Positions 1 to 37,877 of a stretch of 37,877 nucleotides of DNA are shown here, piece by piece. The notes below the pieces were generated by a model. That model searched no databases. It had not been told where the DNA came from and was given only the letters and a program-made list of their open reading frames with translations. The DNA is from Ignisphaera sp. (GTDB taxonomy: Archaea > Thermoproteota > Thermoprotei_A > Sulfolobales > Ignisphaeraceae), in NCBI GenBank assembly GCA_020833345.1, contig JAJHQM010000008.1, positions 1-37,877 on the forward strand, written 5' to 3'. A program made the translations under genes and the position numbers. Numbering within the stretch: position 1 is the first letter of the stretch; every line of letters begins with the position of its first letter.

Positions 1-303
1 TTTTTCAAGGTCTAGGAGTCTTTTCTTAAATTCTGGAGCTTTCTTACCATTTAATGTGTAGCCACCGATACTACCGTCAGCATTTATAACTCTATGACAT
101 GGTATTAAAATAGGCTTCTTATTTTTACTCAGTATCCTCGCTACAAGTCTGGGACTTACTTTGAGAACCTTTGCAATGTCCTTATATGTAGTGACGCAAC
201 CCAATGGTATTAGCTGTGTGAGTATATATACAGCCTCTTCTATATCACGCGTGTTCCACCTTCGTGCTACAACATTATTTTTACTAAACTCTATTACGAG
301 CAT
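1..303 (-). CDS. ogt: Methylated-DNA-protein cysteine methyltransferase (partial, C-terminus cut by window edge)
   Basis: Reading the minus strand from ATG at 303 gives an open frame of 101 codons that runs off the window; the ORF track omits it for that reason. It has the winged-helix DNA-binding part of O6-alkylguanine-DNA alkyltransferases (GCVTTYKDIAKVL) followed by the active-site PCHRVI, whose cysteine accepts the alkyl group in a suicide repair reaction. Only about 15 residues precede the conserved C-terminal domain, so the N-terminal ribonuclease-H-like domain of full Ogt proteins is missing or replaced by a very short leader. It lies 13 bases downstream of the M29 peptidase on the same strand, so the two may be cotranscribed. 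An alkyltransferase-like (ATL) protein is excluded because the cysteine is present. Confidence 0.85.
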   Translation of the reverse strand, partial: MLVIEFSKNNVVARRWNTRDIEEAVYILTQLIPLGCVTTYKDIAKVLKVSPRLVARILSKNKKPILIPCHRVINADGSIGGYTLNGKKAPEFKKRLLDLEK

Positions 304-316
304 CTTAAAATAAGCC

Positions 317-1420
317 CTAGGTAAAGTCTTTTATGAAGTGCCCGTTTTCGTAAATTAAATCCTTATCTGCATATACCCTACCTCTTCTCATGTCCTTAAC
401 CATGTCCCAGTGAATTGATGAAGTATTCCTGCCCCCTGTCTTAAGGTATGCCGCTCCAAGAGCTACATGTATTGTGCCGCCAATCTTTTCATCAAATAGT
501 ATTTCCTTTGTAAACCTGGTTATATCATAGTTTAATCCAAATGCAATTTCACCAACTCTCCTAGCCCCCTCATCAACTGCAAGCATCTTCTTTAAAAATT
601 CCTCACCTTTAGCTGCTGTTGCTTCAACAACTTCTCCTCGCTTAAAAACAAGTTTAACTCCTTCAACTTCGTAACCACGGTAAATTGCAGGGTACTCAAA
701 AGTGATGAACCCATCAATGCTGTCTTCATGTGGTGCTGTAAACACTTCTCCTCCAGGCATGTTATTTTTACCATCATCATTAATCCACACTCTTCCCCCA
801 ACCTTAACTACAAGGTCTGTATTATCAGAAACTATATGCAGTTCATCAACTTTTGACAAGAGGGCAACTATTTTCTCTTGCTTCTTAGCTTGAGCAACCC
901 AGGCACTCACAGGGTCTGCTTCGTACAGCTTTAATGCTTTATGAACAAAGTCTTCAAATTCTATTGGAGACATCCCGGCTTCCTGCGCTAGTGCATTAGT
1001 GGGGTAGGGTGCAACAACCCACCTCAAATCACCTGCGGCATCTCTCTTCATAAAAATTTCTGTGAATATCTTGGTAGCCTTGGATCTCACCCTAACTCTC
1101 TCAGGGTCTATGCTTATAAGAGGTTTTGTGTGCTGTGGGGATAGGATATTTATCCTCACCGTTATTTTCTCCGCTATGAACTTGTCTATGGGCGATACAT
1201 ATTCAAGCAGTTCTTGTGGAGCATACCTATAGAAGATTTCTGATAACATATCATCAGCTATGGTAAGCCTAGGATAAGCACCTCTCATTACAACTTCCTT
1301 CCATAACTCTCTTATCAATGGCATAGCCTCAAGAGATCCCAAAATCAGCACCTCATCAAATTTCTTTACAGAGGTACAATAGTCAACAACAAGCTTGGCA
1401 TATTTATCAAGATCTTTCAA
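317..1420 (-). CDS. M29-family aminopeptidase (AmpS/thermophilic aminopeptidase)
   Basis: This 367-residue protein has the length and C-terminal motifs of cobalt/zinc aminopeptidases of clan MQ, which remove N-terminal residues from peptides in the cytoplasm. The expected metal-ligand pattern is visible: VGEIAFG, then the GTIHVALGAAY segment with His and Tyr, then SSIHWD with His and Asp, close to the C-terminus. The start is TTG. A TATA-like TTTAAAT lies about 37 bases upstream on the minus strand, so transcription probably starts just before the gene. The next gene downstream is the alkyltransferase. Family assignment is secure; the natural substrate range cannot be read from sequence. Confidence 0.88.
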   Translation of the reverse strand: MKDLDKYAKLVVDYCTSVKKFDEVLILGSLEAMPLIRELWKEVVMRGAYPRLTIADDMLSEIFYRYAPQELLEYVSPIDKFIAEKITVRINILSPQHTKPLISIDPERVRVRSKATKIFTEIFMKRDAAGDLRWVVAPYPTNALAQEAGMSPIEFEDFVHKALKLYEADPVSAWVAQAKKQEKIVALLSKVDELHIVSDNTDLVVKVGGRVWINDDGKNNMPGGEVFTAPHEDSIDGFITFEYPAIYRGYEVEGVKLVFKRGEVVEATAAKGEEFLKKMLAVDEGARRVGEIAFGLNYDITRFTKEILFDEKIGGTIHVALGAAYLKTGGRNTSSIHWDMVKDMRRGRVYADKDLIYENGHFIKDFT

Positions 1421-1599
1421 AGCTCTCAGCCAGAAACTTTCTAATTAATTCAATTTAAATTTCTTTAGGTAATTGGATATAACATAGCATGCTTACTAGC
1501 ATTAAGGTTTTAACTTGCTCAGCGAATTATAAGAAGGTAATCATATTTTCATTAGAGTGTAATTAGCTTAGGCGAAAGGTTCAAAGAGAATAACTTTAC

Positions 1600-3210
1600 T
1601 TAACTTCTTTCTGATATAAACTTCGCTATAGTTTTTGCGTATCCTCCAATTAATGCAATGACTGTGCTGATTATTGGAAATCCTTTAAACGCGTTGACAA
1701 TGAATGTGATATCGTCTTCATTAAGCGCCTTTACTATTAGTGCTATTAGGATGTAAAATGTTAGGAAGATGATGAAACCAGTTAGGACTCTTAATATACT
1801 CACGAATTTTGGTATGGGAATTAGGAATACAAGTAATGTGGGAATTACTGATAGAATTGAAGCAATATAAGTTTTGAAGACGTGATTGTAACTCACAGGT
1901 TTTGCTACATACCTCTTTACATAGTTTAGCAAGAAGAGAAGTCCTGCTACAGATGAGATTAAAGAGGCTGTAAGAAATCCCCATAGTTTCGCACTAACAG
2001 TTAATACATAGGATAAGGGTATAAATACTATTGAAGAAAGAATTGTGGAATACATGTTTACCTTGGTATCGCCAATAGCGTTGAACAGTGCAGGAATTGT
2101 TATGCTCCCTAGACCTGCCAATAGGTTTGGAGCCAGTAAAAGGGGTAGGAATGGAGATGCAAATATGTAATCTGCTCCATAGAAAAGGTACAGTATTTCT
2201 CTTGAGAAAATCATTGCAAAAACAGTTACTGGTATTACGATAATTGTTACGTACTTATTTGCTAAGTGAACAATTTTATTGAGTTCATTTTTGTTGTCGC
2301 AAACCTTTGTGAACAGAGGGAGAAGGGTTGCTGATATAGGGGTTGTGACAACTGTAATGAGCACGCATAGGTTTGCCATAGCCCTATACCCACCAACTTC
2401 TCTATTAGAGAGATTGTAGGCTAGCAATGCGTTTTGGTATATATTAGACACAAGCATTGGTATTAATGAGGCTACGTATAATGGCAAGCCATACCTAAGC
2501 ATGTCCTTGGCAACAACGCTAACGCTCATGCCATTGCCATTACCCTTACTAAATCCTCTTAAGATCCACACTAGGAACAGGAATGCCACAGCCAATGCAG
2601 AGACATAGCCAGCGACATTCCCTAGTAGAGCTCCTAATACGCCAAGTTGTAGTAACAGCAATAGGCATAAAGATGCAGCAGTTTTTACAATGCTATAAAC
2701 AATTTTTGTGAGAGCGGCTCCCATTACCTTCTCTAAACCTACAAATATTGAAAGCATTAAACTGTATGTACTTTGCAATAATACCACAATTGCAGTAACT
2801 CTTACATAAAATGCAAGGTCAGGCCTATTTATGAGTAGACTGACTAAAGGCTCTGCAAGGATAAAGCAAAGAGTTGAACCTATAACACCTAATGCAATCT
2901 TTGTCAAAAGAGAAGCCTTTATAACTGCTTTAACCATTCCTTCACTATTTTTTGCGTAAAATAGTTGACTGTACCTAGAGGCGGCTGTATCTATTCCAAA
3001 GGATAGAAGTGTTACTAGTGTTAATGGAGGAACGAGGGCTAGGGAAAAAGCTCCATAACCTTCGCTGGTCAAGATCCTGGCTATGACTATGGAGCCCAAG
3101 GCCAAGATTAAGTTATATGTGAATTCTCCAATAAAGAGAACAAAACTGCCTCTCGCTGCACTTTCAAGATGCTTCAAAGTTGCATATTCGTAGCTTTCAG
3201 AACCTGTCAA
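1600..3210 (-). CDS. Polysaccharide/oligosaccharide flippase (MATE/MOP superfamily, COG2244-like)
   Basis: A 536-residue, almost wholly hydrophobic protein with about 14 predicted membrane segments. The N-terminus (GEFTYNLILALGSIVIARIL, then GYGAFSLAL) is typical of Wzx/RfbX-type lipid-linked oligosaccharide flippases, which move lipid-linked sugars across the membrane for surface glycan or protein N-glycosylation. Length and topology match the family. No glycosyltransferases lie next to it, so the substrate is unknown. The downstream 180-base gap before the M29 gene is AT-rich and holds the promoter of that gene. A drug/Na+ antiporter of the same superfamily is possible but less likely from the N-terminal signature. 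Confidence 0.78.
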   Translation of the reverse strand: MTGSESYEYATLKHLESAARGSFVLFIGEFTYNLILALGSIVIARILTSEGYGAFSLALVPPLTLVTLLSFGIDTAASRYSQLFYAKNSEGMVKAVIKASLLTKIALGVIGSTLCFILAEPLVSLLINRPDLAFYVRVTAIVVLLQSTYSLMLSIFVGLEKVMGAALTKIVYSIVKTAASLCLLLLLQLGVLGALLGNVAGYVSALAVAFLFLVWILRGFSKGNGNGMSVSVVAKDMLRYGLPLYVASLIPMLVSNIYQNALLAYNLSNREVGGYRAMANLCVLITVVTTPISATLLPLFTKVCDNKNELNKIVHLANKYVTIIVIPVTVFAMIFSREILYLFYGADYIFASPFLPLLLAPNLLAGLGSITIPALFNAIGDTKVNMYSTILSSIVFIPLSYVLTVSAKLWGFLTASLISSVAGLLFLLNYVKRYVAKPVSYNHVFKTYIASILSVIPTLLVFLIPIPKFVSILRVLTGFIIFLTFYILIALIVKALNEDDITFIVNAFKGFPIISTVIALIGGYAKTIAKFISERS

Positions 3211-3235
3211 TGCACATCATCTTTGCTAACTGTAA

Positions 3236-3736
3236 TTACCTTCGTATCTCATGTAGTGCATGAGGAGCGATTTTACATATCAAATCTTTTAAGGCTAGCT
3301 CTACAGCATTGGGACTCCCTGGAATTACAAATACTGCTGATCTTTTCACAACATATGCTGTAGCACGAGAAAGATATGCTCTAATACCTACATATTTATA
3401 ACTGAGTTGTCTAAACAGTTCACCAAAACCGGGTATCACCTTTGTTGCAATGGGGTCTACAGCCTCTACACTAACATCCCTTTTGCTTAGTCCAGTACCA
3501 CCAGTTATAACAGTGACATCACAGCTTTCTACTAATTTAAGGACTAAAGACCTTATCTCCTCAACACTATTTCCAACAACATTATAGCTGTGAAGCACAG
3601 CATCAGGACAAAAGGTGTTGAGGGATTCCACTATAGGCTTTATCTCATCAGGCTTAAGCCCTTTAACCACAGAATCGCTGGTCACAATAAAGCATACAGA
3701 GAAAGGTTTCACACCCTCATGCTCATGCTTAGCCAT
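3236..3736 (-). CDS. moaB: Molybdenum cofactor biosynthesis protein MoaB/MogA family
   Basis: From ATG at 3736 this is a 166-residue MoCF-binding protein. It carries TGGTGLSKRDVSVEAV (the ligand-binding TGGTG loop) and VIPGSPNAVELAL, both standard for MoaB/MogA, which adenylate molybdopterin before metal insertion (molybdenum or tungsten). The ORF track begins 31 codons earlier inside the rhomboid gene. The later ATG is preferred because it follows GGGAG on the minus strand, matches the usual family length and lies 10 bases after the rhomboid stop. It is probably translated from the rhomboid transcript. A second MoCF-binding fold (CinA-like) is encoded at 12154-12996. Confidence 0.88.
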   Translation of the reverse strand: MAKHEHEGVKPFSVCFIVTSDSVVKGLKPDEIKPIVESLNTFCPDAVLHSYNVVGNSVEEIRSLVLKLVESCDVTVITGGTGLSKRDVSVEAVDPIATKVIPGFGELFRQLSYKYVGIRAYLSRATAYVVKRSAVFVIPGSPNAVELALKDLICKIAPHALHEIRR

Positions 3737-3746
3737 GGCACTCCCT

Positions 3747-5105
3747 TCATAAGTGAGCTGGGATAAAAAATAGCGTTTCTTCTTCAGCAACCTCTCTATC
3801 CTTATACATGACAACATAAAGTGCAGCAATAGAGGTTAACGTGGCCGCTGCTGCAAATGGGAAGATAACGTTAGGACCTATAGAGCCTGCAATATCTTCA
3901 CCAATAATTTCGCAACGATATGTTACCTTCTCACCTACAACAACCCTTACGTTAAACACCATTGGTATTACATTTATGACATTAGTAATTATAGTACCGT
4001 TAAAGCTTCTCAGGACATTATTTGAGTCGTACATTGCCAAACCGTCTACATCAAGAGATATCCTGACAGCATAATCGGGTACGAGTAGGTTGTTATTTAA
4101 ATACTTCAACGGTATAATAACGTTTTGAGGATGCCCCATAACATTTACAAGTAGTCCTGCCCATAAAAGCCTATTGAAAACTATCCTAGGGTCACTTTGT
4201 GAAGGTGCTATGTAATCTCCGCCTAATGCATAAACAGCTTGATCAGTAACCACGTTTTTTGTATTTTCATTTATTGCTGTTATGGTGTAAAAATATACCC
4301 CCGACATTGTTGGAGCTATTACAGTGGCGTAGGCTGCACCAACAATAACAGCTAAGAGAAGAATTGCTAGTATAAGTTTAGCTGTTTTGTCAAGACCTCT
4401 ACCCGTGTGCCACTCTATGAAAATGGGATGGTGAAGCTCATGCTCCGTAGTAAGAGGTCTTTTTGCTAGTGGATATATTAGAGCCAGCCCCCCTATAAAA
4501 CCCCCTGCATGAGCAAAAAATGCTACTCCTCCGAACTTGAGGTAGCCATAGATTACTTGTGTAGCAAACCAAAGTATTAAAAACCATGCTGCAGACATTG
4601 TGAAGCAAACAGGTATTAAGAATATGAAGTAACATCCTGATAATCTTCTCTGTGGAAATAGTAAGAGATAGGCTCCTAAAATGCCACTTATAGCACCAGA
4701 AGCACCTAAAGCCGGTATTACAAGATTTACACTACCCATGACGGGTATGAAGGATGTATGAAAAACTATGGCTAAGAGACCTGAGGCTAGGTATAGAGCT
4801 AGGTATTTTAAGTGACCAATTCTTCTTTCAACTGTGCTTCCAAAAAAGTATAGAAACCACATGTTAAAGAATATGTGAAAAATATCTGCGTGTATAAACA
4901 TACTTGTTAAAATTCTGTACCACTGAAGAGGTGTTTGAATTAGTGCAGGTACATAAGATAACATATCTATCCAATCCTGTGATATTTGAGCAAGGAAGTT
5001 TTGATAAGAAGTGAAAACATATATAATAACATTTATAGCTATTATAGTTAGTGTTACTAGTGGTTTCCCAGGTCTTCCTTTAAGCCATGTATATTCATAA
5101 GACAT
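3747..5105 (-). CDS. Rhomboid-family intramembrane serine protease with extra C-terminal domain
   Basis: The first ~215 residues form a rhomboid core. HIFFNMW (Asn81) and GASG (Ser136) are followed by AHAGGFIGG (His199), giving the Ser-His dyad and oxyanion Asn. The family cleaves transmembrane helices within the membrane. Unusually the protein continues to 452 residues: a membrane segment near 243-265, a predicted soluble beta-rich region of ~145 residues (about 266-410), and another membrane segment near 412-434 with a short charged tail. I do not recognise the extra domain. The start follows a short leader with a GGTG on the minus strand. The downstream moaB is 10 bases away. Confidence 0.87.
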   Translation of the reverse strand: MSYEYTWLKGRPGKPLVTLTIIAINVIIYVFTSYQNFLAQISQDWIDMLSYVPALIQTPLQWYRILTSMFIHADIFHIFFNMWFLYFFGSTVERRIGHLKYLALYLASGLLAIVFHTSFIPVMGSVNLVIPALGASGAISGILGAYLLLFPQRRLSGCYFIFLIPVCFTMSAAWFLILWFATQVIYGYLKFGGVAFFAHAGGFIGGLALIYPLAKRPLTTEHELHHPIFIEWHTGRGLDKTAKLILAILLLAVIVGAAYATVIAPTMSGVYFYTITAINENTKNVVTDQAVYALGGDYIAPSQSDPRIVFNRLLWAGLLVNVMGHPQNVIIPLKYLNNNLLVPDYAVRISLDVDGLAMYDSNNVLRSFNGTIITNVINVIPMVFNVRVVVGEKVTYRCEIIGEDIAGSIGPNVIFPFAAAATLTSIAALYVVMYKDREVAEEETLFFIPAHL

Positions 5106-5151
5106 TGTTTAAGGGCACCGCTAGCTGATGCTTATTACTTCACATGCTTTC

Positions 5152-5217
5152 AGCTTTAAAATACTTATGCTTAAGCAACGCTCTAAAAGCTATTTAAAAT
5201 ACCTATGCCTATGCTTA
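5152..5217. repeat. Imperfect tandem repeat containing two TATA-like boxes
   Basis: TTTAAAATACTTATGCTTA at 5155-5173 recurs at 5193-5217 as TTTAAAATAC followed by CTATGC twice and TTA. The second copy differs by one base and an extra six-base unit and ends in the DUF89 stop codon. Read on the minus strand, each copy presents an AT-rich TATA-like element upstream of the rhomboid gene, about 50 and 90 bases from its start. Whether both drive transcription is inference. Confidence 0.5.
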
Positions 5218-6120
5218 TGGCACATAAATACGAACTCCAGCTTTACCAAGAGGAATTCCTGCATCTATTGATATGGGTAAGCACTTTGCTGCAAGAGCAT
5301 AAACTATAGGCTTTCTTAAGATTTCTGCAACTTCTGTTATGTACTCATAGTTAGCCATACCTTTTGAGAAAATTACATCGCTGTTTTTAATTAATACCTT
5401 AACCTCTTCCTTAAGCTCTTGAAGGAATATGCTTGACGCGTCACTACCAGTATCGTAAACACCATCAAAGCTCTCACTAAGCATTGCAACCTTAGCATCA
5501 GTTACAGTTACATCGTTTTGAAATGCCCCTCCCTTAATAACAGCATAAACCTTAGTTTCACCACCTCTTAGTACATCAGCTATAAGCCTATCAAAAACAG
5601 CTTCACCAGCATTATCAAGTATCATAACAACATTTCTTGATTTTAGCAGCAAATTCAATGCCTTATCAATATCTCCATAAATTTGCAAATCCAGAGCTCT
5701 ATTCATAATTTCCTCAATTTTTGGTGAAATATAATCAGATACTCCAATATCGAGAAGATTGCCAGCCAAGGAAAACTGCAAGGCTCTATAAAGCCTAATT
5801 CTAGGCTCCTTCTCTAAAAACACAACCTTTTTTGCAATTTCATATATCTTCAAAGCTTCTCGATGCGCTCGCACCTTATACTCAAAATAAGGATCAGGAT
5901 TGTTTAAAACATGCTTAATATATCTAAATAGCTTCGTAGCCAACTCTGTTGGAATACATATGTCTTTATTGCTTAAACAGTTATTGAGAAAACCTTGTAT
6001 GATCTCAAGTACACCTTTCATTGCATGTAACTTGACATCGGAGCTGATATTTGCTACTCTTTCTAAGTCTCTATACCTTACATTTACCTGACACGCTATG
6101 CATTGTGGATGTAGCTTCAC
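5215..6120 (-). CDS. DUF89/ARMT1-like protein (metal-dependent damage-control phosphatase family)
   Basis: The 301-residue protein begins MKLHPQCIACQ, the Cys-containing N-terminus of archaeal DUF89 proteins. It has DNAGEAVFD (about 172-180), a GGAFQNDVTVTDA segment, and SKGMANYEYI near the C-terminus. These are the metal- and phosphate-binding motifs of the family, members of which dephosphorylate damaged or unwanted phosphometabolites. The archaeal substrate cannot be named from sequence. It is a separate unit: 109 bases separate it from the rhomboid gene downstream and 150 bases of AT-rich sequence from trkH upstream. Confidence 0.82.
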   Translation of the reverse strand: MKLHPQCIACQVNVRYRDLERVANISSDVKLHAMKGVLEIIQGFLNNCLSNKDICIPTELATKLFRYIKHVLNNPDPYFEYKVRAHREALKIYEIAKKVVFLEKEPRIRLYRALQFSLAGNLLDIGVSDYISPKIEEIMNRALDLQIYGDIDKALNLLLKSRNVVMILDNAGEAVFDRLIADVLRGGETKVYAVIKGGAFQNDVTVTDAKVAMLSESFDGVYDTGSDASSIFLQELKEEVKVLIKNSDVIFSKGMANYEYITEVAEILRKPIVYALAAKCLPISIDAGIPLGKAGVRIYVP

Positions 6121-6270
6121 TCTTAAGCACCGTTTACTTCTAAGTCTTTAAGTACTTTAAGCTATGTTAAAAGAGGGTATTTGTAAATGTTTTTGTTATT
6201 TATTATTGCACCTATAAAGCTTATTAGAATTTTTTACTTGCAACATCTTTAAGCTTACGCTATTGTTATT

Positions 6271-7740
6271 TTACCCAGGCAACTTCTTTTTCATGTAGTA
6301 CAAACCTATAGATAGATACAGTGGTAAAAATTCTAATCTTCCAAGATACATAGCCGTAATTAGGATTATTTTTGCTGTCGGCGGAAGGGAGGCGGATGTT
6401 ATTCCTACTGAAAGTCCTACACAAGATAAAGCTGATGTTGCTTCAAATACTGAGTCTAAAAAGCTGTAATTAGTGAGGTTGCTGGTTATTAACATAAGGT
6501 GTAACCCTACTGATAATAGTAATAGTGTTATAGCGTATAGCATTATGTAGGACATTGTTGAGTCAACAGAGGCCTCATCAATAACCTCACGCCCCAACCT
6601 CCTGACTACTATGATATTTTTCGGCATTACAACTCTCTGAATGTCCCATACAATAACCTTTAATGCTATTACAATTCTGCGAATCTTAATCCCGCCAGCT
6701 GTAGAAAAAGTTGCACCTCCTATGATCATAGCCAATATTATTATAGTCTTTAAGGCATCAGGATACGTACTTATGTTGCCAACTTGGAATCCCGTAGTTG
6801 TATATCCTGAAATCAAGTGGTATATTGCAAGAACTGTATCGAGTCTAAATAATTTAGTTAGCGCAATGGTTAAAGTGAGGAGCAGTAAAAGAATTGTGAA
6901 AAAGCCCTGCACTTCAAGTGATTTTGCAAATTCTTTTAATCGCATTTTTAACAAAAGGTATAGATCCCTAAAGTTCTGAGCACCCAAGATCATTACTACT
7001 AATGAGGCTGGTAATATCATTTGAGCACCTTGAAAATACCAGTATCCAATATTCTGAGCTTTTGATGACATGCCTCCTGTTGCTATACCAGTCATGGAAT
7101 GTATAAGAGCGTCTAATGGCTCCATACCACTCATGAAAAGAAGCAAAAAACCTAGTAATGTGAATACTATATAAATAGCAAATAGGTCTTGAATTGTTCT
7201 TCTAATTGTTGATGCAAGTCTATGTCCTCTTTCTATGGTATACATTCTGATTAGAGAGGGGTGTATGAAAGGCAGTATTGCACCTGCTATAACTACGGTT
7301 CCGAGCTCGCCTAGCCACTGTGTCAAGGCTCTCCACGTAAGTATGACATATGGTAATGAATCTAGGTCTGCTAAGATTGACAAACCCGTTCCGGTAAATC
7401 CACTAGTGGATTCAAAGAAAGCATTTAATGGATCTAAGCCCAGCGCCATCACGTAAATTATTGTCGAAGAAAGGGGAACTGTAAGCCATGTAAGACATGT
7501 GGTAATCATTAATTCAACAGTACTTTCTAGTGTGTATTTCCTATTTATATACGCTACAAATGACCAAAGGAATAACAATATTAGAACAGAAATGAGATAC
7601 TTTATAGATATCAGAAAGCTTTTAACATCATTTAATAGGCGGTAGTAAGTGCTGAAGACAATTCCAATGACGAATGCCATGAGCATTACAGCTAGGTTTA
7701 TTTGAGCTATAGCAAATATTACTGCTCTTACTCTATTCAA
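6271..7740 (-). CDS. trkH: TrkH/KtrB-family potassium uptake transporter, membrane subunit
   Basis: A 489-residue membrane protein with the four-fold M1-P-M2 layout. The four filter loops are visible: TSGFTGTGL (112-120), TGIATGGM (217-224), SGYTTTGF (311-318) and SALSCVGLS (436-444), each with the conserved glycine that lines the K+ pathway. The final GRLEFLPL replaces the common GRLGPLT-type segment. TrkH-type proteins import K+ and are normally gated by a cytosolic TrkA/KtrA ring. A TrkA-like gene lies ~5.5 kb away at 13267-13902, the only partner candidate in the window. It appears to be a single-gene unit. Confidence 0.9.
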   Translation of the reverse strand: MNRVRAVIFAIAQINLAVMLMAFVIGIVFSTYYRLLNDVKSFLISIKYLISVLILLFLWSFVAYINRKYTLESTVELMITTCLTWLTVPLSSTIIYVMALGLDPLNAFFESTSGFTGTGLSILADLDSLPYVILTWRALTQWLGELGTVVIAGAILPFIHPSLIRMYTIERGHRLASTIRRTIQDLFAIYIVFTLLGFLLLFMSGMEPLDALIHSMTGIATGGMSSKAQNIGYWYFQGAQMILPASLVVMILGAQNFRDLYLLLKMRLKEFAKSLEVQGFFTILLLLLTLTIALTKLFRLDTVLAIYHLISGYTTTGFQVGNISTYPDALKTIIILAMIIGGATFSTAGGIKIRRIVIALKVIVWDIQRVVMPKNIIVVRRLGREVIDEASVDSTMSYIMLYAITLLLLSVGLHLMLITSNLTNYSFLDSVFEATSALSCVGLSVGITSASLPPTAKIILITAMYLGRLEFLPLYLSIGLYYMKKKLPG

Positions 7741-7796
7741 TAAACATGCCCTGCGACAGTCTATAGTAAAATTCTAAAAGGTATGTTGCCGTTTTT

Positions 7797-8198
7797 CTAC
7801 TGCTCTACCGGAACAAACTTAATTCCATAAACTATTACCCCCTCATCAGATTCCTCCCATATTCTCCTAAGGGTTGCTTCTACAGGCATGCCTATGTATA
7901 CTTCCTCAGGCTTTACATCAGTTAGTGTTGATAGTACCTTTACACCATTTTCAAGTTCTATTAGCGCTACTATAATTGGCGCTTGGTGTCTATAGCCCTC
8001 TGGAACGCTATGTTCTATAGCAAAGCTAAGTACTTTACCTCTTTTTGGTAGTTCCACCTTTTCAACATCTAAGTTGCCACAATAAGGGCACGCAGTCTTA
8101 GGTGGGTAAAACACCTTGTAGCACTTCTTGCACTTTCCCCCCTCCAACCTATATCTAGCCCCCTTTTCTCTCCAAACTCTCGCAGGGGACATTCTCAT
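7797..8198 (-). CDS. DUF35 OB-fold/zinc-ribbon acyl-CoA-binding protein partnered with thiolase
   Basis: A rubredoxin-like zinc ribbon (CKKCYKVFYPPKTACPYCG) is followed by an OB-fold with GKVLSFAIEHSVPEGYRHQAPIIVALIEL, the standard DUF35 arrangement. In archaea these proteins form a complex with an acetoacetyl-CoA thiolase and HMG-CoA synthase that channels intermediates into mevalonate and archaeal lipid synthesis. The thiolase is immediately upstream. The track start (GTG at 8207) overlaps the thiolase stop. The fourth codon, ATG at 8198, is preferred because AGGAGGTGA ends five bases before it. HMG-CoA synthase is not in the window. Confidence 0.88.
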   Translation of the reverse strand: MRMSPARVWREKGARYRLEGGKCKKCYKVFYPPKTACPYCGNLDVEKVELPKRGKVLSFAIEHSVPEGYRHQAPIIVALIELENGVKVLSTLTDVKPEEVYIGMPVEATLRRIWEESDEGVIVYGIKFVPVEQ

Positions 8199-8203
8199 AC
8201 TCA

Positions 8204-9355
8204 TCACCTCCTTAACACTATAACTGAGGTTAAAGTAACAACACCACCAGTATTCATAGCCACGCCAATTTCAGCCTTACTTACCTTTACACCAGGGAAG
8301 TCTCCTCGCAGTTGCATAGCTACCTCAGCTACCTGATACACTCCCGTGGCACCTACAGGATGTCCTCTGGCTTTTAACCCGCCACTGAGATTTATTGAAG
8401 GTCTATCCCCAGCTGCAAACCTTCCCTCCCTAACCAGCTTCCAAGCCTCACCAAAATTAGCAAAGCCCATGCCCTCAATGGATAGTAGAGCTGTTATTGT
8501 AAATGCATCGTGAATTTCCGCAATATCTATTTGCCTAGGCTCAGCATTAGCCATTTTGTATGCTTTTTCGCTTGCTGTGAGTATACTTGTAGGCTTTAAC
8601 AAATCTTCTCTTGATGATAGATCTAGGCTATCGCCACCCAGGCCAATCCCGGCAACTTGTATTGGTGTATCTGTAATCTTTCTAATAACATCTTCTGAAG
8701 CAAGCAATATTGCTGCAGCACCATCACCTACTGGTGCAGAATCCAAAAGCCTAATGGGATCTGCTACTACGGCTGATCTTAGAACATCCTCAACTGTTAT
8801 CCTATTTCTTAGCTGTGCATATGGATTTTTAGATCCGTATTCATGCATTCTCACAGGCCATAGAGCTAAGTCCTCTCTTTTTGCTTCATACCTATGCATG
8901 TAAAGCCTCATTACAAGGGCATTAAGTGCAACAAAGCTAGCACCATATATTGCCTCATGTTCAAAGTCAGCAGCTTGGGCTAGTGCCAGAGTTACTGAGC
9001 TTGTCGGATAATCAGCCATCTTCTCTAAGCCTACAACCAATATCTGGTCGTAGAGACCAGATGCAACAAGGGCATAGCCTGTTGCTACGGCATATCCTCC
9101 GCTTCCACATGCTGCCTCTACCTTAAATCCTCCTTTACCCCTAAGACCTATTGCATCAGCAACAAGAGCTGCGAGAGAGTCTTGCTGATACAGCGAGCTA
9201 CTTAGCATGTTACCTACAACTATCGCCTTAGGGCTGCATTCCTTAACATCATTTAGCAAGTTCTTAACAGCCATGTGTGCGAGTTCTTGAAACCCTTTAT
9301 CATAATGCCTATCAACCTTAGTCATTCCAACTCCGGCCACATATACCCTTCTCAA
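8204..9355 (-). CDS. Archaeal thiolase (acetyl-CoA C-acetyltransferase-like, SCP2-type)
   Basis: A 383-residue thiolase-fold protein with the nucleophile in EAACGSGGYAVATG, EIHDAFTITAL, and GGLKARGHPVGATG carrying the catalytic His. This is the archaeal SCP2-type branch, which condenses two acetyl-CoA to acetoacetyl-CoA as the first step of the mevalonate pathway. Its stop overlaps the Shine-Dalgarno region of the DUF35 gene, which implies translational coupling and supports the complex role. Degradative acyl-CoA thiolase activity cannot be excluded, but the DUF35 pairing favours the biosynthetic role. Confidence 0.88.
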   Translation of the reverse strand: MRRVYVAGVGMTKVDRHYDKGFQELAHMAVKNLLNDVKECSPKAIVVGNMLSSSLYQQDSLAALVADAIGLRGKGGFKVEAACGSGGYAVATGYALVASGLYDQILVVGLEKMADYPTSSVTLALAQAADFEHEAIYGASFVALNALVMRLYMHRYEAKREDLALWPVRMHEYGSKNPYAQLRNRITVEDVLRSAVVADPIRLLDSAPVGDGAAAILLASEDVIRKITDTPIQVAGIGLGGDSLDLSSREDLLKPTSILTASEKAYKMANAEPRQIDIAEIHDAFTITALLSIEGMGFANFGEAWKLVREGRFAAGDRPSINLSGGLKARGHPVGATGVYQVAEVAMQLRGDFPGVKVSKAEIGVAMNTGGVVTLTSVIVLRR

Positions 9356-9488
9356 TACCTATCGCCAACTAGTGAACAAGTTTTGAAGGGGCTATATAAA
9401 GCATATTTTCCTGTCTAGAAAACTATCCTATTAGATGTCTTTAGTCATGCCCACTGAAAGATGATGAGTATCGGGGTATAGGAATACT

Positions 9489-10634
9489 ATGAATGACTAT
9501 AGAAAGCATTTCTGGAGCCTTCTAAGACCTGATGCCGTCGCAGCTTTACATAATGAAGTATTTAAAAATGCTCTCAGCTGGTATTATGCTGTTTTACTAG
9601 AGGATTACCCCGCAAAGTTCCACATAGCTAAGGCTATTGAAATACCAAAGGACGTAAAGCTTGAAAGTTGCGATATCGAATGCCTATGGGGTGTTCATAA
9701 AGAGCTTGAGAAAGGTTTTGTATCGTTATGGAACGAAATTAAGAAAAATAGGATTCTGTTTAGAGAGTTTAAGAAGGTATATGGAGAGAGTTCAAGAAAT
9801 TTCATAGATGTTAAGGTGGAGATAGCTTATAGGATACTAAAGAGCTGTAGTTTCTGTGAATGGCGTTGTGGTGTTGATAGAGTAAGTGGTAAAACTGGCA
9901 CCTGTAGGCTAAGTACAAAGAGTTATGTTCACAGCTGGTTTCTTCATGTGGGTGAGGAAGCCCCCTTAGTACCAAGTGGTACGATATTTTATGGAAGTTG
10001 TAACTTCAGATGCGTTTTTTGCCAAAACTGGGATATTTCTCAAGAAAACCCATTTGGAGGTGTAGAGGTAGGGCCTCGGCAACTAGCGTTAATACAAAAA
10101 GAGTTGAAGAGTGATGGAGCTAGAAATGTAAACCATGTTGGTGGTGAGCCAACGCCAAATATTCATAACATACTGGAAAGCTTAAAGTACCTAGACATTA
10201 ATGTTGTGCAATTGTGGAATAGCAATTTTTACATGAGCCTAGAAGCTATGGAGCTGCTTAAGCATGTAATAGACATATGGTTGCCTGACTTTAAGTATGG
10301 TAACAATGAGTGTGCTTTAAGGCTTTCGAAAGTGCCTAAATATGTTGATATTGTTGGAAGAAATCATAAGATTGCCATTGAATGGGGGGACATGATAGTA
10401 AGGCACCTTGTTTTGCCAAATCATGTAGAGTGTTGCTCTAAGAAAGTGCTGAAGTGGATTGCTGATAATCTACCGAAAGAGAAGGTCTTGATAAACATCA
10501 TGGATCAGTACCGCCCAGAATATAGAGCCTATGAATACAGAGATATTGCTAGAAGACCCTATAGAGAAGAGTTGGAGGAGGTATACGGTTATGCTGAGAA
10601 GCTAGGCCTGTTGTGGAGGGACATATCACGCTAA
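9489..10634 (+). CDS. Radical SAM protein, PflX-like (COG1313 type)
   Basis: A 381-residue protein with a cysteine-rich lead-in (CSFCEWRCGVDR, then GTCR, residues ~120-139) followed by the radical SAM cluster motif CNFRCVFC (C171, C175, C178) and QNW. HVGGEPTPN supplies the SAM-binding GGE-like element. This is the pattern of PflX-type proteins related to pyruvate-formate-lyase activating enzymes, although no glycyl-radical enzyme is encoded here and the family's substrate is generally unknown. The N-terminal ~110 residues look additional to the minimal family. It is divergent from the thiolase gene across 133 bases, and the primase-like gene follows 90 bases downstream. Confidence 0.82.
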   Translation: MNDYRKHFWSLLRPDAVAALHNEVFKNALSWYYAVLLEDYPAKFHIAKAIEIPKDVKLESCDIECLWGVHKELEKGFVSLWNEIKKNRILFREFKKVYGESSRNFIDVKVEIAYRILKSCSFCEWRCGVDRVSGKTGTCRLSTKSYVHSWFLHVGEEAPLVPSGTIFYGSCNFRCVFCQNWDISQENPFGGVEVGPRQLALIQKELKSDGARNVNHVGGEPTPNIHNILESLKYLDINVVQLWNSNFYMSLEAMELLKHVIDIWLPDFKYGNNECALRLSKVPKYVDIVGRNHKIAIEWGDMIVRHLVLPNHVECCSKKVLKWIADNLPKEKVLINIMDQYRPEYRAYEYRDIARRPYREELEEVYGYAEKLGLLWRDISR

Positions 10635-10678
10635 TCTTAAATTCTTGCTAAGAGTTGAAAATGTGTATGGACTCGCTA

Positions 10679-10688
10679 CTTAAATACT
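10679..10688 (+). promoter_or_regulatory. TATA-like box for the primase-like gene
   Basis: CTTAAATACT lies about 40 bases before the ATG at 10725. Archaeal transcription starts roughly 25-30 bases past the box centre, which predicts a short leader of about 15 bases and transcription independent of the upstream radical SAM gene. Assignment rests on position and composition only. Confidence 0.45.
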
Positions 10689-10724
10689 AATCGATTTACT
10701 ACTAGCTATACATCAGGGCTCTTC

Positions 10725-12215
10725 ATGGAGTTTAACGATATAATGAAGCACTATTCTAATCCTGTAGTGCGAGATACAATATTTGAGTTCTGTAGTAGTA
10801 GATGGGTTTCCCTAGAAGGAAGTGTTGAAAGTGGAAGGGTTTTTGTAAGATATGTTGGAGGCAAGCCCCTTAAACTAGATTCACCAAATGCTTTAGTAAA
10901 CCTTATAGTGAAGTATAGGAACCTAAATGTTAGGACAGTTTACGCCTCTATATCTATCTATGGCAAACTAGGCTCTGCTGAGGATGTCGATAATCCGATG
11001 AATATAGTTGCAGCAACACCGTTTTGGGATATAGATGTAGAGGGTTTAGAGAACTGGAAGTTGGCTGTGGAAATTGCTAGAGCTATTCTCGATTTCTTAG
11101 AGAGGAGTGGAGTTTCAAAATCTGTGTATTTGATATGGAGTGGCGAGGGCATGCATGTAAGACTCCATGAAAGATCTATACCGCCAGAAGCTTATTCAAC
11201 GTACAGCCCTATAGATGTTGCTTATGCTATTGTTGAATATGTCATAGAAGGCACTAGACAGAAGATTGAGGAAGTGGTAAGGAATTCTAGAGGTAAAGCA
11301 AAGGTGGAGAACCTCATTGACGTAAAGAGAGTGTTCACAGCTCCTCTATCGCTTCATAGAAAGCATGATTTAGTAGCAGTGATTGTACGTCCCCAAAATC
11401 TCGATGTGTTTGACTTAAGCTGGGCTAATACAATGAAGTTTAAATCAGATGATGCATGGCGTTACTATAGTCCTGGTGAAGCAGAAAACCTCGTAAGAGA
11501 AGCCTTAAAGGTCTTAAGTAGCAGAAAGTACAGGTTTAAAGTGAGGATAAGCCCCCAAGAGAGGGCTAGAGCAGAGGGGGATATAGACAGGTTTAATGTA
11601 ATGGCATTGCTACAGGCAGCACGTTATTACATTTTAACAGGGGATGTTGAAAAGGCAAAGAGCTTTGGTTTAAATAGGGCAATTTTCTATGCATACCTGA
11701 AGTATTATGGCAGGTTTAAAGCATATCAACAGAAAAACGAAAGGACAGAGTTTATTGGAGGCCATTCAGAGAATCTGCAAGCCAAGCTTAGCGGCACACG
11801 GCTGCCAGTTGAAGATGGTGTAGAAGTTTCTTCGCGAGGCTTTTTCGTAATTGGGGGCAAGGAACAGACACCAGAAGACTTCGAAAGAAACGTTACTAGA
11901 AAAATTGAAAGCTTGTTACCATTTGATATTGTATGGGAAGCGGCATTAAAATATGTTGCTAGGTTTCCTAAGAACGTTCTTGTAGATCCGCAAAAATTCT
12001 ATAAACATGTTTATGAGCCTGTGCGTGATGGCTTTATAAAGAAGGTTGTAGAAGAGCTTATAGAGCCTGCACTGCAAGGGGAGACGGAGAAAGTGAAGAG
12101 AAGGGATATTAATGTAGAGCCCATAATAAAGCACAGCTCTCTCACGAAATGGTTCAAGAAACCTTCAACTCAAGAACATCAACAAAGCCGCCAAGATTCT
12201 GAGTATAAGCAATGA
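10725..12215 (+). CDS. Divergent archaeo-eukaryotic primase (AEP, PriS-like) family protein
   Basis: The 496-residue protein shows the AEP catalytic motifs. Motif I is FWDIDVEG (Asp102, Asp104). Motif II is SGEGMHVRLHE (His144). A motif III-like element FTAPLSLHRKHDL (His211) resembles the SLHxKxGL of PriS. AEP enzymes make RNA or DNA primers or act as primase-polymerases. The protein is longer than typical archaeal PriS (~330-360 residues) and its C-terminal ~250 residues are not recognised; the tail is Gln/Ser-rich. It is probably a PriS paralogue rather than the replicative small subunit, because the spacing and flanks of the motifs differ; the genome's canonical priS should be elsewhere. 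Its last 62 bases overlap the convergent CinA-like gene. Confidence 0.72.
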   Translation: MEFNDIMKHYSNPVVRDTIFEFCSSRWVSLEGSVESGRVFVRYVGGKPLKLDSPNALVNLIVKYRNLNVRTVYASISIYGKLGSAEDVDNPMNIVAATPFWDIDVEGLENWKLAVEIARAILDFLERSGVSKSVYLIWSGEGMHVRLHERSIPPEAYSTYSPIDVAYAIVEYVIEGTRQKIEEVVRNSRGKAKVENLIDVKRVFTAPLSLHRKHDLVAVIVRPQNLDVFDLSWANTMKFKSDDAWRYYSPGEAENLVREALKVLSSRKYRFKVRISPQERARAEGDIDRFNVMALLQAARYYILTGDVEKAKSFGLNRAIFYAYLKYYGRFKAYQQKNERTEFIGGHSENLQAKLSGTRLPVEDGVEVSSRGFFVIGGKEQTPEDFERNVTRKIESLLPFDIVWEAALKYVARFPKNVLVDPQKFYKHVYEPVRDGFIKKVVEELIEPALQGETEKVKRRDINVEPIIKHSSLTKWFKKPSTQEHQQSRQDSEYKQ

Positions 12216-12996
12216 TTTTATTAAGCACTTCTTGAGCAAGCCTTAAACTTGCACTGCTATCTGCTTCAGAGGCCATGATGTAAATGTTAATGATAGGTCT
12301 CCCCAGTTCTTCACCCATGGGATGAGACTTCACGTAGACTTTTTCATACTCTTGAGCAATTTTATTTAAATATGGTGCTAGAGAAGACTCAGGTATGCCA
12401 ACAATTTTTGCAATGGCCTCAGCTATGTAAACGTGTGGAAGTATTTTCCTCAGCCTTGGCTCAACCCACTTCTCCCACATAGCCTCCATTTCTATTGGAA
12501 CCCCTGGAAGCGACACTATTATAACTTCTCCATACTCTATCCAGCACCCCGGCGCTGTGCCTACCGGATTTGGTATGGGCACTCCACCTTCAGGTAAATA
12601 AGCCATCTTTATTCTCTCTGGTGTTAAAGGCATTTTCCTCTCCTCATATTTCCTCTTAACCATTTCAAGCGCCTCGCCATTTAGTACAAGCTTTCTGTTC
12701 AAAGCCTTTGCAACGGCTTCAAGAGTCCTATCATCATATGTGGGCCCTAGGCCTCCTGTTGTAATAATGAACTTGGGGCTCTCACGCAATACCAACATTA
12801 AGTACCTCGAAATGAGTTCAACGTCATCCATTAAAGTTACAATTCCGATAACTTTAACACCAAGTAGTGTTAATCTCCTACTGAGGTAACTGCCATTAGT
12901 GTTTATCACCCTTCCCTGAGTAAGCTCAGTACCTAGTGTGAAGATCCAAGCTGAATACTCAAAATCTGATCTCACAGTCAGTAACACCTCAAACAT
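12154..12996 (-). CDS. CinA-like MoCF-binding domain protein (competence/damage-inducible or NMN deamidase-related)
   Basis: A 280-residue protein with GTELTQGRVINTNG, TTGGLGPTYDDRTLEAVA and SLPGVPIEMEAMWE, the signature set of the CinA N-terminal domain (MoCF-binding fold). Archaeal members lack the deamidase domain, and their role in pyridine nucleotide salvage or related metabolism is unproven. Two starts are plausible. ATG at 12996 has a TATA-like CTTTAAAC about 30 bases upstream and would be leaderless. GTG at 12975 follows GAGGTG. The gene converges on and overlaps the primase-like gene by 62 bases, so both C-termini are coded on opposite strands of the same DNA. Confidence 0.82.
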   Translation of the reverse strand: MFEVLLTVRSDFEYSAWIFTLGTELTQGRVINTNGSYLSRRLTLLGVKVIGIVTLMDDVELISRYLMLVLRESPKFIITTGGLGPTYDDRTLEAVAKALNRKLVLNGEALEMVKRKYEERKMPLTPERIKMAYLPEGGVPIPNPVGTAPGCWIEYGEVIIVSLPGVPIEMEAMWEKWVEPRLRKILPHVYIAEAIAKIVGIPESSLAPYLNKIAQEYEKVYVKSHPMGEELGRPIINIYIMASEADSSASLRLAQEVLNKIIAYTQNLGGFVDVLELKVS

Positions 12997-13266
12997 TACA
13001 TAGTTTTCATCTATTAATACTGTTTAAAGTGTTAATTAACTTAATACATGCCTTGGCCAAAGTGCGAAGAGCTATTGAGTTGAGCAGTGTATTAAGAGAA
13101 TTTATTACTTGATATATGAGTGACATAGGGGGTGTTACTATCAAAAACCAATTACTTTAAAAATAGGGCGCATCTTTAAAAGTTATTAGAATTTTAATGT
13201 AAAGATTAGTTGGGAGTAAAGCTGTATATGAGATTACATGTATAATATATTGGCAGGGGTCTTGTA
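12997..13266. other. AT-rich intergenic region between divergent genes
   Basis: About 270 bases without a convincing open frame. It holds the TATA-like box of the CinA-like gene near 13022-13031 and, at its right end, the leader of the TrkA-like gene, with GGCAGGGG just before the ATG. A partly symmetrical AT-rich stretch (ATTACATGTATAATAT) lies near 13233-13248. No RNA gene or mobile element is visible. Confidence 0.4.
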
Positions 13267-13902
13267 ATGAGATTTTTAATTATTGGAGGTGCAAAAGAAA
13301 TACTTGAATTATTTCACGTATTAAAAAGAAGTTTTCCTAATAAACACGAGTATGTTGTTTTAGTTGATAAACAAAAAGATGTTGAGGCAATAACTAGGGA
13401 AGTTGATATAACGGTATTCTCGGGGGACTTATTCGATGAGGATCTTTACCTCGAGGCTGGGCTGAAAAATGTTGATATTGTTGTGGCCATGCATGAAAAT
13501 GATATGGTAAACGCCTTTGCCTCAATGCTTGCGAGAGAATACAATGTGCCGAAAATCATTGTAGTTGTTAGCAATAAAGCACTTGCAAAAATGCTAAGAA
13601 ATAGAGGTATTACTGAGTGGATCATTGAAAGGTCTGGTGGTATTAGTGAGAAAATTAAAGGCTTTGTACTCGGCTTTGACACAATTGAATTTGGAGACAA
13701 CATCCTAATTATAGGTAAGGCTATGAACATTGCTAAACTGCCTGGAAAGGCCATTAAAGAGCTAGAAGATAAGGGCATTAAGGTTTTAGCCGTAATTAGA
13801 GACAACACTTTGCTAGAGCTACAAGAAAATACCATTATAAATGATGCTGATGTTGTAATGTTATTTGGATCTAAAGAAAACATATTTAAATTTTTACATT
13901 AG
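13267..13902 (+). CDS. TrkA-like regulatory protein (RCK_N plus RCK_C domains) with degenerate nucleotide loop
   Basis: The 211 residues divide into a Rossmann-like RCK N-domain (1-~125) and an RCK_C domain (~130-211, IEFGDNILIIGKAMN to ADVVMLFGSKENI). TrkA/KtrA proteins bind NAD(H) or ATP and gate K+ transporters. The first strand reads FLIIGGAKEI, lacking the usual GxGxxG, although the acidic residue ending strand 2 (VVLVDKQ) is kept; ligand binding may be altered or lost. The MscS channel gene follows 40 bases downstream on the same strand, so the protein could regulate that channel or the TrkH encoded at 6271-7740. Family assignment is firm; the partner is inferred. Confidence 0.82.
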   Translation: MRFLIIGGAKEILELFHVLKRSFPNKHEYVVLVDKQKDVEAITREVDITVFSGDLFDEDLYLEAGLKNVDIVVAMHENDMVNAFASMLAREYNVPKIIVVVSNKALAKMLRNRGITEWIIERSGGISEKIKGFVLGFDTIEFGDNILIIGKAMNIAKLPGKAIKELEDKGIKVLAVIRDNTLLELQENTIINDADVVMLFGSKENIFKFLH

Positions 13903-13942
13903 TATACATGTGTACTTACGCGTAAAACGTTAGGAGCTGAAA

Positions 13943-14743
13943 ATGAGCACCATAAATGTCAGTACCTTTAGTTTTCCAAGTTTACCACCACTGTTTACTG
14001 GTATTGAAAGTCTTTACCCAGTTCTCTACTTAGCTATAACAATAGCTATAATAATTGTTGTATATGGTGTTGTTAAAAAGGTTTTAAAGAGGCTCGAGCA
14101 AAGGAGAGTTATTTCTAAAAGAGTTGAGGGAGTATTAGAGCTTGTAATACTAATTGTAGCAATTGCAATAGCTATACCGCTCGCCGTCTCAAGCTATGCT
14201 CAGTACTCAATACTATTCTCCGTAGTAATTCTTAGTGTTATTTTGCTTGCTTTAGTTATAGCATTTAGAGATTATATAGCGAATGCTGCTAGCTATTTAG
14301 TAATCATATCTTCAGGTGTTGTTAAGGATGGTGAGAGAGTTAGGGTGGTAATTAATGGCGTTAACTATGAAGGTAAAGTCGAGCTTTTGGATAATGGATT
14401 TATTCAGTTAATTAAGGAAGACGGTACTGTTACATATATACCATACAGGCACCTTATTCATGCCACCATTGTGAAGTTTAAACACCCTATTCTGAGGTTG
14501 AGAATGAGGTTTCGCGGACATGGAATTGACGCAGAGAATCTTGTTGAGAGGATTAGGGAGATGTTGGAGAGATTTGAAGGTGTGGCAGAGGTGTATGACA
14601 TTAGACCTCTAGAGTTACGTGAAGAACATATTGTTGTGAGAGCTGAAGTAGGTTTGAAAAAAGAGCCAACAACATTTTTACTAGAGTTATACAGGAGGTT
14701 GCCTTCAGAAATGCAATGCAAATGCGAAGTAGAGGTGCTCTAG
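13943..14743 (+). CDS. mscS: MscS-family mechanosensitive ion channel
   Basis: A 266-residue membrane protein with three hydrophobic segments, the last (SVVILSVILLALVIAF, RDYIANAASYL) being the pore-lining TM3 of MscS. A small beta-domain (GVVKDGERVRVVINGVNYEGKVELL) and the alpha/beta C-terminal domain follow, as in compact MscS proteins. Such channels open under membrane tension to release solutes. It lies 40 bases after the TrkA-like gene and is probably cotranscribed with it. Its last four bases overlap the convergent CBS-domain gene. Confidence 0.88.
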   Translation: MSTINVSTFSFPSLPPLFTGIESLYPVLYLAITIAIIIVVYGVVKKVLKRLEQRRVISKRVEGVLELVILIVAIAIAIPLAVSSYAQYSILFSVVILSVILLALVIAFRDYIANAASYLVIISSGVVKDGERVRVVINGVNYEGKVELLDNGFIQLIKEDGTVTYIPYRHLIHATIVKFKHPILRLRMRFRGHGIDAENLVERIREMLERFEGVAEVYDIRPLELREEHIVVRAEVGLKKEPTTFLLELYRRLPSEMQCKCEVEVL

Positions 14744-15891
14744 CTTTCCTCAATTCTCTTTCCTCTCCTTAAGTAAATACCTTTCTCAATTTCTTTTCTA
14801 AGCCTCTTCTCAATAATTTCTAGTGCCTCTCTAACACATGTCAATAAATCCCAGCATACACTTTGAGAAGTTAAAGAACCTGCATTTGTTACAAGCTTTA
14901 CTAAAACCTCGTACCTCTTTCTACCTTCTTTTTCAATCTTTGACTCCTCCTTTACTGAAATCTTAAAGTCTATTACATCAACATATCTTGAAAATTTTGA
15001 GAGATAGCTGTTGACAAGTCTTTCAACTTGAAGCTTAGAAGCCTCAGCTTTCATAACCTCAGGAATCTTTGCTTGAATGGGTAGTGCAGATTTGAACTGC
15101 TCTGCGTAAGTCCTTAGTACATCAAATCCGCTCAACACGCCTAAGGGTTTTTCATTACTATCTACAATGGGAACGCCAGAAATTCCGTTGTCTAAAAGCA
15201 CCTTTACACATTTCTCAAGAGGAGTTCTTGAAGCTATCACAATGGGAGGGCTAGTCATATACTCTGAAACAGGCGCTGCTAAAAACGATTCTTCACTTTC
15301 AATCCATCTATACCCCTTTCTTCTAGTAAGCCTTATTGTATACAGCCTTTCAATGATGTCACTAAGTGTTATGACTCCCGACACCTTGCCATGCTTATTC
15401 ACTACGATAAGCCTTGTTATACCATTTCTTAGCATAAGCCATCTAGCTCTAGCAATGCTCTCGTTCTCCTCTATAGTTATGGGCGGTTTTGACATAACAT
15501 CATCTACAAGCACCTTAGGTAATAGCCCATTCTCTAACATGTAATTCAAAATTATTGATCGAGAGAGAAGACCTACTACTACATCATTATCATCAGTAAC
15601 AGGTATCTCCCTTAACCTCCAGTTAACAAAAGCAACTACAACATCATTAAAGCCCAAGCTCTTATGTAGAGAATATGGGGGGTCCATGACAGAGCGTACC
15701 TTAGTATCTCTTCCAGCACCCCTTAACAGAACAGTTCTATAGCTTAACACGCCCACTAAAACCTTATTATCATCTACAACAGGAGCATTGATTACCCTAA
15801 GGCTCTTCATTTTCGATAATACCTCTCCTATTCTCATGTCTGGCTTGAGGAGCAGTGGAGGTTCTATAGCAAGGCTTAAAGCTGTTGACAC
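14740..15891 (-). CDS. Four-CBS-domain protein
   Basis: The 383-residue protein contains four CBS repeats (about 12-65, 66-125, 127-195 and 210-272), recognised by recurrent VVDDNKVLVGVLSYRTVLL-type and GVITLSDI-type segments. CBS pairs bind adenine nucleotides such as AMP, ATP or SAM and sense energy or ionic strength. The C-terminal ~100 residues (KISVKEESKIEKEGRKRYEVLVKL) form a separate alpha/beta part of unknown role. The start is GTG preceded by GGGTG. It converges on mscS with a four-base overlap; a functional link with the TrkA-like/MscS pair is possible but unproven. Confidence 0.85.
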   Translation of the reverse strand: MSTALSLAIEPPLLLKPDMRIGEVLSKMKSLRVINAPVVDDNKVLVGVLSYRTVLLRGAGRDTKVRSVMDPPYSLHKSLGFNDVVVAFVNWRLREIPVTDDNDVVVGLLSRSIILNYMLENGLLPKVLVDDVMSKPPITIEENESIARARWLMLRNGITRLIVVNKHGKVSGVITLSDIIERLYTIRLTRRKGYRWIESEESFLAAPVSEYMTSPPIVIASRTPLEKCVKVLLDNGISGVPIVDSNEKPLGVLSGFDVLRTYAEQFKSALPIQAKIPEVMKAEASKLQVERLVNSYLSKFSRYVDVIDFKISVKEESKIEKEGRKRYEVLVKLVTNAGSLTSQSVCWDLLTCVREALEIIEKRLRKEIEKGIYLRRGKRIEES

Positions 15892-16014
15892 TTTTCTACA
15901 CCCTGTATTAATACTGAAGCTATAGCTATATTAACTTGACTCTGCTCAACATTCTCTAGCAAGTATTATGTATGTTTCTTGCTGCGAGTAGTGAACATAT
16001 TAAAGAACTGGGAT

Positions 16015-16245
16015 TCAGTTTTTACAAAGCTTTAACATCATTTTCTTTAAGGTTTCTGAAGGTTCTTTACATATAATCCCTTCAACAATCATACTGGCTA
16101 CAATTCTTCTTAAAAATACTCCGTTAACATAGATGCCTTCCCCTTCCTCCAAAAACTCCCTTAATTTATCGAATACTAGACCTTTAGGATGTGCTTTCAA
16201 GATTTCAGTAATTCTCTTTTTCAGCAACTCTTCGACAGAGCTCAT
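16015..16245 (-). CDS. Small helical protein of unknown function, possibly winged-helix
   Basis: From ATG at 16245 (MSSVEELLKKR) this encodes 76 residues. That start follows GGTGAAG on the minus strand and is preferred over the track start at 16284. The gene overlaps the end of the radical SAM gene by about 40 bases, which suggests coupled translation. The sequence (TEILKAHPKGLVFDKLREFLEE, then VFLRRIVASMIVEGIICKEP) looks like a helix-turn-helix followed by a wing-like segment, but I do not recognise the family. It could be an accessory or regulatory partner of the radical SAM protein. Confidence 0.5.
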   Translation of the reverse strand: MSSVEELLKKRITEILKAHPKGLVFDKLREFLEEGEGIYVNGVFLRRIVASMIVEGIICKEPSETLKKMMLKLCKN

Positions 16246-17041
16246 TGAATTCTTCACCAATTGCAACTCTCTTTTCATTAACAATTACACTTATCCATGG
16301 AGATAGCCCATGACTACAAAGTCTCTTTATTATGCTAGGATACGCCTTGAAATACTCAAATTCGATTCTGCTAATAATATCTTCATCCAGAGTAGCGAGC
16401 TTTTCAAGTAATTTTGTCAAGGTCTCCTTGCTACAAAAACTTATTGTTATAGCAGGCCAAGCCAAGATGCTGTAGTCCAGCAAGTTTCTTAATGCATTTA
16501 ATTGAAGGTTGTAAAATGAAGTTTCAGCACCTGTAATTTTATAGAACTCTTCCTCTGAGCAGCCCTTAATTGAGACTCTAACAGCAATATTTTTAAATTC
16601 GCTTAAAGCTTTCGCAAGGCTTTTGCTGTGCCCTATTAGAATACCATTGGTCTCTAGAACAAATATCGCTTTCCTTTCTACTAAGAATCTGCTTAGCTTT
16701 TCTAAAACTCGTGTAATGTGCCGGAATGCTATTGTAGGTTCTCCACCACTAATCCTAATGACCTTATAGTTATGACTCTTGGCAATTTCTATAAGTCTTT
16801 GAGCTACAGCATCAGCTGTATGAAGTTCTCCTAATAGCTTTATGTTTGCTTTCCAACTCCAGCAGTAAATGCACCTTAAGTTACAGCCTGTAGCATCTGC
16901 TGTTGCAGAGCCTCTGTAGAATCTACTTGGCCTAAATCTAAAATACTTTCTAGCTACATCACCCTCTACAGTAGTTGAAGAAACCTTATGTTCTATAATT
17001 TCTGCAAGCTTTATAGGGTTGAATCCGTATAGCGTGAGACT
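16205..17041 (-). CDS. Radical SAM protein with intact frame but no canonical start codon
   Basis: Reading the minus strand from 17041 gives ~278 continuous codons. They contain GCNLRCIYCWSW (CxxxCxxC, ~52-59), ISGGEPT (SAM-binding GGE) and VLETNGILIG, then RVSIKGCSEEEF and a C-terminal domain. This matches archaeal radical SAM proteins beginning near GFNPIKLAE and RKYFRFRPS. No ATG, GTG or TTG occurs before the cluster. The first listed start, TTG at 16483, would delete the catalytic half, so the track ORF is only the C-terminal third. Just upstream the sequence reads TAG GTG TAG: the hydrolase stop, a GTG, then an in-frame amber codon. AGGTG sits at normal spacing before CTC/ACG. Non-canonical initiation, a recent nonsense mutation or a sequence error are the alternatives. 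Confidence 0.75.
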   Translation of the reverse strand, partial: SLTLYGFNPIKLAEIIEHKVSSTTVEGDVARKYFRFRPSRFYRGSATADATGCNLRCIYCWSWKANIKLLGELHTADAVAQRLIEIAKSHNYKVIRISGGEPTIAFRHITRVLEKLSRFLVERKAIFVLETNGILIGHSKSLAKALSEFKNIAVRVSIKGCSEEEFYKITGAETSFYNLQLNALRNLLDYSILAWPAITISFCSKETLTKLLEKLATLDEDIISRIEFEYFKAYPSIIKRLCSHGLSPWISVIVNEKRVAIGEEFNELCRRVAEKENY

Positions 17042-17047
17042 CTACAC

Positions 17048-17743
17048 CTATACTTCTAATGATTGACCTGGATTAAGAATCCTGACTTCTACTTCTGGAA
17101 CTCTTTCTCTAACAAGCCTTGCAAAGAGCTGGGGGTCTGTCATTATGACATTGAAGGTATTATAATGCATTGGCACAACAACTCTTGGCTTTAAAAGCTC
17201 TACAGCTTTTACAGCCTCCTCTATACCCATTGTGTAGTGTCCTCCTATTGGGAGAAGGGCTACTCGGGGTTTGTAGAGCTCTGCTATGAGCTTCATATCG
17301 CTGAAGACTCCTGTATCCCCTGCGTGGTATATTGTCTTGTCTTCGCCAAGTATAACAACTCCTGTAGGTGCGCCTTTAGATGAGCTATGAAAAGCTTGTG
17401 TAAATACTATCTCTAAGTCCTTTTCAAGTTTTACACGCCCGCCTATGTTAGCAGGAATAGCCCTTTCAGTTGCCCCAGCTTTTCCGGCAAGCTCTTCTGC
17501 AAGCTCAAATACAGCTACAACTTTAGCATTTGTAAATTTAGATAAAAGCTCTATAGCCTCGCCTACGTGGTCACCATGGTCATGTGTAACAATGATATAG
17601 TCCACAGATTTGTGTTCCTTTGCAAAAGAATTGACACTTCTATAGGGAGACAGGGGATTTGTTATCCAGGGGTCTATCAAAATTGTTGCTCTGCTTATGT
17701 TTATTACAAATGCTGCGTGACCAAGCCATTTAATTAATGCCAT
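17048..17743 (-). CDS. UPF0173 metal-dependent hydrolase (metallo-beta-lactamase superfamily)
   Basis: A 231-residue protein with HDHGDH (metal-binding HxHxDH), YHAGDTGVF, LLPIGGHYTMG and a late VVPMHYNTF. These are the residues of the UPF0173 branch of metallo-beta-lactamase-fold hydrolases. The substrate is unknown; members have been linked to generic esterase or nuclease-like activity. It ends directly before, and in the same frame as, the radical SAM gene, separated only by TAG GTG TAG. Its start lies divergent from the methionine aminopeptidase, with the promoter of that gene inside a ~90-base spacer. Confidence 0.87.
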   Translation of the reverse strand: MALIKWLGHAAFVINISRATILIDPWITNPLSPYRSVNSFAKEHKSVDYIIVTHDHGDHVGEAIELLSKFTNAKVVAVFELAEELAGKAGATERAIPANIGGRVKLEKDLEIVFTQAFHSSSKGAPTGVVILGEDKTIYHAGDTGVFSDMKLIAELYKPRVALLPIGGHYTMGIEEAVKAVELLKPRVVVPMHYNTFNVIMTDPQLFARLVRERVPEVEVRILNPGQSLEV

Positions 17744-17797
17744 GGGTTACAAACCTCAGATAGGAATTTATCAGCAGAATTTTTCTTACTTCACACT

Positions 17798-17807
17798 CTT
17801 AAAAAAG
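17798..17807 (+). promoter_or_regulatory. TATA-like box of the methionine aminopeptidase gene
   Basis: CTTAAAAAAG is centred about 25-30 bases before the TTG at 17832. This predicts an almost leaderless transcript and argues against the track start at 17742, which would lie upstream of the transcription start. Assignment is by position and composition. Confidence 0.45.
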
Positions 17808-17831
17808 CTTTCTAGATGCTGTGTGAGAGAC

Positions 17832-18749
17832 TTGATAAGTGATAATGAAATTGAAAACTATGTGAAAGCAGGGCAAATAGCATGCAAAGTGCTGAAGGAG
17901 GTAGAGAGTCTTGTCAAGCCTGGTGTTAAGCTACTTGAGCTTGCTGAACTCATAGAGAGCAAAATACATGCATTGGGTGGGAAACCTGCTTTTCCTGTAA
18001 ACATTTCTATAAATAACATTGCAGCACACTATACCCCTCTTCCAAATGATGAAAGCACCATTCCTAGTAATGCTGTTGTGAAAATTGATATAGGGGTTCA
18101 CATTGATGGGTATATAGCTGATACAGCTACTACTATTGCCCTTAATGAAGGCTATAGGCTACTGTGTGAAGCAGTTAAATATGCCTTGGAAAAGGCTCTA
18201 GGGGTTGTGGGCCCTGGTGTTAAGTTTTCTGAAGTTGGTTATGTGGTTGAGCAAATTGTGCGGAGCTACGGGTTCAAACCTATTTACAACTTGAGTGGAC
18301 ATAGCTTAGACAGGTACCTTATACACGCTGGAGAGGTCATACCTAATCACAAGGATAGGCTGGCTTTGGGTTCGTTTAAGAGCGGTAAAGCCTATGCTAT
18401 AGAACCTTTCGCTACAAATGGGCGTGGTTATGTGAGAGAAGAAAATATTGCAACTATATATGCCCTTAAACAAAATCCAAAGAAACTCTCTAAAATGGAT
18501 CAAGAGGTTCGCGAAGTATTTAAATATATTTATGAGGATAGGAAAACACTTCCCTTTGCACTTAGATGGTATATAAGGAGATTTAGTGAGGAAAGACTGA
18601 GAAGTGCTATAAAGACCCTTATAGAGAATGGCTTAGCTATGGCATATCCTGTTCTTGTAGAAATTGATAATGGTGTTGTTGCTCAGTATGAACATACAAT
18701 TGTACTAACTAGCAAAGGTGAGAAAATAGTGACAACATTATGTCACTAA
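17832..18749 (+). CDS. map: Methionine aminopeptidase, type II (archaeal)
   Basis: From TTG at 17832 the product is about 305 residues, beginning with the family-typical ISDNEIENYVKAGQIA. Metal ligands are seen in KIDIGVHIDGYIADTAT (two Asp), SGHSLDRYLIHAG (His), AIEPFAT (Glu) and AQYEHTIV (Glu). The insertion typical of type II enzymes is present between the last ligands. It removes initiator methionine from nascent proteins. The track start at 17742 adds 30 residues unlike the family and overlaps the divergent hydrolase start; the TATA-like box at 17798-17807 supports the shorter form. Confidence 0.9.
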   Translation: MISDNEIENYVKAGQIACKVLKEVESLVKPGVKLLELAELIESKIHALGGKPAFPVNISINNIAAHYTPLPNDESTIPSNAVVKIDIGVHIDGYIADTATTIALNEGYRLLCEAVKYALEKALGVVGPGVKFSEVGYVVEQIVRSYGFKPIYNLSGHSLDRYLIHAGEVIPNHKDRLALGSFKSGKAYAIEPFATNGRGYVREENIATIYALKQNPKKLSKMDQEVREVFKYIYEDRKTLPFALRWYIRRFSEERLRSAIKTLIENGLAMAYPVLVEIDNGVVAQYEHTIVLTSKGEKIVTTLCH

Positions 18750-18823
18750 AGAAACTTTATTAAGTGTGCAACAAAGTATAGCTATGCTGTAATTAAAGTG
18801 GAAGGTGTTGAATTACGCTAATC

Positions 18824-19927
18824 ATGACAAACATGCAGGTAGGGGGAGACTGGAATACTATACTAACAGCACTACTTTGGCTTGTCTTCATGTTGTATAT
18901 GCTTTCAGACTTGCCACAGAAAACACAGTTTATGAGATATGAAAAAGGCGTTGCAGTAAGGCTTGGCGTGCTGGAAGGTCTTGTTAAGGAGAGTATATCT
19001 AAGGTTAAGTCATATTTAGTAAAGCTAGGTGTAAGTAGCGTTGATGCCTTAGTTAATAGTACTTTAGAGAATTACTTTGCAATAGAACCGGTGTCCATAG
19101 AACCTACGGATATTATAAAGAGACTAGATCATATAATAACTGTAAATGAGGATAAATTCAAAGGTGATTTGCGAAAGGCTATGCCTAACATAGGAAGGCA
19201 CATGCTCAACAACATTGCTGTTTCACTGGCTGTTACTTCAGCTCTCTATACAGTGTATAAAATATTAAGGCATTACTATCTCTTAGGCAAGAAGTATGAG
19301 AACTGGATCTTACTAATGCAGTTATACATAGCATTACCACAGATAGTTAGAGAGCTTCTTCCCTATGTCAGAGCTGTAGAAACGTTTGCTAAAGGCATAC
19401 CCATAGGCGATTCGGCAGGTCCTATGGTTGCGTTCAAGTTAGTCGGGCTTTCTCCAAGAATAGATATTGAGGAAGACACGGTGTATTCTGTTGTTGAGTT
19501 AGAGGGGAGAAAGGTTTATGTAATAAAAGCTAAGGGCCCTGGAGCAACTGTTGGAAAACCAGGAAAAGCAGTAGCAAAGATAGCTGAAATGCTCAGCTAT
19601 AATATATCACGAATAATAACAGTAGATGCGGCGCTTAAGCTAGAGGGAGAGCCAACAGGATTAGTAGCAGAAGGTTCAGGGGCAGCAATTGGAGACGTAG
19701 GTCCTGAGAAGATAGAGATAGAGCGAGTTGCAGTAAGGTGTGGAGCACCTTTAGATGCTGTAATAGTAAAAATGAGTAATGAGGAGGCTATAAAGCCGAT
19801 GGTAAAGGAGATTGTAGAAGGAGTTGAAAAGGCTTATCAAATGGTTTTAGAGATAATAAGGAATAGAACCAAACCTGGAGATAACGTGGTGGTTGTGGGT
19901 ATAGGTAATACTGTGGGTGTGTATTGA
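18824..19927 (+). CDS. DUF1512 family archaeal membrane-associated protein
   Basis: A 367-residue protein with one N-terminal membrane segment (ILTALLWLVFMLYML) and a large cytosolic part. The region KAKGPGATVGKPGKAVAKI and the end VVVVGIGNTVGVY match the conserved archaeal family known as DUF1512, whose function is unknown. A second hydrophobic stretch near 130-175 (NNIAVSLAVTSALYTVYKIL) may be membrane-associated. It overlaps the next gene by the TGATG stop/start junction, so the two proteins are probably made together and may form a membrane complex. Confidence 0.75.
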   Translation: MTNMQVGGDWNTILTALLWLVFMLYMLSDLPQKTQFMRYEKGVAVRLGVLEGLVKESISKVKSYLVKLGVSSVDALVNSTLENYFAIEPVSIEPTDIIKRLDHIITVNEDKFKGDLRKAMPNIGRHMLNNIAVSLAVTSALYTVYKILRHYYLLGKKYENWILLMQLYIALPQIVRELLPYVRAVETFAKGIPIGDSAGPMVAFKLVGLSPRIDIEEDTVYSVVELEGRKVYVIKAKGPGATVGKPGKAVAKIAEMLSYNISRIITVDAALKLEGEPTGLVAEGSGAAIGDVGPEKIEIERVAVRCGAPLDAVIVKMSNEEAIKPMVKEIVEGVEKAYQMVLEIIRNRTKPGDNVVVVGIGNTVGVY

Positions 19928-20250
19928 TGATGCTTATGCAATCAGATATCATAACAGTACTGCTAATAGCTATTGTAATAGGGTTACTAGCATACCTAAT
20001 TAAATCCAGCTTAGACTACTCAAAGGAAAGAAAGGAGATAATGGAGAAAGAGAGCAGACCCGTGAAAATCATAGCTGTTGCCTCATGTCAACAGAATGAC
20101 TATACAATGGAGAGAGAGTTCAGAGAAGGAGACTTTATAGGAAAAATAGATGGGGCATGTCCAAAGTGCGGCTCTCAAATGATCATAATAAAAATATATT
20201 CTTTATACATGGAGACTCCGCAAAAATCTTTTAAACTCCAGCTACGTTAA
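19927..20250 (+). CDS. Small membrane-anchored protein with a CxxC motif
   Basis: About 107 residues with one N-terminal membrane helix (IITVLLIAIVIGLLAYLI), a charged linker (KERKEIMEKE) and a small domain containing VASCQQ and CPKCGSQ. Three cysteines could bind zinc but do not form a complete four-Cys ribbon. The track begins at TTG 19924; ATG at 19927, overlapping the DUF1512 stop, is more likely. It is a conserved-type partner of DUF1512 in arrangement, with no known function. The 5S rRNA promoter lies inside its last codons. Confidence 0.62.
   Translation: MMLMQSDIITVLLIAIVIGLLAYLIKSSLDYSKERKEIMEKESRPVKIIAVASCQQNDYTMEREFREGDFIGKIDGACPKCGSQMIIIKIYSLYMETPQKSFKLQLR
20228..20237 (+). promoter_or_regulatory. 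TATA-like box of the 5S rRNA gene inside an upstream CDS
   Basis: CTTTTAAACT is centred 27 bases before the first paired base of 5S rRNA, the expected archaeal spacing. It lies within the final codons of the small membrane protein gene. The same decamer, apart from the last base, precedes the AbrB-PhoU gene at 28761-28770. Confidence 0.6.
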
Positions 20251-20258
20251 AGATAAAT

Positions 20259-20391
20259 GGTGCCCCGACCCGACCATAGCGGCCGGGCAACACCCGGACT
20301 CGTCAGATCCCGGAAGTTAAGCCGGCCGCGTTGGGTGAGGCTGTGGCTTCCGAGAGGGGCCGCAGCCCACTCAAGTTGGGATCGGGGCACC
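20259..20391 (+). rRNA. rrf: 5S ribosomal RNA
   Basis: A GC-rich island of ~133 bases in AT-rich surroundings. The ends GGTGCCCCGA and TCGGGGCACC pair perfectly as helix I. The interior contains the conserved loop sequence GATCCCGGAAGTTAAGCC, which fixes the plus orientation. It stands alone, with no 16S or 23S nearby, as is usual in crenarchaea. It has its own promoter and is followed by pyrimidine-rich sequence and a T-run (GCTTTTTATTAT near 20459-20470) that may end transcription. Confidence 0.95.
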
Positions 20392-20488
20392 TCATAAACT
20401 TCCTTCCCCTACCGCATATAGCTTTGCGAAAATACGCAACTTAGGTACCAAAGTCTCCGCTTTTTATTATCATAGAGTACTAAATGTT

Positions 20489-21100
20489 TTAAACTAAGCT
20501 CAAGTATTCCTTTAAGGAATTCACCACATCATTATACACTTCATCAAGATCTTTAGATGCATCAATTTTTATCCAGTTTCTTATGGGGTACCCTTCTTCA
20601 AGCATCATAAAGTAAACGTCTCTTACCCTTGATAAAAATGTTATGTCTTTCTCAAAAATATCTAAGCTCTCTTTTTGCTTCATTTTTCTCTTAATTGCTA
20701 TCTTAGGGTCTAAATCAAGGTATACTATTGTATTTGGTTTTGGCAGGTCTAGATACTCAACAATTTTTTTAGCAAAATTATAGTCAAAGCCTAAGGCACA
20801 TTGATAGGCTAGTGTAGAAATGTAGTACCTATCCATTATGAGTATGAAGCCTTTAGAAAGTCTACTTAGAATTTCTTGTCTATCTCGAAAGATATCGAGT
20901 ATGTAGAGAAAGAATTGTTCCTGAGGGGAGAGGTTAAGCTTTGACTCTAAAAAAAGCTTTATGATGGAGCCATATATGGAGCGCTTATTTGGATATGCAT
21001 ATAACGCTACTTGAAATCCCTTATTCTCTAAATACTCCTTAATCATCTTACTTAGCGTAGTTTTACCTGCAGCGTCTATTCCTTCAAATACTATGAGCAT
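20489..21100 (-). CDS. tmk: Thymidylate kinase
   Basis: A 203-residue P-loop kinase with FEGIDAAGKTTLSK (Walker A, residues 5-18), MDRYYISTLAYQ (the DRY motif with its arginine) and the LID-region sequence KRKMKQKESLDIFEK. It phosphorylates dTMP to dTDP using ATP. Length and motif spacing are normal. It is the last gene of a run that starts with the recJ-like gene and pcc1, 12 bases after pcc1. Confidence 0.9.
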   Translation of the reverse strand: MLIVFEGIDAAGKTTLSKMIKEYLENKGFQVALYAYPNKRSIYGSIIKLFLESKLNLSPQEQFFLYILDIFRDRQEILSRLSKGFILIMDRYYISTLAYQCALGFDYNFAKKIVEYLDLPKPNTIVYLDLDPKIAIKRKMKQKESLDIFEKDITFLSRVRDVYFMMLEEGYPIRNWIKIDASKDLDEVYNDVVNSLKEYLSLV

Positions 21101-21112
21101 AAAACATCACAT

Positions 21113-21367
21113 TTATTTTCTCTGGGAGGATTTTATGATCTTAGTTGCCAGTGATATGTGCTCCAATAAGTCATCCATAGTGTTTCTAAATGTTAAGATG
21201 TTCACATTTTCTCCCTTCATCTTAATTATCAGCATTCCGCTATCACATTGCATTTCTATAGTTATTTGCGGTGGTGCTGTTATATTATCAGGTTTTACGG
21301 AATCCATTACAGCTCTGCAAATACTTTCATAAATCATTTGAATTCTAAAAGTTAATTCTAGGTTCAT
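21113..21367 (-). CDS. pcc1: KEOPS complex subunit Pcc1
   Basis: An 84-residue protein with the small alpha/beta fold pattern of Pcc1: an N-terminal strand, a helix leading to a DSVKPDN segment, a strand (ITIEMQCDSGMLIIKMKG) and a helix NTMDDLLEHISLATKII. Pcc1 dimerises KEOPS, the complex that makes t6A37 in tRNA. Its start overlaps the stop of the recJ-like gene (ATGA), which implies coupling. Kae1 and Bud32 are encoded 3-4 kb upstream on the same strand, supporting the call. Cgi121 is not in the window. Confidence 0.72.
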   Translation of the reverse strand: MNLELTFRIQMIYESICRAVMDSVKPDNITAPPQITIEMQCDSGMLIIKMKGENVNILTFRNTMDDLLEHISLATKIIKSSQRK

Positions 21368-22518
21368 TTAAGTACATCACCTACGCTTTGCAACGAAGAT
21401 AGTATTACATTGTTTTTCTCTATATTAAACTCCTTGTCTAAAGGCCATCGCGGCTCTAGAAACTGAACAGGCAAAAAGAACTCTTTTCCGTTTGTAAAAA
21501 CCATTACTTCTTCTGCTAAGCCAACGCCCTTTAATATTCTGTAAAGGGTGTAGAGAGGTGGTGTACTGGGTTCTGTGGAAATGTCTACAACACCTACCCT
21601 AATGCCCTTTATGATAAACCTCTTGATTCCTGCACTCTGAATCAGGGTGTCTATAAGAGTTTTGAATTTCTTTAGAGTTGAGAACATTAAGGAGGTCATG
21701 TATTTCATAAGCTGAGGTTCTAGCGTAATGTATAGTAAAGGCTCTGAGCCCTTTAAATCCATATAGAAGGTCATTGCATAGAAAGCTTCATAAACATCCT
21801 CAATTTCTTCAATATTTTTTATCAGTATCTTTGGCCCTACTAACTTTAGGGTAATTCTACTGTATTTTGCCAATATCTTTTCAGCTTCCTCAACAAGCTT
21901 ATTTATAACATCTCCTTTGAACTCCTCTCTAATGCGCTTATTTATGGCAGCACAGCTCTCCGGATCTAAGCTTAGTCCCACTATGTAAGGGTCAATAGAT
22001 TTCTCAAGTGCTTGTATGATATCTCTTCTGGGATATCCAAAGAATCTTATACTTTCAGAGTACTCCCACATATCTTTTGATAATGCTTCCTCTAGGACAC
22101 CCCTATGAATCTCCACTAAGTTCTCGTCATAAAGCGAAGCCTTGGAAAGTGAAAGCATGGCTGATAAGGCTAAGGCTTCAAGAGTTCTGGAAACAATCCA
22201 AAAATCTTTAATGTGTTTAATGAGGTAAAGAGATGTTGATTGAAGGGCTGTAGGCTCCTTCCCCAAAAAATCGTCTATAGATAAGAACCTAACACCACTA
22301 ACAGGTCTCTGCAAAATCCCTATACCAACAACAAGACCTTCGCTAAAAGGCTTGGGAGCTCTATGAAAGGGGGCTAGGTGAACATCAACATCCTGCTCCT
22401 TAAAAAACTTTAGAAGTAAACTTGCAGAAAGTACGTTATCTACATTGCTGCCGTAAATAATGTAAAGAGATTTAATCTGCTTGGCAAGAGTCACAAACTC
22501 TTTGAATTGCCTAGCCAT
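21364..22518 (-). CDS. RecJ/Cdc45-like protein, probably a catalytically degenerate DHH phosphoesterase
   Basis: A 384-residue protein. Its first strand and loop (LYIIYGSNVDNVLSASLLLKF) align by pattern with the DHH family start, usually an HxDxDG motif followed by a helix, but the Asp-x-Asp is replaced. No DHH triplet is present. The rest alternates helices and strands, with SIDPYIVGLSLDPESC and a late alpha/beta part. Position between rps15 and pcc1 fits a RecJ/Cdc45/GAN relative; in several archaea such a gene neighbours rps15. Active RecJ proteins degrade single-stranded DNA; degenerate ones act structurally in the CMG helicase. AGGTG lies six bases before the ATG. I am moderately sure of the family. 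Confidence 0.5.
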   Translation of the reverse strand: MARQFKEFVTLAKQIKSLYIIYGSNVDNVLSASLLLKFFKEQDVDVHLAPFHRAPKPFSEGLVVGIGILQRPVSGVRFLSIDDFLGKEPTALQSTSLYLIKHIKDFWIVSRTLEALALSAMLSLSKASLYDENLVEIHRGVLEEALSKDMWEYSESIRFFGYPRRDIIQALEKSIDPYIVGLSLDPESCAAINKRIREEFKGDVINKLVEEAEKILAKYSRITLKLVGPKILIKNIEEIEDVYEAFYAMTFYMDLKGSEPLLYITLEPQLMKYMTSLMFSTLKKFKTLIDTLIQSAGIKRFIIKGIRVGVVDISTEPSTPPLYTLYRILKGVGLAEEVMVFTNGKEFFLPVQFLEPRWPLDKEFNIEKNNVILSSLQSVGDVLK

Positions 22519-22626
22519 TTGCTACACCTATTACAACTCTAAGAAAAGAAACTTTGTAAAGTATTTTACGCTCTATCAAAAGTTTACAAAAGTTGTTGCC
22601 TATCTTTAATTTTGCTACGGGATGCA

Positions 22627-22646
22627 ATGCTCAGGACGCTGAGCAT
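22627..22646. repeat. Perfect 8-bp hairpin with tetraloop
   Basis: ATGCTCAG and CTGAGCAT flank GACG. It could be a subterminal hairpin of an IS200/IS605-type left end or the first helix of a folded RNA. Confidence 0.7.
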
Positions 22647-22668
22647 AGAGGTGTTTGGATTATCTGAC

Positions 22669-22800
22669 CTCCTCCCCGCCCTGAATGGCGAGGGTTCCTG
22701 TTAGTGCGGGGAGGTTTGGGATTACATCCCCCTTCCCGAGGGTTCAATCCCGGGCCGGGTCTCCAGCCCATTACCCCTATCCCTCTAGGGACTCGGGGTT
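22669..22800 (+). ncRNA. Candidate structured RNA with similarity to IS605 tnpB 3' end/omega-RNA region
   Basis: The segment is strongly GC-rich in an AT-rich chromosome. It contains a perfect 9-bp helix (CCTCCCCGC at 22671-22679 with GCGGGGAGG at 22706-22714), a 5-bp hairpin GGGAT-TAC-ATCCC (22718-22730), a GGG-TTCAAT-CCC hairpin (22740-22751), GGGC/GCCC (22752-22769) and a nested stem ACCCC...GGGGT around TCCC-TCTA-GGGA (22773-22799). The first 50 bases read on the plus strand as SDLLPALNGEGSC then stop, which resembles from memory the C-terminal tail of archaeal IS605 OrfB/TnpB. No upstream tnpB exists. It could be an orphan omega-RNA remnant or an unrelated stable RNA; strand is inferred. 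Confidence 0.45.
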
Positions 22801-22889
22801 ATGAGTAGACCATTTATCATCGCTACCAGCTCAAAAACACTTAATGCTCATCACCAAGAACAATTAGATAGAGAGAATTTATAGGCTTT

Positions 22890-22930
22890 TCTACCCCATC
22901 CCTACCTTAAAAGGCGAGGCTTTCGGTTAT
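22890..22930 (+). mobile_element. IS200/IS605-type right-end-like remnant
   Basis: The stretch CCCCATCCCTACCTTAAAAG, followed by GCGAGGCTTTCGGTTATAA, contains an imperfect CCTT/AAGG hairpin with the GGCGAGGCTTTCGGTT tail that I associate with ends of archaeal IS605-group elements. No transposase is nearby. Together with the hairpin at 22627 it could bound a ~300-base non-autonomous element. The call is by pattern memory. Confidence 0.35.
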
Positions 22931-22968
22931 AAAAACACATTTTTGATAGCAGGATCTCTCGAGAGTAG

Positions 22969-22987
22969 TAACAAGCACTACTTGTTA
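22969..22987. repeat. Perfect 7-bp hairpin downstream of rps15
   Basis: TAACAAG and CTTGTTA flank CACTA. It lies 34 bases after the rps15 stop on that gene's downstream side, beside the palindrome CTCTCGAGAG. It could be an RNA 3'-end structure for rps15 or part of the neighbouring element. Confidence 0.5.
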
Positions 22988-23020
22988 ACATACATGAAAT
23001 CTGGTTGTATTAAGTAATGT

Positions 23021-23563
23021 TTATTGTGAAGTCTCTGTTGAAGGTTGTTGTGTAGTTGTTGCTGAAATGCTTTGTCGCTCTTGCAATGGTTGTAGAGCCG
23101 CTCCGAGATACTGTGATACAAGTAGCTTTGCTCTTTCAGGCTCATATGTAAAATCTGGAGGTAGTTTTCCAGTTTTCTTATAGTACTTTACTAGTGCATG
23201 TATTTTTGATTCAATTTCTATTAATCCTTTCTTACTCGTGAAATCTTTTGGATGCTCAGCTAAGTGCCTCCTCAAGTTAACGGCTCTTGCCATGAGCCTG
23301 AGTAGGTCTTCAGGAATTGGAAGCATTACTCCATGTTTCTTCAAGATTTTTGTTAATTTCACACCCGTAATACTTTTTACTAATGGAATGCCATACTGAT
23401 CTCTAAGTATTATACCTATCATAGAAGGTGTATAACCCATTTTTGCTAGCTCAACAACTAGTGCCTCAACTTCTTCGGGTGTGTATTTAACCCATTTTGG
23501 AGGCCCCATTCTGGCTGGGCGTATAGAGTGTGACTGTCCTTTATCTCTCCTCTTACCAGCCAT
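23021..23563 (-). CDS. rps15: 30S ribosomal protein S15 (archaeal uS15)
   Basis: The 180-residue protein begins with the archaeal/eukaryotic S13e-type extension ([22 protein letters not shown], then [15 protein letters not shown]) and contains the S15 core ([36 protein letters not shown]). It binds the central domain of 16S rRNA. It is longer than the usual ~150 residues because of a low-complexity tail rich in Gln, Ser and Thr after ~160. GTGAT precedes the ATG. It follows rdgB on the same strand after 57 bases. Confidence 0.95.
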
Positions 23564-23620
23564 AACGAATCACAGCATAGAGATATTGAAAATTACGAAA
23601 GCTTAATATGTTCAAAACCT

Positions 23621-24226
23621 TTATAAGCTTTTTTCCTTGGCTTTGCTAAGGATATCAGAATTCTTAATTAACCATTCGCCAAAAGCTCTAAATGCTTTTC
23701 CTCGATGTGAGTAAAAACTCTTTTCCTCAATGCTCATTTCAGCAAAAGTCCTTATAGAGCCTTGCGGAATGAATATTGGATCATAACCAAATCCTCCACC
23801 TCCTCTGATCTCGAACGAGATATGACCCTCTGTAACTCCCTTAAACACTACAACATTGTTTTCAGAAAGCGCATAAGCTATAACAGCTATAAATGTTGCT
23901 TTTCTAGACTCCCAATCTTTATAATCTTCAAGTAGCTTCAGTATTCCTTTAAGACCAATGGTTTTGTACACGTAACTACTATAAGGACCTGGAAACCCAT
24001 TTAATTTCTCTATAAAGAGCCCTGAATCCTCAACAGCTACAGGTGTTCTAACTTTTGTATACACTTGAATCGCAGCGAATCTCGCTATCTCCTCTAGTGA
24101 GTTATGCTGAATTTCAATCTTAGTTACTGCAATAGGTTTAACCCTAACTCCAAACTCCTTCAATACAGCTTCAGCTTCCCTAATTTTATTAATATTCGTA
24201 GTTGCAAATAGCACTTCTAGTGCCAT
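23621..24226 (-). CDS. rdgB: XTP/dITP pyrophosphatase (RdgB/HAM1 family)
   Basis: A 201-residue protein with FATTNINKIREAEAVL at the N-terminus (nucleotide-binding SxNxxK-like), VEDSGLFIEKLNGFPGPYSS in the middle, and GGGGFGYDPIF plus SHRGKAFRA near the C-terminus. These are all diagnostic of the enzyme that hydrolyses deaminated purine nucleotides such as dITP and XTP. It starts one base after the bud32 stop and so is in the KEOPS/ribosomal-protein transcription unit. No anomalies. Confidence 0.93.
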   Translation of the reverse strand: MALEVLFATTNINKIREAEAVLKEFGVRVKPIAVTKIEIQHNSLEEIARFAAIQVYTKVRTPVAVEDSGLFIEKLNGFPGPYSSYVYKTIGLKGILKLLEDYKDWESRKATFIAVIAYALSENNVVVFKGVTEGHISFEIRGGGGFGYDPIFIPQGSIRTFAEMSIEEKSFYSHRGKAFRAFGEWLIKNSDILSKAKEKSL

Positions 24227-24227
24227 T

Positions 24228-24980
24228 TCACATAACCCATTCAGTTCTCAATTTTCTAGCAGCTACATATCTTCCTCTAAGCCTTATGCTATTCACAGCT
24301 TTAATGAGCAACTCTGTATTTGAATTTCCAGCTACCTGTCTGTACCCATTAACAAAGCATTCTTTTGCAAAATCTTCAATCCTATGATGAGTACTCTCGA
24401 GAGATCTAAAGAATACATGTATATCTATAGCCATGTCTTCACTTCTCTTAGTAAATGTTGCAAGCCCGAAATCTATTAAGTAAACACCATCATTAGCAAT
24501 AATGACATTACTTGTAGTCAGATCTCCGTGAGCAATTCCATTCATGTGAAGCATAGCTGCATAAGACCCTACGGTCTCTACAACTTTACACATGGTACTT
24601 TTGTTAATTTTTTCTGCAGCATCTCTTAGCACTATACCATCAATGAAAGTCATTATGAGGACTCCTGAATCCAAATCTACGAAAAGCGGTATTGGCACTT
24701 TAATTCCTAATGCAAGAGCTTTCCACATAACTTTTGCTTCAAGCTTTGTTCTGCTCTTTCTAATCTTTTCATCAAGTTCCTTTGGTACGTAACTTTTAGG
24801 AAACCTCCACTTCACAATAACTTCGAAATCCATGAACTTAGCCCTGAATATATAGGCCTCAGCTCCCATTGTTAGAAGCTTAAGGTTTGTGAGTAAAGGG
24901 ATTTTTTCAGTTGAATTGCTAGATATTATTACAACATCTTCGCCTAGTAGCTCTCTTAATGGAATTGGCTCTACTTCCAT
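24228..24980 (-). CDS. bud32: KEOPS complex kinase/ATPase Bud32
   Basis: A 250-residue small atypical kinase: VIVKWRFPK (catalytic Lys), KLEAKVMWKALALGIKVP (alpha-C Glu region), GIAHGDLTTSNVI (catalytic loop) and YLIDFGLAT (DFG). Bud32 activates Kae1 in KEOPS for t6A37 formation. About 30 N-terminal residues (MEVEPIPLRELLGED) precede the usual start of the fold. Its first 10 bases overlap the kae1 3' end, the order that in other archaea is seen as adjacent genes or a Kae1-Bud32 fusion. Confidence is high because of the kae1 neighbour. Confidence 0.92.
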   Translation of the reverse strand: MEVEPIPLRELLGEDVVIISSNSTEKIPLLTNLKLLTMGAEAYIFRAKFMDFEVIVKWRFPKSYVPKELDEKIRKSRTKLEAKVMWKALALGIKVPIPLFVDLDSGVLIMTFIDGIVLRDAAEKINKSTMCKVVETVGSYAAMLHMNGIAHGDLTTSNVIIANDGVYLIDFGLATFTKRSEDMAIDIHVFFRSLESTHHRIEDFAKECFVNGYRQVAGNSNTELLIKAVNSIRLRGRYVAARKLRTEWVM

Positions 24981-25972
24981 AGTATCTCAACCTCATCTAT
25001 TCTCCACCTTTGCCTTACAAAAGCAGCCTTTGGATCTATCACCACACCACTTTTAAATGCTAAAAGCCCTGTCCACGCTATCATAACACCGTTGTCAACA
25101 GCGTATTGTGGCGGCACAACACCTACTAGGGCATTGTACTTCTCCGCCATTTTAATGAATTTTTCTCTAAGTATAGGGCTTGCAGCAACACCTCCAACAA
25201 GCATGACTTCTTTCTTCTTTGTGTGCATTAAACACCTTGCAGCAACCTCTAAAACACTATTGTATGCTATTTCCCTTAATGTTAAGCAAATATCATGAAT
25301 ATCTACACCCCTTCTATAAGCCCTTAAAGCAGCTGTTAAAAGCCCTGAGAATGCAACATCCTGCCCCTTAACAACGTAGGGAAAGTCCTCTAAAAACTTC
25401 TTGCCGCTTTCAGCACACTTATCAACAACGTGTAGTCCATTAATGATGTATGGCGGGCCAAGTGTAGTCTCCCTCGCGAAGGTATCCAGCAGATTGCCTA
25501 GTGCTATATCTAGAGTCTCGCCAAACACTCTATACCTCTTTTCAACGTAGGCTATTACAGCAGTGTTACCTCCTGATAGATATACAACTACAGGATCTTG
25601 CAAAGCTGTAAGCTTTAAGCCTATTTCAACATGGGCTACAGCGTGATTTACAGGAACAAGAGGTTTTCTTAGAAACAGTGCTAGAGTTCTAGCAGCAGTT
25701 GCTCCAACTCTTAAGCAAGGACCAAGTCCTGGCCCCAGGGCTACAGCAATGGCATTGAGCTCTGCTGGGTGCAGAGATGCACTTTCAAGCGCTTTTTCTA
25801 TTACTGCAGGTGCCTTCTCTGCTAAGAACCTAGATGACTCCCTGGGGTGTATACCACCATGCTTTGGAACGTATTGAATTCTTTCATCAGCTAAGATAAA
25901 ACTCTCTTTAGAGTCTGTTACAATACCTACACCAAAAGTGTGTGCGGAAGACTCTATTCCTAATACAATCAC
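24971..25972 (-). CDS. kae1: tRNA N6-threonylcarbamoyladenosine synthase Kae1 (KEOPS)
   Basis: A 333-residue ASKHA-fold protein starting MIVLGIESSAHTFGVGIV. It has the metal-binding His pair in NHAVAHVEIG, YLSGGNTAVIAY, and GGVAASPILREKF with the Asp-containing DNGVMIAWTG at the end. It transfers threonylcarbamoyl to A37 of tRNAs reading ANN codons. It overlaps bud32 downstream by 10 bases and rps27ae upstream by four (ATGA), so translation is coupled. All three KEOPS genes in the window share one strand. Confidence 0.96.
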   Translation of the reverse strand: MIVLGIESSAHTFGVGIVTDSKESFILADERIQYVPKHGGIHPRESSRFLAEKAPAVIEKALESASLHPAELNAIAVALGPGLGPCLRVGATAARTLALFLRKPLVPVNHAVAHVEIGLKLTALQDPVVVYLSGGNTAVIAYVEKRYRVFGETLDIALGNLLDTFARETTLGPPYIINGLHVVDKCAESGKKFLEDFPYVVKGQDVAFSGLLTAALRAYRRGVDIHDICLTLREIAYNSVLEVAARCLMHTKKKEVMLVGGVAASPILREKFIKMAEKYNALVGVVPPQYAVDNGVMIAWTGLLAFKSGVVIDPKAAFVRQRWRIDEVEILWK

Positions 25973-26151
25973 TTTTTCCTTTCCTCAACGAAAATAGTGT
26001 AATTGCACTTTCCGCAGTGCCACCTGGGCTTGCCAGCTTTATGAAAAGCCATAACAGTACCGCACCTGGGGCAAAGCCTATTCTTAAGCTTTATGGTACC
26101 TGTCTTATAGTCATACTCATATATTTGTGACCTAAATCTCTTTTCTGCCAT
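25969..26151 (-). CDS. rps27ae: 30S ribosomal protein S27ae
   Basis: A 60-residue zinc ribbon protein with CPRCGTVMAFHKAGKPRWHCGKC, giving the two CxxC pairs of archaeal S27ae, and a basic C-terminus. It is complete and of typical length. It lies 14 bases after rps24e and overlaps kae1 by four bases. The cluster order spt4-rps24e-rps27ae-kae1 is a known archaeal arrangement. Confidence 0.94.
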   Translation of the reverse strand: MAEKRFRSQIYEYDYKTGTIKLKNRLCPRCGTVMAFHKAGKPRWHCGKCNYTIFVEERKK

Positions 26152-26165
26152 TTCACTTTACCTCT

Positions 26166-26501
26166 CTAGCTCTCTAAACCAAGCCTTTTAAGAACATACT
26201 TAGGTTCAAGTATTCGTATGACATCCTTATTTAAGTATACGTTCACATGCGCTTTAGAGCTTCCTCTACCATATTCAGACATTATTTTCCTCACTATAAC
26301 CGTGTCTTCAGGAACTTTGTAAAGCGATGCTATAATTTTCTGAACTTCTTTTCTAGACGGCGTGCCTCGAGTTATATGTTCAATGTAGAGCTCTACTTCA
26401 ACCCTTGACAATAACTTGTTTTCAAATTCTCTAAGAACACTTACACTCATATCGTCACTTACCTTCAGTGTTTTGCCTTGAAAGCCCAGCCTCACACTCA
26501 T
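26166..26501 (-). CDS. rps24e: 30S ribosomal protein S24e
   Basis: The core SRVEVELYIEHITRGTPSRKEVQKIIASLY with VIVRKIMSEYGRGSSKAHVNVYL is characteristic of S24e. The track ORF starts at 26528 within spt4. ATG at 26501 (MSVRLGFQGK) follows GGTGTGATC and gives 111 residues, close to crenarchaeal homologues. ATG at 26450 would give an even shorter form of about 94 residues. The gene sits between spt4 and rps27ae in a tight run. Confidence 0.9.
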   Translation of the reverse strand: MSVRLGFQGKTLKVSDDMSVSVLREFENKLLSRVEVELYIEHITRGTPSRKEVQKIIASLYKVPEDTVIVRKIMSEYGRGSSKAHVNVYLNKDVIRILEPKYVLKRLGLES

Positions 26502-26517
26502 ACTATGATCACACCAA

Positions 26518-26730
26518 TTAAGCACCAACTTTTATAGCATATCTCCCAGCTGTTTTTATGCCTAAAAGCTTTGCTACAGCAGATTTTTCTGGGTCTAAAA
26601 CAATTATTATACCACTCCATTCTGTGGTAAAGTCCTTTGAACCACATACTGGACAGGTCTCAACTTCTACTGCTACAAGGGCTTTACATCTCAAACACGC
26701 CTTAAATGCCTTTGAAGGTCTTTTAGACAT
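26518..26730 (-). CDS. spt4: Transcription elongation factor Spt4 (RNAP subunit E'')
   Basis: From ATG at 26730 the protein has 70 residues with CLRCKAL and CPVCGSKDFT (four zinc ligands) followed by EWSGIIIVLDPEKSAVAKLLGI, typical of archaeal Spt4, which pairs with Spt5 on RNA polymerase to aid processivity. GAGGTGGTGATC ends just before this ATG and decides the start over the track position 26748. The usual rpoE' and dephospho-CoA kinase (DUF359) neighbours are missing; the gene heads its own operon, divergent from an unknown gene. Confidence 0.93.
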   Translation of the reverse strand: MSKRPSKAFKACLRCKALVAVEVETCPVCGSKDFTTEWSGIIIVLDPEKSAVAKLLGIKTAGRYAIKVGA

Positions 26731-26808
26731 TAGATCACCACCTCGCAACTTTCTTACATATATTTAATCAAGTTTAAAACACATTTTGAAACTAATGAGT
26801 AAATAGGA

Positions 26809-27594
26809 GTGTGGAGATGTGGGTTGAGAATTGACGAAGGGTGTGTAGTAGTAGATTCCAGTATTGCAATTGATATTGGTGTGGAGAAGTATGTTAAGTG
26901 GCTTTTCAGAGTATCGCATAGTACAGCTGTATACGTAGCTGTAGAACCCATGATAATAACAACGAGGATTAATAATAAGTTACAAAGCTTTGCAGTAGGC
27001 CCGGGCTCGGCAATTTTATGTGGTATTGAGCCGCTAAAGCAACCTTTCGAAACAATATACAAAATTGCTGAGCCTTGCTGGGGAGACGCCATGATGCTAA
27101 TACCATACACATCAACACCTTTATCATGTAGTAAGGCAAAGCAACTGGGCTTTGATGTGGATTTTGATGAAGCTATAGGCATTCCTCACATATGTATTGC
27201 TAAGGGGTCGTGGACTGAGCTCAAACAAATTCTTAGTGGGGGCATAGCAGAAGTAGATAGGTATTCAAGAGAAATCTCAGGAACTCTGAAAATAGCTGTG
27301 AGAAACACTCTTTTCTTCATCTTAGCAAAGGGCTTGCTTAAGGAGCTTAAATTTGAAAATGTTATGGCAAAGCTTTTGGATATGTATTTCGATTATGATA
27401 GTCAAGTCTATTTAGAGGAGCTCGCTAAGATAAATGAGGATGTTGCTATTTATGGGTTTGGTAAAGGGCTTATTACAAGGTTTAGTGACCTAGGCGAGGT
27501 AACAAGCATCATATATTCACTAGCTCTACTAGTAGCACACTTAGTTGATGTGAATAACGCTAAGGCTGTAGCATATAAAATGAAGTTATTATAA
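26809..27594 (+). CDS. Conserved-looking protein of unknown function
   Basis: A 261-residue cytosolic protein starting with GTG, with a TATA-like TTTAAAA about 30 bases upstream. I do not recognise it. The first half is strand-rich (GCVVVDSSIAIDIGVEKYVKW, TAVYVAVEPMIITT, SFAVGPGSAILCGIEPL), and LMPYT-like and GIPHICIA segments follow. The second half is helical (LFFILAKGLLKELKF, IIYSLALLVAHLV). It contains no signal peptide, no obvious nucleotide-binding loop and several scattered cysteines. It lies where rpoE'/DUF359 is often found beside spt4, but it is divergent and not similar to either. Codon use looks native. Confidence 0.6.
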   Translation: MWRCGLRIDEGCVVVDSSIAIDIGVEKYVKWLFRVSHSTAVYVAVEPMIITTRINNKLQSFAVGPGSAILCGIEPLKQPFETIYKIAEPCWGDAMMLIPYTSTPLSCSKAKQLGFDVDFDEAIGIPHICIAKGSWTELKQILSGGIAEVDRYSREISGTLKIAVRNTLFFILAKGLLKELKFENVMAKLLDMYFDYDSQVYLEELAKINEDVAIYGFGKGLITRFSDLGEVTSIIYSLALLVAHLVDVNNAKAVAYKMKLL

Positions 27595-27636
27595 AAATAA
27601 AACAGATTTTAATAAGCTTGAATGTGTTCAGTAGCA

Positions 27637-27939
27637 TTATGAGACTTTTTCTAATAGATTTACTTCAAGTAGTTTATCAACTATATCAACTACAGCATTA
27701 TATAGCGTGTTTATGTCTATTTCCTCTTCAATGCTTTCAGCAAGGCTTTCAACTATTTTTCCTACTGTTGTTTCACCATCGCACATACTCCATACATAGT
27801 ATACTGCAGGAGCTAGCGCATATGCTTTTTCTTCATCAGCTGCAACAACGAAGTCTCCTTTGTCAATTCCTAACTCTATTCCCTTCTTTCTGTATACCTC
27901 ATTCCATCTGGGTCGTTCCCCCACGTTCTCTGAGGACAT
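27637..27939 (-). CDS. PqqD-like (RRE-type) winged-helix protein
   Basis: About 100 residues: GDFVVAADEEKAYALAPAVYYVWSMCDGETTVGKIVESLAE is the PqqD pattern (a beta-hairpin, then LNxxAxxIWxxCDGxxTVxEI), followed by a helical end. PqqD folds act as RiPP recognition elements that deliver peptides to radical SAM enzymes, but stand-alone archaeal copies have no known peptide. The track GTG start (27948) overlaps the SSB stop. ATG at 27939 follows GGTGAT with good spacing. Coupling to ssb is clear from position; radical SAM genes exist elsewhere in the window but are not adjacent. Confidence 0.62.
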   Translation of the reverse strand: MSSENVGERPRWNEVYRKKGIELGIDKGDFVVAADEEKAYALAPAVYYVWSMCDGETTVGKIVESLAESIEEEIDINTLYNAVVDIVDKLLEVNLLEKVS

Positions 27940-27944
27940 GCCTA

Positions 27945-28376
27945 TCACCTTCTACCTCTGCCCCTACCTCTAGGGGCACCTCTGCCAAATCTGGGTCGAG
28001 ATGGTGGTGCACCACCTTCAGCTTTTGGCTTCTCTTCAGGTATTTGATCGGCTGAGGGAACAGCATCCTCAGTTAGTTTAGTGAACTCACTATTCTTACC
28101 TGCATTTAACTGTACTTCTCCTCTAAATGTTGTTACCCAAGCGTTCTTAATTTCAATAACGTCACCAACATTAAGTGCTGAGGCTTTTTGACCCCATACT
28201 ACAAGCTTTACTCTTCCGCTATCATCTCCTACCAAGTATTCTCCGAGAGTTCTCATGCCAGCTTTTGTCTCTATTGTTCTTGTGCCATAGCTTTCCAGAA
28301 TTCTCACGTCAACTGTGACGTTTTCCATTCCTGGCTTTAAATCTTTTATTTTAGTTATGGGTTCGGGATTTGACAT
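27945..28376 (-). CDS. ssb: Crenarchaeal single-stranded DNA-binding protein (OB fold)
   Basis: A 143-residue protein: a single OB-fold (KIKDLKPGMENVTVDVRILES, LGEYLVGDDSGRVKLVVWGQKA, VIEIKNAWVTTFRGEVQLNAG) followed by a flexible tail rich in Pro, Gly and Arg (GRGAPRGRGRGRR). This is the Sulfolobus-type SSB plan, but here the tail ends in a basic RG-rich stretch. It protects single-stranded DNA in replication and repair. The PqqD-like gene is translationally coupled downstream. It is divergent from the DUF2283 gene across 79 bases, and a TATA-like element on the minus strand lies near 28408-28416. Confidence 0.92.
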   Translation of the reverse strand: MSNPEPITKIKDLKPGMENVTVDVRILESYGTRTIETKAGMRTLGEYLVGDDSGRVKLVVWGQKASALNVGDVIEIKNAWVTTFRGEVQLNAGKNSEFTKLTEDAVPSADQIPEEKPKAEGGAPPSRPRFGRGAPRGRGRGRR

Positions 28377-28423
28377 TTAAATCGGGCTCGGAGTTTGTGA
28401 TTGAGTGTCATATATTTACAGAG

Positions 28424-28433
28424 CTTATAAGCC
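28424..28433 (+). promoter_or_regulatory. TATA-like box of the DUF2283-like gene
   Basis: CTTATAAGCC lies about 27 bases before GTG at 28456, which would make that GTG leaderless. Alternatively translation starts at ATG 28480. Confidence 0.45.
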
Positions 28434-28455
28434 TAGTTGAACTGACGTATAGTAT

Positions 28456-28695
28456 GTGCATAGGGATGGTAGTCAGCATATGAGTGAGCAAGGTAATGAA
28501 TATTTAATTAATTTGAAAAGCCTTGGGAATGCCAAGTTCATATACTGTAGTGCTACAGATACTTTACACATAATTATGGATGAGGGGGATGCAGATAAGG
28601 AACTGCTTCTAGAAAACAACGTTATTGTTAGAATAAGGAGTGGTAGAGTAATAGAAATAGCAATTCAAGAAGTTTCAAAAATTGTTCAGGAATAG
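28456..28695 (+). CDS. DUF2283-like small protein
   Basis: 79 residues from GTG at 28456, or 71 from ATG at 28480 (MSEQGNEYL). The segment KFIYCSATDTLHIIMDEGD followed by ENNVIVRIRSGRVIEIAIQEVS matches the DUF2283 pattern of short strand-rich proteins with unknown function. The TATA-like box position favours the GTG as a leaderless start, while GGGATGG upstream of the ATG is a weak ribosome site. It stands between ssb (divergent) and the AbrB-PhoU gene. Confidence 0.62.
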   Translation: MHRDGSQHMSEQGNEYLINLKSLGNAKFIYCSATDTLHIIMDEGDADKELLLENNVIVRIRSGRVIEIAIQEVSKIVQE

Positions 28696-28760
28696 TAATA
28701 ATTCAGATATAGAGTGGTTTATGCACTGCTTTTAAACTATGTTTGCATCTGTTATAAACA

Positions 28761-28770
28761 CTTTTAAACC
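28761..28770 (+). promoter_or_regulatory. TATA-like box of the AbrB-PhoU gene
   Basis: CTTTTAAACC lies 35-44 bases before the ATG at 28805, nearly identical to the 5S rRNA promoter element. AGGTG at 28786-28790 would be close to the transcript's 5' end. Confidence 0.45.
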
Positions 28771-28804
28771 TATTAAGCTACATATAGGTGTGGTATAGTA
28801 CTGT

Positions 28805-29851
28805 ATGAGTATGTCAAAAATTGTTGAAACTAGAAAAGTTCAGAAATTCGGTAAGTCAACTCTTATGGTCTCTCTACCTTCGGAATGGGTTAAGCTCGTG
28901 GATTTAAAGCCTTCTGACCTAGTTGTAATGCAGATTAGAGATGATGGAGCTCTCACCATAGTTCCACAAAAACTTGTTGAAAAGGGTATTAAAGGGAAGG
29001 AGGCGAAGATCATAGTTTCAAAAAATACTAATGAAGCCCTACTTCAAAGAACTATTTATACACTGTACATAGTTGGTTATGACAAGATTATTATTGAGTG
29101 CGCTGACGAGATTCTGCCACCTCAGCTAATATCTAGCATAAGGGCTATGGTTAGGATGCTGATAGGCTCTGAGATTGTAGAGCATTTCGGCAATAGAATT
29201 GTCATACAGAACTTTGTTGATACAGAGAGGTATAGTGTAGATGGTCTAGTGCAGAGAATGGTATTTACAATAAGAAGCATGTTGAATCACTTAGTGGTTT
29301 CAATAAGAGAAGGCCTGCCGGATCACCTCAAAGAAGTTACAGAACTTGAAATTGAAATGGATAGAGTACATGCTCTTGCCATTAGGTATGTCTATGTTCT
29401 AAACATGCAAAGAGCTATGCCATTCATTACAGAATACAGAGTTTTAATAACAACACTGGAAGACATTGGTGATGCCTTAGCGCAAGCCGCGCTAATACTA
29501 AATGAAAAGAGTAAGTTACTGGAAGTTGTAAAAACAGTTCTTGGCGAGAAACTAGAAGAGCTAAAAATGCATCTTGAATACACACTAGACATACTACTTC
29601 AAGCTGTAATGAGAGAAGACCCATATATAGCTAGCAGAGCTGCAGACTTAGCAACAGAAGCAATGAAATTTGTTAGCAGGTTAGAGACGGAGGCTGTATC
29701 CGTGTACAAATCAGAAGAGTACCCAGCCATGAAGTCCTTCTTTGAAAAACTCATGGTAATGTGTTACAGCATGCAAGCAGCTGCTGAAGTAATTTTTGAC
29801 ATTGTCGTAAGTAGAAAAGGAGGAATTCTGAATATCTCTGAAAAAATGTAG
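28805..29851 (+). CDS. Phosphate-uptake-regulator-like protein: AbrB/SpoVT DNA-binding domain plus PhoU repeats
   Basis: The first ~45 residues (RKVQKFGKSTLMVSLPSEWVKLVDLKPSDLVVM) form a swapped-hairpin AbrB-type DNA-binding domain. The remainder (~120-348) is helical with two PhoU-like repeats (LEIEMDRVHALAIRYV; ALIL..., AADLATEAMKFVSRLETEAV). Archaeal proteins of this plan are thought to control phosphate transport genes, but no pst genes are present here and the target is unknown. It is monocistronic and convergent with the ASCH gene after 16 bases. Confidence 0.86.
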   Translation: MSMSKIVETRKVQKFGKSTLMVSLPSEWVKLVDLKPSDLVVMQIRDDGALTIVPQKLVEKGIKGKEAKIIVSKNTNEALLQRTIYTLYIVGYDKIIIECADEILPPQLISSIRAMVRMLIGSEIVEHFGNRIVIQNFVDTERYSVDGLVQRMVFTIRSMLNHLVVSIREGLPDHLKEVTELEIEMDRVHALAIRYVYVLNMQRAMPFITEYRVLITTLEDIGDALAQAALILNEKSKLLEVVKTVLGEKLEELKMHLEYTLDILLQAVMREDPYIASRAADLATEAMKFVSRLETEAVSVYKSEEYPAMKSFFEKLMVMCYSMQAAAEVIFDIVVSRKGGILNISEKM

Positions 29852-29867
29852 GATCAGCATTTTTACT

Positions 29868-30542
29868 CTAGCTATTAAATTTTTTCCCTTTAAGTAGCAT
29901 TAACTTTGTGTAGAGTTTTCTCCAAAAACCTGAGACTTCAGCCAACCTCCTAAGCTTTTCTTCTTCAACTATAACAACACCTTTTTCAATAAGTTTAGCT
30001 AAAAGATTCCTGAGAGTCTTCCTTACTATTCTCCTTTTATTCAAAGAGCCGAAAAGCCTTATGGCGGCAAGTCTAATGCTTTTGCATTTTAGTATTGTGT
30101 TAACAATTCTTCGCTCATCTTCTGAAAGCTCTTCTGCAAGGTATCTATTTGCAAGCCTAGCGATGTCTATTGGTTCAAATCCTAGGTATACATCATTTAA
30201 GTCTATATCTGTAAATCTTTTAATGACTTTAAACCTAATTATAGTTACAGTATCCTCTTCTCTAATTTTAGTTTTATAGAGTTTTTCTAAGGCTTCGATG
30301 AGCTTTTCTACACTTTCATAACCATCACTATTAGCTTCCTCCACCGTGAGCTCCTTAACTTTCTTATACTCTATACTCTCAATAATAGCCTTAGCTATAG
30401 GTCTACCCCCGCTATGTATAATTATCTCCCTAGACCTTGGCACAACTTTACCAAGCCTTATGGTAGTGGTCTTTACCCCCTTCAAAATTAATTCAGCAAA
30501 TTCCTTTTTAACCATTATATGCCCCCTGATATAGATAGTCAT
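29868..30542 (-). CDS. ASCH-domain (PUA-like) protein with helical C-terminal domain
   Basis: The N-terminal ~110 residues (FAELILKGVKTTTIRLG, GGRPIAKAIIESIEYKKVKEL, YESVEKLIEALEKLY) are an ASCH domain, an RNA-binding-like PUA relative. The C-terminal half (IARLANRYLAEELSEDERRIVNTI, NKRRIVRKTLRNLLAKL) is helical and basic and may bind nucleic acid. The start at 30542 (MTIYIRGH) trims four residues from the track; the difference is not decisive. Function is unknown; a role in RNA metabolism is an inference from fold. It is divergent from the M48 protease. Confidence 0.8.
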   Translation of the reverse strand: MTIYIRGHIMVKKEFAELILKGVKTTTIRLGKVVPRSREIIIHSGGRPIAKAIIESIEYKKVKELTVEEANSDGYESVEKLIEALEKLYKTKIREEDTVTIIRFKVIKRFTDIDLNDVYLGFEPIDIARLANRYLAEELSEDERRIVNTILKCKSIRLAAIRLFGSLNKRRIVRKTLRNLLAKLIEKGVVIVEEEKLRRLAEVSGFWRKLYTKLMLLKGKKFNS

Positions 30543-30569
30543 AGTGAATACCACTGTAAGTGCTAAACT

Positions 30570-31280
30570 ATGCTAGTTAACAAAATGCAGCAGTATAAGA
30601 AAGTGCTAAAGAGATTTATCAGACTTAAGTTTTGGTGGCTTTACGCTAAACCAGTGAATGATACCTTTTTGTATGACATTAATCAAGCTGTGGCTAAGAA
30701 GATTGGAATGAAGCCATTTAAGGTGATCAAGGTCGCTGAGGCTAGCTTTTATAATGCCATGGTCTTTAGTTTTAGCTGTAAAAGCATAACTATTACAAGT
30801 TTTCTAAAGGAGGCTGGCAGGGATGCTATAGAAGGGGTTTTCCTTCACGAGTATGCCCACTGTAAACTTAAACATGGTCAAAAGCTTTTCTGCTTAGCTT
30901 TACTACTTTTAATACTCTCAATACTTCCAGTTACATATTTACTACTTAACAGCACATCAATGATTGAAGCAGTATTTGCATCGATAACCCTTGCCCTGGT
31001 ATACATATTTGTACAACTGATATTACGTCGCAAAGCTAGAAGATTTGAGTATGAGGCAGACTTATTTGCAGCACTGCATGCAACAAATAGCTGCGCTTAC
31101 ATAGACTTGCTATGCTCCTTTCTTCGCCATAAGCCTTTCAAAAATAAAATTAATAAAATTACTGAGATATTTAGCTCTCATCCATCTCCTCACAGTAGAA
31201 TAGAAAACATAGTAAGGCACTTTCCAGAGATGTTAAAATGCATGGAAAATACATGTCGTGGTGGGCCCGGGGGGATTTGA
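30570..31280 (+). CDS. M48-family (HtpX/Ste24-like) membrane zinc metalloprotease
   Basis: A 236-residue protein with HEYAH (residues 93-97, catalytic HExxH), two adjacent membrane helices (FCLALLLLILSILPVTYLL, MIEAVFASITLALVYIFV) and the third-ligand region FEYEADLFAALHA, plus SSHPSPHSRI near the end. These enzymes degrade damaged membrane proteins on the cytosolic face. The N-terminal ~90 residues lack the long membrane anchor of HtpX. The last ~22 bases overlap the 3' end of the convergent tRNA-Trp gene, so the terminal GGPGGI is encoded by DNA antisense to the acceptor and T-stem. Confidence 0.85.
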   Translation: MLVNKMQQYKKVLKRFIRLKFWWLYAKPVNDTFLYDINQAVAKKIGMKPFKVIKVAEASFYNAMVFSFSCKSITITSFLKEAGRDAIEGVFLHEYAHCKLKHGQKLFCLALLLLILSILPVTYLLLNSTSMIEAVFASITLALVYIFVQLILRRKARRFEYEADLFAALHATNSCAYIDLLCSFLRHKPFKNKINKITEIFSSHPSPHSRIENIVRHFPEMLKCMENTCRGGPGGI

Positions 31281-31394
31281 ACCCCCGACCTACGGGTCTC
31301 CCCTTCAACGCTCCAGCTTTCTCTCATCCCATGCGGTCAAAAGACCCATAGCCTAGCTGGAGCCCGCCGCTCTACCTAGCTGAGCTACGGGCCC
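31259..31394 (-). tRNA. trnW: tRNA-Trp (CCA anticodon) with a 59-nt intron; CCA encoded
   Basis: On the minus strand GGGCCCG (from 31394) pairs with CGGGCCC, followed by discriminator A and encoded CCA (31259-31261). The D arm is GCTC-AGCTAGGTA-GAGC. The anticodon stem GCGGG/CCCGT closes loop CTCCAGA (anticodon CCA at 31358-31360), variable loop AGGTC follows, and the T arm is GGGGG-TTCAAAT-CCCCC. The intron lies after position 37 (31298-31356). A bulge-helix-bulge can form from CTCC of the exon with GGGG of the intron. The intron carries C/D-like boxes (see separate entry). A TATA-like CATATAAGG on the minus strand is at 31430-31438. Confidence 0.93.
31298..31356 (-). ncRNA. tRNA-Trp intron with box C/D-like guide aimed at C34
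   Basis: On the minus strand the intron contains GGGATGA (31324-31330, one mismatch from box C RTGATGA) and TTGA (31305-31308, one mismatch from box D CTGA). Between them AGCTGGAGC is perfectly complementary over nine bases to GCTCCAGCT, which spans G31 to the first intron bases. By the N+5 rule counted from TTGA, the target is C34, the wobble base. Haloferax and Pyrococcus tRNA-Trp introns guide 2'-O-methylation of this base; here the same role is inferred from spacing and pairing. Confidence 0.55.
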
Positions 31395-31659
31395 TCCAAA
31401 TTTCATCAAGCTATATCTACACTGCAAAGCCTTATATGTTCTTATGCACATTTTAAGCATGGGCGCGGCTTAATGAATGCTTACAATATCAAGAATAAGA
31501 ATTTGTTTGTAATACCTCCTTAAACTATCCTTTTCAGAGTAAACTTCTTTATTTGTGTTGAAGTCAACTTCTTTTCAATTCTTTAGGGTTAAGGGCTTGC
31601 CAAAGAAGTACAGCAACTGATTACAGACGATTATAATACATCTACTGTTGTTAAGACTG
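31395..31659. other. Intergenic region between tRNA-Trp and the KH gene
   Basis: AT-rich, no supported frame. It contains the likely tRNA-Trp promoter (CATATAAGG at 31430-31438 on the minus strand), a small symmetrical GAAGTCAACTTC near 31558-31569, and pyrimidine-rich runs downstream of the KH gene that could end transcription. No convincing C/D RNA or mobile element is seen. Confidence 0.4.
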
Positions 31660-32403
31660 TTAAGATTCTTTTGCCCAAAGTGATGTCATCTTTGACCTTC
31701 TAATTCTCCTCATTTCTCTTTCTAAATACTTATATACTGTAGAGTGTTGCCTTCCCTCTATGAGCATCAATATTGCATCTTTAGCAGCGTTAGCACTTTC
31801 ATAGTCTCCAATTATGGCGACATAATCGTCATAAATGGATATGTAGGTACCAGTCATTTCCTCTATGTTCCTTCTAGCTTTTCCTTCTTCACCAATGATC
31901 CTACCCTTAACTCTTGTTAAGTGATTTTCGCTAGGAGGGACATACTGCTTCAAATCTATTACTATTAGTACTTGATCTTCATCGAGAAGCCTAAATGCTC
32001 GTTCTGGTGAAAAGCCATAGCCTATTGCTGTAACTATGTCTTTTGCCTTCATCATGTCTACAGCTCTTGTTTGAGGGCCTTGAGGCTCTATAATAACAGT
32101 GCCATTTACTTCATCTACTGTTATTAGAGTTTGGGTTTCTTGCATTAATTGCTTTAGAACCTCTCCTTTCTTACCTATAAGCACGCCCACCCTCTCTAAG
32201 GGGATCTTAATATAGAATTTTGTAACTCCTGGAACTAAACGACTTTGTATTCTTGTATTTATGTTTGTAAGGCTGCCTTGCGTTGTAGAAGAGGTAGAGG
32301 AATTAGATGCAGTGCCTTGTACAGAATTCTTTACATGTTTTTCATTGACCAACTTTGATACACCGCACCAGGTTTTCTTTACGCTTAACCACAATTTAAG
32401 CAT
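31660..32403 (-). CDS. KH-domain ribosome biogenesis protein (archaeal Dim2/Pno1-like)
   Basis: Two KH domains are visible: VLIGKKGEVLKQLMQETQTLI (about 92-112) and GRIIGEEGKARRNIEEMTG (about 185-205), the second followed by the typical YISIYDDYVAIIGD. Archaeal Dim2 homologues bind the 3' end of 16S rRNA with Rio1 and Nob1 during small-subunit maturation. About 60 N-terminal residues are low-complexity (SSTSSTTQGS) and unlike the family, so the true start may lie downstream. The rio1 gene is just upstream on the same strand, the usual archaeal order. A ~265-base gap follows, with no further gene before the tRNA. Confidence 0.87.
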   Translation of the reverse strand: MLKLWLSVKKTWCGVSKLVNEKHVKNSVQGTASNSSTSSTTQGSLTNINTRIQSRLVPGVTKFYIKIPLERVGVLIGKKGEVLKQLMQETQTLITVDEVNGTVIIEPQGPQTRAVDMMKAKDIVTAIGYGFSPERAFRLLDEDQVLIVIDLKQYVPPSENHLTRVKGRIIGEEGKARRNIEEMTGTYISIYDDYVAIIGDYESANAAKDAILMLIEGRQHSTVYKYLEREMRRIRRSKMTSLWAKES

Positions 32404-32438
32404 GCTTCTCTTATGGTATACAATTATGGGAAACAGAA

Positions 32439-33278
32439 CTATTCTTCAGACGTTTCAACTAGTGTTTGTAGCGCTTCTTCATTCTTACTTATAATATTTT
32501 GGTATATTCTCTCTACAGACGGGGTTTTCAACTCGAGCTCCTCCCTAAAGAACCTTACAATATTGTTGATATCTCTGTAGAGAAACATGTGTGAATTAGG
32601 GTGTTCAAGCTTTACAGCCTGACTCACATCAATTATGTAGACTCTGCTACTGTGAAACATTACATTGTATTCACTCAAATCCCCATGAACGAGCCCCGCG
32701 TACCAGTACATTCTATAGACGTTTCTCATAATCTCCTTAAAGATTTGCAAAGCATTATCAGCATTCAGAAGCCCCATCGTGACAGCCTCTTTAAGTAGAG
32801 GTGCTCTTACACTATTTTCACCTATGAACTCCATCACTAAGACATTTCTGTGGACGCATACTGGTTTTGGTACAGAAACACCTGCTTCATACATTTTTTT
32901 CAAATTTGAAAACTCCTTTCTCGCCCATACAGACATGAGTTTATGCGTGGGTAAAGAAAGTATCCATTCATACCTTGGGTCTCCCTTTAAATACCTCCAA
33001 ATACCCTTCTTAAACTCTGCTGTAGCCGTTAAATATATTTTCACAGCAACATCTACATTATTCTTACCCTTTGCCAAATACACTCTAGCCTCCTTGCCAG
33101 CAGATATAACGCCATAAAGCTTAGCTATACACCCCCTTCGTTTAAGTTCAAGCAATGCTAACACCGTAGCCCTATCAAAAACTTCTTCAACAGTTTCAAA
33201 AAGATCCTCATCCTTAATCCTAGGCTCTTTCAATCTCCTTTTAAGTTCCCTATCAACACTCTTTTCAATATCTTCCAT
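32439..33278 (-). CDS. rio1: RIO1-type serine protein kinase
   Basis: A 279-residue kinase with ISAGKEARVYLA (modified P-loop), VAVKIYLTATAEFKK (catalytic Lys and the flexible-loop region), VHGDLSEYNVM (catalytic loop) and YIIDVSQAVKLEHP (metal-binding Asp and the Rio1 signature). Rio1 releases late assembly factors from the pre-40S/30S subunit. The N-terminal helix set (EDLFETVEEVFDRATVLALLELKRRG) is typical. It lies between aIF1A and the KH gene, 35 bases before the latter. Confidence 0.93.
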   Translation of the reverse strand: MEDIEKSVDRELKRRLKEPRIKDEDLFETVEEVFDRATVLALLELKRRGCIAKLYGVISAGKEARVYLAKGKNNVDVAVKIYLTATAEFKKGIWRYLKGDPRYEWILSLPTHKLMSVWARKEFSNLKKMYEAGVSVPKPVCVHRNVLVMEFIGENSVRAPLLKEAVTMGLLNADNALQIFKEIMRNVYRMYWYAGLVHGDLSEYNVMFHSSRVYIIDVSQAVKLEHPNSHMFLYRDINNIVRFFREELELKTPSVERIYQNIISKNEEALQTLVETSEE

Positions 33279-33382
33279 GTAAATCCCTTAGCAAAGCAGT
33301 AAAAGCCTTATAAGTTAAAACATTAGGATGAGTGTTCGCCTAAACCAGAATTCCATTATATTGTATAATCACGTTACGCATT

Positions 33383-33706
33383 CTAAGGGGCTCTTTCTAT
33401 AAACTCTTTTGTTATCATGTTCATTGATATGAGTTTCTTTACTTCGTCCTTGCTATACTTATACACAATATCACCTTTTGTATTCTGAAATTCCCAAGGT
33501 TCAACAAGCACCACATCACCACTAGCAAACCACACCCTTCTTCGGAACTTTCCAGGTATTCGGCAAATTCTTGAAACACCATCAATGCATCTTACTTTTA
33601 GAAAATCTGCCCCAATGGTCTCATCCACAACACATAAAACCTGGTTCCCAGTAGGCACTACAAGCTCTTTAGAAGTGGAGCTCTCAGTTTTTTTCTCCTT
33701 TGGTAT
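33383..33706 (-). CDS. eif1A: Translation initiation factor aIF1A, probably starting at an AUA codon
   Basis: The core (GADFLKVRCIDGVSRICRIPGKFRRRVWFASGDVVLVEPWEFQ, quoted in parts as GVSRICRIPGKFRR and GDVVLVEPW) is the eIF1A OB fold that promotes initiator-tRNA binding and scanning or start recognition. The track start (GTG at 33658) gives 91 residues and removes the basic N-terminal tail. In frame upstream, ATA at 33706-33704 begins IPKEKKTESS, which matches the MPKK-type start of archaeal homologues and gives 107 residues, the usual length. GGGTGAG lies six to seven bases before it, and a TGA sits three codons upstream with no ATG, GTG or TTG between. The gene is in the aIF2beta-nmd3-rio1 operon. 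Confidence 0.8.
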   Translation of the reverse strand: MPKEKKTESSTSKELVVPTGNQVLCVVDETIGADFLKVRCIDGVSRICRIPGKFRRRVWFASGDVVLVEPWEFQNTKGDIVYKYSKDEVKKLISMNMITKEFIERAP

Positions 33707-33760
33707 GGATTCTCACCCTCTCTTTACATAGCTAATTCACTCAGAACTTAATAAGTCTAC

Positions 33761-34621
33761 TTACCTTTTTCCTATTCTATACTTAGATAAGTTTCGTGAA
33801 AGATCAGCAAAGTGTACCTTACTTATATTACCACTGCCATCTCTTAATACAAGCCAGGTTCCATCAAAAGATTCTACGGTATATGGAATTCCGCTTATAA
33901 TGATATAGTCACCAGCTTTAAAATTCAGTATCCTAATAGAAACGTAAAGTCTGGAAACCCTTTGCCCACTTGAAGTCCTCTTAACATCGCCATGAGATTC
34001 TACAACTTTTACTGCACGCCACTTTCTCTTAGCAGCCTCAACAATACGTTTTGTTAGTGATGCGTCGAGTAACTGTATGTCATAACCATTTTTAACAGGC
34101 TTGACTTCTTTAATCCACTTTTCAAACTCTTTTGCTATGCTATTGACAAAATCTTCTATCTCTCTATCAGCATTTACGTATCGTAATTGTATAACTGCAC
34201 TATGGCTCCCACCGACAATTTTCTTGCAAAGTGGGCAGAGAGAAGCTCTCCAGGAAACCATAACCATAACTGTATGTGAAATTTTTACCTCTTCCAGCTT
34301 TCCAAGAATGTTTATAGCTGCTGGAGAATCCTCGTATGGCGTAAATGTAACATCGATATCCTCTAGTGTAAATTCTTCTGAAGGTTTTAATAACTCTATG
34401 AAGAAATCTTCAATAACATCTTTAAGCTCTTCTAAGCTCTGTACGTAAATCCACTTTCCATGAACTCTTACTCCTCCACATATTCTGCAGTACCCTATCT
34501 CTACAGAACGAGGTCTGGTTACAAGCCCCTTAATCTCTATATAGCACCTTGGGCATAGCCCCTTGATTATGGGTGTTGATTCAGACTCTTCAACACCACA
34601 ATTCACGCAAAACTTCTTCAA
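33761..34621 (-). CDS. nmd3: NMD3-like ribosome export/maturation protein (archaeal)
   Basis: A 286-residue protein with the NMD3 zinc-binding array: CVNCG and CPRCY (residues ~4-25), then CRICGG (~46) and SLCPLCKKI (~152-158). A C-terminal OB/beta domain (KAGDYIIISGIPYTVESFDG) follows. Eukaryotic Nmd3 binds the large subunit; the archaeal protein is thought to act in late 50S assembly. Its start overlaps the DUF424 stop, and it is followed by aIF1A after about 54 bases. Confidence 0.87.
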   Translation of the reverse strand: MKKFCVNCGVEESESTPIIKGLCPRCYIEIKGLVTRPRSVEIGYCRICGGVRVHGKWIYVQSLEELKDVIEDFFIELLKPSEEFTLEDIDVTFTPYEDSPAAINILGKLEEVKISHTVMVMVSWRASLCPLCKKIVGGSHSAVIQLRYVNADREIEDFVNSIAKEFEKWIKEVKPVKNGYDIQLLDASLTKRIVEAAKRKWRAVKVVESHGDVKRTSSGQRVSRLYVSIRILNFKAGDYIIISGIPYTVESFDGTWLVLRDGSGNISKVHFADLSRNLSKYRIGKR

Positions 34622-34929
34622 ATTTCAATAACCTCCTTCACTATTTGTATATGTAACTGTCCTTGAACACTAATAGCAAACTCCTTAGAGGCTAACCCTC
34701 TTTTTTCAAGCTCATTTACGATACGCTTTCCTGAAATCACGGCTATGTCTGACTCATCAATAGCCCTAACCGCCTCCTCTACATCTACCTTCTTTCCTCC
34801 ATAGAAGTTGAAAGAAACATCCAATATAACATTTCCCTCCTTATACACTTGACCCAGTATTTCCTCATCGCATATGGCAACTATTTTCTTGCCGTTGATA
34901 TTGTGCACCTTAAGAAAGTACATGCTCAT
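34618..34929 (-). CDS. DUF424 family protein
   Basis: 103 residues from ATG at 34929, chosen because AGGTG, overlapping the aIF2beta stop, lies six bases upstream; the track GTG at 34938 is part of that ribosome site. ICDEEILGQVYKEGNVILDVSFNFYGGKKVD is the conserved N-terminal block of archaeal DUF424, and DIAVISGKRIVNELEKRGL follows. Function is unknown, but the gene sits constantly between aIF2beta and nmd3, which suggests a role in translation. It overlaps nmd3 by four bases. Confidence 0.82.
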   Translation of the reverse strand: MSMYFLKVHNINGKKIVAICDEEILGQVYKEGNVILDVSFNFYGGKKVDVEEAVRAIDESDIAVISGKRIVNELEKRGLASKEFAISVQGQLHIQIVKEVIEI

Positions 34930-34938
34930 TGTAAACAC

Positions 34939-35367
34939 CTATACAGGCCTCACATAAGTTATTGCTCCACAGGCTAAGCATCTTATATACCACTTCTTTC
35001 CCTCTCTAATCAGTTCAGTATCATAGCTTTGACATGTGGGGCACTTAACGTAGGACTCAAGAAATCTTGCATAAAGGTCTTGAATGCTTTTTGCTGAAAT
35101 GCGCTTGTATATAACCATGTTATTGTCTGGTCTTAGGGCACCTGGTGCTCCAAGTTCTTTTAGTAAGAATCTCATTACTATTCTCGGGTCTCTTCTAAGC
35201 CTTTCACTAACAAAACTAAGATTCTTTACAACTGTGTGCTCACCCTCATACTCTACCTCAAGCTGGGGTATGTCATAGGCTTTTGCTACTCCTCTCTTTG
35301 GCAGCTTTTCAATTGCTCTATTTAAGAGGTAATCATAATTGTAAAGAATAGCTGTATCGCTCTGCAA
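34939..35367 (-). CDS. eif2b: Translation initiation factor aIF2, beta subunit
   Basis: A 142-residue protein with the N-terminal helix (YDYLLNRAIEKLP), the central domain (LRRDPRIVMRFLLKELGAPGAL) and a C-terminal zinc ribbon (CPTCQSYDTELIREGKKWYIRCLACG), all as in aIF2beta. With the alpha and gamma subunits it delivers Met-tRNAi to the 30S subunit. The start is TTG with AAAAAGGTG ten bases upstream. It heads the translation operon and is divergent from the methylthiotransferase gene. Confidence 0.95.
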   Translation of the reverse strand: MQSDTAILYNYDYLLNRAIEKLPKRGVAKAYDIPQLEVEYEGEHTVVKNLSFVSERLRRDPRIVMRFLLKELGAPGALRPDNNMVIYKRISAKSIQDLYARFLESYVKCPTCQSYDTELIREGKKWYIRCLACGAITYVRPV

Positions 35368-35450
35368 TGTTAAATAACACCTTTTTGTAAAATATTTTGG
35401 CTCAGGTAGTTTATAACTTAATTTGTAAGCTCTTGCAAAAAGGTGTTTAT
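35368..35450. promoter_or_regulatory. Divergent promoter region with mirrored ribosome-binding sequences
   Basis: Eighty-three bases separate the TTG of aIF2beta from the GTG of the methylthiotransferase. A TATA-like TTTATAACTTAAT (about 35410-35422) can serve the plus-strand gene. Both genes have AAAAAGGTGTT before their starts, so the region carries an 11-base inverted repeat (35375-35385 and 35437-35447). Confidence 0.5.
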
Positions 35451-36737
35451 GTGCTCAAGAGGATTTACATAGAGACTTATGGGTGTACCCTTAATAAAGC
35501 AGACAGTGCTATAATGAAAACAGTGTTACTTGAGAAAGGGTATGAAATTGTTGATAAACCTGAAGAAGCTGACGTAATAATCCTAAACACCTGTATAGTG
35601 AGGCACGATACTGAAGTTAGAATGTTGAAGAGAATTGAAGTGTTAAGAGATCTTGGTAAGAAGATTGTGGTTGCAGGCTGCATGGCTAAGGCACTTCCAG
35701 CTAAGATTAGAAAGGTGCTTCCAGAAGTTTCTCTAGTAACACCTCAAGCTGTGCATAGAGTAGCTGAAGTAGTGGAAAGCAGACAGCCTATGGTGCTTCA
35801 TAGTGAAGTTAAGGAATACACTATTTTACCTAGGGTTGTTGATGGGGTGATAGCATCCATACCTGTTGCTGAAGGGTGTTTAGATGAGTGCTCCTTTTGC
35901 ATAGTAAAGGTTGCAAGACCTCATTTAAGGAGCGTGTCTATTGAGAAGGTTGTAGAGGCTGTTAAAGAGGCTTTGAAGAGAGGAGCCGTAGAAATTGAAA
36001 TAACAGCTCAAGACCTCAGCGTCTATGGTTATGACATGTATGGAAAGTATGCTTTGCCAGAACTTCTCAATGCTGTTTTAGAACTTGAAGGAGATTATGT
36101 AATTAGATTAGGACAGCTAAATCCGCGGCACGTAATTAACTATTTAGATGAGCTCATAGGTATTCTGAAAAATCCAAGAGTTTACAAACATCTTCACATA
36201 CCTGTACAAAGTGGTGATAACAGGGTTTTGAAGCTCATGAATAGAGGCTATACTGTGGAGAACTTTATAGAGATGGTTTCTGAAGTGAGAAGGAAGATAG
36301 AGGGAGCACACATAGCCACAGACATAATAGTAGGGCATCCAGGAGAGGATGAAGAAGCCTTTGCGGCAAGTGTAAGGCTCATAGTTGAGTATGGAGTGGA
36401 TAGGGTGCATATAGCAAGGTATTCTCCAAGACCATTTACAAAATCTGCGTTAATGCCTCAGGTGCCAGATCCAATTAAGAAGCTTCGCAGTAGCTACATA
36501 GAGAAGGTATATGAGGAAATTGCACTAAATGTAAATCGCGATTATGTAGGGTCAAGGGCATTTACATGGATAACAGAAGTAGATTCTTTGAGGGGAAGGG
36601 CTATTGGGAGGCTGTTCAATTACAGACCTGTAGTACTTGATGTAGGAAGTAAAGCACTTGGTAAAAAGGCACTTATTGAAATCACAGACGCGACTTTCTA
36701 TGATTTGAGAGGCAAAGTACTAGAATTGATAGATTAG
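35451..36737 (+). CDS. tRNA methylthiotransferase, MtaB/CDKAL1-like (ms2t6A37)
   Basis: From GTG at 35451 (VLKRIYIETYGC) the product has 428 residues. An N-terminal UPF0004 domain with three cysteines (ETYGCTLN, LNTCIV, VAGCMAK) is followed by the radical SAM motif CLDECSFCIV and a C-terminal TRAM-like part. The closest branch is the archaeal/eukaryotic e-MtaB group, which adds methylthio to t6A37. GGTG lies five bases before this GTG, which decides it over the track TTG at 35397. KEOPS genes in the same window make the t6A substrate. Confidence 0.92.
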   Translation: MLKRIYIETYGCTLNKADSAIMKTVLLEKGYEIVDKPEEADVIILNTCIVRHDTEVRMLKRIEVLRDLGKKIVVAGCMAKALPAKIRKVLPEVSLVTPQAVHRVAEVVESRQPMVLHSEVKEYTILPRVVDGVIASIPVAEGCLDECSFCIVKVARPHLRSVSIEKVVEAVKEALKRGAVEIEITAQDLSVYGYDMYGKYALPELLNAVLELEGDYVIRLGQLNPRHVINYLDELIGILKNPRVYKHLHIPVQSGDNRVLKLMNRGYTVENFIEMVSEVRRKIEGAHIATDIIVGHPGEDEEAFAASVRLIVEYGVDRVHIARYSPRPFTKSALMPQVPDPIKKLRSSYIEKVYEEIALNVNRDYVGSRAFTWITEVDSLRGRAIGRLFNYRPVVLDVGSKALGKKALIEITDATFYDLRGKVLELID

Positions 36738-36780
36738 TTATATCTCCTGACGAAATTCGTAAATAAGGTGAGTTAACTTT

Positions 36781-37500
36781 CTAAGGTGCAGCTACTAGGA
36801 GAAGTATAGTTGTTATCGTTATTACCGCCATTAATACCAGCTCTACGGGTTTTGGAAGCTCTACCTTCACCTTGGAAATTTGTGGTAGCCCATAGAGGTA
36901 AATGGCCTGAGCAATGTCATTTGCAATTATTACGCTATGAATTATTAAAGCGTTAATAGCTTTGTATACTTTTCTCTTGCTACTAAACTTAGTTAGAGTT
37001 GCTGTATAGGCCTCTGCATAGTTATTAAATAGAAGTGGCAAAAGAGCTAGAGTTGCAGTAACAAGACTAGCAAGCTTGCTCATACCCAGTTTTGCCAAAA
37101 TCCACCTTAATTCTCTTAAGCTTAGCCATTGAAAGAATAGTGAGACTGCTAAGAAGAGAGCGGTTAAATTAGCTGACGACAAAATCAGCTCTGTTGCTGT
37201 TGGTGTAGGGTAGCCTAAGAACTTAGATATAATTGTTACAGCAAAGCCTACTGCTATAAACACTAAGAATAGAGTTAGTCCTTTCAAAACTTTTTTCAAG
37301 TTGCTATACATGTAGAGTAACAGCAATGTAATTATTAAGATGAGTAGTGTAACAAAGATTTTCTGGCCTTTAAAGAGTGTTTGAGTTACTACTGGAATTA
37401 TCATTAACATGGTAGAGGTAAATACTCGCGTAAGTAGTGATAACCTCTTAGCAGAGTGAGCGGGTATGAAAAGCTCTACTAAGCTCCTTAAGAAGCTCAT
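36781..37500 (-). CDS. ECF-type ABC transporter transmembrane (T) component-like protein
   Basis: A 239-residue membrane protein with about five hydrophobic segments (STMLMIIPVVTQTLF, VTLLILIITLLLLYM, LTLFLVFIAVGFAVTII, LTALFLAVSLFF, VLMAVITITTILLLV) and a cytoplasmic loop with ELRWILAKLGMSKLA, the layout of CbiQ/EcfT proteins. The ATPase gene overlaps it by four bases upstream. The classic ARG signatures of EcfT are not obvious, so the call rests on topology and the neighbour. The substrate is unknown. Confidence 0.55.
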   Translation of the reverse strand: MSFLRSLVELFIPAHSAKRLSLLTRVFTSTMLMIIPVVTQTLFKGQKIFVTLLILIITLLLLYMYSNLKKVLKGLTLFLVFIAVGFAVTIISKFLGYPTPTATELILSSANLTALFLAVSLFFQWLSLRELRWILAKLGMSKLASLVTATLALLPLLFNNYAEAYTATLTKFSSKRKVYKAINALIIHSVIIANDIAQAIYLYGLPQISKVKVELPKPVELVLMAVITITTILLLVAAP

Positions 37501-37877
37501 GGGGATATCAGCTCGTACAAAGCTCTGCTAAATTCAAAATGCTTTTCATGGATGAAAGTTTTTAGCATGCCACTGCTAAGTACATAGATCTTCGCATTTG
37601 GAAATAGCGGTATATAATCCTTTGAGCTAAGAGCAATCACCTTTGCCACATCCGTAAATCTGTTTAATGTTTCCACTAGTGCTACGGCTTCAATATATGT
37701 AGAGCCTGTAAATGGTTCATCAAGTAGCGCTACACCGCTATTACCAATAGCAATGATGCTTAATAGCGTTGCTAATCTTGTCATTTGCCCCCAGGATAAG
37801 TGTAAAGGTAGTTTGTCTAAGTCATCATAACCGAATTTTTTAAGAAACTCAATACCTTTAGAAAAACACAGTTCTTT
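37497..37877 (-). CDS. ABC transporter ATP-binding protein (partial, N-terminus outside the window)
   Basis: The frame is open from the window edge to 37497, so the track start at 37784 is internal. Visible motifs are the signature LSWGQMTRLATLLSI (LSGGQ with Trp in place of the first Gly) and Walker B GVALLDEPFTG, then VIALSSKDY, where the switch His is usually found. Walker A lies beyond the edge. It overlaps the membrane component by four bases, so the two form one transporter. It energises uptake, probably of a vitamin or metal if the ECF assignment holds. Confidence 0.8.
   Translation of the reverse strand, partial: KELCFSKGIEFLKKFGYDDLDKLPLHLSWGQMTRLATLLSIIAIGNSGVALLDEPFTGSTYIEAVALVETLNRFTDVAKVIALSSKDYIPLFPNAKIYVLSSGMLKTFIHEKHFEFSRALYELISP

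Follow-up and report, generated by a model that had tools for sequence, protein, structure and literature searches.

The genes of translation initiation factors can themselves carry poor starts. In bacteria, the infC gene encoding initiation factor IF3 starts with ATT in E. coli and with ATC in Streptomyces, and IF3 represses non-canonical starts and autoregulates infC (PMC5472188). The same factor represses the GTC start of the Streptomyces gene sigR (PMC5472188). In eukaryotes, eIF1 is autoregulated via an AUG placed in poor Kozak context, and eIF5 via upstream open reading frames (uORFs) of poor context (PMC3434475). For archaea, the starts named in a review are AUG, GUG and UUG (PMC7531240); a literature search found neither a published AUA start in archaea nor an account of aIF1A starts, an absence that is weak since subscription papers lay outside its coverage.

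In order to illustrate how an archaeal locus compares with these systems, we highlight the aIF1A gene found in a stretch of 37,877 nucleotides from an Ignisphaera genome (1.3 Mb, 94% complete, 102 contigs), hereafter the window. Read from an ATA codon, the coding sequence (33383..33706, minus strand) yields 107 residues, which comprise a basic N-terminal tail, PKEKKTESSTSK, and an OB-fold core; translation, Pfam and a homologous tail and core in all 18 genomes of the family support this reading. The Pfam search matched PF01176 at residues 21-83 over the whole profile (1-64), with an E-value of 1.6e-23 and 82.6 bits against a cutoff of 30.2. The gene is an ordinary aIF1A of the eIF-1a/IF-1 family, which shares the short basic tail of archaeal proteins of this kind, and differs from them in its start codon alone.

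The minus strand reads GAGAGGGTGAGAATCC ATA CCA AAG GAG AAA AAA, and the frame begins TGA GAA TCC ATA CCA AAG GAG, with the translation ESIPKEKK and onward. The first-pass annotation of this DNA had placed the start at AUA, which agrees with the conservation described below (ATA at 33704..33706, minus strand), and it had pointed to the lysine-rich codons following this ATA, upstream of the first canonical codon, which are present as it described them. The Shine-Dalgarno motif that it considered well spaced is GGGTGA at 33713..33718 (minus strand), with 6 nt between GGTGA and ATA. It had also taken an in-frame TGA as the upstream boundary of the frame; this stop does close the frame, at 33715-33713, but it is part of the GGGTGA motif itself and not merely upstream of it. 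The first canonical in-frame codon is a GTG at 33656..33658 (minus strand), and its open reading frame of 91 residues lacks the basic tail, which precedes the core only if the gene is read from ATA. As had been claimed, translation of the window found no ATG, GTG or TTG between the in-frame TGA and this GTG.

About 45 nt before the ATA, a putative TATA-like element, CTTATTAAG, can be read from the sequence (33747..33755, minus strand), and similar T/A-rich TTATAAG blocks occur at a like distance in relatives. The gene lies in a cluster ordered aIF2-beta, small gene, NMD3, aIF1A, RIO1 and KH protein, all named members being on the minus strand. Upstream are an NMD3 family protein (33761..34621; PF04981, E 7.2e-35) and, further away, aIF2 beta (34939..35367; PF01873 at G000:C30:34963-35283). 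Downstream are the RIO1 kinase (32439..33278; PF01163, E 4.4e-58) and a KH-domain Krr1/Pno1-like protein (31660..32403; PF00013, PF21800 and PF22891). RIO1 starts with ATG in the window and with CTG or ATA in some relatives: a CTG adjoins the aIF1A stop, as TAG CTG or TAG CTA CTG, in G008, G009, G003 and G010 (L009, L013, L014, L015), and an ATA overlaps it, as TAATA, in G018 and G038 of another family (L029, L030). This layout suggests termination-reinitiation on poor codons.

All 18 genomes of the GTDB family (taken to be Ignisphaeraceae) that were compared contain aIF1A, and ATA stands at the homologous position in 17 of them, far more often than chance would give; this count, like the order-wide ones given below, comes from phylogenetically non-independent genomes and does not represent independent trials. 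The exception, G012, has ATG. In the 17 ATA genomes the codons that follow encode [A/P/S/V][K/R/D]-rich tails, and the tail is basic in all 18 (4-8 K/R). A Shine-Dalgarno motif lies 4-7 nt before the ATA in each of the 17, as GGTGA in 16 and as GGTGG in G001, and neither form precedes the ATG of G012. The closest named record with the same ATA start is Ignisphaera sp. RSNS13 (JAPWTX010000025.1). The first-pass annotation had held that relatives with no conserved tail would speak against its proposal; relatives have instead kept the ATA as well as the basic tail.

In a FastTree phylogeny of NMD3, aIF1A and RIO1, G012 branches outside the ATA clade, between this clade and the other families. Since the 17 ATA genomes lie on one side of G012, the simplest history is that ATA arose once and was lost in none of the 17 lineages, which represent four genera. 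Across the family, identity at the four-fold degenerate third bases of aIF1A averages 0.34 (range 0.10-0.66), and conserved isoleucines elsewhere in the gene mix ATA, ATT and ATC. In most pairs of close relatives, differences between tail codons fall mainly at the third position, the pattern of a translated sequence. With only 34% identity at four-fold third bases, sequencing error and recent ancestry are excluded as causes of the shared ATA; an error of sequencing or assembly at this codon is also ruled out by its occurrence in 17 separate genomes. Set against the four-fold identity of 0.34 and taken together with the tree, the 17 of 18 genomes with ATA indicate that the non-canonical start of aIF1A is conserved by selection, and the comparison leaves us nearly certain that the AUA start is real.

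Translation could instead begin at a canonical codon, either at the downstream GTG, which exists in frame and would give a tail-less protein, or, in some genomes, at an upstream codon. In five relatives a canonical codon is indeed present in frame, a few codons 5' of the ATA (ATG in G014, GTG in G015, G016 and G001, TTG in G017), and these five would for this reason not prove an AUA start by themselves. Twelve genomes, however, have no canonical codon between the upstream stop and the ATA, and three of them, G008, G009 and G011, also lack one before codon 24, 23 and 47, respectively, so that a canonical start would there delete part of the conserved core. The position of the downstream codon is moreover not conserved, whereas the basic tail is, and we regard initiation at a canonical codon as highly improbable. 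Two isoforms, a long one from AUA and a short one from GTG, were rejected for the same lack of conservation of the downstream codon. A special initiator tRNA for AUA was likewise rejected, as the tRNA set of the related complete genome G010 is standard: it includes one initiator-like tRNA with anticodon CAU, one elongator tRNA for methionine, a third CAU tRNA that is probably Ile2, and no UAU tRNA. Autoregulation by a conserved leader RNA structure was also considered and dropped, given that no consensus fold was found around the start (-60..+60, 18 genomes; z-scores scattered around 0) and the aIF1A leader had no Rfam match.

Beyond the family, the aIF1A starts of 83 genomes from ten other families of the order, assigned per genome by eye from the basic tail and then retrieved by script, are TTG in 43, ATG in 19, CTG in 11 and GTG in 10. 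The codon is family-specific, with TTG in 13 of 13 genomes of family f11 and CTG in 5 of 6 of family f7; the family of Sulfolobus appears to use TTG. Not all CTG cases are equally clear: two of the 11 (G078, G124) are ambiguous, as an ATG directly precedes the CTG, and in five (G023, G025, G052, G061, G065) a canonical codon lies within the Shine-Dalgarno motif or close to it; those of G042, G050 and G060 are clean. The established archaeal start-fidelity factor, aIF1, starts with ATG in 46 of 46 genomes of the order, so the possibility that its gene too has a poor start was rejected. Its value as a control would be weakened if, as is possible, aIF1 transcripts have short leaders on which only AUG can serve as the start.

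Start codons at large were surveyed in 373-473 orthologue pairs of two Ignisphaera-type genomes, G005 and G010. Among the aligned canonical starts of conserved genes, ATG accounts for 124/186 and 152/186 (67-82%), and 43 of the 62 non-ATG starts of G005 are ATG in G010, so weak starts normally turn over fast and aIF1A is an exception. Out of 473 pairs (G005 contig 1 against G010), aIF1A alone combines an aligned ATA with a Shine-Dalgarno motif in both genomes and the lack of a canonical start. A looser scan gave a few other likely non-canonical starts, mostly present in one genome only and amounting by inspection to roughly 2% of 373 pairs. Selection for a weak start at aIF1A is well supported by these comparisons.

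The few other non-canonical starts, together with the CTG and ATA starts of RIO1, suggest that the initiation system of this lineage is somewhat permissive, which makes general permissiveness a genuine rival: AUA and CUG would be readily accepted, and aIF1A would be one of several genes that have drifted to such starts. Besides the 2% of pairs, this reading can draw on MBF1 with CTG in four genomes, on RIO1, which has CTG in four relatives and, in another family, ATA in two genomes, on NusA with ATA in G010 and on TtuA with ATA in G005. The other non-canonical starts are, however, mostly not conserved, in keeping with the 43 of 62 non-ATG starts replaced by ATG between the two genomes, whereas 17 genomes keep the ATA of aIF1A and the bias of this gene towards weak codons extends to families that use TTG or CTG. 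Drift in a permissive lineage is in our view improbable as the whole account of the aIF1A start.

How, then, does this gene compare with the systems described at the outset? Like infC, aIF1A is an initiation-factor gene with a conserved start other than ATG, GTG or TTG (ATA in 17 of 18 genomes, several of them with no canonical alternative), and in infC the product rejects its own codon and limits its own synthesis. Unlike infC, it does not encode an IF3 homologue but a member of the eIF-1a/IF-1 family, homologous to IF1 (PMC6412873), its codon is AUA, and the functional counterpart of IF3, aIF1, has ATG here; the likeness to infC is thus one of mode of action only. With eukaryotic eIF1 it shares a poor start on a start-selection factor, which in eIF1 provides feedback on stringency. 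The weakness lies there in the context of an AUG, whereas here a non-AUG codon is apparently rescued by a Shine-Dalgarno motif, in a gene homologous to that of eIF1A. The conserved non-canonical start of sigR, which is used for regulation and is misannotated by gene finders, also resembles the present one, but sigR is bacterial and a target gene, not an initiation factor.

We consider autoregulation of aIF1A through its AUA start, in the manner of bacterial infC, to be the best explanation of these observations, with an even chance of being correct and with an uncertain sign of the feedback. As G010 has a standard CAU initiator-like tRNA and no UAU tRNA, the usual CAU initiator would decode AUA despite mismatched (C-A) pairing at the third base, and the strong Shine-Dalgarno motif would hold the mismatched tRNA in place. 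The poor start would be kept by selection throughout the lineage and, more weakly, throughout the order, where TTG or CTG would replace AUA. AUA would be accepted more or less readily according to how stringent aIF1, aIF1A and aIF2 make initiation, which could provide homeostasis: a fall in stringency would raise the output of aIF1A and high stringency would lower it, the presumed sign being that of bacterial IF3. The order-wide bias towards weak starts (TTG, CTG, ATA), the ATG of aIF1 in 46 of 46 genomes and the strong Shine-Dalgarno motif that always accompanies ATA lend this loop indirect support. The autoregulation of infC and of eIF1 provides precedents, and the more dynamic state of the 30S complex when aIF1 and aIF1A act jointly (PMC6237735) also speaks for it.

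Several points weigh against it. The factor established for fidelity in archaea is aIF1, whose gene starts with ATG here, and not aIF1A; non-canonical starts at RIO1, MBF1, NusA and TtuA also mean that weak starts are not unique to aIF1A. The loop may moreover not be a negative one, since the basic tail of eukaryotic eIF1A favours codon-anticodon pairing, so that more aIF1A could raise the use of AUA and give positive feedback; for the archaeal tail, such a role has been posed as a question (PMC6412873). The P-site tRNA of Pyrococcus abyssi is stabilised by aIF1A alone with the ternary complex; when aIF1 is also present, aIF1A renders the complex more dynamic (PMC6237735). This opposite behaviour with and without aIF1 means that published biochemistry leaves open the sign of any effect of aIF1A. 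Discrimination against non-canonical starts has been published for aIF1, and for aIF1A only indirect toeprint effects (PMC6237735).

The AUA start might also be real and selected without any feedback, serving only to fix aIF1A at a low ratio to ribosomes through a poor codon combined with a strong Shine-Dalgarno motif. All of the sequence evidence fits a fixed dosage equally well, and the weak starts of the neighbouring RIO1 gene in several relatives would agree with low output of the entire cluster. A weak Shine-Dalgarno motif or promoter would suffice for this purpose, yet here the motif is strong and the codon poor, and within the family the codon stays exactly ATA instead of drifting among weak codons. 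We therefore hold fixed low dosage to be rather unlikely, though more plausible than drift in a permissive lineage, and continue to favour feedback through the AUA start.

If an essential archaeal gene has a conserved AUA start, the range of start codons known in archaea would widen, and gene finders would truncate aIF1A and so remove a functional basic tail. The choice of codon makes it testable whether aIF1A, like IF3 and eIF1, both sets and senses start-codon stringency, and whether the three domains arrived separately at feedback via a poor start on an initiation factor. We speculate, more tentatively than for autoregulation in the family, that aIF1A could be a universal stringency sensor across the order to which Ignisphaera and Sulfolobus belong, its start being kept poor as AUA, CUG or UUG according to lineage and initiation fidelity being measured and corrected via its translation. 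If so, it would be the archaeal counterpart of bacterial infC and eukaryotic eIF1, built independently on a different factor.

Other unusual starts were encountered in the same genomes. MBF1 has an apparent CTG start after a GGTGA motif in G005, G006, G007 and G010 (L169, L170, L171, L183); other relatives probably start this gene with TTG or GTG. Candidate ATA starts occur in NusA, in G010 only (GGAGGTGGTGAGAT ATA; orf10=3709), and in a TtuA-like thiolation protein, in G005 only (GGTGA AGCGCATTA ATA; L109 near 15300). In neither genome does the tRNA-guanine transglycosylase orthologue have a canonical start close to its conserved N-terminus (CFEIKEQDLAGRIG; L108 near 16670, L037 near 6740). 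The aIF1 leader, TGGGCATG(C/T)AAN..ATG, is conserved across many genomes of the family; an out-of-frame ATG within it, near the expected transcript start (L157-L165, L167), could mark a regulatory uORF for the fidelity factor. A conserved open reading frame of about 190 residues that lacks a start codon follows ATGAAGAAGTAG in G010 and G005 (L036 near 3250, L110 near 740), where a recoded stop or an unusual start is possible. Finally, a citramalate/isopropylmalate synthase-like gene of G005 (contig 1, orf5=1296) reads ATG GTG GTT TAG AAA TCC as compared with GTG GTC AAG AAA in G010, which would reflect either a TAG early in the frame or faulty assembly.
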